A stretch of DNA of 64,000 nt, taken from a virus. The DNA is taken from positions 1 to 64,000 of IMG/VR virus record IMGVR_UViG_3300031576_000025. One strand, written 5' to 3'. Below are positions 1 to 64,000 of the stretch, one piece after another (position 1 is the stretch's first letter; every line of letters starts with the position of its first letter). A program made the translations under genes and the position numbers. A model generated the notes under the pieces. It was not told the DNA's origin. It was given only the letters and a program-made list of their open reading frames with translations, and did no database searches.

Positions 1-46
1 GCCGCTGTTAACGGCAAGGTTCCAGGTTCGAGTCCTGGTGCCCCAG
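1..46 (+). tRNA. tRNA-Asn(GTT), 3' part only
   Basis: The window opens inside a tRNA gene. The anticodon stem gccg/cggc encloses the 7-base loop ctgttaa, giving anticodon GTT (Asn). The T arm is ccagg-ttcgagt-cctgg (22-38), then the 3' acceptor strand tgcccca and discriminator g at 46, the usual base for tRNA-Asn. No CCA is encoded. The 5' half lies before base 1. It is followed directly by phage-type small genes and the integrase is 44 kb away, so it is more likely a phage-borne tRNA than a host attachment site. Confidence 0.85.
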
Positions 47-130
47 TCGCGGGCCCGGTCAACAGCAGGGCGTTGTCCGCGCACGACGGGACGGCGTGGG
101 TGGATTGGCTGGACACCGGGGTGGCGGCGC

Positions 131-358
131 ATGGGTGACAACGCGGCGGAAGTGGCGCGGGCGGTGGCTGCCGACAAGGACCGCGTGCTGGCGGCCGTGC
201 TGCGCGTGGTGGAAGGCGACCCGCACCTGTGGGGCTTGCGTCCGTGCCAATCCTGCCAGGCCGTCACGGACTTGGCCGGGCGGCCGTTCGGCTGCAACGT
301 CAAGGCCGCGCACGCGGCACGGGCCGGTGACGGCCGGACGCCGGGGGCGGACGGGTGA
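131..358 (+). CDS. Small CxxC-containing protein, unknown
   Basis: A 75-residue protein of unknown function. Residues 1-30 are predicted helical and charged. A C39-x2-C42 pair followed by C55 could bind a metal. The ATG at 131 gives natural composition; the frame is open upstream into the tRNA but that stretch reads as Arg/Thr-rich noise. The next gene starts with GTG at 355, overlapping this stop by 4 bases (GTGA), the coupling style used throughout the region. Confidence 0.6.
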   Translation: MGDNAAEVARAVAADKDRVLAAVLRVVEGDPHLWGLRPCQSCQAVTDLAGRPFGCNVKAAHAARAGDGRTPGADG

Positions 359-633
359 AGCCGGGGCGCGACATGGCGGAAGGCTGCATTGCCGTTGTGG
401 TCCTGGCGTTCTTTGCCTGGCTTGCTGGCCTTGGGTTTCAGGAAATGCAGGACGTGCAGCAGCGGCAGCGCAACGCGCGCCGCGCCGAAGCCATGCAGCC
501 GCGCAGCACGGCCGCGTCCTGGGCGCTGTCCCCGGTCAACCCGGCTGGCTTGCTGCGCCCGCGGACGGCCGCGCCAAGCGCCCCGGCGCGCAGCCCGGCA
601 CGGTCCTACAGGATTTTGCGGGGGTACCACTGA
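355..633 (+). CDS. Small single-pass membrane protein
   Basis: A 92-residue protein. Residues about 10-28 (CIAVVVLAFFAWLAGLGF) form one clear transmembrane helix, followed by a charged Gln/Arg stretch and a Pro/Ala/Arg-rich tail. The GTG start overlaps the previous stop by 4 bases. Function is unknown; size and topology would also suit a small inner-membrane accessory of a phage lysis or exclusion function, but nothing in the sequence shows this. Confidence 0.6.
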   Translation: MKPGRDMAEGCIAVVVLAFFAWLAGLGFQEMQDVQQRQRNARRAEAMQPRSTAASWALSPVNPAGLLRPRTAAPSAPARSPARSYRILRGYH

Positions 634-992
634 TGGCCGACAAGGCGGACGTGGCGCGCAAGGTCAAGGCGCTGCTGGCAGTGGCGGCAGACGGCAGCGG
701 GGCTACACCGGCTGAAGCCGCCACGGCGGCGGCGCTGGCCGCCAAGCTGACGACGCAGCACGGGCTGGTGTCGGACGATTTCAAGGACGCGCCGCGCGCC
801 GCGCGCGCCCCGCGGCGCGAACCGCACATGGACCCCAGCATGGCCCCGCACGTGTTCGTGCGCGTGGTCTTGCAGGACGCGGGCATTGACCCGGCGGACC
901 TGTTCGGAAATGGGTCAAACGCGACGACCAGCAGCGGTTTCTTCGGAATCTTCACCGGGGAGCGCGGCGGCTGGTGGACCGGCGAATGGTAG
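633..992 (+). CDS. DUF2786 domain protein
   Basis: A 119-residue protein. Residues about 6-46 (KVKALLAVAADGSGATPAEA, then an Ala-rich helix ending in TTQHGLV) match the DUF2786 pattern: a 'K-hydrophobic-x-x-LL' helix followed by an E-A-rich helix ending in an H. This small domain occurs in phage and plasmid proteins; its role is not established. The C-terminal half has a Gly/Trp-rich end. The start codon ATG overlaps the preceding TGA by one base (TGATG). Confidence 0.7.
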   Translation: MADKADVARKVKALLAVAADGSGATPAEAATAAALAAKLTTQHGLVSDDFKDAPRAARAPRREPHMDPSMAPHVFVRVVLQDAGIDPADLFGNGSNATTSSGFFGIFTGERGGWWTGEW

Positions 993-1303
993 GCACTGCG
1001 GGCTACGTTCTGGCGGGGGCGCTGGGGGCGCTGGCGTCAATGGCGGTGGTGTGGTTCACGGGCTGGCTGAAAAGGTCCGCCAATGGCGTGTCCAGCTGCC
1101 CCCTATGCCACGGGGCCGGGGTGGTGCCGGAAATGACCAAGCTGCGCCGGGTGCCGCTGCGCGAAGCCCTGCGCGGCCCGCTGCCGGACCCCGGGCCGCC
1201 GCCTGACCGCCCGCACAACATGCTGCCGTCGGATTTGGTGCCCAAAAAGCCTTGCAACAGTTTTTCAAGCTGTTGCGGCGGGAAAGGACCGTGTTCTGGC
1301 TGA
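986..1303 (+). CDS. Small membrane protein with CxxC motif
   Basis: A 105-residue protein. An N-terminal hydrophobic helix (residues about 4-24, ending before WFTGWLKRS) is followed by CPLCHGAG, a zinc-knuckle-like motif of the type seen in DnaJ-like repeats, and a Cys-rich C-terminus. Start is ATG 986, overlapping the upstream stop by 7 bases. Function unknown; an N-terminally anchored cytoplasmic protein is the likely topology. Confidence 0.55.
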   Translation: MVGTAGYVLAGALGALASMAVVWFTGWLKRSANGVSSCPLCHGAGVVPEMTKLRRVPLREALRGPLPDPGPPPDRPHNMLPSDLVPKKPCNSFSSCCGGKGPCSG

Positions 1304-1479
1304 TTTTCAAGGGTTGGCGAAGGCGGCACGTGGCGCGCTGCAACGTGGAACTGCGCTGGTGCTGGACCTGCGACGGCGGCAGGCGCTACTACGGCCCGGC
1401 GGCGCTGCTGGACTTGGCGGTGGCCGCCGCGGGCGTGTACGCGGCCTGGGCCAAGGCGCTGGGCCCGGTGACGCAATGA
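1291..1479 (+). CDS. Small membrane protein with CWTC motif
   Basis: A 62-residue protein. The GTG at 1291 was chosen because a ggaaagg ribosome binding site lies 3 bases upstream; a TTG at 1252 is also possible. It contains a CWTC motif in the middle and a hydrophobic segment near the C-terminus (AALLDLAVAAAGVYAAW). The downstream gene also has an RCWTCGG motif, so the two may be related or interact. Function unknown. Confidence 0.5.
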   Translation: MFWLIFKGWRRRHVARCNVELRWCWTCDGGRRYYGPAALLDLAVAAAGVYAAWAKALGPVTQ

Positions 1480-1823
1480 TGGCGGCGCTGCTGGTGCTGG
1501 GCGCGGTGGTGGCCCTGGGCGTGGTCATGTCCGGGCGGTGCTGGACCTGCGGCGGCCACGCGCACAGCCACGCCATGGCGCGCTGGCTGGGGCCTATCAA
1601 GGCGTGGGGCGACGGCAGCGGCGCGCCCGGCCGCTGGTGCGGGGTCTACCTGGGGCCGCTGCGGCTGCACCGGAAGTGGCAGGACGACCTGCCCGCGGAC
1701 GCCCAGCCGTGCTTGGTGGCGCACCTGGAAACCGGCGACAGCTGCCGCCGGGTGGCGGCGCTTTACGTGCGGGGGCTGGGGCCGGTGGAAACACAGCCGT
1801 CCTGGTGCGGCGGTCGGAAATGA
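1476..1823 (+). CDS. Small membrane protein, CWTC-containing
   Basis: A 115-residue protein with an N-terminal transmembrane helix (residues about 3-18) followed by CWTCGGHAH and a soluble Trp/Arg-rich domain. ATG 1476 overlaps the preceding stop by 4 bases; a second ATG follows directly at 1479. It shares the CWTC motif with the preceding gene product. Function unknown. Confidence 0.55.
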   Translation: MMAALLVLGAVVALGVVMSGRCWTCGGHAHSHAMARWLGPIKAWGDGSGAPGRWCGVYLGPLRLHRKWQDDLPADAQPCLVAHLETGDSCRRVAALYVRGLGPVETQPSWCGGRK

Positions 1824-2341
1824 CCACGGACCTGCACGCCTGCTGGGAACGCGGCTTGGTGGGCTATCGCAATGGCCGCGCGCTGCACCACCCTGGCCAT
1901 GGCGGGCGCGTGCTGTGCGAGGGCTGGGGGTCCGGCTGGCACGCGGCCCAGGCCAAGGCCGCCAAGCGCGGCAACCCATTCCCCGCCGGTGACGGCGCGC
2001 ACACCGCGGATGCCGCCTGCGGGGTTCCGCCGTACCTGGCGTGCCCGTTCTGCTGGGAGGACGATTTTGACCAGGTGGGCTTAAAGGGCCACCTGACCAA
2101 CGGCTGGTGCGAACCCTACAAGGACTTGGACGTGCGACCAGCGCCGCTGTCGGCTGCCGCGGCGGCCGACGAAACGGGCGTGCTGCGGGTGAACAACGCG
2201 GAACTGCGCGCGGTGCTGGAATCGGAAGCGCCCTGCACCTGCCGACCAAACGGCTTGGGGCCAGGCAAGCCGCTGCGCTGCCTGCGCTGCCGACTGCTGC
2301 ACCCGCAAGAATCCGACCCCATGCGGGACGGGACGCAGTAA
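1820..2341 (+). CDS. Zinc-finger-like protein with RMF/CrpP-like module
   Basis: A 173-residue protein. Residues 8-60 have the spacing CW..G....G (then about 20 residues) C.GWGSGWHAA......GNP, resembling the short 'W-x2-GW-x-A ... NP' module of ribosome modulation factor and CrpP-like proteins and repeated in the gene at 2856. A CPFC pair followed by H and C (about residues 79-97) suggests a bound zinc, and another Cys-rich cluster sits near the C-terminus. The 4-base overlap with the preceding gene indicates coupling. The functional link to ribosomes is only an inference from motif spacing. Confidence 0.55.
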   Translation: MTTDLHACWERGLVGYRNGRALHHPGHGGRVLCEGWGSGWHAAQAKAAKRGNPFPAGDGAHTADAACGVPPYLACPFCWEDDFDQVGLKGHLTNGWCEPYKDLDVRPAPLSAAAAADETGVLRVNNAELRAVLESEAPCTCRPNGLGPGKPLRCLRCRLLHPQESDPMRDGTQ

Positions 2342-2351
2342 AAAGCCTGGC

Positions 2352-2379
2352 TTGACAATTACCAGTAACAGGCTATAAT
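2352..2379 (+). promoter_or_regulatory. Sigma-70 promoter with TTACCAGTAA operator
   Basis: -35 TTGACA (2352-2357), 16-base spacer, -10 TATAAT (2374-2379): a consensus promoter. The spacer carries TTAC-CA-GTAA (2359-2368), an inverted repeat. The identical element recurs in the promoters near 46.3 and 46.7 kb, and variants occur near 46.6, 50.6, 50.9 and 58.8 kb. A repressor bound here would block RNA polymerase. The predicted start point is at about 2386. Confidence 0.9.
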
Positions 2380-2386
2380 GTCCAGC

Positions 2387-2608
2387 ATGGGGCCTGTCTG
2401 TTGCGCGTGCCTGTTCCGGGTCTTTTTCTTCGCGCTGCCGGTGTCGGCCATGTTCGTGCTGGCGTCCACAGAAAATGAAATGCGGTGGCTTGCGCCAAAC
2501 GTCCGCACCGTCGGCGGGCCGCTGCTGTTCTTGAACATGCTGGTGGCCGTCTGGCAGGCACGCGCAGGCGTGCTGCACCTGGACACCCACGCTTCGGCGG
2601 CGCGTTAA
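2387..2608 (+). CDS. Small membrane protein, possibly leaderless mRNA
   Basis: A 73-residue protein with two hydrophobic segments (residues about 7-25 and 44-57). The in-frame ATG at 2378 overlaps the -10 box and cannot be on the transcript, so the first usable start is ATG 2387, which coincides with the predicted transcription start; no ribosome binding site precedes it. A later ATG at 2450 is an alternative. It is the first gene under the operator promoter and may start the transcript for the genes that follow. Confidence 0.55.
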   Translation: MGPVCCACLFRVFFFALPVSAMFVLASTENEMRWLAPNVRTVGGPLLFLNMLVAVWQARAGVLHLDTHASAAR

Positions 2609-2859
2609 TGGACGGGGTGAAGGCGGACACGCGCAACGGCTGGCAGGTTTCAAAAAAGCTGGTCCACCTGTGCTTGGCCACCCACGTGCCGACCAAGTGG
2701 GTGGCCGTTGACCTGGAAACTGGGCACGTGTGGAACGCCAATCAGGACGGCTGCTGGGTCACGCCGGATTTGCCGACGGCGGAAGAAACCCTGGCGAAGG
2801 TGGCGCGGGCTTGCCTTGAAGCGCGGGCAAAATCGGCCGGGCCGCTGCCGCCCCCATGA
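2608..2859 (+). CDS. Hypothetical protein, 83 aa
   Basis: A soluble 83-residue protein with a beta-rich core (KLVHLCLATHVPTKWVAVDL, then a GHVWN turn), resembling a small barrel, and a helical C-terminus (TAEETLAKVARACLEARAKS). No family recognised. ATG 2608 overlaps the previous TAA by one base, and its stop overlaps the next ATG (ATGA). Confidence 0.6.
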   Translation: MDGVKADTRNGWQVSKKLVHLCLATHVPTKWVAVDLETGHVWNANQDGCWVTPDLPTAEETLAKVARACLEARAKSAGPLPPP

Positions 2860-3221
2860 CGCCCCCGGAGACCTGCTGGAGGGCCGGGTGGGACGGCCAC
2901 GCGGCGAAGCTGGACACGGCGGCGCGCGCGGAAGCGGCGTGCTGCGCGGCCTGGGACAGCGGGTGGGCCGCCGCTGCGGGCGGCACGCTGCGGGACGCCA
3001 ACCCGTACGTGAAGAAAGCCCACGGCCTTGGCGGTCTGCCCGACGACGCCCACGCGCCGTCCATGTGCTGGGCCGCGGGTTGGTCCTACTACATGGCGGG
3101 GGGCGGGCAGAACGACCGTGACGGCTGGAACTGCGCGGATTGGCTTGCGGGCTGGAATGCGGCGGCGGGCGGCAATCGCAAGGAAGCGAACCCGCACGCA
3201 GCGGTGACGGTGGGCCCGTGA
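2856..3221 (+). CDS. Tandem RMF/CrpP-like module protein
   Basis: A 121-residue protein built from repeats of one pattern: CW.AGW at the N-terminus, AAWDSGWAAAAGG....ANPY in the first third, CWAAGWSYYMAGG in the middle and ADWLAGWNAAAGG....ANPH near the end. The order 'GW.A..GG.....NPY ... W..GW' is that of ribosome modulation factor, where the same Gly-Trp and Pro-Tyr positions contact 16S rRNA. That is family knowledge; here only the spacing is seen. The module is duplicated, unlike the roughly 55-residue host protein. Translationally coupled to the preceding gene (ATGA). Confidence 0.55.
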   Translation: MTPPETCWRAGWDGHAAKLDTAARAEAACCAAWDSGWAAAAGGTLRDANPYVKKAHGLGGLPDDAHAPSMCWAAGWSYYMAGGGQNDRDGWNCADWLAGWNAAAGGNRKEANPHAAVTVGP

Positions 3222-3652
3222 CGCAGTACGCGCGGAACACGACGGTGTCGTGCGAAAAGTCAAAGGTGGAAATCGAACGGACGCTGACGCGCTACGGGGC
3301 CACGCACTTTTCCTACGCCACCATGCCCGAAGGCGCTGTGGTCCAGTTCGTCAAGGGCGGCAAACGAATCCGCTTCCTGGTCCCCATGCCCGCGCGGCCG
3401 GACGAAGGCGTGCGCGGCGGACCAGCGGCGTTCGTGCGGTGGGAAAAATCGCAGCGCCAGAAATGGCGCGCGCTGGGGCTGGTGATAAAGGCGAAGCTGG
3501 AAGCTGTGGCGTCGGGGATTTGCACGTTCGAGGAGGAATTCTTGGCGCACATAGTCCTGCCGAACGGGCAGACGGCCGGGCAGCACGTCATTCCGCTGAT
3601 AGAACGGGCCTACGAATCCGGGGAAGTGCCTATGCTTGGCTGGGGGGGGTGA
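3218..3652 (+). CDS. Conserved phage hypothetical protein
   Basis: A 144-residue protein starting at GTG (GTGA overlap). The N-terminal half is beta-rich with FVKGGKRIRFLVPMP; the C-terminal half is helical with WRALGLVIKAKLEAVASGI, TFEEEFLAHIVLPNG and a final LIERAYESGEVPML. This organisation is familiar from uncharacterised proteins in many siphoviruses, but no biochemical role is known to me. Confidence 0.7.
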   Translation: MTQYARNTTVSCEKSKVEIERTLTRYGATHFSYATMPEGAVVQFVKGGKRIRFLVPMPARPDEGVRGGPAAFVRWEKSQRQKWRALGLVIKAKLEAVASGICTFEEEFLAHIVLPNGQTAGQHVIPLIERAYESGEVPMLGWGG

Positions 3653-3653
3653 A

Positions 3654-4112
3654 ATGCTGAACGACAAGCAGCTGGTGGGTGTAACCGTGCTTAAGGGTGG
3701 GACGGTCAACGCTTGGGCGGTGCTGGCCTGGACCCCGGCCGCGGCGGTCCTTGGCGCGCTGGTCTTGCTGGCCGTCAGGGGCTTACCGGCCGACGTGACG
3801 GGGCCAAACGGCGAAGCCCTGGGGTGGGACGTAATCGTTTTGCTGGGGCTGCTGTGCGTGGTGCTGGTCAACGCGGTGCTGGCGCTGGCGGCCGATTTCT
3901 TACCCCCCGACAAAGACCTGGCGGCGCGCGGCGCGCTGCTGGAACCCGTGAAGCTGGCTTGCATAGGCATGACGCTGTGGGTGGCTTTCCGGCTGGTGGT
4001 GTTGTGGTCCTTGGCCATGTCCGAATTGACCGGCCTGGCGACCCACGACCAGGTGCGGCGCGCGGCTGGCGGACCAGGGGACGCCGTGCAGCCGGTGGTG
4101 GCTGCGCCATGA
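3654..4112 (+). CDS. Membrane protein, about three TM helices
   Basis: A 152-residue protein with hydrophobic segments at residues about 22-43, 62-84 and 107-127, separated by a PPDKDLAARG loop. ATG 3654 lies directly after the upstream TGA. A ribosome binding run of G residues (3644-3649) sits upstream. Function unknown; holin-like topology cannot be excluded, but it is far from the endolysin gene. Confidence 0.6.
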   Translation: MLNDKQLVGVTVLKGGTVNAWAVLAWTPAAAVLGALVLLAVRGLPADVTGPNGEALGWDVIVLLGLLCVVLVNAVLALAADFLPPDKDLAARGALLEPVKLACIGMTLWVAFRLVVLWSLAMSELTGLATHDQVRRAAGGPGDAVQPVVAAP

Positions 4113-4669
4113 CGCCGCCGGAAGGCGCGGTGCCGGGGGACGGCGCGCAGAAGCCGTCGGCTGCCGTGATTCGCCAGCGGCTTGACGAACACGACGCTGA
4201 CGCGCGTTCGTGGTTGGAAACCGTCACGCCGCGCGACGTTCGCCACCTCCTCGACGAACTGGACGCGCGCAACGCCAGTTGTCTAAAGCATGAAGGTCAC
4301 GAGCATTGCGTTACGCCGTGCGATTCCATCAGGATTCAGGAGGCGAATCACAACGCCTACCTGACCGCGAAGGACCGCGCCGACGACCTTGAATCCGAAC
4401 TCACCTTGGTCCGGGCGGCCCTTCAGACCGTCGTAGCCCGTTGGACAACACCGGGCGAGCCTGACTTTTCGGAGCTGGATTTGTCTATGGCAAAGGACGC
4501 CCTATCCAGACCCGCCCGCGCCACCAACGACAGGGCTGCGCTGGAAGCCGTGTTCCAGGCCGCGTGGAACCTGAACCATGGGAAGCACGACGGGCACGAC
4601 GGGAAGGCGGAAGTGGCGCTGGCCGAATCCGTCGCAAAGGTCAAGGCCATACGCGGTGGGAAACCGTGA
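4109..4669 (+). CDS. Helical hypothetical protein, 186 aa
   Basis: A 186-residue, mainly helical protein. Residues about 85-115 (KDRADDLESELTLVRAALQT) look like a short coiled coil. A CLKHEGHEHCVTPC stretch provides clustered Cys/His that could coordinate a metal. The C-terminus is charged. The start overlaps the previous gene by 4 bases. No family recognised. Confidence 0.6.
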   Translation: MTPPEGAVPGDGAQKPSAAVIRQRLDEHDADARSWLETVTPRDVRHLLDELDARNASCLKHEGHEHCVTPCDSIRIQEANHNAYLTAKDRADDLESELTLVRAALQTVVARWTTPGEPDFSELDLSMAKDALSRPARATNDRAALEAVFQAAWNLNHGKHDGHDGKAEVALAESVAKVKAIRGGKP

Positions 4670-4983
4670 CGAATCCGAAGGGGGCCGTTGGTGGCGCGCA
4701 GAAGGGGCTGTACGTTTCATGCGCCGCCTTGCACGTGGACGCGCGCGGGAATCGTGTCCAGTGCCCGGACGGCAAGCCCCCCAGGGAACCCGTGGTTCTG
4801 TTGTGCCCGAAGTGCGGCAACGACATGAAACCAGGAAGGACGCCGCCCTGCGACACATGCGACTGTCCGAAGCCGCAGCTTGCGCCGCAAATGTGCGGGC
4901 AATGCGGACAGGCGATTTCAGCGGCGGCCTGCGGCCCGACCCACGCCGCTGCGGCCCGCGGGGCGGGGCTGGACGCGCCGTGA
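4666..4983 (+). CDS. Zinc-ribbon protein
   Basis: A 105-residue protein with at least three CxxC pairs: CPKCG, CDTCDC and CGQCG. These make it a likely zinc-binding protein, perhaps with tandem ribbons. Start is GTG 4666 (GTGA overlap). Small phage zinc ribbons often bind host RNA polymerase or nucleic acid, but nothing here identifies a partner. Confidence 0.6.
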   Translation: MTNPKGAVGGAQKGLYVSCAALHVDARGNRVQCPDGKPPREPVVLLCPKCGNDMKPGRTPPCDTCDCPKPQLAPQMCGQCGQAISAAACGPTHAAAARGAGLDAP

Positions 4984-5222
4984 CGCCAGCGGAACAGGCG
5001 GTGTTGGTGCTGGTGGTGGCCGTCGTCGTTGACGGCTTGGTGGCCTGTGGCCGGGCGCGGGCGGCGCGGGCGGCGCTGGCGGCGCGGCGCGGACCATGGG
5101 GCAAGCTGCTGTGGCGGTGGGCCGGTGGCTGGCGGCGCGACGGCCCCGCCTTGGCCGCGCTGGCGCAGGTCTACCACGACCGGGCGCGGCAACAGGACCG
5201 GACGAACCGCGGGGACGGCTGA
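4980..5222 (+). CDS. Small membrane-anchored basic protein
   Basis: An 80-residue protein. Residues about 6-24 (QAVLVLVVAVVVDGLVACG) form a transmembrane helix, followed by an Arg/Ala/Trp-rich cytoplasmic tail. GTG 4980 overlaps the preceding stop by 4 bases. Function unknown. Confidence 0.5.
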   Translation: MTPAEQAVLVLVVAVVVDGLVACGRARAARAALAARRGPWGKLLWRWAGGWRRDGPALAALAQVYHDRARQQDRTNRGDG

Positions 5223-5224
5223 CG

Positions 5225-5506
5225 GTGACCCGCAGACCCAACGACTATGCGACTGGAAACGCCAGACCAAACGGCTGGCCCAGGGTGCAGAAGCGGGCGG
5301 TTGCCCCAGGCGCGTGCCCCCGGCGTACGCAGCCTGGACGGCCGACCGAACAAGAACACCGGCATGACGCCGGTAAGGGCATAGCCCAAAACAGCCTGAC
5401 CCGCCACCGGCCTGGTGACCGCGCGGAACGCGACCGCGCGCCGAACGGCCCGGACGGCGGGCAGGCCCAGGGCGCGCTTGGCGGCTGTCGCTGGTGGCTG
5501 CCGTAG
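5225..5506 (+). CDS. Basic, low-complexity hypothetical protein
   Basis: A possible 93-residue Arg/Pro/Gly-rich protein starting at GTG 5225, two bases after the previous stop. The composition is unusually basic and could reflect a shadow reading frame, but the start spacing and the coupled genes on both sides fit the local pattern. No family recognised. Confidence 0.35.
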   Translation: MTRRPNDYATGNARPNGWPRVQKRAVAPGACPRRTQPGRPTEQEHRHDAGKGIAQNSLTRHRPGDRAERDRAPNGPDGGQAQGALGGCRWWLP

Positions 5507-5685
5507 CAGCGGCGCGGCATTGCGGGCGCTACGGCCCCGCGGCGCGCGCCACAGCGCCCGCTGGCGCGCCTGCCGCGGCGGGGCAGCCGGACGCAGCCCA
5601 TGGCCGCCCCAGCGCCCCCAGGAAGGCCCGCCAGCGGCCCGCGGCGCGCCCGGCGGCCACCAAGCCCGGCACCGGCCGCCCGTGA
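5494..5685 (+). CDS. Ala/Pro/Arg-rich small hypothetical protein
   Basis: A 63-residue Ala-, Pro- and Arg-rich reading frame from GTG 5494. It ends in a TGA that overlaps the GTG of the next gene by 4 bases, the typical local coupling. Low complexity makes it weakly supported as a real protein. Confidence 0.35.
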   Translation: MAAVAAARHCGRYGPAARATAPAGAPAAAGQPDAAHGRPSAPRKARQRPAARPAATKPGTGRP

Positions 5686-5963
5686 CCGTCCTGCTGGTGT
5701 TCTGCCCAGCCTGCGGCACCGGGGAAGCCGTGGACGCCGACCGCCACCCGTCACCGGACCTGCAATGCGACGGCTGCGGCGGCGCGCGCGAAGCCTTCCT
5801 GCTGACCCAGCCATGCCCAGCGCAACAGCCCGGCCGCCCCAAAAGGAACGGCTGCGGGAAGCCCCAACAGCTGGCAGAAAACGACCAGGATTTGACCCCC
5901 AAAAAAGCCCCGGTTTCCAGCCCCCGCCGGACCAAGAAAAAGACCCGGCGGACGGGTCCGTGA
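5682..5963 (+). CDS. Zinc-ribbon protein
   Basis: A 93-residue protein starting GTG 5682. After a hydrophobic N-terminus (MTVLLVFC) it has CPAC and CDGC pairs about 25 residues apart, a classic zinc-ribbon spacing, then a basic Lys/Arg/Pro tail (SSPRRTKKKTRRTGP). The tail suggests nucleic-acid binding. It is the last gene of the left small-gene block; the A+T-richer repeat zone begins immediately after. Confidence 0.5.
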   Translation: MTVLLVFCPACGTGEAVDADRHPSPDLQCDGCGGAREAFLLTQPCPAQQPGRPKRNGCGKPQQLAENDQDLTPKKAPVSSPRRTKKKTRRTGP

Positions 5964-5974
5964 AACGACCAGCT

Positions 5975-6250
5975 ATGCTACAAGCATTGCTTAAGCATTG
6001 CTTAAGCATATGCTACAAGCATTGCTTAAGCATTGCTTCAAGCATAGATTTGGCCATGCTACAAGCATTTTAAGCATAGAAAAAAGGGGGGGTAAATGAC
6101 ACCGAAGGCTTGGCATGTAAATTGCCAGGAATTGCTTAAGCCTGCCACCGATGTAGGAAATTCCACACTCACGGAATGCTTCAAGCATTGCTTAAGCATT
6201 GCTTCAAGCATAAAACGGGGGGGCCATGCTACAAGCATTGCTTAAGCATG
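5975..6250 (+). repeat. Iteron-like array of AAGCATTGCTT
   Basis: Seven perfect copies of the near-palindrome AAGCATTGCTT begin at 5982, 5993, 6017, 6028, 6183, 6194 and 6233, with extra AAGCAT/ATGCT half-sites around them and a degenerate cluster at 6056-6077. Neighbouring AAGCA half-sites are 11-12 bases apart, one helical turn, so bound proteins would line up on one face. The array is A+T-richer than the rest of the phage. This is the architecture of replication iterons, partition centromeres or multi-site operators; which one cannot be told from sequence. Confidence 0.85.
6096..6245 (+). CDS. Possible 49-aa peptide within the repeat array
   Basis: An ORF starting ATG 6096, four bases after a strong GGGGGGG run. 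Its second half is the translation of the repeat array (KHCLSIASSI-like). The good ribosome binding site is the only support, and the coding content may be accidental because the repeats dominate the sequence. Confidence 0.25.
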   Translation: MTPKAWHVNCQELLKPATDVGNSTLTECFKHCLSIASSIKRGGHATSIA

Positions 6251-6432
6251 TTTTAGCATGAAAAACCGCAAAAGCCGGGCGACTATATAAAGACTCTGTA
6301 CGCCGTTAATGCCGGTTGTGCAAGCCGTTGAGAAAAAGAGAGAGATAAAAAAACGAACGGACTCTCTCGTCCCCTTCAAAAAACGACCCGAAATCCACCA
6401 CCCGAAACCCAACGGAACCACCCAAAAACCAC
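6251..6432. other. A+T-rich non-coding stretch with hairpin
   Basis: No convincing gene. It contains a TATATAA box (6284-6290) without a clear -35, and a strand-asymmetric segment where GAGAGAG (6338-6344) pairs with CTCTCTC (6362-6368). It lies between the iteron-like array and the next ORF, and could be a leader or origin-adjacent region. Confidence 0.5.
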
Positions 6433-6801
6433 ATGGACCTGCACCCACAAAATGACCACACGGAACTGCTGCCCAAACAGCCCCATTTCAACCCTTCCCT
6501 TTCGGCACTGGATTCCTGGTACGTCATGCTGCTAAACTACCCCCACGGCCGGACCAGGTCAACGAAAGCCGAACGCCGGAAAGACCGTTACGAAGTCTTG
6601 AACGAAGCCGGTCAAGGTGACCGTCAAGGCACTGTTCGACTTGGACCTGGAACAGTCCAGCTGCCGGAAGGTCCGAACGCTGGAATGTCGAAACGCCCGA
6701 ACACCGCAAAGCCTGAATGTCGGGAAGTCGGTGCGCTGGTCGGCTGGTGCTTTGGTGTTGACGTGGACTTGTCCGCAGTGGTAGACCGCAAAGGCAGGTG
6801 A
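6433..6801 (+). CDS. Uncertain ORF, possibly frameshifted
   Basis: A 122-residue reading frame from ATG 6433 with no ribosome binding site. The first 60 codons look coding (Trp/Tyr/Met-containing stretch SWYVMLLNYP, then basic residues). From about 6610 the coding character seems better in another frame (TVKALFDLDLEQSS), which ends at a TAG near 6784. This suggests either a decayed gene or an indel. No family recognised. Confidence 0.35.
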   Translation: MDLHPQNDHTELLPKQPHFNPSLSALDSWYVMLLNYPHGRTRSTKAERRKDRYEVLNEAGQGDRQGTVRLGPGTVQLPEGPNAGMSKRPNTAKPECREVGALVGWCFGVDVDLSAVVDRKGR

Positions 6802-6807
6802 ACGAAC

Positions 6808-7449
6808 ATGGGCCAGGCAGAAGGCAAGACGCAGAAGGTCGGCAGCAGGTACCCGCGTGAGCTGGTGCTGCGCGCTATCCAAGCGGTCAACGAAGGCGCG
6901 ACCCTGACGACGGTGGCCAAGGATTTCAAGGTGGCCCCGAACGTCGTCAAGTATTGGGTGGACAACGCCGACAGGTTCATGGGCCCGGCTGGCATGAAGG
7001 CCCTGACCTTCGGCACCGGCCTGGACGACCACACGCGCCAGCAGTTCCACCGCATAGGCTGGCAGTCCGTCTACCTTGCCCTGCGCGTGGCGCGCGTGAA
7101 GTTCAAGACGGCAACGCTGACCGAGATTTCAACCTTCATTGCCAACACCGTTGACCGCCTTGGCAAGCACGCCAGACCGACCGACGAAGAACGCCGCAGC
7201 GGCGACGGTGGCGAATCACCTATCAAGTCCGCGGCAAGCCGCGAAGCAGGGCGTGCCTTCAGCCAAGTGGAAGCCATGGTGGTGCGCATGACGCAGCAGC
7301 GGGAAGGGCCGGTGGAAGAACCCCAAGGTGAGCGCGAAGAGCCAATAGACGCTACCACACCGACGCCTGCGGAACCGGAACCAGCAGCGACGGACCCGGC
7401 CACCACGACGGACAACAAACACAACACCGACGAACCACCCTTGACCTAA
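6808..7449 (+). CDS. HTH DNA-binding protein (regulator or small terminase-like)
   Basis: A 213-residue protein. Residues about 14-50 (RELVLRAIQAVNEGATLTTV then AKDFKVAPNVVKYWV) form a helix-turn-helix of the transposase-OrfA type also used by some phage small terminase subunits. A middle helical region follows and the last 60 residues are an acidic Pro/Thr/Glu-rich tail. It sits between two repeat clusters (5975-6250 and 7552-7599), which are candidate binding sites. The large terminase is 5 kb downstream, so small terminase, replication/partition factor and regulator are all open. An aggtga sequence precedes the ATG. Confidence 0.65.
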   Translation: MGQAEGKTQKVGSRYPRELVLRAIQAVNEGATLTTVAKDFKVAPNVVKYWVDNADRFMGPAGMKALTFGTGLDDHTRQQFHRIGWQSVYLALRVARVKFKTATLTEISTFIANTVDRLGKHARPTDEERRSGDGGESPIKSAASREAGRAFSQVEAMVVRMTQQREGPVEEPQGEREEPIDATTPTPAEPEPAATDPATTTDNKHNTDEPPLT

Positions 7450-7512
7450 TAGCCCATTATGTCAAGGCGCATGAAGGGACATTGCCCAGGGTGAATGATG
7501 GAGGCCGGAAAA

Positions 7513-7596
7513 ATGAGGCGTCGGAGGCGCATACTCCTGCTGACCACAATTTTTTCATTTGCAAATCTGATATTTTCATTTGAAAATTTTATTTGA
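7513..7596 (+). CDS. Possible 27-aa hydrophobic membrane peptide
   Basis: ATG 7513 lies 8 bases after a perfect GGAGG (7500-7504). The product has a basic head (MRRRRR) and then a hydrophobic Leu/Ile/Phe-rich segment to the stop, the profile of small membrane peptides such as type I toxins or leader peptides. The A+T-rich repeats at 7552-7599 encode its C-terminal half. Real coding status is uncertain, but the ribosome binding site is among the best in this zone. Confidence 0.4.
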   Translation: MRRRRRILLLTTIFSFANLIFSFENFI

Positions 7597-7599
7597 AAA
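7552..7599. repeat. Three TTTTCATTTGAAAA-type palindromes
   Basis: Three adjacent copies: TTTTCATTTGCAAA (7552-7565), the perfect inverted repeat TTTTCA-TT-TGAAAA (7573-7586) and TTTTATTTGAAAA (7587-7599). This is the most A+T-rich stretch of the window. It could be a DNA-unwinding element or operator for the promoter at 7669. Confidence 0.7.
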
Positions 7600-7668
7600 A
7601 GCCGGTCCAGAAATCCTTTGCAAACAGTTGCAGCCGTCCATTCTTTCAACCCCCACCGTCTTAAAGCC

Positions 7669-7697
7669 TTGAACTTCGATTGCGACCCTGGTACCAT
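7669..7697 (+). promoter_or_regulatory. Putative sigma-70 promoter
   Basis: TTGAAC (7669-7674) and TACCAT (7692-7697) are separated by 17 bases. It follows the A+T-rich palindromes and precedes the second block of small genes, for which it is the best candidate promoter. No TTACCAGTAA operator is present, so it is probably controlled differently from the shared-operator promoters. Confidence 0.5.
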
Positions 7698-7704
7698 AGC
7701 GTCC

Positions 7705-8118
7705 GTGACCAGTCCTGGTGTGGGAAACGCGGGGTGCAGTTCCATGTTGAAGTGCGGACGTTCAGGCCGGTCAACGGTCCAAAAAAAAATCCGGTCGGAA
7801 CGGCTGGGTGGTGTTCGTCCCGTGGCGCGGGGCGGTGGCGTCCGTGGCGGGGCGTGCGTTCTTTCGTGGTGCCAGGAATCGGACGGCGGCGCGGCGTTCG
7901 CGCTGGCGGACGTGGGTGTGCGGGGGGGCTGGGCCGCGGGAAAAAAAATCCGAACGGCGGCGGGGCGCGGCGGGCCGCTGGTCCCGCGGGGCGCGCTGGC
8001 TGGGGTGGCGTTCGTGGTGACCGGCTGCCGGGTGGCCGCGTTCCCGGTCCCCGGTCCCGCGGCGCTTGGTCGGCTGGCCGCGCGCTTGAAGCCGCGGCGG
8101 CGCGCGGGGTGCGCATGA
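7705..8118 (+). CDS. Uncertain Gly/Arg-rich ORF
   Basis: A 137-residue Gly-, Arg- and Ala-rich reading frame from GTG 7705, at the predicted transcription start. It contains two A-tract segments, each encoding KKIR. Its TGA overlaps the ATG of the next gene by 4 bases. Composition is poor, so this is a tentative gene. Confidence 0.3.
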   Translation: MTSPGVGNAGCSSMLKCGRSGRSTVQKKIRSERLGGVRPVARGGGVRGGACVLSWCQESDGGAAFALADVGVRGGWAAGKKIRTAAGRGGPLVPRGALAGVAFVVTGCRVAAFPVPGPAALGRLAARLKPRRRAGCA

Positions 8119-8447
8119 AGCGGCTGGCGGTGCGGCCGGTGCGCGGCGCGCGCGGGCGGCTGGTCCTTGGGCTGGACATGGGCTGCGGCCGGGACAGGGC
8201 GGCGGCGGTGGTGGTGGCCCGCGCGCTGGTCAACGGCAAGCCCGCCTGGTCGGTGGTGCGCTTCGGGGTCGGTCAGGCCGCGGCGGCCCGGGTGACCCGG
8301 TGGTGGGCGGCCCGCGGGCGGGGCGGCGCGGTGCCGCGCGGGGCCGCGGCGCTGGCGCGGCGGGCGGCGGCGTCCGCCGCCGGGTCGCGCCATTCCCTGG
8401 CCCGGGCCGTGCGGCTGGCGCGCGCCCCAGCGTGGGCGGCGGCATGA
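8115..8447 (+). CDS. Hypothetical Arg/Ala-rich protein
   Basis: A 110-residue protein. The N-terminal strand LVLGLDMGCGRD resembles the first beta-strand of actin/RNase H-like folds, but the rest is Arg/Ala-rich and too short for such a domain. ATGA coupling on both sides supports expression. Function unknown. Confidence 0.45.
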   Translation: MKRLAVRPVRGARGRLVLGLDMGCGRDRAAAVVVARALVNGKPAWSVVRFGVGQAAAARVTRWWAARGRGGAVPRGAAALARRAAASAAGSRHSLARAVRLARAPAWAAA

Positions 8448-8659
8448 CCGCGCGCTGCGGACACGAAGCCTGCGGCCGGGCAGCCAAGACCATGACGCCC
8501 CGGGTGCCGCGCTGGCTGCCGGTCCTTTTCGCCGGGGTGTTCTTCGGCGGCGTGGCCGGGCTGGCGGTGCGGACCTTCACGGACCACGGCCCGGGGCGCG
8601 TGGCCGGTGCGCTGGCCGCGGCGCTGCTGCTGGGCTGGGCCGTTAGGGGGGCCAGGTGA
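8444..8659 (+). CDS. Small membrane protein, two TM helices
   Basis: A 71-residue protein with an N-terminal C-x3-C (CGHEAC) and two hydrophobic segments (residues about 26-43 and 52-67). Coupled by 4-base overlaps to both neighbours. Function unknown. Confidence 0.55.
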   Translation: MTARCGHEACGRAAKTMTPRVPRWLPVLFAGVFFGGVAGLAVRTFTDHGPGRVAGALAAALLLGWAVRGAR

Positions 8660-8871
8660 ACCACGCCCGGGTGCTGCTGGTTGACGACACGCGCCTGTCC
8701 CCAAGCGCCGCGGCGCTGGCCTTCGCCGTCGTCCACGCGGTCCACGCCGCGCCGCCCGCGCCGCCGGTCCCTGGTCTGCCGGACGCCACCGGCCTGCCAG
8801 CGAAAGCGGCGGCACGGGCGCGGCGGGCGCGCGCGAAAACCGGGTGGGGGGTGCCATGGACCCGTCCATAA
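8656..8871 (+). CDS. Hypothetical protein, 71 aa
   Basis: A 71-residue Ala/Pro-rich protein from GTG 8656 (GTGA overlap). It starts with a beta-strand-like VLLVDDTRL followed by helices and a basic tail. No family recognised. Confidence 0.45.
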   Translation: MNHARVLLVDDTRLSPSAAALAFAVVHAVHAAPPAPPVPGLPDATGLPAKAAARARRARAKTGWGVPWTRP

Positions 8872-8993
8872 AAGAACTGGTGTCCTGGTGGAACGCCCAG
8901 CCAGAAACCTTCCGCGCCGCCTGGCGCGAACGCAGCCCGGACGTGCCATTTTTGAAAGCCGTGCGCGCCGACTACGCGCGGCGGGCGGTCTGA
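8856..8993 (+). CDS. Small hypothetical protein, 45 aa
   Basis: A 45-residue protein from ATG 8856, with a ggtggggggt run just upstream. Its composition is more natural than its neighbours (IKELVSWWNAQPETFRAAWR), with conserved-looking Trp pairs and an amphipathic helix. It overlaps the preceding gene by 16 bases. Confidence 0.5.
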   Translation: MDPSIKELVSWWNAQPETFRAAWRERSPDVPFLKAVRADYARRAV

Positions 8994-8996
8994 CCC

Positions 8997-9377
8997 GTGG
9001 CTGGCAAGCACACCTGGTCCTTGCACTGGTGGACGGGCGGCGACAGGGCCATGTGCAAGCGGCTTCTGCCGGACGTGCCGAACTTCCCGGTGGCGCTGCA
9101 ACGGGACGATTCCACCTGTTACGATTGCCTGACCGCGAAGCTGCCGAAGCCAGACATTTTCCACTGGCAAATGCGCACCGGCAAGGCCATGTGCGGAATC
9201 AAAATCAACCTGGAAAAGCACCTGATTTCCTTCGACATAGAAACCGTCACGTGCATGAAATGCGTGGCAGGAATCGAACGCTGGCGGGATAAGGGCATTG
9301 CCCGCTGGAAGAAAAAGCGTTGGCTGCGGCAGCGGCACGCGCGGACGGCGCGGGGGCGGTTCGGGGTGCAGGCATGA
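8997..9377 (+). CDS. Cys-rich hypothetical protein
   Basis: A 126-residue protein from GTG 8997. Cys pairs at CYDC (about residues 41-44) and CMKC (about 81-84), plus an isolated Cys in MCKRL and MCGI, suggest one or two zinc sites. Trp/His-rich N-terminus (HTWSLHWWTGG), basic C-terminus. No family recognised. Confidence 0.55.
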   Translation: MAGKHTWSLHWWTGGDRAMCKRLLPDVPNFPVALQRDDSTCYDCLTAKLPKPDIFHWQMRTGKAMCGIKINLEKHLISFDIETVTCMKCVAGIERWRDKGIARWKKKRWLRQRHARTARGRFGVQA

Positions 9378-9727
9378 AACGACGCGCGGCCGTTGGACCC
9401 AAAACCAAAAAATCCGCTCGAACGGCCCCAGGCGCGCATTCGGCCGGGCGCGCGCGGCGCGCGCCGCCGGGCTTGGTGGCGCGCGCCGCGCGGGACCTGC
9501 TGGACGCGGCGGTGGCGCGCGTGGCGGCGGCGGCCGTTGACCGGGCGCTGGCTGGCGGGCCGTTCCATTACGGGGAACCGGGGGGCTTGTCGCTGTGCGG
9601 CAAGCGGCTGGACAACCTGGTGGACCGGCACACCAAGCTGGCGCAAGCCGTGTCCTGCGCCCGGTGCCGGGCCGCCCGGGATTGGGGCGCGGCGGTGGCG
9701 GCGGCTGTGGCCGGGGGGTGGCGGTGA
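9374..9727 (+). CDS. Hypothetical protein with CxxC
   Basis: A 117-residue protein with a basic N-terminus, a helical Ala-rich middle and a C-terminal LSLCGKRLDNLV...SCARCRAAR segment, in which three Cys residues could form a metal site. ATGA overlap with the upstream gene. The N-terminal codons contain an A-tract motif shared with 7781 and 7941. Confidence 0.5.
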   Translation: MKRRAAVGPKTKKSARTAPGAHSAGRARRAPPGLVARAARDLLDAAVARVAAAAVDRALAGGPFHYGEPGGLSLCGKRLDNLVDRHTKLAQAVSCARCRAARDWGAAVAAAVAGGWR

Positions 9728-10179
9728 AGCCAGGCGGCGTGCCGGTCCCGCTTGGCGCGCGCGGCCCGGGGGGCTACCGGCGCGGCGCGGCGCGCGTGAC
9801 CGTGACGCTGCGTGGGGTGGGGCTGCCGTTCCGCGAAGCGGCGCGCCGCGCCCTGGTCATGCGCATTGACGCGGCCACCCGGGAAGCCGTGGCCAAGGTT
9901 CTGGCGGGCTGCCAGTCCCCCCGCCGCAGCATGTCGGACTACGTGCGCGCGCGGCGCGCGCTGAACCATGCCCACTACGCCGGGACCAGGGATTGGTTTT
10001 CGGCGTGCGGCCGGGGGCTGTCGCCGCTTTGGGACAGCGTGACGCCGGACCACGCCGCGGTGGACTGCAAATCATGCCGCCGGACCAAGGCGTGGCGGCA
10101 AGCAGCGCGGCCAGGCCCCGCGGCGGCGCGGCCGGTCGCGCGGCACGCGCGCCACAACTGGGGTGGACCTTGTGCCTGA
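9724..10179 (+). CDS. Hypothetical protein, 151 aa
   Basis: A 151-residue basic protein from GTG 9724 (GTGA). An N-terminal beta-rich part (ARVTVTLRGVGLPF) is followed by helices and an H/C-rich segment ending in CKSCRR. The CxxC near the C-terminus with earlier Cys/His suggests a zinc site. No family recognised. Confidence 0.5.
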   Translation: MKPGGVPVPLGARGPGGYRRGAARVTVTLRGVGLPFREAARRALVMRIDAATREAVAKVLAGCQSPRRSMSDYVRARRALNHAHYAGTRDWFSACGRGLSPLWDSVTPDHAAVDCKSCRRTKAWRQAARPGPAAARPVARHARHNWGGPCA

Positions 10180-10831
10180 AAAATTGACCACAGCCGCGCT
10201 GTCTGAAATCATGGCCCGCCGCCTGGCCGTCACCGGCCGCGACACGGGGCTATGGTCCTTCGACCCCGAACGTCTACAGGGGACCACGTGGGTGGACGCG
10301 GTGGTGTGCAAAAGCCAGAACGGCGACCAGTTCAAGGTTGCCGAAATAATGCGCCCGCATGACGGCTATTTTATTGCCCATGCCCATGCGGACATTGTGG
10401 CCCTGCTGGAAGAACTGGCGGCCGTGAAGCTGGAACGCGACGTGGCCAACATGAAAACAGGGATTGCCACCGCCCTGCGCGACCTGTCGGCCCGCAGCGC
10501 GGACGACGCAAAGAACGAATTGGCGGCCGTGCTGCAAGCGATTCAACCGCCGCCCGGGCCGGACGATTACCAGCCGCAGGTCCCGACGGAACCGACGCCA
10601 GCGGCGCTGGCTGTAAAAAACGGGCGCTGCCCGGCCCATGGGGCCAATGCGCACCAGGGCTGCGTGGCCTGCGCCCTGGCGCACGCGCTGCGCGGCGTGC
10701 AGCACCGCCTGCTGGTAGCGGACAAAGCCTGCATGGATTTAGCCGACAAGTGCGCCAGGCTGGAAAGCCAGCTGTCGGAAATACGCGCGCTGCGCGCGGC
10801 GCAGAACGCCGCGCGGCCGGTCGGCGGGTAG
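10163..10831 (+). CDS. Hypothetical protein, 222 aa
   Basis: A 222-residue protein. A beta-rich N-terminal domain (residues about 20-90) is followed by helices and, near the end, a CPAHGANAHQGCVAC motif giving a C-x10-C-x2-C site, then a coiled coil (KACMDLADKCARLESQLSEI). GTG 10163 was chosen; GTG 10172 is equally possible. Function unknown. Confidence 0.6.
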   Translation: MDLVPEKLTTAALSEIMARRLAVTGRDTGLWSFDPERLQGTTWVDAVVCKSQNGDQFKVAEIMRPHDGYFIAHAHADIVALLEELAAVKLERDVANMKTGIATALRDLSARSADDAKNELAAVLQAIQPPPGPDDYQPQVPTEPTPAALAVKNGRCPAHGANAHQGCVACALAHALRGVQHRLLVADKACMDLADKCARLESQLSEIRALRAAQNAARPVGG

Positions 10832-10848
10832 ACGGGACGGGGGGGGAA

Positions 10849-11169
10849 ATGGACGACAGGGTGAAGTTCAAGGTGGGGGACATGGTGTGCTGGACCAGCA
10901 GCAGCGCCGGGACGACGCGCAACAAAACCGGCCGCGTGGTGGCGGTCATGTCCCCAGGGGTGAAACCGCAGCGCAGCAATTTCTATTCCGACCAACGGTA
11001 CAACCACACCGGGTTCGGTCTGCCGCGGGGTAGCTTCAGCTTCCTGGTGGCGGTCCTGCGCCGCGGCGCGCGCGGGCAGTCCTTGAAGCCGACCTTGTAC
11101 TGGCCGCGGGTTTCCGCGCTGCGCGCGGCGGCGGTGGCACCAATGCCGGTTCCCGGGCTGCTGGCATGA
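10849..11169 (+). CDS. KOW-like small beta-barrel protein
   Basis: A 106-residue protein preceded by a GGGGGGGG ribosome binding run. Residues 5-35 (FKVGDMVCWTSSS...KTGRVVAVMSPG) have the pattern of a KOW/SH3-like barrel: 'VGD.V....G....G.V..V.PG'. The end is Ala/Pro-rich. Such domains bind RNA or protein partners; the partner is unknown. Confidence 0.6.
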   Translation: MDDRVKFKVGDMVCWTSSSAGTTRNKTGRVVAVMSPGVKPQRSNFYSDQRYNHTGFGLPRGSFSFLVAVLRRGARGQSLKPTLYWPRVSALRAAAVAPMPVPGLLA

Positions 11170-11372
11170 CCGACAAAAAGCGCGGCTTGGCGCAGGCGTG
11201 CGTCGTAATCGGCGGCTGCGTAGGAATTCTGGCCGTTGGCGTAACGGTGGCCGGGCAGCCGTTGTGGGTGCAGGTGTTCGTCGGCGCGGCGGCGGCGTCC
11301 GCGGGTGTTGTCGGCCTGGCTTGGCTGGCCGATTATACGACGCGGGGACCGCTGCCGGGGACGCGACCTTGA
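11166..11372 (+). CDS. Small membrane protein, two TM helices
   Basis: A 68-residue protein with transmembrane segments at residues about 11-31 and 36-54 and a short hairpin loop between them. ATGA overlap with the preceding gene, TTGA overlap with the next. Function unknown. Confidence 0.55.
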   Translation: MTDKKRGLAQACVVIGGCVGILAVGVTVAGQPLWVQVFVGAAAASAGVVGLAWLADYTTRGPLPGTRP

Positions 11373-11671
11373 CCTGGTACCTTCTGCTGGCCGCTGCCGG
11401 GCTGGTCATAACAACGGACCCCGGCGAAGCCTGCCGCGCGCTGCGCGCGCCCGGGAAGGAACCGGCGCGCGTGGTGGAAGTCACGGTGACCATGACGACC
11501 TGCGGGTGCCCGGCGTCCGCGCCGTTCTGCACGATTGCCTGCGGCGACAACAGGCCGCAGCTGTCGGCGCGGCTTGTGAAATCGTGCGCTTACGCCGAAG
11601 GCCACGCTGTCACCAGCGTGCCGCAGCCGGTCATATCCTGGGAACCCGGGCGGTGGGTGTTCGACCAATGA
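11369..11671 (+). CDS. Possible exported Cys-rich protein
   Basis: A 100-residue protein starting at TTG 11369, with a hydrophobic N-terminal helix (MTWYLLLAAAGLVITTD) that could act as a signal or anchor. The rest carries several Cys residues (CGCP, FCTIACG, SCAY), consistent with a disulfide-bonded exported domain. TTGA coupling supports the rare start codon. Confidence 0.5.
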   Translation: MTWYLLLAAAGLVITTDPGEACRALRAPGKEPARVVEVTVTMTTCGCPASAPFCTIACGDNRPQLSARLVKSCAYAEGHAVTSVPQPVISWEPGRWVFDQ

Positions 11672-11859
11672 AGGCGCTTTCTTCCAACGGCCGCCGCGTG
11701 CGCGTGCTGCATGTCGGCGCGGGTGGCGTGGCGCGCGCGGCCGGGCTGCTGGCCGCGGCCGGGGCCGCCGCGGCGCTGGGCTACAGCGGCACGGCCGCGC
11801 GCGCCGCGGGCGCGGCGTTCATGGCGGCGCGCCTTTGGCTGGCCGGTGGCTGGGCATGA
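11668..11859 (+). CDS. Small Ala-rich membrane protein
   Basis: A 63-residue protein with a basic N-terminus and one long Ala/Gly/Leu-rich hydrophobic stretch. 4-base overlaps with both neighbours. Function unknown. Confidence 0.45.
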   Translation: MKALSSNGRRVRVLHVGAGGVARAAGLLAAAGAAAALGYSGTAARAAGAAFMAARLWLAGGWA

Positions 11860-12308
11860 CCACGCACCTGGTAGCCCTGGCGACTAAGCCGCTGCTGGTC
11901 GGTGAATTCAACCCCTACGGCACGGGCCCGGATTTCGCGCTGTACCCGGCACCGTCCGGGTGCGCGGGCTGGCGGCTGTGCTGCAAAATCTTGGACATCG
12001 CCCCGTCCGACTACCTTGCCCGCTTCGACCGCGCCAACCTATGCGTCGGGCGCTGGTCCATACGCGAAGCGCGCCTGGAAGCCGCGCGCCTGCTGACGAC
12101 CGGCACGGGCCCGGTGGTGGTGCTTGGGGCGAAGGTGTCCGCGGCGTTCGGCCTCGCGTTTGAACCCTACGCCAACACCACCCTGGGCGACCCGGTGCGC
12201 GCCGCCGTAATCCTGCCGCACCCGTCCGGCCTTTGCCGCCTTTGGTGGGAACCCGGCGCGTACGAACGCGCGCGGCGCGCGCTGAACATTGCCAGGGTGA
12301 ACCTGTGA
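11856..12308 (+). CDS. Uracil-DNA glycosylase superfamily-like protein
   Basis: A 150-residue protein. The N-terminal VGEFNPYG (residues about 15-22) resembles the family-4 UDG motif A, and the C-terminal LPHPSGLCRLW (about 119-129) resembles motif B with its His-Pro-Ser. A central VVVLGAKVSAAFG matches the strand-loop that follows in this fold. Similar proteins occur in many phages and are only loosely related to active UDGs, so base excision is inferred, not shown. ATGA overlap upstream and GTGA overlap with the large terminase gene place it at the head of the packaging operon. Confidence 0.7.
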   Translation: MTTHLVALATKPLLVGEFNPYGTGPDFALYPAPSGCAGWRLCCKILDIAPSDYLARFDRANLCVGRWSIREARLEAARLLTTGTGPVVVLGAKVSAAFGLAFEPYANTTLGDPVRAAVILPHPSGLCRLWWEPGAYERARRALNIARVNL

Positions 12309-13789
12309 CCAACGCCACCACCAGCAAGGACCGGCCGCACGCGGCGCGGCTTGCCGCGGCGTACTACCTGGGCAAGCACACGCTGGGGTACGACCGCTTC
12401 ACGGAACTTCACGCGGGCTGGCTGGACCTTCTGCTGCGCCATAAAAAAATCGTGCTGGTAGCGCCGCCCGGCCATTACAAATCCACGGTGGCGACAATCA
12501 CCTATCCGCTGTTCAGGTTGACGGAGGACAGGAACCTGCGGATTATGATTATCAACGAAGTCCTCGAAAACGCCAAGGCGTTCCTTTCGGAAATCAAGGG
12601 GCACCTGCGGGACAATGAAGAATTCCGTGCGGCGCACGGGACCTGGCACATGGACGCGGACGCCTGGACCGCGGACAAGATTCAGCTGCGCCGCGACGTA
12701 ATCCGAAAGGAACCGACGGTGGCCGCGGTCGGCGTGCTGGGCACGCTGGTGTCCCAGCACCCCAACCTGATAATCGTTGACGACCCGTGCAGTGGGCGCA
12801 ACACGCAGACCCACAGCCAGCGGGAAAAAGTCTGGCAATGGTGGCGGCGCGACCTAATGCCCCGCCTTGACGCCAACGACCCTGAAGCGCAAATAATCGT
12901 CGTGTCCACCCGCTGGCACCGCGACGATTTGGTGGGCCGGATAAAAGCCGACGAAGGGTACAAGGATTGGAAGATTGTTGAACTGGCCGCCGAATGGAAG
13001 GACAAGGCTGGAAAGCAGCAAATCCTTTTCCCCGAAAAATTCACGCCCAAGACGCTGACCGACCTGCGCGGGACGTTGGGCACGGCGAACTACCATTGCA
13101 TTTACGGCAGCAGCCCGGAATCGGTTTCCGGCACAGACTTCAAGCCCGCGTGGCTGGAACAGGGCCGGTATGATAAACTTCCCCCGGACTTGACCGTGTT
13201 TGCTGGCGTTGACTTGGCCATCGGCAAGACGCAGCGAAACGCGGCCTTCGCCTGGTGCGTGCTGGGCGTGGACATGAAGCGCGGGGACGGGTACGTGATA
13301 GAAGCGTACCGGGACAGGCTGCCGTTTGCGGAACAGCTGAAGGCGGTCAAGCGGCTGAACCGGCTGCACCACCCGCGGTGTATTATAATCGAGTCCAACG
13401 CCTATCAGGCGGTGTTCACGGAGGTTTTACGGACGGACAAGGAATCGCGGCTGCTGCCGTTCAAGCCGTACAACACGGTGGGCGACAAGCACGCCCGGCT
13501 GCGCGGGCTGGCACCGCTGTATGAAGCGGGCGCGCTGCGGCACCCGCGGACGAACGCCGATTGGCTGGACAACCTCGAGCAGGAAATGTTGGGGTTCCCT
13601 GACGGGACGCTGGACATGATGGACGCGGAATGGCTGGCGTTGCAGGGCGTGGAATTGCAGCGCAACGAACCGCGCATAGGCCATGCCGACGACACCGACG
13701 ACATGGACAAAGACGACGACGGGGAAGGCGCAGGGCGCGGGCAGGCCGACAGGCACACGGCCGGGCACGGCGCTGGTGCGGGGGTATAA
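12305..13789 (+). CDS. terL: Terminase large subunit
   Basis: A 494-residue DNA packaging motor and nuclease. The Walker A variant APPGHYKST lies at residues about 52-60, Walker B LIIVDDP at about 155-161 followed by the coupling segment, and the RNase H-like nuclease domain begins at AGVDLAIG (about 300-307), whose Asp is the usual first metal ligand. IVVSTRWHRDDLVGRI between them is typical of this TerL family. It acts on concatemeric phage DNA at the portal. GTG 12305 gives normal length. The acidic, Gly-rich last 40 residues are unusual and may be a flexible tail. The portal gene follows directly. Confidence 0.95.
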   Translation: MTNATTSKDRPHAARLAAAYYLGKHTLGYDRFTELHAGWLDLLLRHKKIVLVAPPGHYKSTVATITYPLFRLTEDRNLRIMIINEVLENAKAFLSEIKGHLRDNEEFRAAHGTWHMDADAWTADKIQLRRDVIRKEPTVAAVGVLGTLVSQHPNLIIVDDPCSGRNTQTHSQREKVWQWWRRDLMPRLDANDPEAQIIVVSTRWHRDDLVGRIKADEGYKDWKIVELAAEWKDKAGKQQILFPEKFTPKTLTDLRGTLGTANYHCIYGSSPESVSGTDFKPAWLEQGRYDKLPPDLTVFAGVDLAIGKTQRNAAFAWCVLGVDMKRGDGYVIEAYRDRLPFAEQLKAVKRLNRLHHPRCIIIESNAYQAVFTEVLRTDKESRLLPFKPYNTVGDKHARLRGLAPLYEAGALRHPRTNADWLDNLEQEMLGFPDGTLDMMDAEWLALQGVELQRNEPRIGHADDTDDMDKDDDGEGAGRGQADRHTAGHGAGAGV

Positions 13790-13790
13790 C

Positions 13791-16058
13791 ATGGGCTTGC
13801 GCATGACGATTTCAAAGGCGCTTGACCGGCTGCTGCCGGGCGCGCCTGCCGCGCCGGACATTGCGCTGGCCGCCGAAGCGCCTGCCCGCGCCCGCACCTT
13901 CCACGCCACGACCGACGGCGGCCAGGACCACGCCGCGGCGCTGGCGGTTCTGGAACCGCTGCGCGCCGAACTGGTGAAGCAGGGCAAGGGCCAGCAGACT
14001 TTGGCGGCCACCAGCATGGGCATGAACCTGGGCGTGGAACCGGACATGCCTTTCAAGGTGCTGGACGAAATGCACGAGCAGTCCAGCTGGGTGCGCGCCG
14101 TGGTCAGCGTCATTGTCCGCGCGGTCACCGCCAAGGGCTGGACGCTGCGCCCGCTGACCACGGACGCTTCGCCGGAAAACGAAAAGGTGCTGCGCGCGTT
14201 CTTCAACAACCCCAACCCGCAGGCCACGCTGGTGGAACTACTGGACGACGTGACGCGCGATTGCCACGTGTACGCGAACGCCTTTTGGGAACTGGTGCGC
14301 GGGACGGACGGAAAGCCGCGCGAACTGTGGACGCTGGACGCCACGACCATGCGCGTGCGCATTGACAGCCACGGCCTGGTGACGGGCTACGTGCAGGTGC
14401 CCGGCCTGTCCACGCAATCTGGCGCTGGCGTAACCGTGGAGTTCGTGCCCAATGAAGTCATCCACGTGGCCCTTGGCACCAAGGGGTCAAGCGTCTACGG
14501 CCACCCGCAGCTGGCGTCCTTGGTCCTGCCTATCACCGTGGACAAGTTGGCCCAGGTCTACAACCGGGCCTTTTTCAACAACGGCGCGAAAATCCGGGTG
14601 GCGTACGTGATGAAGGATGCGACACCGGAACAGGTGGAGCGGAACCGGGATTACCTGCGCGCGCGCGCCAAGAACCTGGACATGGCCCAGGCCGACCTGG
14701 TGCTGGAAGGCCAGGTGGAAGTCAAGCTGGTGGGGACCACGCAGAAGGACATGGAATTTCTGGAACTGCGCGTGTTCACGCGGGACGAAGTTCTGGCCGT
14801 CTACGGCGTCCCCCCCTCCATGGTTTCCATCATCGAAACCGGCAACATCGGTTCCGGCACCGGCGACACACAGCGGCAGAACTTCTACGAGGAACTGGTG
14901 GGGCCGTTCCAGCGGCGAGTGGCGGAACGCTTGACGAAGGCCGTCATACGCGAAGGCTTCGGATTCCACGACTGGGCCTTTGAATTCAACGCCCGTACCA
15001 TAGACGAAAAAGCCCAAGCCGAAATCTTCGGCCTGTATATCAGCAGCGGCGTGCTGCGCGCGGAAGAAGTCAGGCCGCTGGTTCTGGCCAGCCTGCCGCA
15101 GCTGCGCAAGGCCATGGGCATTGGCGAATCGCACGGCGAAATCACCAAAGCGTCTATCCCCCCCGCCAAAACCCTGGCCAACGCCACGCGCGCGGTGGTG
15201 CGGACAGAGGACAGCTACGCGAAGGCGCTGCGCAAGCTGTTCAAGGACTGGACCGAAGGGATTGCCACGAGCCTGCCGAAGCTGAAGGCGGACGAACTGC
15301 GCGGCAAGCTGGCCGGGCTGGACGTTTCTTTCCTTCAGGCGCGCACCCCAGTAGAAATGCTGGCCGCCGGGCGGTCGCGGCTGGTGGCCAGGCCGCGGGT
15401 GGTGACGGCCAGCGTGCAGAAGGCGCTGCCCGAATTGGAAGTAATCGTGGAAAGCGTGGACGGTGACGCGCTGCGGGAAACCCTGCTGCGGTTCAACATG
15501 AAGCTGGCCGCGCTGGGGGCCAAGCACGGCGCGCAGCGCGCGGGCGACCCGGAAGCCGCGGCGGTGTCCACGGAACTTGAGGACTTCCTGAAGGCGACCA
15601 GCACGACCGTGGCCGCCAATATCGCGGGCAGCCTGCGCGCCGACCTGCGCGCCGAACTGGTGGAAGGCATCAGCAACAACGAAACCATGGCCCAGCTGCG
15701 CGACCGTCTGGCCGCCCGCCTGGACAAGTTCTTGTCCGTGAAGGTGTCCGGCGCGGTGCGCGCGGACGGCACGCCGCACCAGTCGGCCTACACCAAGCTG
15801 CTGACCGCAGACGACGTTGCCGAATCTATCGCCCGCACCGAAGCGAACCGCGCCTACAACCTGGGCCAGCTGGACGCGCTGGAAGGGGCCGGGGTGGTGG
15901 AAGTCCAATTCCTGCTGGCGTCGGACGCCTGCGAAATCTGCCGGGAAGTTTCGGAAACGCTGCCTGGGGAAAAGCTGGGCAAGACGTTCACGCTGGAGGA
16001 GGCGCGGGAAATCGTGCCGGTCCACACGCGCTGCCGCTGCACCTGGGTTGTTGGGTAG
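13791..16058 (+). CDS. Portal protein fused to MuF head-morphogenesis domain
   Basis: A 755-residue protein. Residues about 60-480 are an HK97-type portal (SSWVRAVVSVIVRAVTAKGW, then HVYANAFWELVRG, and the YGVPPSMVSII region). Residues about 500-755 are a helical linker and a C-terminal MuF/SPP1-gp7 domain ending SDACEICREVS, FTLEEAREIVPVHTRCRCTW with its Cys residues. The portal forms the ring for DNA entry and tail attachment; MuF proteins are minor capsid components packaged in the head. Usually these are two adjacent genes; here they are one continuous ORF. Start ATG 13791 follows a gggggt ribosome binding site. Confidence 0.9.
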   Translation: MGLRMTISKALDRLLPGAPAAPDIALAAEAPARARTFHATTDGGQDHAAALAVLEPLRAELVKQGKGQQTLAATSMGMNLGVEPDMPFKVLDEMHEQSSWVRAVVSVIVRAVTAKGWTLRPLTTDASPENEKVLRAFFNNPNPQATLVELLDDVTRDCHVYANAFWELVRGTDGKPRELWTLDATTMRVRIDSHGLVTGYVQVPGLSTQSGAGVTVEFVPNEVIHVALGTKGSSVYGHPQLASLVLPITVDKLAQVYNRAFFNNGAKIRVAYVMKDATPEQVERNRDYLRARAKNLDMAQADLVLEGQVEVKLVGTTQKDMEFLELRVFTRDEVLAVYGVPPSMVSIIETGNIGSGTGDTQRQNFYEELVGPFQRRVAERLTKAVIREGFGFHDWAFEFNARTIDEKAQAEIFGLYISSGVLRAEEVRPLVLASLPQLRKAMGIGESHGEITKASIPPAKTLANATRAVVRTEDSYAKALRKLFKDWTEGIATSLPKLKADELRGKLAGLDVSFLQARTPVEMLAAGRSRLVARPRVVTASVQKALPELEVIVESVDGDALRETLLRFNMKLAALGAKHGAQRAGDPEAAAVSTELEDFLKATSTTVAANIAGSLRADLRAELVEGISNNETMAQLRDRLAARLDKFLSVKVSGAVRADGTPHQSAYTKLLTADDVAESIARTEANRAYNLGQLDALEGAGVVEVQFLLASDACEICREVSETLPGEKLGKTFTLEEAREIVPVHTRCRCTWVVG

Positions 16059-16067
16059 GTGGCGGCC

Positions 16068-17756
16068 ATGGGGAACGCCGCCGACCTGCTGAAGTTCGAC
16101 CTGGCCGAACTGGGGGACCTGTTCCGCAGGAAGCCAGACGACCTGCCGGACCAAGACCTGCTGGCCATGGACTTCATGCTACACCGCGCGTGGTCTATCA
16201 AACGCGACGGCGGGAACGTCCACCTGGGGGAAAAATCCTGGTCCTTCGAGGACATGCTGGACCTGCACGCTTTGGTCAAGCAGACCATGGCGGCGCGCGG
16301 TTTCAAGCACGTGACGAAGGACGAATTGGACACGGCGACCGACCGGCTGCTGGCCGAACAGGCCGCCGCGGCTGCTGCCGCGCCCGCGGCGAAGGCCGCC
16401 GACCAGGCCGCGCCGCCGACCGCGGAAGCGCAGCTGGTGGGGATTGTCCTGGCGCGCCGCGGCGCGGCCGGGGCCTGGTCCTACACCTACGGCCTGGATT
16501 TCCAAAGCCAGCGCGTCCCCGGCAACGCTATCCGTTCCCACGCCTGCCGAATGTACTACGCGGTGGGGGACACGCCGCCGGACGCAACGGAGCTGGAAAT
16601 AGGGGACATGGTGGCCGTCGGATACGCCACCCTGGACATGGCCCGCGCCAGCGGCGGCGTGGTGGCCCTGTCGGTCGGCGGGGCCCGCGTTGCGGGCGGC
16701 AACGGCCGCCCGCGGCCCATGTCCATTGGCGAAGCGGTGAAGGCGGCGCGCAAGGCCGGGGCCTACCTGCCGGATAACCCCGGGCACGTCCCCATGCCGC
16801 CAGCCTCGGCAGACGACGGCGCGCCGGTGTCGAAAGCGGCCACCCCGGCCGCGGCGTTCGCGGACAACCCGCCAGAAGGCGGGCGGTACAAGTACGTCCT
16901 GCAAAGCCACTGGCGCGGCAAGACGGTCCACCACGACCTGCGCCTGCAAACGCGGGAAGCCGGGGCGCTGGTCGGGTGGACGCTGGCCAGCGAAATCCCG
17001 GGCGTCGTGAAGGACCCGGTGGAAACGCTGGCTGCCGCCGCGGAATGGTCAAGGCGCGGGGACGCCTACAAGCTGGACCTGGCGGCCGGGTCCTTCAAGG
17101 ACCGCCGAAACGCGGCAGGCAACGTCGTGCCAGCCCAGCTGCGCGCCTTCCCCAAAGCCGTGCAGCCAGCGGCCTGGCTGGGGGTGGAGGGCGTCACGGG
17201 GCCGTGGCCAGCGCCGGGGTCCACGCAGCAGTTCCGCGGCGTGTTCCGTATTGACGACGCAGGGGCCGTCGAATACGGCGCGCAGAAAGACGACTCGCAC
17301 GAATACTTCCTGCACGGAAAAATGCGCGGGCGCATTGTCTTTCACCGCTTGAACAGGTCCGCGCTGAAGGCAGCCGTTGACGGCGGCCAACTGGTCCCGC
17401 CGCTGGGTGCTGACGACACCTATGCCTGCATGGGCGACCTGGAAAAGCTGCTGCCGCCAAGCGAAGGCGACGAAGGCGGGGACGCTGGAACGGCGATTTG
17501 GACGGCGATAAAGCCGGTTGACCAGCGGCCAGTGGTGCTGTCGGACGGGGCGGTGAAGAAGCGGTGGGTCCCGCCAGCTGGTGTGTCCGCGTTGCCAGCT
17601 TCGGTGCGTGACCGCGTGCCTGGTGGGCTGCGGTATTGGTCCGAAACAGACGCCGCGGAAAGGCTGGCGGTGCGCGACGAATTGGTGGCCGCGCTGGCGG
17701 ACGGAAATGTGAAGCTGGACTTTGCCGCGTTGGTCGGCCCGACGACAGAAAAATAA
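16068..17756 (+). CDS. Head-region protein with LigD phosphoesterase-like domain
   Basis: A 562-residue protein encoded between portal and protease. The N-terminal helical part is followed by an Ala-rich linker and a beta-rich domain (about 125-220). From about residue 273 it matches the 3'-phosphoesterase domain of DNA ligase D: YVLQSHWRGKTVHHDLRL, giving H281, H288, D290 and R292 in the order and near-spacing of the active site, then GWTLASE, and at the domain end FLHGKMRGRIVFHRL. The EDHP motif carrying a further catalytic His is not evident, so activity is uncertain. An agent that trims or holds DNA ends in the head is conceivable but unproven. ATG 16068 has aggtgg upstream; GTG 16059 is an alternative. 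Confidence 0.7.
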   Translation: MGNAADLLKFDLAELGDLFRRKPDDLPDQDLLAMDFMLHRAWSIKRDGGNVHLGEKSWSFEDMLDLHALVKQTMAARGFKHVTKDELDTATDRLLAEQAAAAAAAPAAKAADQAAPPTAEAQLVGIVLARRGAAGAWSYTYGLDFQSQRVPGNAIRSHACRMYYAVGDTPPDATELEIGDMVAVGYATLDMARASGGVVALSVGGARVAGGNGRPRPMSIGEAVKAARKAGAYLPDNPGHVPMPPASADDGAPVSKAATPAAAFADNPPEGGRYKYVLQSHWRGKTVHHDLRLQTREAGALVGWTLASEIPGVVKDPVETLAAAAEWSRRGDAYKLDLAAGSFKDRRNAAGNVVPAQLRAFPKAVQPAAWLGVEGVTGPWPAPGSTQQFRGVFRIDDAGAVEYGAQKDDSHEYFLHGKMRGRIVFHRLNRSALKAAVDGGQLVPPLGADDTYACMGDLEKLLPPSEGDEGGDAGTAIWTAIKPVDQRPVVLSDGAVKKRWVPPAGVSALPASVRDRVPGGLRYWSETDAAERLAVRDELVAALADGNVKLDFAALVGPTTEK

Positions 17757-17791
17757 CACTTCAAATAGTCTATAGACATTGCGGAAGAAAT
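17757..17791. other. Short A+T-rich gap with GTCTATAGAC palindrome
   Basis: A 35-base gap with the perfect 10-base palindrome GTCTATAGAC at 17768-17777. It may hold a promoter or operator for the capsid genes, but no -35/-10 pair with normal spacing is evident. Confidence 0.35.
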
Positions 17792-19039
17792 GTGGTCAAA
17801 ATATCCGCGATGAAAGCCGCGACCCTGTTAAGCAAGCAAGTTGCGTTCACCTTCCCGGTGGACATTCTGAAGCAGGACACAACCCCGGACGGCGAATTTC
17901 ACATCGTAGGGTACGCGGCCACCGTTGACTTCGACAACCAAGGCGACGTAATCACGGCCGAAGCCCTGCGTGACGCGCAGGGCGACCTGCTGAAGAACAG
18001 CACCGTCCTTCTGAACCACGACATGACCCGGCCTATCGGCCGCGTGGTGTCCGTCAAGTTCGACAAGCGCGGCCTGCTGGTTGACGTTCTCATCAGCAAG
18101 ACCGAGCCGGACACCATCCAGAAAATCAAAGAAGGCGTCCTAAACAAGTTCAGCATCCGCGGCATGGTTCTGGAACGGGAACGGTCATACGACAAGGAAA
18201 AGGACCTGACCGTGAATTACATCAAGCGCGTTTCCCTCGTCGAAGTTTCCCTGGTGTCCGTCCCGGCCAACCCCGAAGCCAAGGCCATGGGGTGGTACAT
18301 AAAGAAGGCCCTGGAAGAGCAGGGCAAGCAAGAGGAGCAAACCATGGACCCTATCAACCCCACCGCCGCCCCTTCGCCCGCCGTCGCCACAGTCACCCCG
18401 GCCGCCGCCGCGCCCGTCCCCACCGTCAAGAACGACACCCCGGCCGCGCCCGCCGCGGCACCGGCCGCCGCGCCCGCCGCCGCCACGACCCCGGCCCCGC
18501 TGTCCAAGGACATGCACGGCCACATGCAGGCGGCGCTGGACGCGCTGGCCGCGATTTCCGTGAAGGGGGACGCCGACATCAAGGCCCTTGCCGCCGTCGC
18601 CATGGACAACATCATGGCCGCCCAGGCCGCCATGGACAAGTCCCACAGCGCCGCGCCGCCCGCCGCCGCCCCTGCCGCGCCGGTGGTGGCGAAGGCCGCC
18701 GAACCGGCCCCTGCCGTCCCGCCAGCCGCCGCGCCCCAGGCGGTCCCAGCCCCGGCCCCCGCGCCCGCCGCGCCGGTCCCGGCCGCGGAAGCGCCGCTGT
18801 CCAAGTCGGACGTGCAGAAGTTGGTGGACGCCGCCGTGTCCGCCGCGACCGCCCAGCTGGAAGCCCGCATCCCCACCCTTCGCAAGGGCGTCGTGCCCGG
18901 TGCCCCCGCGGCCGACCCGGCGGCCGCCGTTCCGCCCGCGGCCGGGTCGGACGTTTTGAAGGCGTACGAGAAGCTGCCGCCGGGCGAGAAGCTGCGCACG
19001 CTCATCGCCCTACAGCATTTGCAGGACGGCGTGGCCTAG
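17792..19039 (+). CDS. Prohead protease (S78 type) with scaffold-like tail
   Basis: A 415-residue protein. Residues about 15-175 are an HK97-type prohead protease: GYAATVDFDNQGDVI, LLNHDMTRPIGRV carrying the catalytic His (about 76), and RVSLVEVSLVSVPAN carrying the catalytic Ser. It is followed by roughly 200 residues rich in Ala and Pro with coiled-coil segments, the composition of a scaffolding/delta domain, ending in a helical tail. The protease processes the scaffold during head maturation. GTG 17792 has ggaag 4 bases upstream; ATG 17810 is an alternative without one. Major capsid gene follows 46 bases later. Confidence 0.9.
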   Translation: MVKISAMKAATLLSKQVAFTFPVDILKQDTTPDGEFHIVGYAATVDFDNQGDVITAEALRDAQGDLLKNSTVLLNHDMTRPIGRVVSVKFDKRGLLVDVLISKTEPDTIQKIKEGVLNKFSIRGMVLERERSYDKEKDLTVNYIKRVSLVEVSLVSVPANPEAKAMGWYIKKALEEQGKQEEQTMDPINPTAAPSPAVATVTPAAAAPVPTVKNDTPAAPAAAPAAAPAAATTPAPLSKDMHGHMQAALDALAAISVKGDADIKALAAVAMDNIMAAQAAMDKSHSAAPPAAAPAAPVVAKAAEPAPAVPPAAAPQAVPAPAPAPAAPVPAAEAPLSKSDVQKLVDAAVSAATAQLEARIPTLRKGVVPGAPAADPAAAVPPAAGSDVLKAYEKLPPGEKLRTLIALQHLQDGVA

Positions 19040-19085
19040 GTCCGCGGAAAGCGGCCAGCCAAGACGCATAAGGAGAACAACCGAA

Positions 19086-20009
19086 ATGAAGAACGACCTC
19101 GAAGAGCTCAAGAAGGCCCTGGACACGGCCGCGGCCGGGTCCGCCCTCAACCAGCCCGCCATCGACAAGGTGCTGGCGGAAATCATCGAGCGGAACAACC
19201 CGCTGCGCATGAACTTCCCCCGCAAGCCCGGCAGCGGCAGCGCGTCCATCCACAACCAGCGCACCGCGCGCACGGACACCGGCGAGGACGGGGCCAAGTT
19301 CGTCAACGACACCGAGGAGCCGACCGAGTCCCGGGGCGTCTACGGCCAGGCGTCTTTCGCCTACAAGACCATCCTGCGCCGCGGCAAGGTCACCCGCAAG
19401 CTGCAAGCCCAGGGCAAGTCCCTGCTGGACATCGAGGCCGAAGAAATCGAGAACGCGCTTCAGGACGTGCGCGACATCGAGGAGCAGAACCTCATCGTGG
19501 GCGACAGCGCCGCGAACGCAAAGCAGTTCGACGGCCTGCGCAAGCTGGTCCCGGCCGGGCAGCAGAAGGCCGCGGGCACGAACGGCGGCGCGCTGTCGCT
19601 GAAGCTGCTGGACGAAACCATCGACCTGGTCATCGGGAACCCTTCGATGATTATCATGTCCAAGGCCATGTCGCGCGACCTGAACGCGCTGCTTCAGGCG
19701 CAGCAGCGGTTCCAGGAGACGGCGGAAGTCAACGGCGGGTTCCGGGTCCCGACCTACCAGGGCATCCCCATCTTCAAGACCATCTGGCAGCCCACCAACG
19801 AGGTGCAGGGCACGTCCAGCGTCACCCAGTCGCTCTACGTCCTCGAAACCGGCCCCGACCTGTTCACGTCGGTGCTGACGGAGCTGACGATGGAACGGCT
19901 GGCGAAGAAGTCCAGCCAGGGCGCGGAATTCGACATCTTCGAGGACCTGTCTTTGGTCCTGAAGAACCCGTTGAAGGCCGCGCGCCTCAAGGGCCTGACG
20001 CTCGCGTAA
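19086..20009 (+). CDS. Major capsid protein, HK97 fold
   Basis: A 307-residue protein with an excellent ribosome binding site (aaggaga). Length and order fit an HK97-fold capsid subunit: a helical N-terminal arm, RMNFPRKPGSGSASIHNQ, TEEPTESRGVYGQASFAYKT resembling the E-loop, ILRRGKVTRKLQAQG, LDIEAEEIENALQDVRDIEE spine helix and NLIVGDSAANAKQFDGLRKL, typical of the P and A domains. Position directly after the protease supports this. Codon use is strongly optimised for C/G-ending codons, as expected for the most abundant virion protein. Confidence 0.93.
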   Translation: MKNDLEELKKALDTAAAGSALNQPAIDKVLAEIIERNNPLRMNFPRKPGSGSASIHNQRTARTDTGEDGAKFVNDTEEPTESRGVYGQASFAYKTILRRGKVTRKLQAQGKSLLDIEAEEIENALQDVRDIEEQNLIVGDSAANAKQFDGLRKLVPAGQQKAAGTNGGALSLKLLDETIDLVIGNPSMIIMSKAMSRDLNALLQAQQRFQETAEVNGGFRVPTYQGIPIFKTIWQPTNEVQGTSSVTQSLYVLETGPDLFTSVLTELTMERLAKKSSQGAEFDIFEDLSLVLKNPLKAARLKGLTLA

Positions 20010-20015
20010 GCGCCC

Positions 20016-20312
20016 ATGCCTGAACCTACGGGGCCGTTCTACCTGCGCAAGAAGCACCCGCCGTTCGGTACGCCCGCCTCCCCGTTGTGGGAGTTCGCGT
20101 ACGACGAGCGGGTGAAGGTGGAGGGGGGACTGGCACGGTGCCAGTCCCCCGCCACCCGCGACCGGCTGGTGCGGATGGGGTACGAAGTGGTGGGGCCGGA
20201 AGCGCCGCCGCCCGCGGGCAAGATGTACGCCCCGGACTGGTGGGGCAAGCCCGCGGAAAAGCCCGCGGGTCCAGGCACGCCGCCGAAGCCGCCTACCCCG
20301 CCCGCGCCTTAA
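20016..20312 (+). CDS. Small head-associated protein
   Basis: A 98-residue protein directly after the capsid gene. Residues 1-70 contain aromatic and charged segments (WEFAYDERVKVEGGLARC, RMGYEVVGPEAPPP) followed by a Pro-rich tail (GTPPKPPTPPAP). Small proteins of this kind in this location are often head-decoration or capsid-vertex components, but there is no specific match. The gene contains a 27-base palindrome. Confidence 0.65.
   Translation: MPEPTGPFYLRKKHPPFGTPASPLWEFAYDERVKVEGGLARCQSPATRDRLVRMGYEVVGPEAPPPAGKMYAPDWWGKPAEKPAGPGTPPKPPTPPAP
20124..20150. repeat. 27-base palindrome inside gene after capsid
   Basis: Arms GGGGGACTGGCAC (20124-20136) and GTGCCAGTCCCCC (20138-20150) flank a single central G, a perfect 13-bp inverted repeat. 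It lies 115 bases downstream of the capsid stop, within the next gene. It could be a partial terminator, an RNA processing or mRNA-stabilising element, or a protein binding site. No T-tract follows. Confidence 0.8.
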
Positions 20313-20351
20313 GGCGTCCCCAAGGGGGCGCACGACGGATAGGGGGTAAAG

Positions 20352-20774
20352 GTGGGCCAGTTTCCGCTTCCGCACCCGCCCACGTTCCGGGTGTCGGAAT
20401 CCAGCCCGGGGCAGGTCAAGCTGGACTGGGGGGACTACCCACCGGCCGTGAAGGCCGGGCACAGCCTGAAAGGGTACCGCCTGTACCGCAGCCCCACCAA
20501 GGACGAGGTGGGGGTGCGGTTGGCGGACGAGGCGGTGCTGGGCCAGTCCACCTTCCAGTTCATAGACACCACCCCCGGGGCCGGTGCCACGCAGCATTAC
20601 CTGCTGGTGGCCGTGGAGGACTGGGGGCACGGTGCCCAACCTTTCGGGGAATCCCCCTACGGGTCCCAGGACCACACCGGCCTGGGACTTGTGCCGTTCG
20701 TACGCCGCGGCATGGGCAGCCCGCGGCGCGGCTGGGGCGAAGCGGCGGTGGGGCAAGACGGTTTCGGGTTGTAG
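20352..20774 (+). CDS. Fibronectin-III-like virion protein
   Basis: A 140-residue protein with a single FN3-like domain (residues about 10-95): PTFRVSESSPGQVKLDW, LKGYRLYRSP and HYLLVAVEDWG correspond to the B, C and F/G strands. Such domains decorate phage capsids and tails and bind carbohydrates weakly. Its place between capsid and connector genes favours a head decoration. GTG 20352 with aggggg upstream. The C-terminus is Gly/Arg-rich. Confidence 0.7.
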   Translation: MGQFPLPHPPTFRVSESSPGQVKLDWGDYPPAVKAGHSLKGYRLYRSPTKDEVGVRLADEAVLGQSTFQFIDTTPGAGATQHYLLVAVEDWGHGAQPFGESPYGSQDHTGLGLVPFVRRGMGSPRRGWGEAAVGQDGFGL

Positions 20775-20784
20775 CGGGGGAAAA

Positions 20785-23727
20785 ATGGCGCGCACCAACA
20801 CGGCCGGACTGAAGCTCGCAAAGCGCGACGTAGGGGACTTGAACTGGGGCGGGGATTTCAACGAATCCCTGGACGTTCTTGACGCCCACGCCAAGGGCCT
20901 GCTGCGCGCCCCCCGGACCATTGCCGCCGCGCTTGGCGCTGGCGCTGTCGGCCCCAACCTGTCCGCGTCCACCACCTACACCTACCGCATCACCGCGCTT
21001 CTCGACGCCAAGGAATCCAACGTCAACATTTTCCCGTCCACCACCCAGTCCGCCGTCACCCAGGGCGGCACGGCCGTGCCCGTGGCCCTGGCCTGGGAAG
21101 CGACGGAAGGCGCGACCGGCTACCGGATTTACCGCGCGGTGGGGGCCGGGGCGTACGAGCGAATTAAGGAAATCGGCAGCGGTGCCACCGTGGTGTACAC
21201 GGATTCCGGCAACGACGCCCCGCAGACCGGCGTAAACCCGCCTGCGGTCAACGACGCCGCGGCCGTGGTCCTGGGCATTCGCAAGCAGGGCGAGGCGCTG
21301 TTCATTCGCGGCGCGCTGGAAATCATCGCCGGTGCCAACGTCACCCTCACCCAGGACAACGTCAACCGCGCCATCACCATCGCCGCCACCGGCGGCGGCT
21401 CCCCCGCCGACGCCAGCAGCACCGTCAAGGGAATCACCAAGCTGTCCGTGGACCCGGTCAGCCCCACCGAACCCATCGCCGCCGGGACCAACGACAACAG
21501 AATCCCAACCCAGGCCGAGAACGACGCGCTGGCCGGTACCAGCGGTTCGCCGTCCAGCACCAACAAGTACATGACGGACGAGGACCCGCGCAACACGAAC
21601 TCGCGCACCCCGACAGCGCACGCGCTGGGCGGCGCGGCCCACAGCACTGACACCTTCGCCAACCTGTCCGCAAAGGTTTCGGACGCCACCCTGGTACACA
21701 GCTTGCAGGTCATCCTGCAAACCCTTGCCGACGCCAAAGGTGACATCATCGCCGCGTCCGCCGCGGACACCTGGGGCCGCCTGGCCGTTGGTGTCAACGG
21801 CCATGTGTTGCAGGCGGATAGCACGCAGGCGTTGGGCGTGAAGTGGGCCGTTGCCCCCGTCACCGCGCACGCCATTGGCGGTGCCGAGCACACCGCTTCA
21901 ACATTCGCAACGTTGGCCGCCCTGGTCAATGACGCCACCCTGGTTCACGCCGCGCAGGTCATTCTTCAGACCCTTGCCGACGCGAAAGGCGACCTCATTG
22001 CCGCCACCGGCTCAGACGCCTGGGCGCGCCTGGCAGTCGGCGCGGACGGGCAGGTGTTGCAGGCGGACAGCACGCAGGCGTTGGGCGTGAAGTGGGCCAC
22101 CGTAGCCGGTGGCGGCGGCTACGCCACGCAGGTGGTGGCCGCGCCAACTGGCGTGGCGGCCACAGACACCGCCGCCATAAACGCCGCCATAGCGGCGCTG
22201 CCCGCGGGCGGCGGCATGGTGGCGCTGCGCGAGGGCGTGTACGTGGTCAACGCCAGCATCGTGCTGCCCGCTGGCAAGCCAATTGCGCTGGTGGGCCAGG
22301 GCAAGGCGTCCATTATCCGCAGCACCGCCTCCAATATCAACATCGTGGACGGCCCAGCGTCCGGCGGCGTCCTGTCCCGGTCACTTATCGCCAACCTTTC
22401 CATCGAGTCCCCGTCCAGCGGCACCAGCACCGGCTTAAAACTGGCCCCCGCCGGTGGCGTCACCTGGTCCGATATCACCGTTTCCAACGTCCGCTTCCAC
22501 AACCTCGACATCGGCATCATGGTGCAGGCCCAGGCGGACGGAACGGTGCAGGACCTTTACGTGCTGGGCTGCACGTTCACCAGCATGAACGACGCTATCA
22601 AGATGGACAGCGGGACGCTCAACAACCAGCTGCGCACCTACTGCCGCGGCAACACCGTGCTGGGCGGGCGGGTCCGGCTGTCCGGGGTGGACACCAAATT
22701 CCAGGCCAATTATCTTGAGCCCGGACTGGCCGCTGGCAGCCCCGTGCTGTTCGTGTCGCAGTCCGTGTCCCCGGAAAACGCACGGCTGTGCATCGAGGGC
22801 AACACAATAAAAAGTGGCGAAGGCATCCTCATCAGCGGCAACACGCCGGACGCGCTCATCGCCAACAACAACATCGTGCCGGACGGCGCGGCCACCAACG
22901 CCGTCAACGTCACCGCCGCGCTGTCCAACAGCCTCGTGTCTGGCAACCGCTTCACCAAGCCGTTCACGCTGGCCCTGAACGCGGGCACGACAGGCAACAT
23001 AATCACCGGCAACAGCGGCACGGTGACGGACAACAGCGGCCAATCGAACATCATCAGCCGGGACCCGGTGGACAAAACCATCGTGAACGCCAAGGGCGAC
23101 CTCATTGCAGGCACCGCGGACAACGCGGTGAGCCGCCTTGGGGTGGGCACCAACGGGCAGGTGTTGACGGCCGACAGCGCGCAGGCCACGGGCATGAAGT
23201 GGGACACGCCGCAGGCTTCCCCATGGGTCAAGCTGGCGGACCAAACGCCCAGCAGCACCAGCGCGTTCCCGCAGGTGTCAGGCCTCAGCTGGACCACGGC
23301 CAAGGTATACAAGCTGTTCATCCACGTCAACAACAACACCGGCGGCGGGGGAAACGTCCTGCTTGTGGCTAACGCCGACGGGGCAGCGAATTACAGCTAC
23401 CAAAAGTTCAGCGTGGATGGCGCGACGGTGGCCGGGTCCAGGGTGCAGTCAACCTCGCCTGTGGTGGCGGAAATCCCAGCGGACACCAGCGTTGGTATCG
23501 AAATAACGGTTGTGCCACTGTACAATGGCAGCACCAACAACCCGGGCGCATATATCGCCTACGCCCGCGTGTTCGTGTCTGACCGCGGCTTTCCGGCCAC
23601 GCCAAAGATGCTCAAGTACGTGACCTCGTACTACCTTCACGGTGGCGACCTGACCAGCTTGCAGGTCCAGGCGTCAGCTGGAATTTTCGTCACCGGAAGC
23701 AAGGCGCTGCTGTTGCGGTTGGCGTAA
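20785..23727 (+). CDS. Beta-helix fibre protein with repeats (possible head fibre)
   Basis: A 980-residue structural protein. The N-terminus is an attachment-like segment, then an FN3-like domain with ATGYRIYRAVG near residues 110-150, then two long repeats of about 80 residues (ATLVHSLQVILQTLADAKGD, then TQALGVKWA) and a right-handed beta-helix (DTAAINAAIAALPAGGGMV..., with NNNIVPDGAATN-type turns) from about residue 455. A third copy of the KGDLIAGT..LGVGTNGQVL repeat precedes a C-terminal beta domain. Beta-helices usually sit in receptor-binding spikes with depolymerase-like folds. Location between capsid and connector genes is unusual for a tail fibre. Ribosome binding site gggggaaaa. Confidence 0.75.
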   Translation: MARTNTAGLKLAKRDVGDLNWGGDFNESLDVLDAHAKGLLRAPRTIAAALGAGAVGPNLSASTTYTYRITALLDAKESNVNIFPSTTQSAVTQGGTAVPVALAWEATEGATGYRIYRAVGAGAYERIKEIGSGATVVYTDSGNDAPQTGVNPPAVNDAAAVVLGIRKQGEALFIRGALEIIAGANVTLTQDNVNRAITIAATGGGSPADASSTVKGITKLSVDPVSPTEPIAAGTNDNRIPTQAENDALAGTSGSPSSTNKYMTDEDPRNTNSRTPTAHALGGAAHSTDTFANLSAKVSDATLVHSLQVILQTLADAKGDIIAASAADTWGRLAVGVNGHVLQADSTQALGVKWAVAPVTAHAIGGAEHTASTFATLAALVNDATLVHAAQVILQTLADAKGDLIAATGSDAWARLAVGADGQVLQADSTQALGVKWATVAGGGGYATQVVAAPTGVAATDTAAINAAIAALPAGGGMVALREGVYVVNASIVLPAGKPIALVGQGKASIIRSTASNINIVDGPASGGVLSRSLIANLSIESPSSGTSTGLKLAPAGGVTWSDITVSNVRFHNLDIGIMVQAQADGTVQDLYVLGCTFTSMNDAIKMDSGTLNNQLRTYCRGNTVLGGRVRLSGVDTKFQANYLEPGLAAGSPVLFVSQSVSPENARLCIEGNTIKSGEGILISGNTPDALIANNNIVPDGAATNAVNVTAALSNSLVSGNRFTKPFTLALNAGTTGNIITGNSGTVTDNSGQSNIISRDPVDKTIVNAKGDLIAGTADNAVSRLGVGTNGQVLTADSAQATGMKWDTPQASPWVKLADQTPSSTSAFPQVSGLSWTTAKVYKLFIHVNNNTGGGGNVLLVANADGAANYSYQKFSVDGATVAGSRVQSTSPVVAEIPADTSVGIEITVVPLYNGSTNNPGAYIAYARVFVSDRGFPATPKMLKYVTSYYLHGGDLTSLQVQASAGIFVTGSKALLLRLA
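21604..22101 (+). repeat. Two tandem fibre repeats of about 245 bases
   Basis: Two consecutive in-frame copies inside the fibre gene, beginning near 21613 and 21859. They encode the same order HA(L/I)GGA, ATLVH, QVILQTLADAKGD, QADSTQALGVKWA. A partial third copy is at about 23092-23210. The last 40-50 bases of each copy are nearly identical in DNA, suggesting recent duplication or gene conversion. Confidence 0.8.
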
Positions 23728-23740
23728 GGGGGAAGGCGAC

Positions 23741-25072
23741 ATGGCAACGATTGAAAGCCAGCTATCAGAGCAGGTAGTCGGGGCCCTGGCCGCTGACGCC
23801 CTGGCCCCAGCGCCACCCGTCCTGGGCCTTATCCAGGCGGACAGCGTGGTGGACGGCCCGAACCCCAAGGGGCGCACGCGCGTGACGCTGAACTGGACCG
23901 CGCCGACGCGCAACGAGGCGCTGGGCGGGGAAATGTTCAGGCTGCTGGACGAAAGCCCCGACCTGGCTGCCGGGACCAACGGGGCCAGCCACGAAACAGA
24001 ATTTGACCCCGTGGTGGCGGCCACGTACCAGGTCTACGAGCGGACGGCGACGGACAGCGTTGGCGCCACGCTGACGGCCAGCACGCTGCACGGCGAACGC
24101 AAGGCGTTCGTGCAGACCCCGGTTCCCGCGGCCATTGTGACGGGGGCGTGGGTTGTCGTTGAGGACACGGTGAACGCGAAGGAGGAATACGCGAAGCTGA
24201 AGGCGGTCAACACGGGCACCGGCGAGCTGACCTTCGAGGACGGGCTTTTCTTCACGCATTCCACCGGCGCGGCCGTCAAGCAGGTGACGCTGACGGTCAA
24301 GACCGAGGCGACCCACTACAACATCGCCCTGTCCACCGGCGTCCTGACAGAACTGACCAGCGGCTTCACCGCCAGCAACAAAATCGTCATCCGCTATCAG
24401 ACGACCTTGCAAGACCTGACCAAGTACGAGCTGTACAGGGTGCCAGGCAACGCCCCAGTGACGAACCCGACGCGCGCAAACGTCCTTGCCGCGTCCGGCC
24501 TGGTCACCGTGGACAACAACATCAGCGGGGCTTCCACCAGCAAGCAAGACGCCCTGCCCGTCCAGGCCGACGCTGGCAAGGACTTCACGTACTACCTTTT
24601 TGCCGCGGACAGCCAGGGCAACCCGTCCAGCCTGTCGCACGAAACCATGACGCTGAACAACCACCTGGTTTTCGTGGAGTTCATGCCGTCGGTGCCCACG
24701 TCCATGGCCGTGCAGACCAGCACCAACAAAGTGGTGGTGTCGTGGGCCGCGGCCACCGACCCCAACCCCAACGGCTACAACATCTACCGAACCGTGGGCG
24801 CGGTGTTCAACCCGGCCACGGCCGTCAAGCTGAACAGCCTGCTGATTCCGAAGGGCAGCGGCACCATTTCGTTTGACGACAGCGCCATGAACGTGACCAA
24901 CCGCGTGTCCGCGGCCACCGCCCCGTTCCCGTTGGACGGGCAGACGTTCAGCTACAAGGTGGAGACTGAGGACACGGTGACGTTTTGGGGCGACGGGACC
25001 AGCAACGTGCCTTCCTTGGACATCACCGCCAGCAAGACCGCTGGCGTTGGGGACGGCACGGGGGGCCGCTAG
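23741..25072 (+). CDS. Virion protein with several FN3-like domains
   Basis: A 443-residue protein with a helical N-terminus, then beta-sandwich domains: RVTLNWTAPTRNEALGG (about 48-130), a central domain (about 130-215), YELYRVPGNAPV (about 225-305) and NKVVVSWAAATDPNPNGYNI (about 330-430). Aromatic 'Y-x-L/I-Y-R' strands are shared with the two preceding proteins, indicating common ancestry. Probably a decoration or fibre component of the head or neck. ATG 23741 follows a gggggaagg ribosome binding site. Confidence 0.7.
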   Translation: MATIESQLSEQVVGALAADALAPAPPVLGLIQADSVVDGPNPKGRTRVTLNWTAPTRNEALGGEMFRLLDESPDLAAGTNGASHETEFDPVVAATYQVYERTATDSVGATLTASTLHGERKAFVQTPVPAAIVTGAWVVVEDTVNAKEEYAKLKAVNTGTGELTFEDGLFFTHSTGAAVKQVTLTVKTEATHYNIALSTGVLTELTSGFTASNKIVIRYQTTLQDLTKYELYRVPGNAPVTNPTRANVLAASGLVTVDNNISGASTSKQDALPVQADAGKDFTYYLFAADSQGNPSSLSHETMTLNNHLVFVEFMPSVPTSMAVQTSTNKVVVSWAAATDPNPNGYNIYRTVGAVFNPATAVKLNSLLIPKGSGTISFDDSAMNVTNRVSAATAPFPLDGQTFSYKVETEDTVTFWGDGTSNVPSLDITASKTAGVGDGTGGR

Positions 25073-25089
25073 ACGCAAAGGGGGCAGGA

Positions 25090-25440
25090 ATGGACGCCGG
25101 GAACGAAGGGCAGGCCGCCGTAGCGCAGAAGCCGGGGACCGACAGCACGCCGCCGACCGCAACCGTGGTGGGTGGCAACCGCTACACGCGGCCTTTGTCG
25201 CGGGCCGAAGTCAAGCGGGCCCGCTACCTGACCAACCTGCGCGCCCAGCACAACGCCTTCAAGGAATCGCTGGCCCACGCCCAGCATTTCTTCACCGTCA
25301 CCGAGCTGCCCGCAGAAAACCGGGCCGAAATCCAGGCGGCTCACGACCGCGCCATTTCCGCCATCGAATCCATCATCGCTGCCAAGCTGGCCGAATACGA
25401 CAAGCGCGCTGGCACCGCCGCGCCGGGGGCGTCCGCCTAA
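25090..25440 (+). CDS. Hypothetical helical virion-region protein
   Basis: A 116-residue protein. After a disordered Thr/Pro/Ala N-terminus it has two helices (LSRAEVKRARYLTNLRAQHN and NRAEIQAAHDRAISAIESII). Placed just before the connector genes; small helical proteins here are often head-completion or scaffold-like, but no family is recognised. It ends TAA overlapping the next ATG. Confidence 0.55.
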   Translation: MDAGNEGQAAVAQKPGTDSTPPTATVVGGNRYTRPLSRAEVKRARYLTNLRAQHNAFKESLAHAQHFFTVTELPAENRAEIQAAHDRAISAIESIIAAKLAEYDKRAGTAAPGASA

Positions 25441-26048
25441 TGGCCCACCTGGTCAGCCAGCTTTCCACCGGCCCAACCGTCACCCTACTGCCGCTGGTCT
25501 ACACCACGGCCATGCTGGTGTCGGAAGCCACGGACGGGGAAATTCTGGAAGCCGACGTGATGCCGGAATGGATACAGGCGGCGCGCGACGAAGTGGACCG
25601 GCGCAGCGGGCTGTCCTTCCACCTTGAGGAATTCACGGACCAGCTGGACGGTGGCGGCCTGGACACGCTTTTTGTGCGGAAGTTCCCGGTGCTTGAGGTA
25701 AACGAAATAAAGATTGACGGCGTGGTGTTCGACGCGCTGCCGCTGACCAGGACGGTTTTCAACCCCCGCACCGGGGCGCTGCGGCGCAAGGACCTTGAGG
25801 TGTGGCAGGACGGATTGCAGAACATCACGGTGCGCTACCACGCGGGCAGCCTTATTATACCCCCCCTGGTCACCCGCATTGCCACCCTGCTTGTGGTCAA
25901 GACCGCCCTGAACGCGAAGCACGGCGCGGACGTGGACAGCACCCGCGTTGGGAACTTCAGCGAGTCCAGGTCATACGCCAAGCTGAACGACGAATTGGAC
26001 CGGGCGTGGTCGGCGCTGGGGACGCGGCGGGAGTTGCATTTCGCATGA
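25440..26048 (+). CDS. Head-tail connector (gp6/adaptor-like)
   Basis: A 202-residue protein. WIQAARDEVDRRSGLSF, a beta hairpin with LFVRKFPVLEVNEIKIDGVV, then ITVRYHAGS and a long helix to the end follow the pattern of phage connector proteins (HK97 gp6/YqbG-like), which form a ring below the portal. Gene order (connector, stopper, gp10-like, terminator) supports it. Starts at ATG 25440 overlapping the previous stop. Confidence 0.75.
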   Translation: MAHLVSQLSTGPTVTLLPLVYTTAMLVSEATDGEILEADVMPEWIQAARDEVDRRSGLSFHLEEFTDQLDGGGLDTLFVRKFPVLEVNEIKIDGVVFDALPLTRTVFNPRTGALRRKDLEVWQDGLQNITVRYHAGSLIIPPLVTRIATLLVVKTALNAKHGADVDSTRVGNFSESRSYAKLNDELDRAWSALGTRRELHFA

Positions 26049-26401
26049 GCCATGACCTTGCCGCGCGTCTGCTGAACGCCAGGGTGACGGTGAAGGCGGT
26101 CCAGCACACCAACGTGGGGACCGGGACGCTGCGCCCGACCTACAAGCACGTGTCTGTGGCCACCGACGTTCCAGCGCGCTTCGACCCAATCAACGTGTCC
26201 GAACAACGCGGCGTCATGGGCAACGTGCCAAAGGGTTCCTTCCGCCTGTTCCTGAACGTGCCGGTGCCGCCAGCCACGTGGACGCTGGACGAGAACTACC
26301 AGGTGGTGCGGCAATCGGACAGCAAGGTGTTCCACGTGTCCGAAGTGCTGGACTTCAACGGCCACCACCTGGAAGCGGTGGTGCAGGAGGTGAAGGCGTG
26401 A
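26045..26401 (+). CDS. Head closure / stopper protein-like
   Basis: A 118-residue beta-rich protein: SHDLAARLLNARVTVKAV, PARFDPINVSEQRG, GSFRLFLNVPVPP and a final FHVSEVLDFNGHHLEAVVQ. Length and strand order fit Hc1/SPP1 gp16-like stoppers that close the portal channel. Identification rests mainly on gene order. ATGA overlaps with both neighbours. Confidence 0.7.
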   Translation: MSHDLAARLLNARVTVKAVQHTNVGTGTLRPTYKHVSVATDVPARFDPINVSEQRGVMGNVPKGSFRLFLNVPVPPATWTLDENYQVVRQSDSKVFHVSEVLDFNGHHLEAVVQEVKA

Positions 26402-26925
26402 TTGTCGTTCACGTCCGCGGCTTCGACACCGTGAACGCCCAGTACGCTGGCATGGGCAAGCGCCTGCTGCTGGCCGTCGTGCGCGGCGTGACGGACGCCG
26501 CCATTGAATTTTGGTCCACGGCGAAGCAGCACGCCCCGGTGTTCCGCGGCCTGCTGCGGGAATCGCTGCTGTTCAACGTGTCCGTGTCAGAACGCGGGGT
26601 GATTGGCAAGGTCGGCAGCGGGCTGGTCTATGCCAGCGTTCTGGAATCCGGCCACGGCCCCGCGGGCAGCACGCAATGGTTCCCCAACCTGGACGAAATC
26701 AGGGTGTGGGCGCGCCGCAAGCTAGGCACCGACCGCTGGACCGGGAAGGGCGGCAAGACCGGGGACCTGGCGTACCTGGTCGCGCGCGCCATGTCGCGCA
26801 CGCCGCGGACGGCGCGGGTGCAGCCCTACATGGCCCCGGCATTCGCCAACGGCAAGGCCCGCCTGACGCTGCATATTTCCGACCGCCTTGCCGCGTTCGT
26901 CCGGGCAGAAGGGGGGACCGCCTAA
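26398..26925 (+). CDS. HK97 gp10-like tail completion protein
   Basis: A 175-residue protein from GTG 26398. AIEFWSTAKQHAPVFRGLLR is the characteristic 'A....K..AP..TG.LR' helix of HK97-gp10 proteins, followed by beta strands VSERGVIGKVGSGLVYASVL and a C-terminal ARVQPYMAPAFAN, as in that family. These proteins join the tail to the head. ATG of the next gene follows the stop directly. Confidence 0.85.
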   Translation: MIVVHVRGFDTVNAQYAGMGKRLLLAVVRGVTDAAIEFWSTAKQHAPVFRGLLRESLLFNVSVSERGVIGKVGSGLVYASVLESGHGPAGSTQWFPNLDEIRVWARRKLGTDRWTGKGGKTGDLAYLVARAMSRTPRTARVQPYMAPAFANGKARLTLHISDRLAAFVRAEGGTA

Positions 26926-27417
26926 ATGCCCGCCCCGCGCCTGCACGAAAACACCATTGCGGACAAGATTGTTGACCTCATCAAAACCAACCTCGCCGCC
27001 ACCATGAACCTGAAGGTCTGTTCCGTCGGCGCGCTGGAGCTTTTCCCAGGGCTGCCGAACCTGGCCGACAGCCTGCCAGCGGTCATGGTCCAGCCGGACC
27101 CCAACACGTCCCTGCGGCGAATCACCACTGCCGAAACGTACGAAATAACTTATAATTTCCGAATCGTTTTTGTGCGCGGCTTCGGGGACGACGAAGAACC
27201 CGTGGCGCTGAAGGTGGCGGATACGCAGAAGATTGCGGAACTGCTGATTGACAACGTGGACCTTGGCGGCTTGACGCTGACGGGCGGCTGCGTGAGCAGG
27301 ACGCTGGTGGCGTCAATCGAATGGCGACCGCCAGAGGACCTGCTGGTGGCGCAGCTGAACGCGCGGGCGACGGCTACGGCGATTTCTTTTGTCGTTATGA
27401 CGGTGGCACGGAAGTAG
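26926..27417 (+). CDS. Tail terminator protein
   Basis: A 163-residue protein. An N-terminal helix (NTIADKIVDLIKTNL), LPAVMVQPDPN, and strands YEITYNFRIVFVRGFG and WRPPEDLLVAQLNARATATA fit the alpha/beta fold of gpU-like terminators that cap the tail tube before it joins the head. The assignment relies on size, fold pattern and position between the gp10-like protein and the tube protein. Confidence 0.75.
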   Translation: MPAPRLHENTIADKIVDLIKTNLAATMNLKVCSVGALELFPGLPNLADSLPAVMVQPDPNTSLRRITTAETYEITYNFRIVFVRGFGDDEEPVALKVADTQKIAELLIDNVDLGGLTLTGGCVSRTLVASIEWRPPEDLLVAQLNARATATAISFVVMTVARK

Positions 27418-27427
27418 GGGGCCTACA

Positions 27428-28393
27428 ATGGCATTTCACACCATAGAAGCAAAGGTGTTCGGGTTCAAGGCGGAAGCCGCGCGCGGCGTGTCCGAAGCGG
27501 CCCCGGACAAGTTCTTGGCGACGGGGGCCGACGCCAACCTGGACGCCAACCACGTTCCGATTGAGGACAACAAAATCCGCGGCAGCAAGCTGCGGTTCGA
27601 GTCCCAGCCCGGCGTGAAGGGCGTCATCGGAAGCGTGCCCGACGTTCACGTGGAAGCCATGACCATCGGCCCCCTTCTGAAGGGCGTCCTGGGCAGCGTC
27701 GTTTCCACCCAGCCCGACAACATCGGCGCGCCCACCGTCTGGCAGCACGTCGTCACCCGCAGCGACAACCCGCAGCTGCCGTCCAGCACGTTCTTCATGG
27801 ACCGCGGCCTGGGCAAGAAGCGGTACCCCCTGGGCATCTGGAAAAAACTCAGCTTCGCTGGCCCGACCGAGGGCCCGGTCACGGTGTCGGCGGACGTGCT
27901 GGCGCAGAAGGAAGAAGTGGCACCGACGATTGCCCCGAGCTTCGACAGCCCCAAGCCGTTCCTGTTCCACCAAACGGACTTCAAGGTGAACGGGGTAGCC
28001 GACCTGGACGTGCGCTCCTGGGCCCTGGACATCGACAACAACGCTTCCTTCCTTCGCACCTTCAACCAATCCCAGGACCCCCGGGACATCGTTTCCAGGG
28101 GCAAGTTCAACATCGAAGGCAGCTTCGAGGTGTACTTCACGACCGAAGCGAACCGCGCCGCCTTCCTGGCGAACACGGCCGCGGCGCTGCAAATCGTCCT
28201 GACCGGGGCGACTATCACCGGGGCCCACAAGTTCAAGCTGACCCTGGACATCCCCGGGGCCCGCTACCTGGAATACCCCTACGCGAACCTGGACGAACTG
28301 CTGGGCGCGGAAGTGAAGTTCCGGGCCGAACGGGACGCCGTGGCGGGCTACGAGTTGCAGGCCACGCTGGTCAACACCCTGGCCGCCATCTAA
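27428..28393 (+). CDS. Major tail tube protein
   Basis: A 321-residue protein in the expected slot between terminator and tail chaperone. FHTIEAKVFGFKAEAARGVS at the start, VEAMTIGPLLKGVLGS, FMDRGLGKKRYPLGIWKKLS, and a C-terminal GRAKFNIEG-like strand (RGKFNIEGSFEVYFTTEAN) followed by GAHKFKLTLDIPGARY fit phage tube proteins of the TTP_13/IrmA-like beta-sandwich type. High use of preferred codons matches an abundant protein. Confidence 0.82.
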   Translation: MAFHTIEAKVFGFKAEAARGVSEAAPDKFLATGADANLDANHVPIEDNKIRGSKLRFESQPGVKGVIGSVPDVHVEAMTIGPLLKGVLGSVVSTQPDNIGAPTVWQHVVTRSDNPQLPSSTFFMDRGLGKKRYPLGIWKKLSFAGPTEGPVTVSADVLAQKEEVAPTIAPSFDSPKPFLFHQTDFKVNGVADLDVRSWALDIDNNASFLRTFNQSQDPRDIVSRGKFNIEGSFEVYFTTEANRAAFLANTAAALQIVLTGATITGAHKFKLTLDIPGARYLEYPYANLDELLGAEVKFRAERDAVAGYELQATLVNTLAAI

Positions 28394-28875
28394 TGGAGGG
28401 CAAGGGGACTGCGGCGGTTGTGGACAAGGACGCGGCGGCTGCGCCGCCGGACGCGGAAGCGCCCGGCGCGCCGCCAGCGGACGCCACTGACGCCCCGCAG
28501 CCGGAAGCGGTAAAGCCGGTCCTTGCCGACGCCGCGGCGCTGAAGGCCAGGCTGGCCACGGCCGTGCAGCTTGTGGTCGGGGGGGCGCTGTACCGGGTGC
28601 GCCCGGTGTCCATGCTGCTGTTCGTGCAGGACCCCACCGCCATGTGGCAGGCGGCGCGCAAGGACAAGGCGCTGCTGGACCGGATGATAAAGGACGCCAT
28701 GGCGAACCCGTCCATGGACCAGCTGCGCCGGGTGCTGGTGTCGGGCATGGTCCACCCGCGGGTGGTGGCGGCGGAATCGCAGGAAACGCCAGGCAGCATT
28801 TGGGTGGACACGCTTTTGACGGACTACACCCTGGCAACGGAGTTGTACCTTGGGATAGCCAGGCAGTCCATTTAA
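28393..28875 (+). CDS. Tail assembly chaperone
   Basis: A 160-residue protein between tube and tape measure genes. A disordered Ala/Pro N-terminus (about 50 residues) precedes a helical domain: VGGALYRVRPVSMLLFVQDP, RMIKDAMANPSMDQLRRVLV and the end WVDTLLTDYTLATELYLGIA. This fits gpG-like chaperones that bind the tape measure. Most phages extend this product by a programmed frameshift into a second ORF; here the tape measure begins 12 bases after the stop, so no gpGT-type extension seems possible. Confidence 0.75.
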   Translation: MEGKGTAAVVDKDAAAAPPDAEAPGAPPADATDAPQPEAVKPVLADAAALKARLATAVQLVVGGALYRVRPVSMLLFVQDPTAMWQAARKDKALLDRMIKDAMANPSMDQLRRVLVSGMVHPRVVAAESQETPGSIWVDTLLTDYTLATELYLGIARQSI

Positions 28876-28887
28876 CAGGGGGGCCGT

Positions 28888-30921
28888 GTGGCCGGTATCG
28901 AGATTGAATTCGGGGTAGTTGACGCGGCCAGCCCCGTAATACAGCGCCTCAGCAAAGAACTTCTAGAGGCCGCGAAGTCCAGCGGACGATTTGCTTCTGA
29001 TGTTGCCGCCGCCAGCGGGAAGGCCGACGAGGCCCTGTCACGCATACCGTCAAAAGCTAAGGCGGCCGGTTCTAGCATGGGCGCTCTGGCGCAGGCCGGG
29101 GCTTCCCTTAAATCAGAAATAGCCGGGTTAGCTTCCGTGGCGGCTGTGACCGCGTTCTTCAAGGGCAGCGTGGAAGCGATTGCCGAAGAGGAACGCGCGC
29201 TGTTCCGTCTGACGCAAGCCCTGCGCCTGAACGGCGAAGCCAGCACCGCCAACATCACCAACCTAAAAGCATTTGCATCAGGATTGCAGGCCACCACCGG
29301 CGTGGCAGACGAACAGGTGATTGGCCTGCTGGCGCTGGCGCGGACCTACAGCACCAGCGTGGAAGGTGCGAAGCGGCTCGCTGAAGTTTCTATTGACCTT
29401 GCCGCGGCAATGGGGACGGAGCCGGTTGATGCACTGCGCAGCCTGGCTGGTGCGCAAGCAGGCATGGTGCGCGAGCTTGCCAAGCTGAACCCGGAAATAA
29501 AAAACCTGACAACCGAACAGCTAAAAGCCGGGTTCGCCACTGAATTGGTGGCGCAGAAAGTGCAAGGCACGGCCGTTGCGCTGCACCAAACCTTCAGCGG
29601 CGCACTGGCGGACGCGAAGAATCAGCTTGGTGAATTCCAAGAAGAAATCGGGGCCGGTTTAATCCCCGCGCTTCAGCCTTTGATTGCGAACCTGCGGAAG
29701 GTGTGGGAAACATTCAGGCTGCTGGGCACGTTCATAGCCGCATTCGGTGCCCAGCTCGTCGCTGACGTTGAACTTCATTTCACGCAGGCACAGGCGATAA
29801 TCAAGGGCACGGTTGAATTCATCGCCCTAACAGTGCGCGGTAAATTCGACGAGGCAACAGCAGCGGCCCAGCAGGCCATGTCTGGAATGTCGAATGCCAC
29901 GCGCGAACACGCGGACAAGACCGTTGTGATTTGGTCCGAGTTCGCCTCTGACGTGGCTGGCATCCAGGAAAAGTCCGCGGCAGCACAAGTTTCAGCTGCC
30001 GAAAGCACGGCACAGAAGGTTAATTTTATTGACGAGAAGATGCTGGAAAAGTTCAAAAAGAATAGGGAGGAAAGAGAACGGTCCATGCAATCTGCTAGTG
30101 ACAGGGTTGCCGCCCTTGAAATAGAAGCATTGCAATTGTCCGGTCAGGGTCTTGAAGCAGAAAAATTGCGGATACAGACAGAAAAGGAAGAACGTCTAAA
30201 GGCGTTGAATGAAATCGCGGCAGTAACCCCGCAAATAGAGGCCAAGATTAACGAGGCGCGCGTTCTGACCATGCAAAACGCCGCCCTAGCAGAACAAGCT
30301 GCTTTGGAGCAATTCGACGTAAGCGGTAAAGCAATCACCGCGCTTGGCGAGCAGGTGACCGGAAGCATAACAAGCGCATTCGGTGATGCATTCGCGGACA
30401 TGATTTTTGAAGGCAAGGACCTTGAACAAAGTTTATCAAATTCGTTTCGGCAGATTGCGAAGCGGGCCGTTGCGTCACTTATTGAAATCGCCATCCAAGC
30501 GGCCATAACGCAAGCAATAGTAGCTGCTGTCGGCGGCGGGGCTGGGGCCGGGGCTGGTGGCGGCGGCGGCGGCGGCGGTTTCATAAGCAAAATCATCGGC
30601 GGCCTACAGACCGGCGGCATCGTGGACAGGCCCACAGTCGCCCGCCTTGCGGAAGCAGGCGAACCCGAAGTGGTTGCGCCCGTGTCGCGCCTTATGACCA
30701 TGATAAAGGGGGCCGTCGGGGGCGGCGGCGTAGGCGGCGGTGTTGCCGTCACGGTCCACCAGCAAAACAATTTCACTTCGCCGCAGGGGTTCAGCGACGA
30801 GCAGGTGGCCCAGGTCATGCGCCGAATCGCGGCGTTCACGCGAAACGGTGCTGCCGAAGGCGGGGAATTGGTCAAGTCCATCCTTGCCCGCCAGGGCAAG
30901 GTGGAAGGGCAATCCGTGTGA
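28888..30921 (+). CDS. Tail tape measure protein
   Basis: A 677-residue, largely helical protein. It opens with VVDAASPVIQRLSKELLEAA, the usual start of tape measures, has coiled coils (about 370-470, KKNREERERSMQSASDRVAA), hydrophobic segments around 515-545 (VASLIEIAIQAAITQAIVAA), a long Gly run and the C-terminal GGIVDRPTVARLAEAGEPEV motif seen in many. It sets tail length and helps DNA entry. It is short for a tape measure, implying a tail of roughly 100 nm. Third codon positions are much less G+C biased than in neighbours. GTG start with gggggg upstream. Confidence 0.9.
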   Translation: MAGIEIEFGVVDAASPVIQRLSKELLEAAKSSGRFASDVAAASGKADEALSRIPSKAKAAGSSMGALAQAGASLKSEIAGLASVAAVTAFFKGSVEAIAEEERALFRLTQALRLNGEASTANITNLKAFASGLQATTGVADEQVIGLLALARTYSTSVEGAKRLAEVSIDLAAAMGTEPVDALRSLAGAQAGMVRELAKLNPEIKNLTTEQLKAGFATELVAQKVQGTAVALHQTFSGALADAKNQLGEFQEEIGAGLIPALQPLIANLRKVWETFRLLGTFIAAFGAQLVADVELHFTQAQAIIKGTVEFIALTVRGKFDEATAAAQQAMSGMSNATREHADKTVVIWSEFASDVAGIQEKSAAAQVSAAESTAQKVNFIDEKMLEKFKKNREERERSMQSASDRVAALEIEALQLSGQGLEAEKLRIQTEKEERLKALNEIAAVTPQIEAKINEARVLTMQNAALAEQAALEQFDVSGKAITALGEQVTGSITSAFGDAFADMIFEGKDLEQSLSNSFRQIAKRAVASLIEIAIQAAITQAIVAAVGGGAGAGAGGGGGGGGFISKIIGGLQTGGIVDRPTVARLAEAGEPEVVAPVSRLMTMIKGAVGGGGVGGGVAVTVHQQNNFTSPQGFSDEQVAQVMRRIAAFTRNGAAEGGELVKSILARQGKVEGQSV

Positions 30922-33680
30922 TTCCAGTTTCCGCCGGGTACCTGGCCGCGCAGGCGTCAAACGAATTCAAGGGCGCGCGCCGCATCACGCTATACCGCCG
31001 CAATTGGTCCGGCAGCGGTTGGGAAGGCGTGGGCATTGATATAACCAATGAAGTCATGTCCCCGCAGCGGTTGTCCGACAAGCTGGACACGGAAAAGCTG
31101 AACGAGTTTAAAATCGGGAACCTGGCGGTTTCGGTTGACAACAAGGACGGCCTGTGGGTCCAGGGCAGCACGCGGTTTCCAAACGGGACCTTCCTGCTTT
31201 TTAGGTCCAAGGTGGTTGTGGAATTGGGCATGGTTGTTGGCGGGGTGCCAGAGATTTTTCCGCGCTTCACCGGAATAATTGAGGACATGCCTGGTGGGGG
31301 GTCTACGCCCACCGTTAACCTGGACATTCGCAGCACCATGCAGATGCTCGAATCGGCGGATGCCGACAAAGCGGCGCTGACCGTTCTGGCTGAAAATCTT
31401 GGGACCGGCGATGGTGTGGCGGCTGAATTCTTAACTGACAACAGCGGGGTTGCCGAATTCAGAAACCTGGTTGTGGGCGGCAACCCGTTGCGGCCGGGGC
31501 AGCGGTGGAGCCAGGGACAGCTTGACGACCCAAACCTGCCAGGCAAAGTTTCATTCGCAAGCGAACCTGAAATTGGGGAATCCGTCTTGGCGGATTACCT
31601 GCGGTGGAAGCGGGACAAGCGCATAGAGGACGCGGTTGCTGACCTGGTGGCCGTGGTGGCGGACATGGGCGTGGACACCATACAGGCGGTGACTTTCACG
31701 CCGCCGCCCGTGCGTGAAATAGTCCACACCACCCAGGGCGACTTCATTGCCTACACGCAGAAGCGCACGCGCGTGCAGGCAGAGGCAGCGCCACCGCTTG
31801 GTGACGGGGTTATCACGCTGGACCCACTGGACACCAAGGCAGAATGGGACGCGCGCATCAATAGCAGCGGCGTCAACAACGGCAACCGCGTGCCAAACGG
31901 GCTGCACCCATTGTGGCGGCTGCAATACGAGGCCACGCACCTGCCAGAGGAAGAATATCACGCGGTAGAAGGTGTGCCGCTTCCATTTACAAGGTGGCAG
32001 GAAACGGTGTCGCTTGGTTCCACCCGCAGCGTGTCCAACAGCATCCTGACGTTCCACCATGCACCGGGTTTTGACAGTTTAATACACGGATTACTCAGCG
32101 GTGGCCCCGACGGAAACTACTTCAGCATCAGGGCCCGTATTGCCAGTAATGGTGGTAGCGCAATCTTGCATTACGCCGGATATTTTGGCAGCGGGCCACA
32201 AAAGGGGGCCACAATCCGCGTTACTGCCGGGCAAGTGGCACTGGAGTCCAGCATGGTGCAGACATTTGCCCTGGACACCGGCCAGTTCCACACCTATGAA
32301 GTATTCGTGGACACCGTTGCTGCGCAGGCTCGCCTAAAAGTTGATGGCGTGCAGGTGTTGTCCCAAGTCCTTGGGACCAGCAATCCCAACAATTTAGGCA
32401 TCAGCACGGTTGACCTATTGTTGCAAGACGCTGCTGGCTCCAGCACCTACGAGATTGATTTCATGCGGTTCAACAATGTGGAACCGCAGCCGCCGCTGCT
32501 GGATGCCACATTCGTGACGGACTATGACCCCCACCTTGGCGGCCTGACCAGCTTCTCGCTTATCACCACCCTTGGCCCATTTTTCGCCGTATTCCAAGGA
32601 GGGGCAAACAGCCCGGAGTTTTTTTGGTCCAGCAGCAACGACGGTATAAACTTCGGCCCGGAAACAGCCATCCCGCTTGGCGGAAACGTCGGGGCCTGGA
32701 CCGGAGCTGATTTTGTGCGCAAGGTGCGCCTGCGCGTCAAGTTCAGGGAAGGTGCGGACCCGGTGCCGGGTGCCATGACGCAGCTGTGGCTGCCAGGTAT
32801 TGCCCACCTGAAAATTGACGGCGGTACTGGCGTACAATCCTGGGACACGTGGACGCAGAAGGTGACGCCAAACAACGGGGCGGTCCAGGTGTTCACCGCT
32901 GGACACCACAACCTGACCAACACCGACAGCTTCTATGCGGCGCTTGGCGTAGGGGGCGCGATTCAGTCAGACAACGACCAATTTCTCGCCGGATTCGGGA
33001 TGCCAACGCACGTGAACTTCATCGTGCTTCTGAACACCGCAGGGTTGATTCTGCCGCAGCTGCGCGAGGGGATAATCAACCTGACGACCAACCAAATCCT
33101 GCTGACCCTTGCGAACTACGGCCGCGGGTCAAAGGTGCTGGCCGTGTTGCGCGAAATCACAGGAATCACCGACCGCGTTATTGGCGTGAATGGAAACGGG
33201 TCCTTCTTCTTTAAGGCCCGCACCGTGCCGGGCAGCCCGTCCAAGGTTCTGGACGACAGCAACGTATTGGAGCCACTGGCGTTTAGTCCCGGTTGGGAAG
33301 GCGTGTTCAATATCGTCCGCGCGACCTTCGGAAATTTCCGCGCGGTGGCGGACGCAGCCAGCGTGGGGGAGGGCAGCCCCACGTCAGAAAATCAGTTCGG
33401 GGACCGGCCGCTAGACTTGCCAGGCACCAGCTTGCTGTTCCAGAAGGACGTGGACCTAGCCACGGCGCTGGTCAAGAAGGCGCGCGAGCGCCTGCGGCTG
33501 CCCAAGCGGCGGCTGACCGTGCGCGTGCGGTGGATGCCAGAGGTGGAACTTCTGGACAGGGTGACCTACAATGTGGTAAAGCCGCGGCAAATCGGCCCGG
33601 CCAACCTGGACGCCATTGTGGCTGGGGCGACCCAGGACCCGGAAGGCTGGACAACGGAACTGGACCTACTGGAGATTTAA
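30918..33680 (+). CDS. Tail tip/hub protein with inserted beta domain
   Basis: A 920-residue protein. The N-terminal part (RRITLYRRNWSGSGWEGVGI..., then FTGIIEDMPGGGSTPTVNLD) and the C-terminal part (NQILLTLANYGRGSKVLAVL, then RVRWMPEVELLDRVTYNV) look like the beta-rich rings of a phage hub/Tal-like protein. The middle (about 360-620) is a jelly-roll-like insertion (NYFSIRARIASNGGSAILHY, GQFHTYEVFVDTVAAQARLK) of the concanavalin type, which often binds carbohydrate. Probably at the tail tip for adsorption. Codon usage, like that of the tape measure gene, is less G+C biased. GTGA overlap upstream. Confidence 0.7.
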   Translation: MIPVSAGYLAAQASNEFKGARRITLYRRNWSGSGWEGVGIDITNEVMSPQRLSDKLDTEKLNEFKIGNLAVSVDNKDGLWVQGSTRFPNGTFLLFRSKVVVELGMVVGGVPEIFPRFTGIIEDMPGGGSTPTVNLDIRSTMQMLESADADKAALTVLAENLGTGDGVAAEFLTDNSGVAEFRNLVVGGNPLRPGQRWSQGQLDDPNLPGKVSFASEPEIGESVLADYLRWKRDKRIEDAVADLVAVVADMGVDTIQAVTFTPPPVREIVHTTQGDFIAYTQKRTRVQAEAAPPLGDGVITLDPLDTKAEWDARINSSGVNNGNRVPNGLHPLWRLQYEATHLPEEEYHAVEGVPLPFTRWQETVSLGSTRSVSNSILTFHHAPGFDSLIHGLLSGGPDGNYFSIRARIASNGGSAILHYAGYFGSGPQKGATIRVTAGQVALESSMVQTFALDTGQFHTYEVFVDTVAAQARLKVDGVQVLSQVLGTSNPNNLGISTVDLLLQDAAGSSTYEIDFMRFNNVEPQPPLLDATFVTDYDPHLGGLTSFSLITTLGPFFAVFQGGANSPEFFWSSSNDGINFGPETAIPLGGNVGAWTGADFVRKVRLRVKFREGADPVPGAMTQLWLPGIAHLKIDGGTGVQSWDTWTQKVTPNNGAVQVFTAGHHNLTNTDSFYAALGVGGAIQSDNDQFLAGFGMPTHVNFIVLLNTAGLILPQLREGIINLTTNQILLTLANYGRGSKVLAVLREITGITDRVIGVNGNGSFFFKARTVPGSPSKVLDDSNVLEPLAFSPGWEGVFNIVRATFGNFRAVADAASVGEGSPTSENQFGDRPLDLPGTSLLFQKDVDLATALVKKARERLRLPKRRLTVRVRWMPEVELLDRVTYNVVKPRQIGPANLDAIVAGATQDPEGWTTELDLLEI

Positions 33681-33681
33681 G

Positions 33682-36096
33682 GTGGCGCTAAAACAAATCC
33701 TAGACACCCCGGCAGCCTTCGCCGCCAACGTCGGCCAGTCCGGCATGGACCTTTCCGCCGTGCCCATAAAGCTGGTCACGGTCTTTACGCAGGTCCAGAT
33801 TGACGACTTCGAGGACGCGGTGCTGGACCCGAAGTGGCTGCGCAACGGCCAGCCGAGCAACTTCATCAGCTACCTGACCAACATAGACCAGGGCAGCGGG
33901 TCCTTCAACACCAGCAGCTTCCGCAAGGCGCAGACGTTCCAGACCGTGTCCAACACAAGCATTCGGCGCGCGTCCATGATTCTTTCCGCCAGCAACCCCG
34001 GCGCGCCACCGGGGAACCTGATTTGCGAAATCCAGACGACGACTGGCGCGCCAGGCAGTGAAATCCCGTCGGGCACGATTCTGGCTTCCAGCAACCCCGT
34101 CCCAGCCAGCAGCGTCCCCAACATAGGGCTTCCACCTTTCACGTTTTTCACCCATTTTGAATTCCCGACGCCGCCCGCGCTGACGGCCGGGACCAAATAC
34201 GCCATCGTCCTGCGCCAGACCGCCATCGGCGTGGACGGAATTTCAATCTACGGCGAAAAATCTTCCAGCGCAAACTACGCCGACGGGCGCGCGCTGTTCT
34301 ACACCGAATCAACGTCCACGTGGAACGTGGCCCTAAGTTTCTTCCCGTTCATTTATGACTGGTATTTCCGCCTGTGGGAACCGGACGCGGCCACGTTCCC
34401 AATTGAAACCGGCGGCGCGCTGCGGTTCGACTACACCAGCGCCACCGTCCCCATTCGCTTGGAAACCCAGTACAACGACAGCCCGCGCGATAGCTACGAG
34501 CTGGAAACGCGGTTCATTTGGAACCGCCTTGCAGCGTCCGGCGCTGCCGGTCTGAAGTTCAGCGTGGCGCTTCTGCAAGGCACAATCGCCCCGCTGCCGC
34601 TGTCCGAAGCCGACAAGGACGCCAAGCTGCTGCTGGAAATCCAGCTGCGCGGAAACCCCACCAGCGACGATTTCAGCATCCTGCCCATAATCGTGGACGC
34701 CAGCGGCAACAAGCGGGCCTACCCACCGTCCCCGGCGAACTGGAACGGGACGCCAGCGGACCCGGGCCATTTCCTGACCCCGTTCGGGGCCGCGTCCGGG
34801 GTCCCTATCACCGTGAAGGTGTCGCGTCAGGCGGACGGCGGGGTGATTGTCAAGGCGTGGAAGAACGACGACGAATCAGGCCAGACCATTTTCCTGACCA
34901 CGGCCAGCCCGCCGGTGCGCACCAACCTGACCGGCCTGGTCCACCTGAACATCGGCAACAGCCCCGACGTGTTCAGCAGCCGGTACGATTTCAGCTACTT
35001 TAAGCTGTCCGGCCCGACGGTGGAACCGCCGTCCGGGTTCGTCACGTTCCGGCGGCAGTTCGGTTCCCCCACCAAGGTGCAGTCCTTCAATTTCACCAGG
35101 ACCTTGCCGGTGGTTGGCGACGTAATAAACGTGCGCACCAGGACCGGGGACACGCTGGCCGCGCTGCTGGCCGCGACCTTCAGCGCGCCGCACCCGACCA
35201 CGACGGTTGGCAGCGTCGAAAGCGCCACGCCCTATCTGTCCCCCACCAAGTACATCGAATATCAGCTTGAATTCGTCCACGCCAGCCCCGGCCCCCTGCT
35301 GACCGGCTTCGACATCACCATGGCGGACGCCGCGGTTGTCGAAGATTCACCGACGATTTTTAGCCTGGACGCCAACGGGCCGGGCACCAGTTCTATCACC
35401 ACGACCGAAGGCGAAACGAACACGGCGAACACCAACAAGCTGAAGGACAACGACCCTGCCACCCAGTACGCCAGCACCAACGCCACCGACGGAACGGAAG
35501 TGGGAATCACCGTGTCCATTACCCCTTCCATTCAGCCGGTCAACTGCGTGCTGCTGCGCAACACCAACCTGAAGGGCGTCAGGGTGGAATGCCCGCCTGG
35601 GTCCACGGTCTTTGAGGGCGACTTGACGGCGGACGACGAACTGGTTACGTTCCCGCTGGTCAGCAGCCCGGGCGGCGTCAAGGTGGTGGGGAAGTCCACC
35701 AAGACGCCGAACCAAACCAAGCGCATCGGGGAAATCTATATCGGCGTGGTTCAGCTGGCGCTGCCCGGGTTCGACGAATACGCGCCCAACCGGCTGATTC
35801 GCCAGGGCGGCAGCTATGAAGCCCTGGGCGGCAAGCTGATAACCTTCAACGGGGTGAAAAAGTACGGCAGCACGTGGACGATTTCGCGCATCCCCGAAGG
35901 CACCCTGGCTGACCTGTTGACCATTTTTGAGGGGCAGCGCCAAGTGACGTTCTGGCCGGAACCCGGGGCGAAGCCGCGGGAGTTGTTTGACGTGGCGTGG
36001 GCGGTGGAAGAGATGCCGCACCCCTACAGCGAATTGGTCAAGACGGACGGCCACACAGTTGAAGGGGCCATGACGGAACTAGAAGGGCGCGTGTAA
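33682..36096 (+). CDS. Tail tip/baseplate protein
   Basis: An 804-residue beta-rich protein. Residues about 55-245 resemble an adhesion domain (SSFRKAQTFQTVSNTSIRRA, FPFIYDWYFRLWEP); 250-480 a sandwich (ETGGALRFDYTSATVPIRLE, SSRYDFSYFKLSGP); 580-700 has TEGETNTANTNKLKDNDPAT, recalling discoidin/F5-F8-type binding folds; and the end (about 710-800) resembles a C-terminal tail-tip domain. Probably part of the adsorption apparatus. GTG 33682 two bases after the preceding stop with taaggtgg context. Confidence 0.65.
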   Translation: MALKQILDTPAAFAANVGQSGMDLSAVPIKLVTVFTQVQIDDFEDAVLDPKWLRNGQPSNFISYLTNIDQGSGSFNTSSFRKAQTFQTVSNTSIRRASMILSASNPGAPPGNLICEIQTTTGAPGSEIPSGTILASSNPVPASSVPNIGLPPFTFFTHFEFPTPPALTAGTKYAIVLRQTAIGVDGISIYGEKSSSANYADGRALFYTESTSTWNVALSFFPFIYDWYFRLWEPDAATFPIETGGALRFDYTSATVPIRLETQYNDSPRDSYELETRFIWNRLAASGAAGLKFSVALLQGTIAPLPLSEADKDAKLLLEIQLRGNPTSDDFSILPIIVDASGNKRAYPPSPANWNGTPADPGHFLTPFGAASGVPITVKVSRQADGGVIVKAWKNDDESGQTIFLTTASPPVRTNLTGLVHLNIGNSPDVFSSRYDFSYFKLSGPTVEPPSGFVTFRRQFGSPTKVQSFNFTRTLPVVGDVINVRTRTGDTLAALLAATFSAPHPTTTVGSVESATPYLSPTKYIEYQLEFVHASPGPLLTGFDITMADAAVVEDSPTIFSLDANGPGTSSITTTEGETNTANTNKLKDNDPATQYASTNATDGTEVGITVSITPSIQPVNCVLLRNTNLKGVRVECPPGSTVFEGDLTADDELVTFPLVSSPGGVKVVGKSTKTPNQTKRIGEIYIGVVQLALPGFDEYAPNRLIRQGGSYEALGGKLITFNGVKKYGSTWTISRIPEGTLADLLTIFEGQRQVTFWPEPGAKPRELFDVAWAVEEMPHPYSELVKTDGHTVEGAMTELEGRV

Positions 36097-36099
36097 CAG

Positions 36100-36131
36100 T
36101 TTAAAATTGGGTGCCGCCAGCATGGTAGAAT
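36100..36131 (+). promoter_or_regulatory. Weak extended -10 promoter candidate
   Basis: TGGTAGAAT (36123-36131) is an extended -10-like box, with TTTAAA (36100-36105) too far upstream for an ideal -35 (20-base spacer). It lies in the 57-base gap before the large signal-peptide gene, where the tail operon would otherwise continue. Confidence 0.3.
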
Positions 36132-36153
36132 CGCCAACGTGAGGACCAACCCT

Positions 36154-39100
36154 ATGAAAAAGCCCGCCGCCGTCGCCGTCGTCGCCGGTATCCTGCTTGC
36201 CGCGTTCGGCAGCCTGTGGCCGCTACGCGCCGAGGACGAATTGGCGCGCCGTGACGGCAACCGCACGCCGGTCATGCTGGGGGTGGTGGAAGGGACTGGG
36301 GAAATCCGCATGATTCGCACGACGCCGGACGGCGCGGTTATCATGTCCCCCGCTTCCGGCAGCCCTTCCCAGGCCGTGAACCAGGGCACGGCCGGGGCGC
36401 AGGAATGGCCGGTTAAGACCAAGAAGGGGACCAGCAGCATGGACGTTTCCGGGTCCACCGTTGGCGTCAGCGGGTCCACCGTCACCGTTCAAACCGACCC
36501 CGCCCACCCCATCAACGTCAACGTCGTTGCCGGGACCATAAACGCTGGCGTGTCCGGCTCCACCATCATCGTGACCGGCAGCACGGTCAACGTCGTCAAC
36601 GTCGTTTCCGCGCCCCTGCACGTCAACGTCGTGTCCGGGTCCATCAGCGCCGGGGTTTCCGGTTCCACGGTCCACGTCAAGAACGAGAACGGCGGGACGC
36701 TGGCCGTTTCTGCCAACAACCTGGACGTTCGGGACCTGTCCTTTGCCACCGACAAGGCCGACGTGACCGGCAGCGCCGTGCAGGTTTCCAACGCCGGTGG
36801 CGTGGCGGCCGTCAACGTGCAGGACGGCGGCAACGTGCTGTCCGTGGACGACGCCGGGGGAAGCCTGACCGTGGACGGGACCGTGGCCGCCACCCAGTCC
36901 GGTGCTTGGACGGTCACGGCCAATGCCGGGACCGGCACCCAGGCCACCGACCCCGTGGACCGGGCCGCCCGCGCGCTTGGCCGGGCCTTCCTGCGGGACC
37001 CCACCAACACCTTCAACATGGGCAGCGCCGCCGCGCCCGTGCGCGTGGACACGGTGGGCGTCACCACGGCCCCCGTCAGCGTGGACAGCCTGCCCCTGCC
37101 CGCCGGGGCGGCGACCGAAAGCACCCTTTCCACCATCAACGGCAAGCTGCCCGCCAGCGTGGCTGCCGACAGGACCGCCGCCGGGGCCCCGTCCGCCTCC
37201 CGCCTGTCGGACGGTGCCGCGTTCTACAAGGCCACCACGCCGTCCGACGTGCAGCCTATCAGCGCCACCGCGCTGCCCCTGCCCGCCGGGGCCGCCACGT
37301 CCGCGAACCAGGCCACTTCCAACGGCAGCCTTTCCTCCATAGACGGCAAGCTGCCCGCCACCGTCGCCGCCGACCGCGCCACGGCTGGCGCGCCCAGCGC
37401 CGCGCGGCTGTCCGACGGCACGGCCTTCTACAAGGCGACGACCCCAAGCGACACCCAGCCCATCAGCGCAGCGGCCCTGCCGCTGCCCGCGGGCGCGGCC
37501 ACCGAAACCACCGCCGCCACCATCGCCGGGGACACCACCAGCCTGGACGCCAAGGTGCCCAGCCAGGGCCAGGCCACCATGGCCGCGTCCCTGCCCGTGG
37601 CAATCGCCAGCGACCAGTCCGCCCTTCCTGTCACCCAATCCGGTGCCTGGGCCGTCACCGCGAACGCGGGCACGGGCAAGTTCAACACCACCGGGTCAAC
37701 GGTCAACGTGACGAACCAGGAGGGGACCAGCCTGGCGGTGAACGACGCGGGCGGGGCCTTGACCGTGGACGCCGTGAACCTGGACACCAGGGACCTGACA
37801 TTTGCCGCCGACAAGGTGGATGCCAGCGGGTCCACCTTGGGGGCCAACAACGGCGTGGATATCGGCAACGTCACCGTGGACAACACCGGCGGTGCCGGGG
37901 CCGTGAACGTCCAAGACGGGGGCAACAGCCTGACGGTGGACGACGGCGGAAGCAGCCTGACCGTGGACGGCACCGTGACGGCCAACGCGGGTACCGGCAA
38001 GTTCAATACGACCGGCAGCACCGTCAACGTGGCCAATCAGGAAGGCACCAGCTTGGCCGTGAACGACAACGGGGCCAGCCTGACGGTGGACGCCAGCAAC
38101 CTAGACGTGCGCGACCTGTCCAGCAGCCAGGACAGCATCAGCGCCGTGCAGTCCGGCGCTTGGACCGTCACCAGCCACCAGGGCACCGCCGCGGCGCAAT
38201 CGGGGCGCTGGCCCATGTTCCTGTCGGATGGGACCAACGAGCGCGGGACGGACACGCTGCCGCTTCGGGTGGACCCCACTGGCACCACGACCCAGCCTGT
38301 TTCCGGCACTGTCACGTCCAACGCCGGGACCGGCACCTTCAACGTGCAGGCGACCGCGGCCAGCCCGGCCGCCGCGCGCTTGTCGGACGGGGCGGCCTTC
38401 TACAAGGCCACCACGCCCGCTGACACCCAGCCCATCAGCGCCGCCGCCCTACCCCTTCCGTCTGGCGCGGCGACGGCGGCCAACCAATCCACCGCCAACG
38501 GAAGCCTGGCGTCCATTGACGGCAAGCTGCCTGCGGCCCTTACGGGGTCCGGCAACCTGAAGGTGTCCCTTGCGGAATCCACGGCCGTGCAGGCCGTGTC
38601 CCAGTCCGGCGCATGGACCGTGACCGCGAACGCTGGCACCGGGAAGTTCGACACGACCGGCAGCACCGTGTCTATCCACGGCTCAACCATCCAGGTCCGC
38701 AACGCCTTCGGGGAATCCCTGAATGTGGGCGACGGTTCCGGCCCGCTGACCGTGGACGGGACCGTGGCCGCCACGCAGTCCGGCAGCTGGTCCGCCGCCG
38801 TCAACAACGCCGCGGGCGCGTCCGCGGTGAACGTGCAGGACGGGGGAAACAGCCTGACCGTTGACGCGGCCGACCTTGACGTGCGCGACCTCACCAACGC
38901 TTCCGACAGCGTCACCTCCCACCAGGGCGGCGCTTGGACGGTCACGGCCAACGCGGGCACCGGGAAGTTCAACACCACCGGGTCCACCGTGAACATCGCC
39001 AACCAGGAGGGCACATCGTTGGCGGTCAACGACAACGGCGGCAGCCTCACCGTGGACGCTTCCAACCTGGACGTGCGCGACCTTTCCAGCGCCCAGGACA

Positions 39101-41121
39101 CCGTGGGCAGCGTCCAGTCCGGGGCTTGGGCCGTGTCCGTCAACAACGCGGCCGGGGCTTCCGCCGTCAACGTCCAAGACGGCGGCAACAGCCTGACCAT
39201 TGACGACGGCGGCGGCTCTATCACCGTGGACGGAACCCTGACCGCCACCGTTTCAGGCAGCACCATCGTGGTCCGCAACGGCATCGGGTCCGACGCGGTG
39301 AACGTGCAAGACGGCGGCAACAGCATCACCGTGGACGCCGCAAACCTAGACGTGCGCGACCTGGTATTTTCCACGGACAAAGTGGACGCCAGCGGGTCCA
39401 CCCTGGGGGCCAACAGCGGGGTGGATATCGGGGACGTGACCATCAACAACGCGGCCGGTGCCGCTTCGGTCAATGTCCAAGACGGTGGCAACAGCCTGAC
39501 GGTGGACGCTGCCGACCTTGACATCCGCAACCTTTCCAGCGCCCAGGACAGCGTGGCTGCCACCCAGTCCGGGGCGTGGGCCACGTCGGTCAACAACGCC
39601 GCTGGCGCTTCGGCCGTAAACGTGCAGGACGGCGGGAACAGCTTGACGGTGGACGCTGCGGACTTTGACGTGCGGGACCTTTCGAGCGCGCAGGACACGG
39701 TGGGGTCCGTGCAATCCGGTGCCTGGACCGTGACGGCCAACGCCGGGACGGGCAAGTTCAACACCACGGGAAGCACCGTGAATGTGGCGAACCAGGAAGG
39801 CACGAGCCTTGCCGTGAACGACAACGGCGGCAGCTTGACCGTGGACGGCGCGGTGACCGCCAACGCAGGCAGCGGGACCTTCGCCGTGGACAACGCCGCT
39901 GGCGCGTCCGTTTCTGTGGACGACAACGCGGGCAGCCTGACCACGGACACGCCGCAGCTTCCCGCCTCCCTCACCGGGTCCGGCAACCTGAAGGTTTCCT
40001 TGGCCGAATCCAGCGCGGTGCAGGCGGTGTCCCAGTCCGGCACCTGGAACGTGGGGCTGTCCGCCGGGTCCAACAACGTGGGCACGGTGTCCGGCAGCAC
40101 TATCGTGGTCCGAAACGGCATCGGCGTGGACGCGGTCAACGTGCAGGACGGCGGCAACAGCCTCACCGTGGACGGCACCGTGACCGGAAACCAGGGCACG
40201 GCCGCAGCCCAGTCCGGCCGGTGGCCTATGTTCCTTTCCGACGGGACCAGCGAACGCGGGACCGCCAGCAACCCACTACGCACCGACCCCACCGGGACCA
40301 CGCCGCAGCCTGCAAGCCAGTCCGGCACCTGGGTGCTTGGTTCCAACAGCGGGGTGGATATCGGGGACGTGACCGTGAACAACGGCAGCGGTGCCGGTGC
40401 GGTCAACATCCAAGACGGCGGCAACAGCGTCACGGTGGACGCCGTGGACCTTGACGTTCGGGACCTGGCCTTTGGCAGCGACAGCGTGACCGCGCACCAA
40501 GGCGGCGCGTGGTCCGTGTCGTTGGCTGGCGGCAGCGCCAGCATCGGCAACGTGTCCGGTTCCACTATCGTGGTCCGCAACGGCACCGGCGCTGACGCCG
40601 TGAACATTCAGGACGGCGGCAACAGCCTGACGGTGGACGCCACCAACCTGGACGTTCGGGATTTCGCCTTCGCCACCGACAGGGTGGACACCAGCGGCAG
40701 CACGCTGGGCGCGAACAGCGGCGTGGACATTGGCGACGTGACCGTGAACAACGCCGGTGGCGCGTCCGCGGTCAATATCCAAGACGGCGGGAACAGCCTG
40801 ACCGTGGACACCGCCGGTGGCGCGCTGTCCGTGGAAGGCCAGGGCTATACCGCCCCGGCTATCGGGACGTTCACCGTCACCACCAGCGCGTCGGCAATCT
40901 TCATTGCCAACGCCAGCGCGGTTGGGCGTGAAGTCTGCAACGAAGGTGGGGCGCAAATCCGAATCGGCACGGCCGCCACCCTGACCACGGCCGTGGGCCG
41001 CCTGCTGGACCCTGGGGCCTGCTACGTGCTGGACAGCCTGCACCGCTACTTCCGCGGCGCGCTGTCCGCCATCGCCGTGACGGGCACGGCCAAGGTGACG
41101 ACCACGGAGCTGACGCCGTAA
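36154..41121 (+). CDS. Large repeat protein with signal peptide
   Basis: A 1655-residue protein. The first 26 residues are a Sec-type signal peptide (MKK, hydrophobic core AAVAVVAGILLAAFGSLW, likely cleavage after PLRA). About 90 to 1560 is built from short beta-repeats with recurring phrases VNVQDGGNSLTVD, NAGTGKFNTTGSTVNV, NQEGTSLAVNDNGGSL and NLDVRDLSSAQD, interrupted by helical LPLPAGAAT blocks. A C-terminal domain (GREVCNEGGAQIRIGT, then DPGACYVLDS) looks like a cap. Similar repeat proteins occur in environmental phages as fibre-like proteins, but export is odd for a virion part, since tails assemble in the cytoplasm. ATG 36154 has gagg 10 bases upstream; GTG 36139 is also possible. Confidence 0.75.
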   Translation: MKKPAAVAVVAGILLAAFGSLWPLRAEDELARRDGNRTPVMLGVVEGTGEIRMIRTTPDGAVIMSPASGSPSQAVNQGTAGAQEWPVKTKKGTSSMDVSGSTVGVSGSTVTVQTDPAHPINVNVVAGTINAGVSGSTIIVTGSTVNVVNVVSAPLHVNVVSGSISAGVSGSTVHVKNENGGTLAVSANNLDVRDLSFATDKADVTGSAVQVSNAGGVAAVNVQDGGNVLSVDDAGGSLTVDGTVAATQSGAWTVTANAGTGTQATDPVDRAARALGRAFLRDPTNTFNMGSAAAPVRVDTVGVTTAPVSVDSLPLPAGAATESTLSTINGKLPASVAADRTAAGAPSASRLSDGAAFYKATTPSDVQPISATALPLPAGAATSANQATSNGSLSSIDGKLPATVAADRATAGAPSAARLSDGTAFYKATTPSDTQPISAAALPLPAGAATETTAATIAGDTTSLDAKVPSQGQATMAASLPVAIASDQSALPVTQSGAWAVTANAGTGKFNTTGSTVNVTNQEGTSLAVNDAGGALTVDAVNLDTRDLTFAADKVDASGSTLGANNGVDIGNVTVDNTGGAGAVNVQDGGNSLTVDDGGSSLTVDGTVTANAGTGKFNTTGSTVNVANQEGTSLAVNDNGASLTVDASNLDVRDLSSSQDSISAVQSGAWTVTSHQGTAAAQSGRWPMFLSDGTNERGTDTLPLRVDPTGTTTQPVSGTVTSNAGTGTFNVQATAASPAAARLSDGAAFYKATTPADTQPISAAALPLPSGAATAANQSTANGSLASIDGKLPAALTGSGNLKVSLAESTAVQAVSQSGAWTVTANAGTGKFDTTGSTVSIHGSTIQVRNAFGESLNVGDGSGPLTVDGTVAATQSGSWSAAVNNAAGASAVNVQDGGNSLTVDAADLDVRDLTNASDSVTSHQGGAWTVTANAGTGKFNTTGSTVNIANQEGTSLAVNDNGGSLTVDASNLDVRDLSSAQDTVGSVQSGAWAVSVNNAAGASAVNVQDGGNSLTIDDGGGSITVDGTLTATVSGSTIVVRNGIGSDAVNVQDGGNSITVDAANLDVRDLVFSTDKVDASGSTLGANSGVDIGDVTINNAAGAASVNVQDGGNSLTVDAADLDIRNLSSAQDSVAATQSGAWATSVNNAAGASAVNVQDGGNSLTVDAADFDVRDLSSAQDTVGSVQSGAWTVTANAGTGKFNTTGSTVNVANQEGTSLAVNDNGGSLTVDGAVTANAGSGTFAVDNAAGASVSVDDNAGSLTTDTPQLPASLTGSGNLKVSLAESSAVQAVSQSGTWNVGLSAGSNNVGTVSGSTIVVRNGIGVDAVNVQDGGNSLTVDGTVTGNQGTAAAQSGRWPMFLSDGTSERGTASNPLRTDPTGTTPQPASQSGTWVLGSNSGVDIGDVTVNNGSGAGAVNIQDGGNSVTVDAVDLDVRDLAFGSDSVTAHQGGAWSVSLAGGSASIGNVSGSTIVVRNGTGADAVNIQDGGNSLTVDATNLDVRDFAFATDRVDTSGSTLGANSGVDIGDVTVNNAGGASAVNIQDGGNSLTVDTAGGALSVEGQGYTAPAIGTFTVTTSASAIFIANASAVGREVCNEGGAQIRIGTAATLTTAVGRLLDPGACYVLDSLHRYFRGALSAIAVTGTAKVTTTELTP
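36424..40850 (+). repeat. Degenerate in-gene repeat array
   Basis: Most of the large gene consists of repeats in several arrangements of the same few DNA blocks, each 40-120 bases, encoding GGNSLTVD, TGKFNTTGSTVNV, NQEGTSLAVND and NLDVRDL units. Spacing is irregular, copies differ at third positions, and some blocks are duplicated nearly exactly (for example near 37680-37740, 38003-38060, 38960-39030 and 39740-39810). Such arrays recombine easily and may vary in copy number. Confidence 0.8.
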
Positions 41122-41144
41122 CGGGCGCTGATATGGGGGACACT

Positions 41145-41675
41145 ATGCGGCGTTACTTCATGCTGGCAGTCCTGGCCCTGACGTGCGCGGGGCAGGCGTG
41201 GGCGCTTGGCGGGCGCGCCAATCCTACGGACCTTGCGGACACGGCCTACAAGGCGGTGTCCGAGGCCGTCACCAACAGCAACACCCTACAGGATGACAAT
41301 GACCTGGTGGTGAACTTGGTGGCGTACAGCACCTACACGGTGGAAGGGCTCATCCTGTCAACCGCCGCGGCGGCGCAGCCCGATTTGAAAATATCCTTTG
41401 CCGTCCCGGCCGGGTCCACCATGTCCATCGCATACTTTGGGCCAGCCACCAATGACGGCACATTCCGCGGGGCCGTTCTCGTTGACAGCGGTGTTGCATC
41501 GGCAGAAATCCCGGCCACTGGCGGCTTCACCAGCGCGATGAATATCACCGGAACGGTGGTGACTGGGGCCAACAACGGGACCCTTACGCTGCGTTGGGCC
41601 CAGCAGACCGCTGACCTAAGCAGCACGTTCGTGCATGGCGGCAGCTACCTGCGGGTGGCGCGGAGGTTCCCTTGA
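41145..41675 (+). CDS. Secreted beta-rich protein with signal peptide
   Basis: A 176-residue protein. MRRYFMLAVLALTCAGQAWA is a signal peptide, likely cleaved after residue 20. The mature part (about 155 residues) is beta-rich: TVEGLILSTAAAAQPDLKIS, NITGTVVTGANNGTLTLRWA and a final FVHGGSYLRVARRFP, a pattern common at the ends of phage fibre and host-interaction proteins. ATG 41145 follows gggggacac; an ATG at 41133 lacks a binding site. It is the second of three adjacent genes with signal peptides. Confidence 0.7.
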   Translation: MRRYFMLAVLALTCAGQAWALGGRANPTDLADTAYKAVSEAVTNSNTLQDDNDLVVNLVAYSTYTVEGLILSTAAAAQPDLKISFAVPAGSTMSIAYFGPATNDGTFRGAVLVDSGVASAEIPATGGFTSAMNITGTVVTGANNGTLTLRWAQQTADLSSTFVHGGSYLRVARRFP

Positions 41676-41844
41676 AGAACAACCTACTGGCTGGGGCATT
41701 GCTGGTGTTGCTGGGGACCAGCCTGGCGCTGGCGTGGACGGGCAGGCCCTCTACCTGCGCGCCCCGGACGGGCATTGCGTGACCCCGGCGGTGGACAACC
41801 TGAACGTGGTCACGTGGGGAACCGCGACCTGCCCGGAACCGTAG
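41672..41844 (+). pseudogene. Small secreted protein split by a frame change
   Basis: From TTG 41672 (TTGA overlap with the previous stop) one frame encodes LKNNLLAGALLVLLGTSLALA, a perfect signal peptide, but then runs to a TGA at 41782. In the -1 frame the sequence continues as a natural mature domain (DGQALYLRAPDGHCVTPA, then VDNLNVVTWGTATCPEP) to the TAG at 41844. Joined at about 41734 they give a 56-residue secreted protein with two Cys and cleavage after ALA. No classic slippery heptamer is seen at the junction. An indel, a sequencing error or an unusual frameshift is possible. Confidence 0.55.
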
Positions 41845-41879
41845 GCGCATAGCCGTAAGACGCACAAAAGGGGGGGGCA

Positions 41880-42194
41880 ATGTCGCCAGAGGACCGCGCG
41901 CTGTTTCAGGAACTACGCCATGGGCTTGCAAACCTAGCACCGCTGCCGGGCATGGTGGCGCACCTGGACACCCGCCTAAACGGGGTTGACGCCACGCTGC
42001 GCGGCGTGCAAATCGCCGTGGCGGCCAAAGACGCCGAGCACGCCACGAAGCTGGACCAGCACGCCGGGGCCATTAAGACCTTGGGGGACCGCGTTCGGGA
42101 ACACGTTGGCCAGCACTGGACCTGGCTGCTTGCCACCGTCGGCCTGGTTGCGGCAATCATGGCCGCTGCGAAAATGCTTTCGGGGAAACCTTGA
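41880..42194 (+). CDS. XhlA/holin-like membrane protein
   Basis: A 104-residue protein with a strong GGGGGGGG ribosome binding run. Amphipathic helices with an L-x6-L pattern (HLDTRLNGVDATLRGVQIAV, KLDQHAGAIKTLGDRVREHV) are followed by one C-terminal transmembrane helix (TWLLATVGLVAAIMAAAKML). This is the layout of haemolysin-XhlA proteins and of some holins or tail-anchored spanin-like factors. Its place before the endolysin gene suggests a lysis role. Confidence 0.65.
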   Translation: MSPEDRALFQELRHGLANLAPLPGMVAHLDTRLNGVDATLRGVQIAVAAKDAEHATKLDQHAGAIKTLGDRVREHVGQHWTWLLATVGLVAAIMAAAKMLSGKP

Positions 42195-42221
42195 AGTTCA
42201 GCGCGCCGTCGGCGGTGTCCC

Positions 42222-42536
42222 GTGGCCGCTAACGGGAACGGGCACAGCGACGGCAAGGTGACGGTGGCCGTTGCCGCCGTGGTGCTGCGTGGCAAGCGCC
42301 CGGCGCGGCTGGCGCAATGGCTGAAGATTTACGACCGCGAGGAGGACAGGTTTTTCTGTGTCCGCCCCGATTTCTTGGTGGTGCAAAAGGGCGACCTGGC
42401 CGCCCAGCTACACGCGCAGGTGGACGAATTCGTGGCGGGCATGGAAGCTGGCGGCCTTGCGTACATAGGCAGCCTGTCCTACGAATCCGAAGGTGACAAG
42501 ACGGCCCCGCGGAAGCCGGGGGAAGAAAGCACGTGA
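42222..42536 (+). CDS. Hypothetical protein, 104 aa
   Basis: A 104-residue soluble protein from GTG 42222. Core VTVAVAAVVLRGKRPARLAQ followed by LKIYDREEDRFFCVRPDFLV and a helix. Its stop overlaps the GTG of the endolysin gene (GTGA). No family recognised; a lysis accessory is possible only from context. Confidence 0.55.
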   Translation: MAANGNGHSDGKVTVAVAAVVLRGKRPARLAQWLKIYDREEDRFFCVRPDFLVVQKGDLAAQLHAQVDEFVAGMEAGGLAYIGSLSYESEGDKTAPRKPGEEST

Positions 42537-43057
42537 CGGACTTCAATCTGTCCAAGCATTTAAAGTTCTACGAATTGACGACGACGGTGCGCGCTGGATT
42601 GCTGGCTGCGAACCGCGAAGGCGGCCTGCTGGTGGTGCCCAAGCTGTCGCTTCTGTGCGTCACCCTGCTGGAACCGTTGCGCCCCGTCGTCAACGCGCCG
42701 GTGTCAGTTTCAAACGGCTACCGCAGCGACGTGCTGAACCGGGCGGTTGGTGGCAGCCAGACCAGCCAGCACTGCAAGGGCGAAGCTGCCGACTGGGTGC
42801 CGGGCGACCTGCGGCGGGACAGGGCGGCCATGTGGTCCAGGTACCAGCTGTGCGCGAACTGGCTGCGGTCCAGCGGGTCCATGTTCGGCCAGTTTATTTT
42901 CGAGGAAAAGTCAGACGACAAGGGGCCGTACTTTTGGTTCCACCTGTCCCTTGGGTTCCCGTTCAGGCCGCTGGTGAAATGCGGGGAACTTATGACGTAC
43001 AATCAGCGGGACAGCTACAGGCTGCTGGAACGCATGGCGTTTCCGGGGTGGGCGTGA
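42533..43057 (+). CDS. Endolysin, peptidase M15 family
   Basis: A 174-residue zinc peptidase of the M15 (VanY/DD-carboxypeptidase-like) family. SVSNGYRSDVLNRAVGG, SQHCKGEAADW (about residues 78-88, with zinc ligands H and D) and the final WFHLSL (His about 137) are the family's conserved motifs. It cleaves the peptide cross-links of peptidoglycan during host lysis. There is no signal peptide, so a holin is needed. Single-domain architecture is typical of phages of Gram-negative hosts. GTG start coupled to the preceding gene. Confidence 0.92.
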   Translation: MTDFNLSKHLKFYELTTTVRAGLLAANREGGLLVVPKLSLLCVTLLEPLRPVVNAPVSVSNGYRSDVLNRAVGGSQTSQHCKGEAADWVPGDLRRDRAAMWSRYQLCANWLRSSGSMFGQFIFEEKSDDKGPYFWFHLSLGFPFRPLVKCGELMTYNQRDSYRLLERMAFPGWA

Positions 43058-43206
43058 GCTTGTGGGCGAAGGCGTGGGGGCTGTTGTCCGGCAAGGGCTT
43101 CCATGTGACGCTGCTGCGCTTTCGTTTCGGCGGCCCGCCGCGCGACCAGCGGCCGGACGCCGTGAAGGGCAGGAACAAGGGCGGAAAGGGGGGGACGAAA
43201 CGATGA
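43054..43206 (+). CDS. Small basic hypothetical protein
   Basis: A 50-residue protein from GTG 43054 (GTGA coupling) with a hydrophobic/amphipathic N-terminus (SLWAKAWGLLSGKGFHVTLL) and a strongly basic Gly/Lys/Arg tail. Its position after the endolysin suggests a lysis-cassette peptide, but no family fits. Confidence 0.45.
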   Translation: MSLWAKAWGLLSGKGFHVTLLRFRFGGPPRDQRPDAVKGRNKGGKGGTKR

Positions 43207-43865
43207 ACTTGTGCATGGGCTTGGGGCTGGTGCTGGTGGCGTTCGCTGGGCTGGTGACCGGCGGAGGGTGGGCGGTGCTGGCCGCCACGCTGCTGTTGAC
43301 CTTGGCGGCGCTGAACGGCCGCCGTGTCGCTTTCCCGTGGCTGGACCAGCGGCGCGTGCTGTCGTTGGCGTCCGTGACCGTGGCGCTGCTGGCGGCCTTG
43401 GCCGGTCCTGCGCTCGCCTGGTCCCCGCGGGACTACCACGTGGGCCTGCCGCTGGTCTTGCGCACGGACGCCGTGGGCGCGCGCGACCTGCAACGCGGGC
43501 AGTGGTTGTCCGGCGTCGGGGTGGACATGCTGTGGCTGCACCGCGAGGACGAAAAGCAGCCGATTTTCTACCTGTCCGGGCAGCACCTTTACAACGCCAG
43601 CGAGCAGGGTAAGGGCAGCCTGGGCGCGGCCTTCGGGGTCAACACCGGGAAGGCCGGGGAAGTGGTGCAGCGCGGCGCGGAACTGCTGCTGCCCGACCAG
43701 GCCCACCGCCTGAAGTGGCTCACCGCGCTTTCCAACTGGGTGTCCGTCGAAGCGTCCGGCGGGTACCGGGTGTTCGGCACTCCGCAAGGCCAAAGCCCGT
43801 GGGTCTACGCCGTGGGCGGCAAGGTCCGCATCCCCCTGGAACGCCTGTGGGGCGCGGCCTACTGA
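43203..43865 (+). CDS. Membrane protein of the lysis region
   Basis: A 220-residue protein. Three hydrophobic segments occupy residues about 2-20, 22-40 and 52-75 (LSLASVTVALLAALAGPALAW), then a soluble beta-rich domain (YHVGLPLVLRTDAVGARDLQ, YLSGQHLYNASEQGKG, WVYAVGGKVRIPLE). The third segment ends like a signal-peptidase site (ALAW), so the beta domain may be exported to the periplasm or outer membrane. A spanin or pore role is possible but not shown. Confidence 0.55.
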   Translation: MNLCMGLGLVLVAFAGLVTGGGWAVLAATLLLTLAALNGRRVAFPWLDQRRVLSLASVTVALLAALAGPALAWSPRDYHVGLPLVLRTDAVGARDLQRGQWLSGVGVDMLWLHREDEKQPIFYLSGQHLYNASEQGKGSLGAAFGVNTGKAGEVVQRGAELLLPDQAHRLKWLTALSNWVSVEASGGYRVFGTPQGQSPWVYAVGGKVRIPLERLWGAAY

Positions 43866-43866
43866 C

Positions 43867-44088
43867 ATGGGCCTTGTCCCCGACCATATCAGCGTAGGCG
43901 CTGACGCGGCCACGCTGACGGCCGCGCAAGGGCTGGTCACGCGCCTGTGTGGCAGCCTGGACGGGCTGCGTGACGCTGGCCTGAAGCTGGCGGACACCTT
44001 CAAGCAGGGCCGCCTGTGCATCACCGTGGACTGGGACGCCGCCAAGCGGACCCAGCCCGGCAACCCGGCCGCGCCGGGAACGACTTAG
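43867..44088 (+). CDS. Hypothetical helical protein, 73 aa
   Basis: A 73-residue protein with helices around AATLTAAQGLVTRLCGSLDG and a short beta-strand (LCITVDWD). ATG 43867 immediately follows the previous stop. No family recognised. Confidence 0.5.
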   Translation: MGLVPDHISVGADAATLTAAQGLVTRLCGSLDGLRDAGLKLADTFKQGRLCITVDWDAAKRTQPGNPAAPGTT

Positions 44089-44098
44089 GGGGGGGCGC

Positions 44099-44338
44099 AT
44101 GAACATCAAGGAATTCCTGGAGTCCAAGAAGGCAAAGGGCTTCATTCTTGGCCTGCTTGGCCTGGGCCTGGCGCATTACGGCGGGTTCAGCCAGGAAGAA
44201 CAGAAGAACATCCTCTACCTCGCCGGGCTTTACCTGGGGTCCCAGGGCGTTGCGGACATGGGGAAGGAAAAGGCCAAGGTGGAAGCCGCAGCCGCCGCGC
44301 CGCAGCCCGGTGCGTCAGGCGCGCCCGGCGACGTGTAG
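44099..44338 (+). CDS. Holin-like small membrane protein
   Basis: A 79-residue protein with a gggggggc ribosome binding site. A hydrophobic segment (FILGLLGLGLAHYGGF, residues about 15-30), a second weaker one (NILYLAGLYLGSQGV) and a charged Ala/Pro-rich tail suit a two-helix holin. Identification rests on topology and nearness to the endolysin gene only. Confidence 0.5.
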   Translation: MNIKEFLESKKAKGFILGLLGLGLAHYGGFSQEEQKNILYLAGLYLGSQGVADMGKEKAKVEAAAAAPQPGASGAPGDV

Positions 44339-44341
44339 GAC

Positions 44342-44358
44342 CCCGGCCACTGGCCGGG
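44342..44358 (+). terminator. Perfect 7-bp hairpin downstream of holin-like gene
   Basis: CCCGGCC (44342-44348), loop ACT, GGCCGGG (44352-44358), directly after the stop of the preceding gene. There is no T-tract, so it may be a Rho-assisted or partial terminator, or an mRNA-stabilising element. Confidence 0.5.
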
Positions 44359-44382
44359 CAGTCACAACAACTGGGGGACGCC

Positions 44383-44541
44383 ATGAAGAAAGCCAGGCGC
44401 ACGACGCACCGCAGCAGCAGCGGCAAGAAGCTGCTGGCCAAGCGGGACAAGTCCGGCAAGTTCAGGGACATCCAGACCTGGAAAGGCAGCAGCAGCCGGG
44501 ACCAGCGCAAGAAGCACACCAAGTCCGACCGGGCGCGGTAG
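44383..44541 (+). CDS. Very basic 52-aa protein
   Basis: A 52-residue protein from ATG 44383, preceded by ctggggga. Lys/Arg/Ser-rich (KKARRTTHRSSSGKKLLAKR...), reminiscent of small nucleic-acid-binding or host-chromatin-binding phage proteins. It is the last rightward gene before the converging integrase operon. Function unknown. Confidence 0.55.
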   Translation: MKKARRTTHRSSSGKKLLAKRDKSGKFRDIQTWKGSSSRDQRKKHTKSDRAR

Positions 44542-44702
44542 TCGCTGCAAGACGTGCGCGCGTCCCGCCCGGTCAACGGGCGGGGCCCGCAGTGGGCCCC
44601 CGCACCCGAAACACCCTCCAGGCCCTGGGTGCCGGGGTCCACTGCGGGCAGCGGCCCTGCCTGCGGATTCCTCGCCGCAGACGGGGTGCTGCCCGCAACC
44701 CG
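44542..44702. other. Convergent intergenic region, candidate attP
   Basis: About 160 bases between the last rightward lysis-region gene and the 3' end of the integrase. It holds the terminator hairpin below and further GC-rich inverted repeats (GGGCCCGCAGTGGGCCC at about 44583-44599). Integrase-proximal gaps often contain attP, but the core cannot be told from this sequence alone, and no copy of the tRNA-Asn 3' end is present. Confidence 0.4.
44564..44584. terminator. Convergent terminator hairpin
   Basis: CCCGCCCG (44564-44571), loop gtcaa, CGGGCGGG (44577-44584), a perfect 8-bp stem between convergent genes. Symmetric, so it can serve both strands. No U-tract is visible on either side. Confidence 0.6.
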
Positions 44703-45581
44703 CTAGGCCCGGAAGCCCGGGTGCGCAGCGGCGCAGGCCGCCGCCAGGTGGGTGACGGAAACCCTGGTGTAACGCTGGGTGGTGGTGATGCTGGCGTGGC
44801 CCAGGTAGCCCTGAATCGTCCGAATGTCGGCCCCGCCTTCCAGCATGTGGGTGGCGGCGCTGTGGCGCAGCTGGTGCGGGTGGACCGGCGCGGACAGCCC
44901 GGCGCGCTGCGCAAGCTGGCGCAGCACCCACCACACCGCCGCCCGGTCCAGGGGCTTGCCCCTGGGCGACAGCATGAGGGCTTCGGCGGCCGGGTAGCGC
45001 GCGGCCCGCGCGGCCATGTAGGCCCGCAGGGCGGCCACGGCACGCGGCCCGACCGGCAGCAGGCGTTCCTTCCCACCCTTCCCCTTGACCAGCACCGTGC
45101 TGTGGTCCAGGTCCACGTTCACCACCAGCAGGCCGCAAAGTTCTGACGCCCGCAGCCCGGCCACGTAAAGGACCAGCAGCAGGGCCTTGTTCCGCAGTTC
45201 AATGAAGCGGGTCCCAAAGGACTGGCCCAGCAGGCGGTCCATGTCCGACTGGTCCAGGGACTTGGGCAGGGGCAGCTTCGGCTGCTGCACGGACAAGCCC
45301 ACCGTTGGGTCAACAGCGGCCAGGCCGCGGGCCAGCAGCCAGCGGTGGTACCCGGTGGCCACGGCGACGTCCAGGGCGACCGTGGCCGGGGCCTTCCCAG
45401 CCGCCTGGCGCACGGTCAGGTAGCCCACCACGTCCGAGTGGGCGGCCGTTTCGGCGGCCTTCCCATGGGCCGCCAGGTGGGCCTGGTAGGCCGTCAGCGC
45501 CCTGCTGTAGGTGTCCAGGGTGGCCGGGGAACGCCCGCCCGCCTTCAGGTCCGCCAGGTACGCCGCCAGGTGCCCGTTCAT
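44703..45581 (-). CDS. int: Tyrosine integrase (XerC/D-like)
   Basis: A 292-residue site-specific recombinase. The N-terminal SAM-like core-binding domain (residues 1-85) precedes the catalytic domain, which has all active residues: R in VAGLRASEL, K in VKGKGGKERLLPV, HxLR in HPHQLRHSAAT, H in YLGHASI and nucleophile Y in TTQRYTRV. It is expected to integrate and excise phage DNA at attP/attB. The compact size with no extra arm-binding domain resembles Xer-type enzymes. ATG 45581 has gggggg upstream and overlaps the preceding gene's stop by 4 bases. It ends a leftward three-gene operon under an operator-bearing promoter. Confidence 0.93.
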   Translation of the reverse strand: MNGHLAAYLADLKAGGRSPATLDTYSRALTAYQAHLAAHGKAAETAAHSDVVGYLTVRQAAGKAPATVALDVAVATGYHRWLLARGLAAVDPTVGLSVQQPKLPLPKSLDQSDMDRLLGQSFGTRFIELRNKALLLVLYVAGLRASELCGLLVVNVDLDHSTVLVKGKGGKERLLPVGPRAVAALRAYMAARAARYPAAEALMLSPRGKPLDRAAVWWVLRQLAQRAGLSAPVHPHQLRHSAATHMLEGGADIRTIQGYLGHASITTTQRYTRVSVTHLAAACAAAHPGFRA

Positions 45582-45763
45582 GCCCGCCCCCCGTGCAGCT
45601 GCGCAGCCGCCGCGTCCACGCACGCCAGGTCAGCCGCGGCAATGGACAGGGCGCGCGCGGGGTCCTTGGCCATGTCCACATGATACTGCCCGCGCAGGTA
45701 GCCGTCCAGGGCCAGCTGCGCGGTGGTGTACGACTGCCTGGCCAGCCTGGTCCGCCGGGTCAC
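45578..45763 (-). CDS. Small helical protein in the integrase operon
   Basis: A 61-residue helical protein (SYTTAQLALDGYLRGQYHVD, ARALSIAAADLACVDAAAAQ) from GTG 45763. It overlaps both neighbours by 4 bases, so it is made with integrase. Excisionases and recombination directionality factors are often this size, but no winged-helix signature is seen. Confidence 0.55.
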   Translation of the reverse strand: MTRRTRLARQSYTTAQLALDGYLRGQYHVDMAKDPARALSIAAADLACVDAAAAQLHGGRA

Positions 45764-46266
45764 GGCAGCACCGTCCATTCGCGGGTGCGCACCACGAACA
45801 ACTGCGCCCGGCCCTTCGGCTTGGTCTGCCGGATTTCCGCCGTCACGTTCCATTCGGGCATGGCGTCCTGAAGCGCGAACGCCCGGGCCTTCACCCAGTC
45901 CCCCGCCTTCAGCGCCGCCGACGCCGAACTGCTGCCGGTGACGGCCTGGGTGGCAATGACCTGGCTGCCGTTGCGCAGCGTCACGGTGTAGGTGGACATG
46001 CCAGCCACCAGTTCGCGGATTTTGGAAGCCATGGCCTCGATGGCCCCCGGGCTGCTGTCGCGGACGTGCGACCAGTCGCCGCCCATTTCTAAGGCCGCCG
46101 ACAGGGTAAGCGGGCCGAAGCCGTCGCCCAAGGAGTAAACTTCCCAGTGCTGCGCCGTCGTCAGGGTCTTGCGGTTGTCGCCGTTGAAGTGCAGGTGGGA
46201 CACCACCAGGTCCCAGTTCTTGTTCGCCGCTTCCAGAAGTTCCGACATCTTCGCTGCGCTGCCCAT
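45760..46266 (-). CDS. First gene of the integrase operon, unknown
   Basis: A 168-residue protein. Residues 1-50 are helical (SELLEAANKNWDLVVSHL), followed by a mixed alpha/beta part (EMGGDWSHVRDSSPGAIEAM) and a C-terminal beta-rich barrel-like region (TYTVTLRNGSQVIATQAV, WVKARAFALQD). No family recognised. Translation start ATG 46266 follows GGGGGG(CGAAA), next to a leader hairpin, and is driven by the promoter at 46310-46337. Its coupling suggests a role in integration or its control. Confidence 0.6.
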   Translation of the reverse strand: MGSAAKMSELLEAANKNWDLVVSHLHFNGDNRKTLTTAQHWEVYSLGDGFGPLTLSAALEMGGDWSHVRDSSPGAIEAMASKIRELVAGMSTYTVTLRNGSQVIATQAVTGSSSASAALKAGDWVKARAFALQDAMPEWNVTAEIRQTKPKGRAQLFVVRTREWTVLP

Positions 46267-46278
46267 TTTCGCCCCCCG

Positions 46279-46295
46279 GCCGGGCCTTGCCCGGC
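46279..46295 (-). promoter_or_regulatory. AAG-loop hairpin next to ribosome binding site
   Basis: On the minus strand GCCGGGC-AAG-GCCCGGC, a perfect 7-bp stem with AAG loop, is followed one base later by the GGGGGG ribosome binding run (46272-46277) of the gene starting at 46266. The same arrangement recurs near 46.6, 46.75, 50.6 and 58.8 kb. Confidence 0.75.
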
Positions 46296-46309
46296 TTGCC
46301 TACACCTTC

Positions 46310-46337
46310 AGTATAGCCTGTTACTGGTAATTGTCAA
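46310..46337 (-). promoter_or_regulatory. Leftward promoter with TTACCAGTAA operator (integrase operon)
   Basis: Minus strand: TTGACA (46337-46332), 16-base spacer containing TTACCAGTAA (46330-46321), TATACT (46315-46310). The stretch from -35 through the first four bases of the -10 is identical in sequence to the promoters at 2352 and 46693. Confidence 0.9.
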
Positions 46338-46358
46338 GACCCAAAAAGGTCCTATGCC

Positions 46359-46400
46359 GTCCCCGACGGCCCCCGGGCCACGCGGCCCAGGGGCGGGGAC
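46359..46400 (-). terminator. Long compound hairpin after the 55-aa gene
   Basis: Outer stem GTCCCCG (46359-46365)/CGGGGAC (46394-46400), then CCCC/GGGG, then GGGCC-ACGC-GGCCC (46375-46388). It lies 6 bases beyond the stop of the leftward 55-residue gene and before the promoter of the integrase operon, so it probably separates the two transcripts. Confidence 0.65.
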
Positions 46401-46406
46401 CGGCGG

Positions 46407-46574
46407 CTACCCGCCCCCCCCTTCCTCCACTTCGGCCCCCGCTTCCAGGCGCGGCTTTTCGTCCGTCGTCGCCCGCATCAGCGCCGACTCAAGCAGCGCG
46501 GCGTCAATCTTCAGGTACGCCGCCAGCGCAACCAGCACCGCCTTGCCTTCCGCTTCCAGCTTCATCTTGTCCAC
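46407..46574 (-). CDS. Small leftward protein, 55 aa
   Basis: A 55-residue protein from GTG 46574, with GGGGG 7 bases upstream and a leader hairpin directly before it. Sequence is helical: MDKMKLEAEGKAVLVALAAY, then LKIDAALLESALMRA, and an acidic, Gly-rich tail. It has its own operator-bearing promoter, divergent from the DUF932 gene. Small size and position would suit a regulator or antirepressor, but no DNA-binding motif is clear. Confidence 0.6.
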   Translation of the reverse strand: MDKMKLEAEGKAVLVALAAYLKIDAALLESALMRATTDEKPRLEAGAEVEEGGGG

Positions 46575-46587
46575 TTTCCGACCCCCT

Positions 46588-46606
46588 GGCCCGACCTTGC
46601 CGGGCC
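46588..46606 (-). promoter_or_regulatory. AAG-loop hairpin next to ribosome binding site
   Basis: Minus strand GGCCCGGC-AAG-GTCGGGCC (one G-T pair) immediately precedes an A and the GGGGG binding run (46582-46586). Second member of the leader-hairpin family. Confidence 0.7.
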
Positions 46607-46620
46607 TGCCCTACATGGAA

Positions 46621-46649
46621 AGTATAGACGGATTACTAGCCATTGTCAA
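46621..46649 (-). promoter_or_regulatory. Leftward promoter with variant operator
   Basis: Minus strand: TTGACA (46649-46644), 17-base spacer, TATACT (46626-46621). The spacer carries GGCTAGTAA, which keeps the right half-site GTAA of the common operator but changes the left. The promoter at 50869 has a similar GGCTAGTAA, so this may be a second affinity class. Confidence 0.85.
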
Positions 46650-46692
46650 GACCCAGGCCGCCGGTCCATAGGACCTACGCAGAAATTGGGCC

Positions 46693-46720
46693 TTGACAAT
46701 TACCAGTAACAGGCTATACT
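46693..46720 (+). promoter_or_regulatory. Rightward promoter with TTACCAGTAA operator
   Basis: TTGACA (46693-46698), 16-base spacer with TTACCAGTAA (46700-46709), TATACT (46715-46720). It faces away from the leftward promoter at 46621-46649, 44 bases between their -35 boxes, forming a divergent control region. Confidence 0.9.
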
Positions 46721-46739
46721 TCGGGTATGGAAGCGAACG

Positions 46740-46758
46740 CCGCGGGCAAGGCCAGCGG
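46740..46758 (+). promoter_or_regulatory. AAG-loop hairpin in DUF932 leader
   Basis: CCGC-G-GGC-AAG-GCC-A-GCGG (46740-46758): two short stems separated by a G-A mismatch with AAG in the loop, followed by AAA and GGGGG (46762-46766) before ATG 46772. The match to the other leaders supports ATG 46772 as the real start. Confidence 0.6.
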
Positions 46759-46771
46759 AAAGGGGGCGAAC

Positions 46772-48037
46772 ATGGACGACGCGAAGAAGCTGGAAACGCT
46801 GGGCGAGATGTCGCACAGCGCGTGGTCGGGCCGCGGCACGTTGCAGCAGTTGGTGGACGAGCTGAAGCGGCAGGCGGCCAGCAAGGTGGATTTCGTGGCC
46901 GACACGCGCAGCCTGCGCGTGGACGCCGTGGCCGCGGTCCCCGCGGTGACGGAGGGCAAGAAGGTTGTCACGGTCGGGAAGCCCGGCAGCCTGCGCTTGG
47001 CCCCCGCGGACCTGCGCACGGGCGAATGGCTGCCGAAGGCGGGCCTGGGCATCCGGCCCAACGCCTTGGAGCAGCTGGGCCAGGCGCAGAACCCCGGAAT
47101 CCCCGGCGGCTTCCTAAAGGACCTGGCGGGACTTCGCCCGGCCCGCGCCGCCGACCTCCTGAACGGGCTCATGGCCGACGGCCCCAGCCGCCGGTTCATC
47201 CGCTGCCTGGACGGCAGCGTGCGCGCCGCCATGTCCGACCGCTACCGCGTGCTGGACAGCCTGGACATCGCCTTTCCCACCCTGGAAGCGGCGCGTTCCG
47301 TGGGCGCGGAGGTGCTGGAAGCCAACCTGTCGGAAACCCACATGCGCCTGAAGCTCATCTGCCGCAACGTGTGGGACGCCGTAGAAATGCGCCGCCAGCA
47401 GGGCGGCAGCTGGTACGCGGGCGGCCTGGGGAACCAGGACTACCTGCGCCACGTGTCCGCCAGGTCCGAGGGCGACCTGCCCGGCGGGCCCGGCACGGTG
47501 TACCCCGTCGTCACGGTGTCCAACAGCGAAACCGGAAACGGCGGCTTCAACGTCCGCATCGGCATCATGATGGGCATTTGCTTCAACCTGGCCACCGTCG
47601 AGGACGTGGTGGCGCGGGTCCACCTGGGCGAACGCCTGGACACCGGCATCTTCAGCGCGCAGACCATGGGCCTGGAGTCCAAGGTCATCCTCGCCAAGGC
47701 CCGGGACGCGGTGGTGGCGGCCTTCAACAAGGACGCCTTCGGCCGCATCGTGGCCGCGGCCCGCAAGGCGCAGGGGGACGCGGTGCAGGCCCCCACGGCG
47801 GCGGTGCAGAACGTGGTCAAGGCGGCCGGGCTGTCCGACAACGCCAAGGACGCCATCCTGGAGCACTTCCTGCGGGATTACGACCAGTCCCGCTTCGGGC
47901 TCGCCCAGGCCGTGTCCCGCCACGCGCAGGACACGCAGGACCCGAACACCGCGGACACGCTGGAGTCCCTGGCCGGGGACCTGCTGCGCGGCGGCAACAA
48001 GTATGCGCACGCCGCGCTGAACGCGGCGGCCAAGTAG
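46772..48037 (+). CDS. DUF932 family phage/plasmid protein
   Basis: A 421-residue protein. From about residue 90 it has the DUF932 (TIGR03299-like) pattern: RFIRCLDGSVRAAMSDRYRV, LSETHMRLKLICRN, VSNSETGNGGFNVRIGIMMG, with conserved Asn/Ser/Glu positions near the centre. The family is widespread in phages and plasmids; its role is unknown. ATG 46772 (gggggcgaac upstream) is preferred over an in-frame ATG at 46727 that would sit at the transcription start. A strong hairpin follows the stop. High preferred-codon use suggests strong expression. Confidence 0.8.
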   Translation: MDDAKKLETLGEMSHSAWSGRGTLQQLVDELKRQAASKVDFVADTRSLRVDAVAAVPAVTEGKKVVTVGKPGSLRLAPADLRTGEWLPKAGLGIRPNALEQLGQAQNPGIPGGFLKDLAGLRPARAADLLNGLMADGPSRRFIRCLDGSVRAAMSDRYRVLDSLDIAFPTLEAARSVGAEVLEANLSETHMRLKLICRNVWDAVEMRRQQGGSWYAGGLGNQDYLRHVSARSEGDLPGGPGTVYPVVTVSNSETGNGGFNVRIGIMMGICFNLATVEDVVARVHLGERLDTGIFSAQTMGLESKVILAKARDAVVAAFNKDAFGRIVAAARKAQGDAVQAPTAAVQNVVKAAGLSDNAKDAILEHFLRDYDQSRFGLAQAVSRHAQDTQDPNTADTLESLAGDLLRGGNKYAHAALNAAAK

Positions 48038-48047
48038 CCGGGCTGGC

Positions 48048-48075
48048 GGCGGGGCCCCTAGAACGGGGCCCCGCC
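48048..48075 (+). terminator. 11-bp GC hairpin after DUF932 gene
   Basis: GGCGGGGCCCC (48048-48058), loop tagaac, GGGGCCCCGCC (48065-48075), a perfect inverted repeat just after the stop at 48037. No U-tract, but stem stability is very high. A second imperfect repeat (GGACGCC/GGGCGTCC) follows before the next gene. Confidence 0.7.
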
Positions 48076-48137
48076 TGCACAGCCGGACGCCTGCGACGGG
48101 GGGCGGGCGTCCAGCCGGGCAGGCCCAGGGGGACGAC

Positions 48138-48356
48138 ATGGCGCTCAAGGCGGGTGACGTGGTGCGCAGGGCGGCGCGGGCAGGGGACACCCTGGTGCCG
48201 TTGCTGGTGTACGGGCTGGTGGCGGACGACAGCGGCAGGCTGCGCGCGGAGTTGTTTATTCGCCTGCCGGGAGGCGCGCCCGGGTCCTGGGCCGGGTGCC
48301 TGTCGCTGCGCAGACTTCGGCCCTGGGACACCGCGAAGGACGGGCCGCTGGCATGA
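48138..48356 (+). CDS. Hypothetical protein, 72 aa
   Basis: A 72-residue beta-rich protein (ALKAGDVVRRAARAGDTLVP, LLVYGLVADDSGRLRAELFI) resembling a small barrel. gggggacgac precedes ATG 48138, and the leader (GCCGGGCAGGCCCAGGGGG) looks like a degenerate relative of the AAG-loop leaders. Function unknown. Confidence 0.55.
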   Translation: MALKAGDVVRRAARAGDTLVPLLVYGLVADDSGRLRAELFIRLPGGAPGSWAGCLSLRRLRPWDTAKDGPLA

Positions 48357-48736
48357 AGCCGCGCACCAGGACATACGGGCCCGGGTGGGACGGGACCAGC
48401 AGAACCGAGCATTACGTCTGGCTGGACCGGGCCGGTCAGTCAACAACCTGGTCCGGCACGCGCTGGGCCATGATTCCTTTGCAGGTACGCCGCGCGCTGG
48501 TCCCGGTGCTGCCTATCCCTAATACGAACCACGGAAAGCGGCTTGTCAAGGTGGTGCTGACCGTGACCGAAGCGCGCGAGCTGCTGGGCGTTGCTGGCAA
48601 TGGCTACATGGACGGGGATTACTACCAGTTGAACAACGAAGGCCACCCGCCGACGGCAGAACAGAAGGCCGCGAACGAAGTATACAGCAGGGCGGAATCC
48701 AAGCTGCGCGCGGCCACCAACGGGACGGCACCATGA
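48353..48736 (+). CDS. Hypothetical protein, 127 aa
   Basis: A 127-residue protein from ATG 48353 (ATGA overlap). Beta-rich N-terminal half (TEHYVWLDRAGQSTTWSGTR), then VLTVTEARELLGVAGNGYMD and a helical end. No family recognised. Confidence 0.55.
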   Translation: MKPRTRTYGPGWDGTSRTEHYVWLDRAGQSTTWSGTRWAMIPLQVRRALVPVLPIPNTNHGKRLVKVVLTVTEARELLGVAGNGYMDGDYYQLNNEGHPPTAEQKAANEVYSRAESKLRAATNGTAP

Positions 48737-49137
48737 GCGCAGCCACGGACGCGCTGGACCGCCTGTACAGCAAGCTGCCGCGGCTGGACTGCCAGGGCAA
48801 GTGTCAACAGTCCTGCGGCCCCATTGCCATGGGCCAGGCCGAACTCGCGCGGCTGACCAAGCGGCTGGGCTACGTGCCGCGGTGGCCGGGCGTGGTGGCG
48901 GCCGTGACGCTGGCGGTGCTGGGGGCGGAAAAGGCCCTGACCTGCCCACTGCTGGATAAGGGCACCGGGCGCTGCACCGTGTACGCCATCCGGCCCATGC
49001 TGTGCCGCCTATGGGGCCTGGTGCGCGCCATGGCGTGCCCATGGGGGTGCGTGCCTACGCGCTGGCTGACGGACGACGAGGCCACGGCGCTGCTGGGCGC
49101 GGCCAGGCGGGTGGTGCCGGACGGGGGCGGGGCGTGA
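48733..49137 (+). CDS. YkgJ-like Cys-rich metal-binding protein
   Basis: A 134-residue protein with the YkgJ/CxxCxxCC-type zinc- or iron-chelating pattern: LDCQGKCQQSCGP near the N-terminus, CPLLDKGTGRCTVYAIRPML in the middle, CRLWG and ACPWGC after it. This family binds a metal via clustered Cys residues; its physiological role is poorly known. 4-base overlaps with both neighbours. Confidence 0.8.
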   Translation: MSAATDALDRLYSKLPRLDCQGKCQQSCGPIAMGQAELARLTKRLGYVPRWPGVVAAVTLAVLGAEKALTCPLLDKGTGRCTVYAIRPMLCRLWGLVRAMACPWGCVPTRWLTDDEATALLGAARRVVPDGGGA

Positions 49138-49268
49138 CCGCCAAGCCCGAGGTGTCCTGGCTGGCCAGGCTGGTGTGCTGGTGGCGCGGGTGCAGCCGCT
49201 ACTTTATCGAGCAGCCGGACCCTGACCACTGGTGGGTCAGGTGCAGGCGGTGTGGGCGGGTAAGCTGA
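49134..49268 (+). CDS. Small Cys/Trp-rich protein, 44 aa
   Basis: A 44-residue protein from GTG 49134 with paired Cys (CRRCG at the end, VCWWRGC near the middle) and several Trp residues, likely a tiny zinc ribbon. GTGA overlap upstream; TGATG with the next gene. Confidence 0.5.
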   Translation: MTAKPEVSWLARLVCWWRGCSRYFIEQPDPDHWWVRCRRCGRVS

Positions 49269-49465
49269 TGGGGAAACGGCAGCGGCGGCGGCTGAGCGCG
49301 AACAGGCTGCGGCGCGGCCGGGAAGCCGTGCTGGCAGCCATGCGCGCGCCTGAACCACCGGCGGCGGTGAAGCCGGACTGTACGCTGTGCGGCAAGCCAA
49401 TGGACAGGCGGGGTGAACTTCCGTGGCACCGGCCGTGCGGGTTGGAAAACGGGGTGGAATTTTAG
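49268..49465 (+). CDS. Small zinc-ribbon protein, 65 aa
   Basis: A 65-residue protein. A basic helical N-terminus (MGKRQRRRLSANRLRRGREA) precedes CTLCGKPMDRRGELPWHRPC, a C-x2-C...H-x3-C arrangement typical of a small zinc finger. Likely nucleic-acid binding. Confidence 0.55.
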   Translation: MGKRQRRRLSANRLRRGREAVLAAMRAPEPPAAVKPDCTLCGKPMDRRGELPWHRPCGLENGVEF

Positions 49466-49473
49466 GGGGGCGC

Positions 49474-50352
49474 GTGGCAAAGGAACACTTCAAGGATTGG
49501 GACCCCAGCGACGGTTCGCAGGACCGTCTGGAAAAGGTGCTGGACGTGCTGGCCCAGTACGCGGGCATGGACCTGCGCATTACGCTGCGCCAGCTTTTCT
49601 ACCAGCTGGTATCCAAAAACTTCATCGCCAACAAGCAGCGCGAATACAAGAACCTTGGCGAGCTGCTGTCGCGGGCGCGGCTGGCCGGGTTGGTGGACTG
49701 GGGGGCCATCGAGGACCGCATCCGGCAGCCGGACAAGCACGCCGAATGGGCCGACATCCCCGACCTGGTGGAATCTGCCGTGTCGTCCTTCCGCCTGCCG
49801 CGCTGGTCTGACCAGGAATGCTGCGTGGAACTGTGGTGCGAAAAGGACGCGCTGACCAGCGTGCTGGAACCTATCACGAACGCGCTGCACGTCACCTTGA
49901 TGGTGAACCGCGGCTACAGCAGCCAATCGGCCATGTACGAAGCGGCGCAGCGGTGGGCGCGCTCCGCGGACGACGGCAAGAAAAACATCCTGCTGTACCT
50001 GGGGGACTTCGACCCGTCCGGGCAGGACATGGTGCGCGACGTGCGCGACCGTCTGGCCATGTTCGGGCAGGAAGTGGACGTGCGCAAGCTGGCGCTGAAC
50101 CCCGACCAGGTGGCGCGTTACGGGCTGCCGCCCAATCCGGCCAAGCTGACGGACAGCCGCGCCGCAGGATTCGTTGCGAAGCACGGCGGCAGCAGCTACG
50201 AGGTGGACGCGCTGCCGCCGGATGTGCTGGCGCAACTGGTGCGCGGGGCAATCGAGGACACCATGGACATGAAGCTGTACGCCGCCTGGCGGGCCCAGGA
50301 AAAGGTGCTGAAGGCCAAGCTGGTGGCGGTGGCGAAGGCTACGAAGTGGTGA
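49474..50352 (+). CDS. Toprim (Spo11/TopoVI-A-like) domain protein
   Basis: A 292-residue protein. RITLRQLFYQLVSKNFIAN near residues 32-50 resembles the winged-helix region of Spo11/TopoVI-A relatives, and a Toprim fold follows with LWCEKDA (Glu about 123) and YLGDFDPSGQDM (DxD at about 178-180), then KLALNPDQVARYGLPP. The acidic residues coordinate metal for DNA cleavage or phosphotransfer in that superfamily. A catalytic Tyr cannot be assigned with certainty. Similar stand-alone proteins are found in phages and actinobacteria without known function. GTG start after gggggg. Confidence 0.75.
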   Translation: MAKEHFKDWDPSDGSQDRLEKVLDVLAQYAGMDLRITLRQLFYQLVSKNFIANKQREYKNLGELLSRARLAGLVDWGAIEDRIRQPDKHAEWADIPDLVESAVSSFRLPRWSDQECCVELWCEKDALTSVLEPITNALHVTLMVNRGYSSQSAMYEAAQRWARSADDGKKNILLYLGDFDPSGQDMVRDVRDRLAMFGQEVDVRKLALNPDQVARYGLPPNPAKLTDSRAAGFVAKHGGSSYEVDALPPDVLAQLVRGAIEDTMDMKLYAAWRAQEKVLKAKLVAVAKATKW

Positions 50353-50540
50353 CCGACGACGGCGGCGCGCAGCCGCCACGCCAGCGGCGGCACAGCTGGC
50401 GCTACGCTAGGGTGTGGGACTCCCGCTATGGCTGCCACCGCTTGACGTGGCAGGCCACCTGCCGCGCGTGCGGACTGACCATGTGGCGCAAGCATTTGCA
50501 GGGCCGTGGGCCGGGCGAGCCATGCCCCGGGTGGGTCTAA
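50349..50540 (+). CDS. Small zinc-ribbon-like protein, 63 aa
   Basis: A 63-residue protein from GTG 50349 (GTGA overlap). A basic Arg-rich N-terminus, then WQATCRACGLTMWRKH with a CxxC pair and a later Cys. It overlaps the Toprim gene's stop, so they are probably co-expressed. Confidence 0.5.
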   Translation: MTDDGGAQPPRQRRHSWRYARVWDSRYGCHRLTWQATCRACGLTMWRKHLQGRGPGEPCPGWV

Positions 50541-50546
50541 AGACCC
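50533..50546 (+). terminator. Hairpin over the stop codon before an operator promoter
   Basis: GGGTC-TAAA-GACCC (50533-50546) includes the TAA stop of the preceding gene in its loop. A larger alternative pairs CCCGGG (50526-50531) with CCCGGG (50544-50549). No U-tract. It lies just upstream of the next promoter and may limit read-through. Confidence 0.45.
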
Positions 50547-50570
50547 GGGCCGCATGGGTCCTTGTGGGCC

Positions 50571-50598
50571 TTGCGCTTTACTGGTAGAAGGCTAAACT
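50571..50598 (+). promoter_or_regulatory. Promoter with inverted-orientation operator variant
   Basis: TTGCGC (50571-50576), 16-base spacer, TAAACT (50593-50598). The spacer holds TTTACTGGTAG, close to the reverse complement of the common operator TTACCAGTAA. Spacing is the same as in the other members, which supports it despite a weaker -35. Confidence 0.7.
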
Positions 50599-50608
50599 GT
50601 GGGTGTGT

Positions 50609-50625
50609 GGCGGGCAAGGTCCGCC
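50609..50625 (+). promoter_or_regulatory. AAG-loop hairpin next to ribosome binding site
   Basis: GGCGGGC-AAG-GTCCGCC (50609-50625; one G-T pair) abuts the GGGGGG run (50626-50631) of the gene at 50640. Fourth member of the leader family; it lies just downstream of the operator promoter. Confidence 0.7.
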
Positions 50626-50639
50626 GGGGGGAAGCTGGA

Positions 50640-50861
50640 ATGGACGCTATTGGCGCGGTGTTCGACGTGGTACGGAAGGACTGGCGCGCGTACTTCGGCG
50701 CGCCGGTGCGGTCCATGACGCTGCGCGCGGCGGCTTGCGCACGGGAACTGCTGTGCCCCCGGTGCAAGGTGGCCATGTCCGGGCTGACGCACGCCGGGCT
50801 GCTGGGCGCGGAATGTCGCACCTGCCGCAGCGTGTTTATTCAGCCGGTTGGGACGGCCTGA
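50640..50861 (+). CDS. Small zinc-ribbon protein, 73 aa
   Basis: A 73-residue protein from ATG 50640 with gggggaag upstream. A helical N-terminus (DAIGAVFDVVRKDWRAYFGA) precedes LCPRCKVAM and CRTCRS, a C-x2-C...C-x2-C zinc ribbon. Its own operator promoter and leader suggest a regulatory or early role; no family recognised. Confidence 0.6.
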   Translation: MDAIGAVFDVVRKDWRAYFGAPVRSMTLRAAACARELLCPRCKVAMSGLTHAGLLGAECRTCRSVFIQPVGTA

Positions 50862-50868
50862 CGGCGGC

Positions 50869-50896
50869 TTGACTTGGGCTAGTAACCTGCTGTACC
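50869..50896 (+). promoter_or_regulatory. Promoter with half-site operator variant
   Basis: TTGACT (50869-50874), 16-base spacer, TGTACC (50891-50896). The spacer carries GGCTAGTAA, the same variant as at 46621-46649. It drives the HTH gene at 50937. Confidence 0.7.
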
Positions 50897-50936
50897 ATGG
50901 GTGCAGCGGGACAACACAAAGGACGGAGGACTGGCG

Positions 50937-51170
50937 ATGGCAAAGACGGCGAAGCACGAGTACACAACGGCGCAGCGCAAGCGCGGGAAGGAATTTCTGG
51001 ACTGGCTGAACGGCAAGGGCTGGACGCAGGATTCCTTCGCCCGCGACACCGGCATAAGCGTGGACACCATCCGCAAGTGGTGCGGCGGCACCGACCCGGA
51101 CAACATGGCCCGCATCGTCCTGCGCAACCGCTGCCCCGACTGCCCGCTGCTGGTCCAGAAGGTCGCCTAG
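50937..51170 (+). CDS. XRE-like HTH regulator (candidate operator-binding protein)
   Basis: A 77-residue protein with an XRE/Cro-type helix-turn-helix: WTQDSFARDTGISVDTIRKW (residues about 29-48), preceded by a basic arm and followed by a short helix and a CPDC pair. It resembles small Cro-like regulators. It is preceded by ggacggagga and transcribed from an operator-bearing promoter, so it is a good candidate for binding those operators and autoregulating. The HTH protein at 6808 is the other candidate. An intrinsic terminator follows. Confidence 0.7.
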   Translation: MAKTAKHEYTTAQRKRGKEFLDWLNGKGWTQDSFARDTGISVDTIRKWCGGTDPDNMARIVLRNRCPDCPLLVQKVA

Positions 51171-51216
51171 ACCAAGGAACCAGTGCCGCAGTCCAGCAGC
51201 GCCACCACAGGACCGG

Positions 51217-51256
51217 CGCGCCCGCGTGACCATAAGCGGGCGCGTACCGTTTTTTT
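51217..51256 (+). terminator. Intrinsic terminator after HTH gene
   Basis: CGCGCCCGC (51217-51225) pairs with GCGGGCGCG (51236-51244) around a 10-base loop, followed after five bases by seven T residues (51250-51256). It separates the regulator transcript from the recombination operon. An attenuator or antitermination target is possible because no promoter is obvious between it and the gene at 51290. Confidence 0.8.
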
Positions 51257-51289
51257 GCCACCCCTGACCAACCAAAGGAGAACCCGACA

Positions 51290-52252
51290 ATGGGCGAAGA
51301 ACTAGAGACAGCGCCGGAACAGCAATTGGAAACGGTGCCCACGGACAAGGCACCCATGACGTTCAACGAGGACCGCATCAACGCGCTGATTCACCTAGCC
51401 GAACGCAGCGAAGTGCTGGGCAAGGCGCTGGACACGCTGCGCGCGTTCGTGCTGAAGCGCGCGCTGCCCGGCGACTGGGTGAAGTTCGCGCAGGAAGGCG
51501 GGGACGCCTACCTCGAAATGGGCAGCGCCGGGGCCGACCGTATCGCCGCCGTGCTGGGGATTTCCTTCACTGGCTGGTCCAGCGAAAAGGTGCTGGGCAG
51601 CGACGACTACGGGGCCAAGTTCGATTGGTGGTACCGCTGCAACGTCCACTTCCAGGGCCGCACCATCGAAGGCATCGAAGGCCGCTGCGGCAGCCGGGAC
51701 AAGTTCTTTGGGTTCAGCCATGGGACCTGGAAAGACCTAAAGGACGTGCGCGAAACGGACATCCGCACGGCCGCCCGCCGCAACGCCATGAAGGAAGGCG
51801 TCAAGGTCATGCTGGGCATTCGGCGTCTGCCCATGCAGGACGCCATCAAGATGGGCCTGCCCGCGGACGTAATCAAGGGCCACACCTTCGCCAACAAGGC
51901 CGACCACGGCGGCACGCAGGCCGCGGCTGCCGGGGCCGCGGCGGGGTCCGGCGGCGGCAGCGCGGGGACCATGGAAGCCACCGAAGTGGTGGTGGACGTG
52001 ACGAACAAGACGGGCGGAACGCCCACGAAGCCATGGACCAAGTTCTTCATCAGGACCATGGGCGGCACCGTCTACAACACGTTCGATAAGGACTTCGCGC
52101 AGGCGGCCAAGGACGTGAAGGGCACCGGCCAGAAAGTCCTTATCAGCTTCATCGTGAACCAGTACGGCAGCGAGGTCAAGTCGCTGAAGGCCGCGCCGGA
52201 CAAGCCCGCGGGGGCCCCGGCCCAGGGCACGCTGCCGGGGACCGAAGCGTGA
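51290..52252 (+). CDS. Putative ssDNA-annealing recombination protein
   Basis: A 320-residue protein with an excellent ribosome binding site (aaaggaga). The N-terminal domain (about 25-195) has YLEMGSAGADRIAAVLGISF and DIRTAARRNAMKEGVKVMLG; the C-terminal part (about 235-300; WTKFFIRTMGGTVYNTFDKD, KVLISFIVNQYGSEVKSLK) looks like an OB fold. Gene order, just before an exonuclease-like PD-(D/E)XK protein and the replication genes, is that of phage annealing proteins (Sak/ERF/RecT-type). The subfamily is not recognised, so the role is inferred from context and OB-like C-terminus. Confidence 0.6.
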   Translation: MGEELETAPEQQLETVPTDKAPMTFNEDRINALIHLAERSEVLGKALDTLRAFVLKRALPGDWVKFAQEGGDAYLEMGSAGADRIAAVLGISFTGWSSEKVLGSDDYGAKFDWWYRCNVHFQGRTIEGIEGRCGSRDKFFGFSHGTWKDLKDVRETDIRTAARRNAMKEGVKVMLGIRRLPMQDAIKMGLPADVIKGHTFANKADHGGTQAAAAGAAAGSGGGSAGTMEATEVVVDVTNKTGGTPTKPWTKFFIRTMGGTVYNTFDKDFAQAAKDVKGTGQKVLISFIVNQYGSEVKSLKAAPDKPAGAPAQGTLPGTEA

Positions 52253-53283
52253 CCGACGCAGCCGCGCAGCCAGGCGCGGCAACAGAAGCCGACCCCGCCA
52301 CCACGGCGCTTTCCGTGGTGGCGGCGTTGGCGGCTGAAATCGAAACCAAGCGCAACGCCATGCTGCTGGCGACAATCACCAATCGCCCCAAGCAGAACAG
52401 CTGGGCCAGCCAGGTGTCCGCCTGCAACCGCCAAAACGTCTACAGCATCCTGAACTGGGAGGACCGGAAGCTGCACGACATACGCCTAGCGGCGCGGTTC
52501 AAGGCTGGCAACGACCAGGAAAGGATTATCCTGCGCGAACTGAACGAACTGGGCTTCGACGTTGTGGAAGGGCAGGCCACGCTGCCCACCGACATGACGG
52601 CCGCCTACCGGGTGTCCGGCCGGATTGACGGGAAGCTGCGCTACATGGGGCACCGAATCCCTTTTGAAGTGAAGTCCTGCCACCCGCGGATTTTCGCCAA
52701 GCTGGAAAGAATGTCCAACGCCGACGCGCTGGCGTTCATTTCCGCAGACCGCTACATATCCTCCCACCTTAAGCAGTTCAGCCTGTACCTGTTCGGGCAC
52801 AACGAGGAAGCGGGGCTGCTGCTGTACACGGACTGCATGGGCCATTGGAAGCTGGTCACGGTCACGCTGAACTACGCGCTGGCCGAATCCGTGCTGGACC
52901 AGCTGGACCTGGTGAAGCGGTACGTGGAGGCCAAGGAATTGCCAGACCGGATTCCTTACGACGAGGACCTGTGCGGCGGGTGCAGCTTCCTGCATATTTG
53001 CCTGCCGGACGTGGTGCGCGCGGAAACGCAGCTGGTGGACGACCCGGCCACGGTGGTTGCGCTTGACCGCCGCGCGCAGCTTTCCGCGCCCGCCGACGAA
53101 TACGAGGAACTGGACAAGGCGCTGAAGGAAAAATACCGCGGGACGACGCGGAAGATTTTGGGCGGGAAGTGGGTGGTGGAATCCAAGGAAGTGCTGGTGA
53201 AGGGCAAGCCGCAGTGGCGCACGACGTTCAAGGTTCTGGACCAGCAGGAAACGGCGGAAGCCGCGGACGCGCAGCAGGGATAG
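52249..53283 (+). CDS. PD-(D/E)XK exonuclease with Fe-S cluster motif
   Basis: A 344-residue nuclease of the RecB/Cas4/AddB type. Catalytic residues: D127 in SGRIDGK, E140 and K142 in PFEVKSCH. Four Cys residues are placed as in Cas4/AddB iron-sulfur nucleases: C59 near the N-terminus and C242, C245, C251 in CGGCSFLHIC. Such enzymes resect DNA ends for recombination, here likely working with the preceding putative annealing protein (GTGA overlap). C-terminal domain beyond 265 is helical with a basic end. It ends just before a large hairpin. Confidence 0.82.
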   Translation: MTDAAAQPGAATEADPATTALSVVAALAAEIETKRNAMLLATITNRPKQNSWASQVSACNRQNVYSILNWEDRKLHDIRLAARFKAGNDQERIILRELNELGFDVVEGQATLPTDMTAAYRVSGRIDGKLRYMGHRIPFEVKSCHPRIFAKLERMSNADALAFISADRYISSHLKQFSLYLFGHNEEAGLLLYTDCMGHWKLVTVTLNYALAESVLDQLDLVKRYVEAKELPDRIPYDEDLCGGCSFLHICLPDVVRAETQLVDDPATVVALDRRAQLSAPADEYEELDKALKEKYRGTTRKILGGKWVVESKEVLVKGKPQWRTTFKVLDQQETAEAADAQQG

Positions 53284-53346
53284 CCGCGGTCTTTCGGCGG
53301 CCTGGCCGCCAGTGGACCGCGGACGTGCGGTGGCAGCAAGGCTGCC
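53284..53346 (+). other. Nested hairpins between recombination and replication genes
   Basis: CCGCGGTC (53284-53291) pairs with GACCGCGG (53315-53322) around an inner GGCGGC/GCCGCC stem (53296-53310). Then GGCAGC-AAG-GCTGCC (53332-53346) is a 6-bp stem with AAG loop. No T-tract. The strong structure directly follows the stop at 53283, so it may act as a partial terminator or RNA-processing site upstream of the replication genes. The AAG loop is like that in the leader family, but the ribosome binding site is 17 bases away. Confidence 0.65.
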
Positions 53347-53373
53347 GCCTTGGACGCAGCAACGGAGGAGTTC

Positions 53374-54105
53374 ATGTGGCAAGACAGAATAACCGTGGAA
53401 GTCGGGTACCCACGCCACCCCAAAACAATCACCCTGATTCAACGTCTTGGAAACGGTGCCGACGCCATACCCGTCCGGCTTTGGTGCTGGGCGGCCGAGT
53501 TCAAACCACAGCATGGAAAGCTGGGGAACCTGGACATGGACCCCAGCGAGGTGGAATCGCTGGTGGATTGGTGGGGGGAACCGGGGGCGTGCTTCAACGC
53601 CATGCTGGGGCTGTTCATTGACCGCAACGAGGACGGCTTCTACCTGCACGACTGGGGCGGACATCGGGGCCACGTCACGACCTACCACGAGCGCGCGAAG
53701 GTGGCGGCCAATACGCGCTGGGCGCGCCACAAAGCCATGAAGGCAGCCAAAGAAGAACGCGCCGCGGCCGGGCGCAAGGCTTCGCAGCCAGCGATAGACC
53801 TAGTGGACCGCCTGGTTGGGCTCATGCTGAAGAACGACCCCAATGCGCGCGTGCCTGGCAAACCGGCGGCATGGCAGCAGGATGCCGAAAAGCTGCTGAC
53901 GACGGACGGCCGCGGCGCGAAGGAAGCAACCGCGGTTCTGGAATGGTGCCAGCGGTCAACCTTCTGGCGCAGCAATATCCTCAGCATGGGCAAGTTCCGC
54001 GCCAAGTATTCGCAGCTATTGCTGCGGATGCAGGACGAGGGGAAGGAATCGGTAAATGGTCCCGTTGGGTCAGCAGCCCCGGTGGCGGGCAAGTATGCCA
54101 AGTGA
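53374..54105 (+). CDS. Replication initiation protein (helicase-loader partner)
   Basis: A 243-residue protein from ATG 53374 with ggaggag upstream. The N-terminal domain (HPKTITLIQRLGNGADAIPV, LDMDPSEVESLVDW, FYLHDWGGHRGHV) resembles phage replisome organisers. The C-terminal part (ATAVLEWCQRSTFWRSNILS followed by FRAKYSQLLLRM) matches DnaD/replication-initiator tails that bind the helicase loader. Directly followed by the DnaC-like gene, as in many phages. Origin DNA would be its target; none is identified nearby. Confidence 0.75.
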   Translation: MWQDRITVEVGYPRHPKTITLIQRLGNGADAIPVRLWCWAAEFKPQHGKLGNLDMDPSEVESLVDWWGEPGACFNAMLGLFIDRNEDGFYLHDWGGHRGHVTTYHERAKVAANTRWARHKAMKAAKEERAAAGRKASQPAIDLVDRLVGLMLKNDPNARVPGKPAAWQQDAEKLLTTDGRGAKEATAVLEWCQRSTFWRSNILSMGKFRAKYSQLLLRMQDEGKESVNGPVGSAAPVAGKYAK

Positions 54106-54826
54106 AACCGGGGACCTGAAGGCCGCTGGGGACTGCCTCCCGGAAGATGCGCTGACGGCGCAGCCGGACGCGGTGGCGGTGGAATGCGGAGCGTGCGGCT
54201 ACCCGTTGCGGGTCGGCGTGTGCGAAAAGTGCGCCGAAGATAAGGACAAGGAACTGGCCGCGCAGCGGCAGCACATGGCCGACCTTGGCGGGCAACGTCC
54301 GTACAATTCCTTCACGCTGGACAAGTACCTGGTGACGGCGACGAACCGCGCGGTGGTTGACGCGCTGCGCGCCTTCGACCCGGCCAAGGACAACTTCTAC
54401 CTGCTTGGCCCGACCGGCACAGGGAAGTCCCACCTGGCCGTTGCCGTCGCCCGCCTGTTCTGGCCAAAGCTGCGCCCGCTGGTGCGCAAGCCCACCGAAG
54501 TGACCCGCGAAGCGCGGCCGAACGGGCGGCCGGGGACCAGCACCGAAGCCGACACGATAGGCAAGTATGCGCGCTGCCGCGTGCTGGTGCTGGACGACCT
54601 GGGCGTGGAACGGGACAGCCAATTCACCCACCAGGTCTTTTACGAAATCATCGAGGGCCGCTGCCTTGCCGAACGAAACGGCCTAATCCTGACCAGCAAC
54701 CTGGGCCTAAACGACCTGGCCAAGAAGCTGGGCGACGACCGCATAACGTCCCGATTGAACGGGCTGTGCAAGCTGCTGGACCTGACCGGGGAACCGGACA
54801 GGCGCGCGGCGTGGCAGGCGACGTGA
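54095..54826 (+). CDS. DnaC-like AAA+ helicase loader
   Basis: A 243-residue protein. A zinc-ribbon segment (CGACGYPLRVGVCEKC, about 31-46) is followed by an AAA+ domain with Walker A GPTGTGKS (about 105-112), Walker B VLVLDDLG (about 163-170), sensor-1 LTSNLG and the arginine-finger region DRITSRLNGL. It loads replicative helicase onto the phage origin. A PEDALTAQPDAV stretch at the N-terminus (about 14-26) is shared with the methyltransferase at 56187. ATG 54095 overlaps the preceding gene by 11 bases. Confidence 0.88.
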   Translation: MPSETGDLKAAGDCLPEDALTAQPDAVAVECGACGYPLRVGVCEKCAEDKDKELAAQRQHMADLGGQRPYNSFTLDKYLVTATNRAVVDALRAFDPAKDNFYLLGPTGTGKSHLAVAVARLFWPKLRPLVRKPTEVTREARPNGRPGTSTEADTIGKYARCRVLVLDDLGVERDSQFTHQVFYEIIEGRCLAERNGLILTSNLGLNDLAKKLGDDRITSRLNGLCKLLDLTGEPDRRAAWQAT

Positions 54827-55023
54827 ATGCGGTTGCCAGCTGGATAAATCGGGACGGCAGCATGACCGTGCTGTGCATCGGCTGCGGGTTGACCGCCAAG
54901 GTTCTGAAACCAGTGCTTGACGCCATGCCGGACCAGGCCGCGCCGTTCGGGCCTGGGGAATTTGACCACGCTTGCAGGGCTGTGCTGCCAGGTTCCGGGC
55001 GGCCTGGGGGCAGCAATGGGTGA
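54823..55023 (+). CDS. Small CxxC protein, 66 aa
   Basis: A 66-residue protein from GTG 54823 (GTGA overlap with the loader). CIGCG near the middle and a later Cys (FDHACRAVLPG) could bind zinc. No family recognised. Confidence 0.5.
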   Translation: MNAVASWINRDGSMTVLCIGCGLTAKVLKPVLDAMPDQAAPFGPGEFDHACRAVLPGSGRPGGSNG

Positions 55024-56164
55024 CCAATCCAGCATCGAATGGACGGACGCAAGCTGGATGCCGGTGCGCGGCTGCGTGCGCGTAAGCCCTGGGTGCGTGA
55101 ACTGCTATGCCGAACGCATGGCCGCCACGCGGCTGGCGCACACCGACGCCTACCGGGGGCTGGCGGCCATGACCAAGGACGGTCCACGGTGGACCGGGGA
55201 AGTGCGCCTGTCCCCGGGGGAACTGGACCAGCCTATCAGGTGGACGCGCCCGCGCAAGATTTTCGTTTGCAGCATGGCAGACCTTTTCCACAAGGACGTG
55301 CCGGACGATTACCTGGACAAAGTCTTTGCGGCGGCGGCCTTGGCCCCCCAGCACGTGTTCCAAATCTTGACCAAGCGGGCCGAACGCCTGCCGGAATACT
55401 TCAACGCGGAAGGCCGCCGGGGCGCGGTGTGCAGCGACGGCGTGGCCGCGCTGGGCTATGACGGCGAAGCACAGGAAGCCGCCTACGCCAACGTGGAAGC
55501 CGGGGGCGGGTGGCCGCCGCAGAACGTGTGGGTTGGGGTGTCGGCGGAGGACCAGGACAACGCGGTGCGACGGATTGCCCTGCTGACGCAGACCAAGGCC
55601 CAGGTGCGCTGGGTGTCCGCAGAACCGCTGCTGGGCCCGGTGGACCTGTCGCCGTGGCTGTGGGGCCCCAAGACACTTGGGCTTGGCGGCGTGCCGCGCA
55701 GCGGCCTTCTGCACTGGGTAGTGGCTGGCGGGGAATCCGGGCCCGGGTCACGACCCATGCACCCGGCCTGGGCGAAGCTGCTGCGCGACCAATGCCAGGA
55801 CGCTGGGGTGGCCTATTTCTTCAAGCAGTGGGGGGCCTGGACGCCGGAGGTTCCGAACGGCGCGCCCTACACGTCCCTGGCGCTGTTCAATCAGAATGAG
55901 AACGGGGACAAGCCCATCCTGATAAAGAACCTGGAAGCGGACAGGCGGGCTGACTGGACCGAAGGACAGGCGGACGACACGCTTATGTTCCACGCGAACA
56001 AGAAGGCCACCGGCCGTGTGCTGGAAGGACGGACCTGGGACGAATACCCGGCCATGAAGTGCATTCACTGCGCACAGCCAGCGCAGCCAGGGACGACGCT
56101 GTGCGGCCCGGCCTGCTTGTCGCAATGGCAGGCCGACCGGCGGGAGGCGGCGCGTGCTGACTAG
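55016..56164 (+). CDS. DUF5131 (phage Gp37/Gp68) family protein
   Basis: A 382-residue protein. SIEWTDASWMPVRGCVRVSPGC contains the start of the family signature; C-x6-C-x2-C (GCVRVSPGCVNCYAER, about residues 17-32) resembles a radical-SAM-like cluster site. FQILTKRAERL, VWVGVSAEDQDNAVRRI, and WVVAGGESGPGSRPMHPAWA are also typical. The C-terminus adds a zinc-ribbon (KCIHC...LCGPAC). These phage proteins are widespread and their reaction is unknown. ATG 55016 overlaps the previous gene by 8 bases. Confidence 0.85.
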   Translation: MGDQSSIEWTDASWMPVRGCVRVSPGCVNCYAERMAATRLAHTDAYRGLAAMTKDGPRWTGEVRLSPGELDQPIRWTRPRKIFVCSMADLFHKDVPDDYLDKVFAAAALAPQHVFQILTKRAERLPEYFNAEGRRGAVCSDGVAALGYDGEAQEAAYANVEAGGGWPPQNVWVGVSAEDQDNAVRRIALLTQTKAQVRWVSAEPLLGPVDLSPWLWGPKTLGLGGVPRSGLLHWVVAGGESGPGSRPMHPAWAKLLRDQCQDAGVAYFFKQWGAWTPEVPNGAPYTSLALFNQNENGDKPILIKNLEADRRADWTEGQADDTLMFHANKKATGRVLEGRTWDEYPAMKCIHCAQPAQPGTTLCGPACLSQWQADRREAARAD

Positions 56165-56186
56165 CGGCCACGACGGCCAGGGTGCC

Positions 56187-57164
56187 ATGCCTGAAGATGC
56201 GCTGGCAGCGCAGCCTGACGCCGTGCCTGGACCGGCCAGCGCGGACGGCCAGAACGTGGACCTGTTCGGTGAACCAATAGACGACTTCAAGAGCGCGAAG
56301 GAACGATACGGCACCTGGCCGGTGACGGTGTGGGATTGCGACCTATCGGACCCGACCGTGCGCAAGATGAAGGACGCCATTGGGGACATTTGCAGCAGCC
56401 GCGCCGGGACCGGCAAGCTGGGCTACCAGTCCAAGTCCCGCGGCAGCGCGCGCGCCGGGTGCCTGCGCGAAGCGACGGACGACGCCAGCGTGTACGGCGG
56501 GAAAATAACGGAATCAATCTTCAACCCGGCCGTGGCCGCCTGGATTCTGAACCTGTATGCGCCGCGCACCAAGGACGCCATCTGCTATGACCCGTTCGCC
56601 GGGGGCGGCACCAGGGCAATCATGGCCGCCAAGCACGGCATGAAGTACATGGGCGTTGAAATCCGCCAGGCCGAAGTTGACGCGGTGGAACAGCGGTGCA
56701 AGGCGCTCGGGGTGGACAAGCAGGTGGGAATCATTTGCGGCGACAGCCGCACTGCCACCAAGGACCTTGAAGGCGGCTTCGCTGATTTCCTGCTGACCTG
56801 CCCGCCCTATTACGACCTGGAAACGTACGACGGCGGCCCCAACGATTTGAGCATGGCCCACACCTATGCCGAATTCGTGGCTGGTCTGAAGGACGTGGTG
56901 GAAGAATCCGCGCGCGTGCTGCGGCCAGGGGCGTTTAGCTGCTGGGTGGTTGGGCTGCACCGCAATGACGCCGGGGAAATCCTAGCCATGCACCACGACC
57001 TTGCGCGGCTGCACCAGGAAGCCGGATTCAGGTTCAAGGAAGAAGTGATTTTGCACCAGCGCAACAACGGGGCCATTCAGCGGGTGGGCCAGTTTGAAAA
57101 AGGGGACAAGCGGTTGGTGCGCATTCACGAATACCTGCTGGTGTTCGTGCGGGGGATTGAATGA
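56187..57164 (+). CDS. DNA methyltransferase (N4/N6 type)
   Basis: A 325-residue SAM-dependent methyltransferase. Motif I YDPFAGGGTRAIMAA (about residues 134-148) comes before motif IV TCPPYYD (about 204-210), followed by VLRPGAFSCWVVG. The PPY motif indicates amino methylation of adenine or cytosine. It may protect phage DNA from host restriction; no endonuclease is adjacent. The N-terminus (PEDALAAQPDAV) repeats a stretch of the helicase loader. GTG 56154 would add 11 residues and overlap the DUF5131 gene. Confidence 0.85.
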   Translation: MPEDALAAQPDAVPGPASADGQNVDLFGEPIDDFKSAKERYGTWPVTVWDCDLSDPTVRKMKDAIGDICSSRAGTGKLGYQSKSRGSARAGCLREATDDASVYGGKITESIFNPAVAAWILNLYAPRTKDAICYDPFAGGGTRAIMAAKHGMKYMGVEIRQAEVDAVEQRCKALGVDKQVGIICGDSRTATKDLEGGFADFLLTCPPYYDLETYDGGPNDLSMAHTYAEFVAGLKDVVEESARVLRPGAFSCWVVGLHRNDAGEILAMHHDLARLHQEAGFRFKEEVILHQRNNGAIQRVGQFEKGDKRLVRIHEYLLVFVRGIE

Positions 57165-57574
57165 CCAAGACTATCAAGGCCCTGTCGCTTAAGCAGCCGT
57201 GGCTGAACTGGGTGCGCGACGGACGCAAGACGATTGAAACGCGCACGTGGACTACCAAGCACCGCGGGCCGCTGCTGCTGGTTGCGTCCAAGTCCGTTGA
57301 CAACGAAGCGGCGCTGCTTGACGACGTGACCGCGGACCACGTGTATGTCACCGGCAAGTCTATCTGCCTGGTGGAACTGCTGGACGTTCGGCCAATGACC
57401 GAAGCGGACGTGGCCGCAGCCATGTGCCCGTGCAGCCCCGGCCGGTTCGCCTGGGTGCTTGGCCTGGTGCAGCCGATTGTCCCTGTGCCAGTGCGCGGCC
57501 AGCTGAACATATTTGACGTGCCGCTGACCGCTGACGTGGCAGCTATCATTGCGAACTGGGAGGACGGGAAGTGA
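57161..57574 (+). CDS. ASCH domain protein
   Basis: A 137-residue protein with a clear ASCH fold: ALSLKQPWLNWVRDGRKTIE at the start, TRTWTTKHRGPLLLVAS, then CLVELLDV and WVLGLVQPIVPVPVRGQLNI. ASCH domains are PUA-like and bind RNA or modified nucleotides. ATGA overlap with the methyltransferase and GTGA overlap with the next gene. Function in the phage unknown. Confidence 0.88.
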   Translation: MTKTIKALSLKQPWLNWVRDGRKTIETRTWTTKHRGPLLLVASKSVDNEAALLDDVTADHVYVTGKSICLVELLDVRPMTEADVAAAMCPCSPGRFAWVLGLVQPIVPVPVRGQLNIFDVPLTADVAAIIANWEDGK

Positions 57575-57918
57575 GCCAGAACCAGGCTGACGGTCGGACG
57601 CTGCCGCTTGCTGTCGAATACAACCCGCTGCGGGACGTGCTGATGGTGGACGGGGTGAAGTACGCTGGCACGCTGTTCCGCATGATTTCCAGCGGTCGGC
57701 TTTGGCGCGCCATGCGAATAATCGAACGGACGGAAGATGGGCAAGTCGTCATGCAGGACGTGCAGACGATTGCGGACGGCGTTGTGGACGCGGCAGAAAA
57801 CCTATTAAAGGAAGCCAGCGCGCTTCAGTCGGACGGTGCCGCGCCGCCGTTGCTGGCAGCGGCCATGGCCAACCTGCGGGCTGCTGCCGCGCGGCTTGGC
57901 GGGGCTGGTGGCACATGA
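57571..57918 (+). CDS. Hypothetical protein, 115 aa
   Basis: A 115-residue protein from GTG 57571. A beta-rich first half (AVEYNPLRDVLMVDGVKYAG) with TEDGQVVMQDVQTIADGVVD, then Ala-rich helices. No family recognised; overlaps the ASCH gene by 4 bases. Confidence 0.6.
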   Translation: MSQNQADGRTLPLAVEYNPLRDVLMVDGVKYAGTLFRMISSGRLWRAMRIIERTEDGQVVMQDVQTIADGVVDAAENLLKEASALQSDGAAPPLLAAAMANLRAAAARLGGAGGT

Positions 57919-58268
57919 GTAGGACGTTGACAGTGACGGTGAAAACCCCACAGGGTCCGAAGCACATAGGCACTTTCGGTGACGCCGTGCTGCGCAAGCG
58001 TGTGGCTAAATCCAAGCACTTCCTTTGGAAGCTGCGCGCATGGGGCATGGACGCCACCGCGCTGCGCGTGCTGTCTGAACGCGGCTGCGCGACGGTGGAA
58101 TATCTGGAAACGGAAAGCAAGACGGTGTACACCAGCACCATGACCGACTGGCAGGACAAGGGGCAGCGCGCCGATTTCGGGCACGGGCCGCAGGTGTTCC
58201 TGCCGCTTATGTATTGGACCAGCAGGCAGTTGGACCAGGCGCAGCTGGAACTTTTCAAGGGGGCGTGA
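57915..58268 (+). CDS. Hypothetical protein, 117 aa
   Basis: A 117-residue protein from ATG 57915 (ATGA). N-terminal beta strands (TLTVTVKTPQGPKHIGTFGD), then RVAKSKHFLWKLRAWGMDAT and helix-rich C-terminus (LMYWTSRQLDQAQLELFKGA). No family recognised. Confidence 0.6.
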   Translation: MSRTLTVTVKTPQGPKHIGTFGDAVLRKRVAKSKHFLWKLRAWGMDATALRVLSERGCATVEYLETESKTVYTSTMTDWQDKGQRADFGHGPQVFLPLMYWTSRQLDQAQLELFKGA

Positions 58269-58744
58269 TGAAGGAATTAACGACGACCGGGAAGCTGCGC
58301 GCGGCACGCAAAGCCATTGCGTACCACCTGGCGAATTCCGAAGCCATGCGTTCGGAAATCGCCCGGCTGACGCAGGTTGTGGCGCAGTACGAACTTTCCC
58401 TGAAGGTCGCCACGGAAAGAATGGTTGACGTGGAAAAATCCAATCAGCGTTTCATGGCAGAAACGCAGGCCGCCGGTGTCGTCGCCGCAGCCGCGCGCCA
58501 TGAATCCGACCTGCAACGCCGCGCAAAAAACCACGTGGAAATGTTGCTGCGGGAAGAACGGCAGAAGTCAACGCGCTACCAGCTTATGCTGGCGTGCAAG
58601 GACTTGGCGTTGGAAAAGGGGCAGGCCGCCATCCTGGTGGCCGTGACCAACGAGAACGGCTTAGACGGTGCCGACGGGGAACGGGTGGCGGTGCTTATGG
58701 ACGCTGCGCTGCACGCAGAAGTTCGCCTGTCGGAAGGGAAGTAG
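58268..58744 (+). CDS. Coiled-coil protein, 158 aa
   Basis: A 158-residue protein that is almost entirely helical; residues about 20-105 contain a long coiled coil (EIARLTQVVAQYELSLKVAT, LLREERQKSTRYQLMLACKD). Starts at ATG 58268 (TGATG); GTG 58265 is an alternative. It is the last gene before the operator promoter at 58770. Function unknown. Confidence 0.6.
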   Translation: MKELTTTGKLRAARKAIAYHLANSEAMRSEIARLTQVVAQYELSLKVATERMVDVEKSNQRFMAETQAAGVVAAAARHESDLQRRAKNHVEMLLREERQKSTRYQLMLACKDLALEKGQAAILVAVTNENGLDGADGERVAVLMDAALHAEVRLSEGK

Positions 58745-58769
58745 GTCTACCGACCCAACGTCCTGGGCC

Positions 58770-58798
58770 TTGACAGTTACCAGTAATACGCTTATACT
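58770..58798 (+). promoter_or_regulatory. Promoter with TTACCAGTAA operator
   Basis: TTGACA (58770-58775), 17-base spacer with TTACCAGTAA (58777-58786), TATACT (58793-58798). The rightmost member of the operator-promoter set. Confidence 0.9.
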
Positions 58799-58807
58799 CC
58801 TAGTACA

Positions 58808-58825
58808 GCCGCGTCAAGGACCGGC
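58808..58825 (+). promoter_or_regulatory. AAG-loop hairpin next to ribosome binding site
   Basis: GCCG-C-GTC-AAG-GAC-CGGC (58808-58825), a short stem with a bulged C and loop AAG, abutting GGGGG (58826-58830) before ATG 58835. Same layout as the leaders near 46.3, 46.6, 46.75 and 50.6 kb. Confidence 0.65.
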
Positions 58826-58834
58826 GGGGGAAAA

Positions 58835-59164
58835 ATGGACAAGACGACCAGGCAGGGGGGACTGAAGGTGGTGCGGACGACCGCCAGAGGTCCCGTGTAC
58901 GAGCTTTTCAAGGTGGTGTCCGACTTCGGCAGCCACGGCCTGCGCGGGCACAAGGACGCCGGGACCTTCTACCCGGCTGGCGATATGTTCGCCTTCCACA
59001 CGCAGGACGCCGCCGCGCAGCGCATGGCTGACCTGCGCGCCAACAAGGACGGCGGCCTGGACACCGGCCTGCTGCCCGCCTTGGCCAGCGCCAGCGGCGC
59101 GGCCCTTGCCGACAGCCTCCGCGTCATCAGCATATTCGACGGGCCCGGCCTGGGTGGCTTCTAG
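58835..59164 (+). CDS. Hypothetical protein, 109 aa
   Basis: A 109-residue mixed protein, first in the operon under the operator promoter. GGLKVVRTTARGPVYELFKV, then KDAGTFYPAGDMFAFHTQDA and helical Ala-rich parts; a small beta-barrel start is likely. No family recognised. Confidence 0.6.
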   Translation: MDKTTRQGGLKVVRTTARGPVYELFKVVSDFGSHGLRGHKDAGTFYPAGDMFAFHTQDAAAQRMADLRANKDGGLDTGLLPALASASGAALADSLRVISIFDGPGLGGF

Positions 59165-59385
59165 TGGCCGCCGCGGGCTTCGACGAGCCGGGCTTCCTGA
59201 CCAGCGGACGGGCCTACCTTAACGGCCTGCTGGCGACCCACGCGCGGCCATTGCGGCCGGGCGAGGGCCTGGGCGGGCCGTGCTGCCAGCTGGCTGCCGC
59301 CGAGTACCTGCTGCCTGACGGCACCAAGGCGTGCCGGGCCTGCGCCAAGCTGCGGCTGCCTGCGCTGCTGGGGGTGGCGACATGA
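59164..59385 (+). CDS. Small Cys-rich protein, 73 aa
   Basis: A 73-residue protein from GTG 59164 with clustered Cys (CCQLAAAEYLLPDGTKACRAC). This C-C-x15-C-x2-C layout suggests a zinc finger. Coupled at both ends. Confidence 0.55.
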   Translation: MAAAGFDEPGFLTSGRAYLNGLLATHARPLRPGEGLGGPCCQLAAAEYLLPDGTKACRACAKLRLPALLGVAT

Positions 59386-59816
59386 CGCGCAAGCGCGGGG
59401 CGTTGGCCGCGCAGCTGGCGGCGGCTTCCGTGGCCAAGCTGGACCGTCGGGGCCTGGTGTCCCGGCTGGCGTCCAGCCCTTACCGGGTGTGGGCGGCCTA
59501 CTACGAGCTGCACTTCGCGGACAAAACCCTGTACCTGCACGTGCTGGTGGGCGCGCGGACCCACCGGGCCGCGTGCATGGCCTTCCTGTCCCAGCCGGTG
59601 CGCAAGCTGGGGCCTGTGACGGTCCAGCCCAAGGGGGTGCTTCCCAAGCCCGTGGCGCACCGGGACACCCGGGCCATGCTCATGGAGGTGGGCGGTGGGC
59701 TAGACCTGGGCACGGACGTGCTGCGCAAGCTGGCGGCGGACTTTGACCCGGACCATACGGACTTCGGTGGGCCGGTGGACGGCGCGCGGACCAACGGCCC
59801 GCGCAGGGGGGCGTGA
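59382..59816 (+). CDS. Hypothetical protein, 144 aa
   Basis: A 144-residue protein. A basic helical N-terminus, then a beta-rich core (YYELHFADKTLYLHVLVGAR, LGPVTVQPKGVLPKP) and a C-terminal part that becomes disordered. No family recognised. ATGA overlap upstream. Confidence 0.6.
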   Translation: MTRKRGALAAQLAAASVAKLDRRGLVSRLASSPYRVWAAYYELHFADKTLYLHVLVGARTHRAACMAFLSQPVRKLGPVTVQPKGVLPKPVAHRDTRAMLMEVGGGLDLGTDVLRKLAADFDPDHTDFGGPVDGARTNGPRRGA

Positions 59817-59818
59817 AC

Positions 59819-59986
59819 ATGGCGAGCACTGGCGAGGTAAAGGAAAAGGCGGCGCAGGGGACGGTGGACATGCGGTACTACAAGGCGGACGTGCGGGCGG
59901 CCATCGCCAAGCGTGGGGCCTTCACGGACACCTTCAGCATGGGCGGCCTGCGCTGGACGGTGAAGGCCGAGCTGGCGGGGTCCTGA
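59819..59986 (+). CDS. Small hypothetical protein, 55 aa
   Basis: A 55-residue protein from ATG 59819 (ribosome binding run of G 8 bases upstream; GTG 59813 would give a GTGA overlap). TVDMRYYKADVRAAIAKRGA followed by DTFSMGGLRWTVKAELAG: one helix and a beta hairpin. No family recognised. Confidence 0.5.
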   Translation: MASTGEVKEKAAQGTVDMRYYKADVRAAIAKRGAFTDTFSMGGLRWTVKAELAGS

Positions 59987-59987
59987 A

Positions 59988-60488
59988 ATGGCAACGACAC
60001 GGGCGGCGAAGGTGGCGGCGCAGTACCAGGGCGGGCTTTCGGACTGGGTGGCCAATGACCCGGGATTCATAGCCTACGCGGCGCGGGGGGCGGCCCCGGT
60101 CATGGGCTACGTGGGGCACCGCTGCCGCCGGAACTGGCTGGACGCCATCGTGGAGGAAGAGCTGCGACGGGCGGGCTGCACGGTGCCCGAAATCGTCGCG
60201 TGGCTGACCAGCACCGACGGGCGGCACACGGGCGACAGCCTGGAGGACTGCAAGGCCGCGGAAAGGATAGAAACGCGCCGCCTGGTGCGCCGCGGCTTCG
60301 GCAACATGAAGGACCGCCTTCAGGCGTGGGCCCACCCCAGCCACGGCGGCATGTGGTCGGACACCGTGCGCCTGCTGCACCAGCTGTTCCCATGGAAGTA
60401 CGACACCACGGGGCGGGTCCGGCCAGAATACGGGGGCACCGGAACGCCCCTGAAGGCCGCCGCGGACTGGGGCATCCGCCATGCGTGA
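59988..60488 (+). CDS. Hypothetical helical protein, 166 aa
   Basis: A 166-residue protein. Contains several helices (DAIVEEELRRAGCTVPEIVA, then DSLEDCKAAERIETRRLVRR) and a Trp/His-rich end (SDTVRLLHQLFPWKYDTT). No family recognised. Its stop overlaps the next gene by 8 bases. Confidence 0.6.
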   Translation: MATTRAAKVAAQYQGGLSDWVANDPGFIAYAARGAAPVMGYVGHRCRRNWLDAIVEEELRRAGCTVPEIVAWLTSTDGRHTGDSLEDCKAAERIETRRLVRRGFGNMKDRLQAWAHPSHGGMWSDTVRLLHQLFPWKYDTTGRVRPEYGGTGTPLKAAADWGIRHA

Positions 60489-61194
60489 ATCCATAAACGC
60501 CTGGGAAGAACGAACCTTCCCGAAGCACTACGCGCTGCTGGTGCCGCCCCACCTGCGGGTGGCGCTGACGCACGCCTTGGGGCGGGCCCTGGGGGTGCCC
60601 GTCTACAACGTGGAACTGACCCTGCGCCGCAACGGCTGCGGCAAGTGCTTCCCGCGCGCGCGCCATATCCTGCTGCCCATCCCCAAATGCACCGTGTCCG
60701 TGGGCGTGATAACGCACGAACTGGCCCACCAGTACGCCTACGAGCACGGTTACGACGGGCACCACGGGCAGCCCTGGCGGTCGGCCATGTGCAGGCTGGC
60801 GGCCTTCACCAAGCCGGACGTGCCGGGCAACCCGCTGGAAAAGGCGTGGGCGGAAGCCACCGCGCAGGTCCAGCAGACCGCCGTTGCGCAGGTGGCCAGG
60901 GCGCAGAAGGTGTCAGCGCGGTTGCAGCGGGAAGCCGAACGCGCCGCGGCGACGAAGGCCGCGCGGTCCACGGCCGAAAACAGATTGGCCCAGGTCCGCG
61001 CGCGGATAAAGCGCCTGGAAACCAAGGTGCGCGGCCTGCAAACCAGGCTGAAGTCGGCGCGGCGCAGCGAAGCTGCCTTGGCGCGCGTCGTGGCTGCGCG
61101 GGTGCTGCGGGCCACGGCCCCAAGCGCGTCCGAAATCGCAGCGGCAGAAGCGCGCCTGGCGTCCGACACGGGAACGTACGGCGGGGGGACATAA
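60481..61194 (+). CDS. SprT-like zinc metallopeptidase with coiled coil
   Basis: A 237-residue protein. Residues 79-83 are HELAH, the HExxH zinc-peptidase motif, with further candidate His ligands at 94-95 in YDGHHGQPW, as in SprT-like domains. The C-terminal half (about 130-215) is a basic coiled coil. SprT/Spartan relatives act on DNA-bound proteins; a phage role is unknown. It may be a self- or host-directed protease. ATG 60481. Confidence 0.75.
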   Translation: MRESINAWEERTFPKHYALLVPPHLRVALTHALGRALGVPVYNVELTLRRNGCGKCFPRARHILLPIPKCTVSVGVITHELAHQYAYEHGYDGHHGQPWRSAMCRLAAFTKPDVPGNPLEKAWAEATAQVQQTAVAQVARAQKVSARLQREAERAAATKAARSTAENRLAQVRARIKRLETKVRGLQTRLKSARRSEAALARVVAARVLRATAPSASEIAAAEARLASDTGTYGGGT

Positions 61195-61661
61195 TGGAAA
61201 CCATGCGGCGCGTCAGGAAATTGCTGCGGCCGGAAACCGGGGGCGGTGTGCTGCTGTACCTGGAATGCGGGCACACGCTGGCTTCCAACACGCACGGGGC
61301 CATGCCCGCGCTGGAAATCTTCGCGCTGTCGTTGTCCTGCGCGACCTGCGGAAGCCAAGACGCCAGCTGGGAACGGGGGCGCTTGGACGGGGTGGCGCTG
61401 GCGCGCAGCCACGCGGACGTGCGCACGCGCGAAGCGGCCAAGGAAATCATCCGCGGCGCGCACAAAACCCTGTTCCCCAAGGAAGGGCTGGGGGTGACCA
61501 GGAAGCGGTGGACCAAGGGCATGTACTTCGGCTACTGGCGCACCATGGTCAACGAAAACGGGGTGGCGGACGTGCCGTACCAGGGGGACCAGGACTTTGT
61601 GCCGGTGGGCGCGGACGGCGTGCGGCGCGCGCGGGCCGCGGGCCAGGGGCCGCTGGCATGA
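61194..61661 (+). CDS. Hypothetical zinc-binding-like protein, 155 aa
   Basis: A 155-residue protein. LLYLECGHTL and LSCATCGS give C-x-H plus C-x2-C spacing about 25 residues apart, a possible zinc site. Middle helices, then MYFGYWRTMVNENGVADVPY. No family recognised. Confidence 0.55.
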   Translation: METMRRVRKLLRPETGGGVLLYLECGHTLASNTHGAMPALEIFALSLSCATCGSQDASWERGRLDGVALARSHADVRTREAAKEIIRGAHKTLFPKEGLGVTRKRWTKGMYFGYWRTMVNENGVADVPYQGDQDFVPVGADGVRRARAAGQGPLA

Positions 61662-61999
61662 GCTGGCCGCGTGAGCCGTGGCGCATGGGCTACAGGGACG
61701 GGTCCGGCAAGAATGTCCTGACGGCCAAGGTGGGCCGCAAGCGCACTGGCCTGCTGGTGGCGTGGTCAGGAAAGGGCTGCGGCTGCTGCGCGGGCGACAC
61801 GAAGCCGATAGAACAGGCTGCGCTGGAGCGCGCTGCTTCATGCGTCAACGCCTGTGCTGGTCTGGCGGACCCGTGCGCCACCATGAACCAGGCCCGGCAC
61901 GCGCTGCTGCTGACCAGGGCACGTGTCAAGCTGGCCTTGGACCCGGTGCTGGCAGAGGCCGTGTACAAGGCGTTGGGTGTGCTGGGGGTGAGCCCGTGA
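61658..61999 (+). CDS. Hypothetical Cys-containing protein, 113 aa
   Basis: A 113-residue protein with a beta-rich N-terminus (NVLTAKVGRKRTGLLVAWSG), the Cys cluster KGCGCCAG, more Cys in ASCVNACAGLADPC and a helical C-terminus. No family recognised. ATGA overlap upstream, GTGA downstream. Confidence 0.55.
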   Translation: MSWPREPWRMGYRDGSGKNVLTAKVGRKRTGLLVAWSGKGCGCCAGDTKPIEQAALERAASCVNACAGLADPCATMNQARHALLLTRARVKLALDPVLAEAVYKALGVLGVSP

Positions 62000-62688
62000 A
62001 GCTGTACCACGGGACGGCCGCGGCGAACCTGGGGGCTGTTCGCGCCCGCGGCCTGGTGCCCCGTGGACGGTTCAACAAGCGCAGCAATTGGGAACACACC
62101 GCGCGCAGCCGCGCCGGGCACGTCTACCTGACCACGGCCTATCCGCTTTACTTTGCCCTGTGCGCCAGCGGTGACGAAAACGCGCTGGTGGTGGAAGTGG
62201 ACACCGACAGGCTGGACCCGCGGCGGATGTACCCGGACGAGGATTTCTTGGCGCACGTTCTGGCGCAGCAGGCTGTGGCCAGCAAGGCGCTGCACCGGCC
62301 GGTCCTAAATAAGCTGACGCAGACGGTCAACCTGGAAGCCAACCGCGACCTGTGGGGAAAATCGCTTGAGCTGCTGGGGACGTGCAGCTACTTCGGCCAT
62401 GTGCCGCCAGCGGCAATCACGCGCTACGCCACCGTGGACGTAATGGCGCGCCCCAGCCTGGCCATGCTGTGCGTGGACCCCACTATCACGCTGGCAAACT
62501 ACCGCTTCTGTGGCTGGAAGTACCGGCAGCTGGTGGCCTGGATTTTTGGGGACGCGCCGGACCTGCCGGGCGCGGTCCCGCCGGAACACATGGCGCAGCT
62601 TGGCGAACTGCCGGGCATGGCCGAAGCCGCTGCGGCCCTGGCTGCGGAATCCGTGGACCGCCGCGGCGTGGCGGTGCTTCTGCCGTGA
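61996..62688 (+). CDS. ADP-ribosyltransferase-fold-like protein
   Basis: A 230-residue protein. The N-terminus MKLYHGTAAANLGAVRARGL is the first-strand 'YHGT' motif of the ART/PARP/KptA fold, followed by VYLTTAYPLYFAL (about 43-55) and ALVVEVDTDRLD with YPDEDFLAH (about 79-87), which occur in DarT/KptA-like and other ART-type proteins. NAD-dependent modification of host macromolecules or RNA is the family's reaction; the catalytic glutamate is not assigned with certainty. Not paired with an obvious antitoxin. GTG 61996. Confidence 0.7.
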   Translation: MKLYHGTAAANLGAVRARGLVPRGRFNKRSNWEHTARSRAGHVYLTTAYPLYFALCASGDENALVVEVDTDRLDPRRMYPDEDFLAHVLAQQAVASKALHRPVLNKLTQTVNLEANRDLWGKSLELLGTCSYFGHVPPAAITRYATVDVMARPSLAMLCVDPTITLANYRFCGWKYRQLVAWIFGDAPDLPGAVPPEHMAQLGELPGMAEAAAALAAESVDRRGVAVLLP

Positions 62689-62696
62689 TAATTTAG

Positions 62697-62713
62697 GCCC
62701 GGCAAGACCGGGC
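62697..62713 (+). promoter_or_regulatory. Leader hairpin next to ribosome binding site
   Basis: GCCCGG-CAAGA-CCGGGC (62697-62713), a 6-bp stem with AAG within the 5-base loop, directly followed by GGGGGG (62714-62719) before ATG 62724. Similar layout to the leader family, but no operator promoter is found upstream. Confidence 0.6.
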
Positions 62714-62723
62714 GGGGGGACGT

Positions 62724-63104
62724 ATGGACAACGTAAAGACGGGCCAGCAAACGCTGGGCAGGGCGCTGGCCAAGGTGCGCGCCGCCGGGCTTAAGGCTGG
62801 CCTTGACGCCGACAAGCTGAACGCTGCGCTGCTGGCCGCCACCAACAGCAGGGCCCTGCCCACGCTGAAGCGCCTGCCTTCTGAAGTGGCCATGCGCGCC
62901 TGCGCGCTGCTGCCCAATGCCGGTGACGCGGCCATCCTGGTGCGCCTGAAGAACGGCGGGGTCCGGGTCTACACCAAGGCCAGCCACCGCACCCTGGTGG
63001 AATCCGGGCGGCGCGCGGGCAAGGCGCTCGGCGGCAATCGCAACGCGGCCGGGAAGGGCCCCACGGAAACGGCTGGGCATATCCCCGCCAGTGGCGCGGC
63101 ATGA
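62724..63104 (+). CDS. Hypothetical helical protein, 126 aa
   Basis: A 126-residue protein from ATG 62724 (gggggacgt). Helical N-terminus (LGRALAKVRAAGLKAGLDAD, KLNAALLAATNSRALP), then a beta strand (DAAILVRLKNGGVRVYTKA) and a disordered tail. No family recognised. ATGA with the next gene. Confidence 0.55.
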   Translation: MDNVKTGQQTLGRALAKVRAAGLKAGLDADKLNAALLAATNSRALPTLKRLPSEVAMRACALLPNAGDAAILVRLKNGGVRVYTKASHRTLVESGRRAGKALGGNRNAAGKGPTETAGHIPASGAA

Positions 63105-64000
63105 ACATTAACCTGCACCCTGCGACAATCAAGCTGCTGAAGGGCAAGGGCATCAAGCAAATCGAAAGGCACCTGGATTTCCACAACGACGACGTGCTGG
63201 AATTCGACCTGGACAAGCTGACGGCCAAGGAACTTTCGGCGGTGAAGGACGCCCTTGGAAAGACGGCGGCCGGGCCGGACAGCACCGAACAGCGCAGCGC
63301 CGTCCGGTCCATTGGAATCATCGCCGCCGTGGCCGACGCCGACAACGCGCCGGGGGACAAGAAGGTTGCCAAGCTGGAACTGCTGGCGACCCTGCTGCGG
63401 TCCTATATCAGGACAGCCAATGGCTACCGGGTCTACAAGAAGGCCGACGACGACGACGCTTTCTTTTTGCCGCATATCGTCACCAAGGTGACCTACCACC
63501 CCCCGGAACGCAGCCGCAGCGGCGACACGTCGCCAGCCCACGTGTTAATGCAATTGGCCCACTACAGAAATGGGTCCGTCTGCAAAGACACCCACGCCTT
63601 CTATTCCCACCACACGCGCCAAAAAACGGTTGCGCAGATTTTCCACGCCGCCGGTTACGTCCTGGCTAACGACGACCTGGACAAGACCTATGAAAACGAC
63701 CTGAAGCTGTTTCGGGAAACCGAGCACCTGGTCGGTGTCCAGTTCTTGGCGGCCGGTATCGCCAGCACAGGGCGGCACCGCTGGGACCAGTTCAGTCTGC
63801 TGGTAGACGGCCAGCGGTCGCGCGCAGTGGTTGAAGAACGCACCGACGACAACGGGAAAAAGACCAAGGAAGCGGCCGTGGTGGACATGGCGTGGTGGAA
63901 CAACGCCAAGGGCGTGCGCGACGAGGACGACCTGGACGACGACCTGGACGACGCGGGGACGACTGACGACGACGGGGTGCCGCCGCTGCACCCCTACGTC
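63101..64000 (+). CDS. Large protein, partial (C-terminus outside window)
   Basis: At least 300 residues are encoded and the frame is open at the right edge. N-terminal helical region (PATIKLLKGKGIKQIERHLD), then KDALGKTAAGPDSTEQRSAV, an alpha/beta region (YIRTANGYRVYKKADDDDAF), YENDLKLFRETEHLVGVQFL and a very acidic loop (DEDDLDDDLDDAGTTDDDG). No domain is recognised; many phages have large AAA+ ATPases in such a position, but no P-loop lies in the visible part. ATGA coupling with the preceding gene. Confidence 0.75.
   Translation, partial: MNINLHPATIKLLKGKGIKQIERHLDFHNDDVLEFDLDKLTAKELSAVKDALGKTAAGPDSTEQRSAVRSIGIIAAVADADNAPGDKKVAKLELLATLLRSYIRTANGYRVYKKADDDDAFFLPHIVTKVTYHPPERSRSGDTSPAHVLMQLAHYRNGSVCKDTHAFYSHHTRQKTVAQIFHAAGYVLANDDLDKTYENDLKLFRETEHLVGVQFLAAGIASTGRHRWDQFSLLVDGQRSRAVVEERTDDNGKKTKEAAVVDMAWWNNAKGVRDEDDLDDDLDDAGTTDDDGVPPLHPYV

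Follow-up and report, generated by a model that had tools for sequence, protein, structure and literature searches.

A head-operon protein of an environmental virus with a predicted LigD 3'-phosphoesterase fold and an altered active site

The fold of the 3'-phosphoesterase (PE) domain of DNA ligase D (LigD) is known from the repair of DNA breaks in bacteria and archaea. Its apparent presence in a protein encoded among viral head genes raises the question of whether the resemblance is real and, if so, what such a protein would do there. The protein, P0001, belongs to virus record IMGVR_UViG_3300031576_000025 (82,218 bases), whose positions 1 to 64,000 form the window analyzed here (a stretch of 64,000 nucleotides; Table 1). 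The P0001 open reading frame runs from an ATG at 16068 to a stop codon ending at 17756 and starts ten bases past the last stop-codon base of the gene for the fused portal and MuF protein; an in-frame GTG at 16059 comes immediately after that stop codon. The terminase large subunit gene immediately precedes the portal gene. A PF01068 search found no DNA ligase in the whole 82-kb record, and no Ku was found in this record or in 17 related virus records, some of them partial, which does not exclude a Ku supplied by the host. Elsewhere in the same record, a DUF5131 protein (E 8e-91) is encoded beside an N6/N4 DNA methylase (E 2e-12) at 55016-57164, and the minus strand at 44703-45623 encodes a protein that by eye resembles the N-terminus of a tyrosine recombinase; a temperate virus is possible.

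Table 1. Features of P0001 and of the neighboring head genes in the window (positions are those of the window; residues are those of P0001).
Feature	Position	Strand	Evidence
Portal protein fused to MuF, upstream of P0001	13683..16058	+	Phage_portal E 8e-48; minor head/MuF part PHROGs E 4e-16
P0001 gene, 562-aa head-module protein	16068..17756	+	ORF calling, homologues
Small helical domain, residues ~22-84	16131..16319	+	Profile made without P0001, E 2e-9; helices in model
Ala/Pro-rich linker, in the place of the relatives' nucleotidyltransferase and DNA ligase domains	16344..16421	+	Low pLDDT at 93-95 and 101-118; relatives' architectures
OB-fold of DNA-ligase type, residues ~120-235	16425..16772	+	Profile of relatives' ligase-linked OB domains, P0001 left out, E 6e-6
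LigD 3'-phosphoesterase-like domain, residues ~264-432	16857..17363	+	Profile search, AlphaFold model, Foldseek, hhalign
Metal-site motif H281-x6-H288-x-D290-x-R292	16908..16943	+	Aligned with LigD His42, His48, Asp50, Arg52
Q366-P367-x-x-W370	17163..17177	+	Counterpart of LigD His84-Pro-x-x-Tyr88, with other residues for the catalytic His and Tyr
Family signature GAQKxxxHEYFLHG, residues 404-417	17277..17318	+	K407/E412/Y413 invariant
C-terminal segment PxVLSxxAVxKxWxPPxGxSALP, residues ~475-550	17490..17717	+	Specific to the viral family; served as search pattern
S78 prohead protease with Ala/Pro-rich scaffold-like tail, downstream of P0001	17810..19039	+	Peptidase_S78 E 1e-15
Major capsid protein, SU10 type	19086..20009	+	E 2e-8

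As a single sequence, P0001 matched nothing in Pfam, PHROGs, NCBIfam or the PDB sequences, so that the resemblance to LigD seen by eye would on its own have been weak evidence. In tblastn searches of 50,697 phage records with P0001, the sole relative was AJP62006 of the ANMV-1 virus, and the same result was obtained with the PE domain of another family member (L023) as query; neither a search of plasmids nor single-protein scans of viral contigs gave any relative. A two-sequence query (P0001 and AJP62006) detected relatives in 31 viral contigs, and a DNA pattern for the C-terminal signature produced 38 matches, some of them repeats. Another scan contributed locus L073, a genome scan two contigs from metagenome-assembled genomes (MAGs), and a phylum search three more Planctomycetota genomes. 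Altogether, the PE domain is also present in 47 other environmental-virus and MAG contigs, in the ANMV-1 virus and in those three genomes. Its carriers include the archaeal virus ANMV-1 and genomes of Archaeoglobales and Planctomycetota. Strong PE matches (E < 1e-10) were found in 49 loci including P0001 and ANMV-1, L073 and the three Planctomycetota genomes not being counted. The 37 distinct PE segments fall into 34 clusters at 90% identity, and the P0001 segment is at most 51%, and down to 28%, identical to the others.

With 19 to 37 of these relatives added, the LigD-PE match of the P0001 family lay far beyond chance. A profile of 19 relatives searched against the PDB gave only two matches at E <= 10, both of them archaeal LigD-PE structures (3p4h, E 0.017; 3p43, E 0.06). 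When the PE profile of the family was compared by hhalign with a profile of 20 cellular archaeal LigD-PE sequences (PF13298 was present in 30 of the 60 genomes scanned), the two aligned domain-wide with 97.1% probability (E 1.5e-10), and controls reached no more than 0.2% with shuffled columns and 0.3% with six other family domains included. The second PE copy found in relatives scored 98.7% against the cellular profile, and the third PE copy of L023 matched Pfam LigD_N with an E of 3.4e-6, but under the family cut-off. P0001 was also modeled with AlphaFold2 run on 21 sequences, and its PE part obtained a pLDDT of about 80-97 per ten-residue block, mostly >90. The sole PDB matches of this model in Foldseek at E <= 1e-3 were again archaeal LigD-PE structures (3p43, E 2.3e-5, TM 0.80 on target; 3p4h, E 8.3e-5, TM 0.71). 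A search of a viral structure library returned one strong match of unknown identity (A0A516LT18, E 1.7e-10). Profile-profile comparison and structure prediction with Foldseek thus show that residues ~264-432 of P0001 have the LigD 3'-phosphoesterase fold, the structure itself being a model prediction.

To describe the putative active site we counted residues in the 37 distinct, nearly complete PE segments, leaving out a divergent group of loci (L025-L032). In the LigD of P. aeruginosa, His42, His48 and Asp50 hold Mn, Arg52, His84 and Tyr88 hold a phosphate mimic, and mutation of His84 or Tyr88 inactivates the PE (PMC8656161). The P0001 sequence reads YVLQSH281WRGKTVH288HD290LR292, with LHGKMRGR at 415-422. 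H281, H288 and D290, which align with the Mn-binding triad, are invariant (37/37), and R292, aligned with the phosphate-contacting Arg52, occurs in 36/37 segments, the exception being a Met in ANMV-1. The spacing between H281 and H288 is one residue longer than that between His42 and His48. These four residues lie on two adjacent predicted strands (274-284 and 286-294), with H288, D290 and R292 at alternating positions. The position of His84 is occupied by Glu in 25/37 segments, by His in only 2 and by Q366 in P0001, and that of Tyr88 by Trp in all 37 (W370 in P0001); in place of EDHP, P0001 has KAVQP and its relatives mostly K-A-x-E-P. H411 is present in 35/37 segments, and residue 426 is His in P0001 versus Arg in nearly all relatives. 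As inferred from the alignment, the site of this family has kept its metal half and changed its phosphate half, and canonical catalysis cannot be assumed because His84 and Tyr88 are replaced.

These results bear on a preliminary description of the locus, made from the sequence alone, which had proposed a LigD PE-like domain beginning at H281. The proposal held, and the outcome that would have refuted it, a structure prediction without the PE fold, did not occur. Both the H...H-x-D-x-R arrangement and the closing LHGKMRGR segment on which it rested are present, and its failure to see the EDHP motif, which carries another catalytic histidine, was confirmed. Its further condition, that the His, Asp and Arg residues cluster, has only indirect support from the LigD alignment and the adjacent predicted strands, since no coordinates were measured. 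Whether the domain is an enzyme or a structural re-use of the fold, as that description had asked, remains undecided: the metal triad and the Arg are retained, whereas other residues replace His84 and Tyr88. It had also placed the gene in the head cluster between portal/MuF and protease, which held and proved to be conserved in dozens of viruses.

Wherever neighbors are visible, the PE gene lies between those for the portal and the prohead protease. In 27 loci and in the P0001 record, a portal gene on the same strand precedes the PE gene; the PE protein has the prohead protease as its C-terminal part in 17 loci, and the protease is encoded by the next gene in 24 loci and after P0001. Not every contig reaches both neighbors, and the counts include the divergent 837-aa group L025-L032 (4 portal cases and 7 protease cases). 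Four sampled protease fusions matched Peptidase_S78_2 with E 3e-26 to 2e-29. The same gene order is found in three Planctomycetota regions, and in ANMV-1 the PE gene lies between the portal gene and that of a protein with a head-morphogenesis (MuF-type) end. The ANMV-1 portal gene product (L001:1913-3193, AJP62005) is annotated as 'MutT-like phage hydrolase' and matches the portal family (Phage_portal_3 E 3e-22, phrog_146 E 2e-30). The group L025-L032 consists of near-identical DNA ligase proteins encoded upstream of the prohead protease, in which only the end of a PE-like domain is recognizable. We had also considered 'DNA methyltransferase/prohead protease' annotations in cultured phages as precedents for the fusion; these were dropped, as the two genes inspected encode only 212 aa and 349 aa. 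The shorter one, from Rhizobium phage RHph_Y1_11 (L071:4007-4645), probably took its name from a fused homologue.

The domains recognized in P0001 are only the helical, OB and PE domains (Table 1). The small helical domain (L-x-x-H-x-x-L-H ... R-G-x-x-H) occurs once or twice in many relatives and matched no Pfam family in the members scanned, and the OB region of the model gave weak Foldseek matches to archaeal DNA ligases. Many relatives contain in addition a ligase domain, which P0001 lacks; an example of their architecture, drawn from profiles built here, is helical, minimal nucleotidyltransferase, ligase, OB, PE, second PE copy (PE2) and prohead protease. In sampled relatives, Pfam recognized DNA_ligase_A_M (PF01068), MethyltransfD12 and Peptidase_S78_2. 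The KxDG motif is intact in most ligase-bearing relatives, and in a modeled ligase-OB-PE-PE2-protease chain (L014) the ligase part matches archaeal DNA ligases (E 1.6e-16). A Dam-type methylase is fused in relatives (Pfam E 7e-22), among them the Planctomycetota members, which combine an N-terminal methylase-like domain (identified by eye) with PE and the Dam-type methylase and have no ligase. Two of these members lie on contigs of 223,718 and 346,360 bases and are therefore probably prophages. Domain shuffling is frequent in the family, and the metal histidines have disappeared from the second PE copy of several relatives. Because the partners vary and the ligase is absent from the Planctomycetota members, the PE domain is the constant core of the family. 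P0001 is a reduced member (helical, OB, PE) without the ligase that near relatives have kept. The virus of locus L070 has the same type of capsid protein as the P0001 record, a PE domain about 50% identical to that of P0001, and a ligase; the ligase was therefore probably lost in the P0001 form. That P0001 is the reduced form of a family whose members also bear DNA ligase and DNA methylase domains, and in many cases are joined to the prohead protease, was beyond the reach of the preliminary description.

Several members carry further insertions or partners. In L010:4611-9818, an intein with a LAGLIDADG endonuclease (residues ~385-740) splits the ligase at its catalytic KYDG motif, and other intein-like inserts are visible in L022 and, for L034, in both the ligase and the PE domain. 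An 1814-aa member (L073:361-5805), whose gene lies directly before that of the prohead protease, has an apparent AAA+ ATPase-like insert (GPPGCGKT) between two PE copies. Metallo-beta-lactamase-like N-terminal domains with a THAHPDH-type motif, possibly nuclease-like partners, are present in L022:5253-9350, L034:2135-7081 and L112:4599-8237, and the N-termini of L008, L010 and L017 appear by eye to be tRNA-guanine transglycosylase-like or DUF6884-like.

With the LigD 3'-phosphoesterase superfamily (PF13298; 3p43, 3p4h, 3n9b), P0001 shares the fold, the whole-domain profile, the His-His-Asp triad and the Arg, and it has Gln at the Gln40 position. Apart from the replaced His84 and Tyr88 and the longer H-H spacing, its family differs by long inserts, an extra conserved C-terminal segment, a location in the head operon and the absence of a detected Ku. 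Another close counterpart is ANMV-1 AJP62006, annotated as 'ATP-dependent DNA ligase' without mention of its PE domain, and the text of the ANMV-1 genome paper does not mention a ligase (PMC4372165). AJP62006 shares homology with P0001 at the end of the OB region, in the PE domain and in the C-terminal segment (pairwise E 5e-27) and is likewise encoded after the portal and before the head-morphogenesis gene; unlike P0001, it has a minimal nucleotidyltransferase, a DNA ligase and a second PE copy, and a Met in place of Arg292. Bacterial and archaeal DNA ligase D likewise combines ligase and PE in one chain, as full-length relatives do, but the relatives have other partners, an added prohead protease and no Ku in the 18 records searched. 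Phage polyvalent proteins such as P1 Dar (PMC5512222) are also multi-domain and DNA-acting; their genes lie among those for the head, many contain a protease domain and a DNA methylase, and their packaging and delivery have been proposed (PMC5512222). Their trait of several enzymatic domains per chain beside portal/terminase virion genes is met by many relatives, P0001 having only its helical, OB and PE domains. The main text of the polyvalent survey names no LigD, DNA ligase or XkdF (PMC5512222), and the protease of the P0001 family is of the prohead S78/XkdF type; the survey also notes a paucity of polyvalent proteins in archaea (PMC5512222), whereas the P0001 family has archaeal virus and archaeal MAG members. 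With modest confidence we see P0001 as a polyvalent-type head protein with a divergent LigD-PE core, and its family, so far unnamed, as multi-domain DNA-processing proteins from the head module of tailed viruses.

What is shown for this family is homology, fold, conserved metal residues, gene order, and the fusion of relatives to protease and ligase. On balance we favor, by a modest margin, the reading that P0001 is a module directed to the head that processes DNA ends or binds DNA and may travel with the genome; packaging, delivery, substrate and activity are all inferred. Judging from established head-assembly biology, fusion or linkage to the prohead protease would bring the protein into the prohead, and the viral genome is the likely substrate because the recognized partner enzymes act on DNA. 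LigD PE heals 3' ends before ligation. In this view, the protein would enter the prohead with the protease, either by fusion or, for P0001, by assembly with the protease/scaffold of the next gene, and its OB and PE domains would bind viral DNA, either inside the head or once the DNA has been ejected. The PE domain would process blocked 3' ends, which the fused ligase of full-length relatives would then seal; P0001, which has no ligase, would bind 3' ends and clean them up for sealing by a host ligase, or do no more than bind. The P1 DarB methylase and T4 Alt are precedents for the packaging, into the head, of proteins with a DNA-protecting role or a function in the host (PMC5512222). Against this reading stand the family-wide replacement of His84 and Tyr88, the atypical Q366 and H426 of P0001, and the lack of a detected ligase or Ku in its 82-kb record. 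There is no proteomic evidence for packaging of the P0001 family, and the ligase of the relatives could conceivably be an ordinary replication enzyme shuffled into the head operon.

The most serious rival is a catalytically dead re-use of the fold, in which OB and PE-like barrel would form a DNA-binding or internal scaffold protein of the head. This is possible: the same residue changes and the missing ligase speak for it, and the second PE copies without metal histidines show that degeneration does occur. Conservation of the triad and of R292 across very divergent sequences is nevertheless hard to explain without a metal-dependent role, and the catalytic motifs of the ligase partners are intact. 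Given the changed active site, a pure DNA-binding role is quite possible. Alternatively, a prohead-tied module might mend the concatemer, at nicks and at blocked 3' ends, and thereby keep the terminase from stalling. The location between portal and protease genes is consistent with this idea, as protease fusion would put the enzyme in the prohead, but we consider it unlikely. Against it, the methylase partners fit protection of incoming DNA at least equally, and fused domains might be freed or degraded after protease maturation. Least probable of all, the gene could be an ordinary viral ligase/repair gene acting in the cytoplasm and standing in the head operon by chance. ATP-dependent DNA ligases are common in tailed viruses (see also PMC7824862), and the frequent shuffling would help this explanation; against it, viruses that differ widely share this location (ANMV-1, Archaeoglobales, Planctomycetota; about 34 clusters at 90% identity), and a covalent join to the prohead protease recurs in 17 loci.

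Beyond the favored head-targeted module, a bolder reading can be entertained only tentatively: the heads of tailed viruses of archaea and Planctomycetota may contain an end-repair kit that works without Ku, made of a DNA ligase and a variant 3'-phosphoesterase (Glu and Trp for LigD His84 and Tyr88), loaded via the prohead protease fusion and passed on together with the genome, which it would mend or protect as the genome enters the cell. Here, too, packaging, delivery and activity are inferred. In the open-licence literature searched, we found no paper describing the PE/ligase head-module arrangement, nor any account of a head module that includes a DNA ligase or an end-healing domain of LigD type fused to the prohead protease; reports in other journals could exist. 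Known head-packaged DNA-protecting or host-modifying proteins include methylases, ADP-ribosyltransferases and RNA polymerase. Environmental tailed-virus proteins that are now unannotated or labeled only 'DNA ligase' gain a family and a place from this analysis, and archaeal viruses or proviruses show the same gene arrangement as those of Planctomycetota. If active, the domain would represent a new catalytic variant of LigD phosphoesterase and would let the virus repair its own genome, on entering a cell or while packaging, independently of host NHEJ. That about 50 related viruses have the domain at the same location, often joined to a DNA ligase or DNA methylase and to the head protease, suggests that some viruses build DNA-mending or DNA-protecting enzymes into the head.
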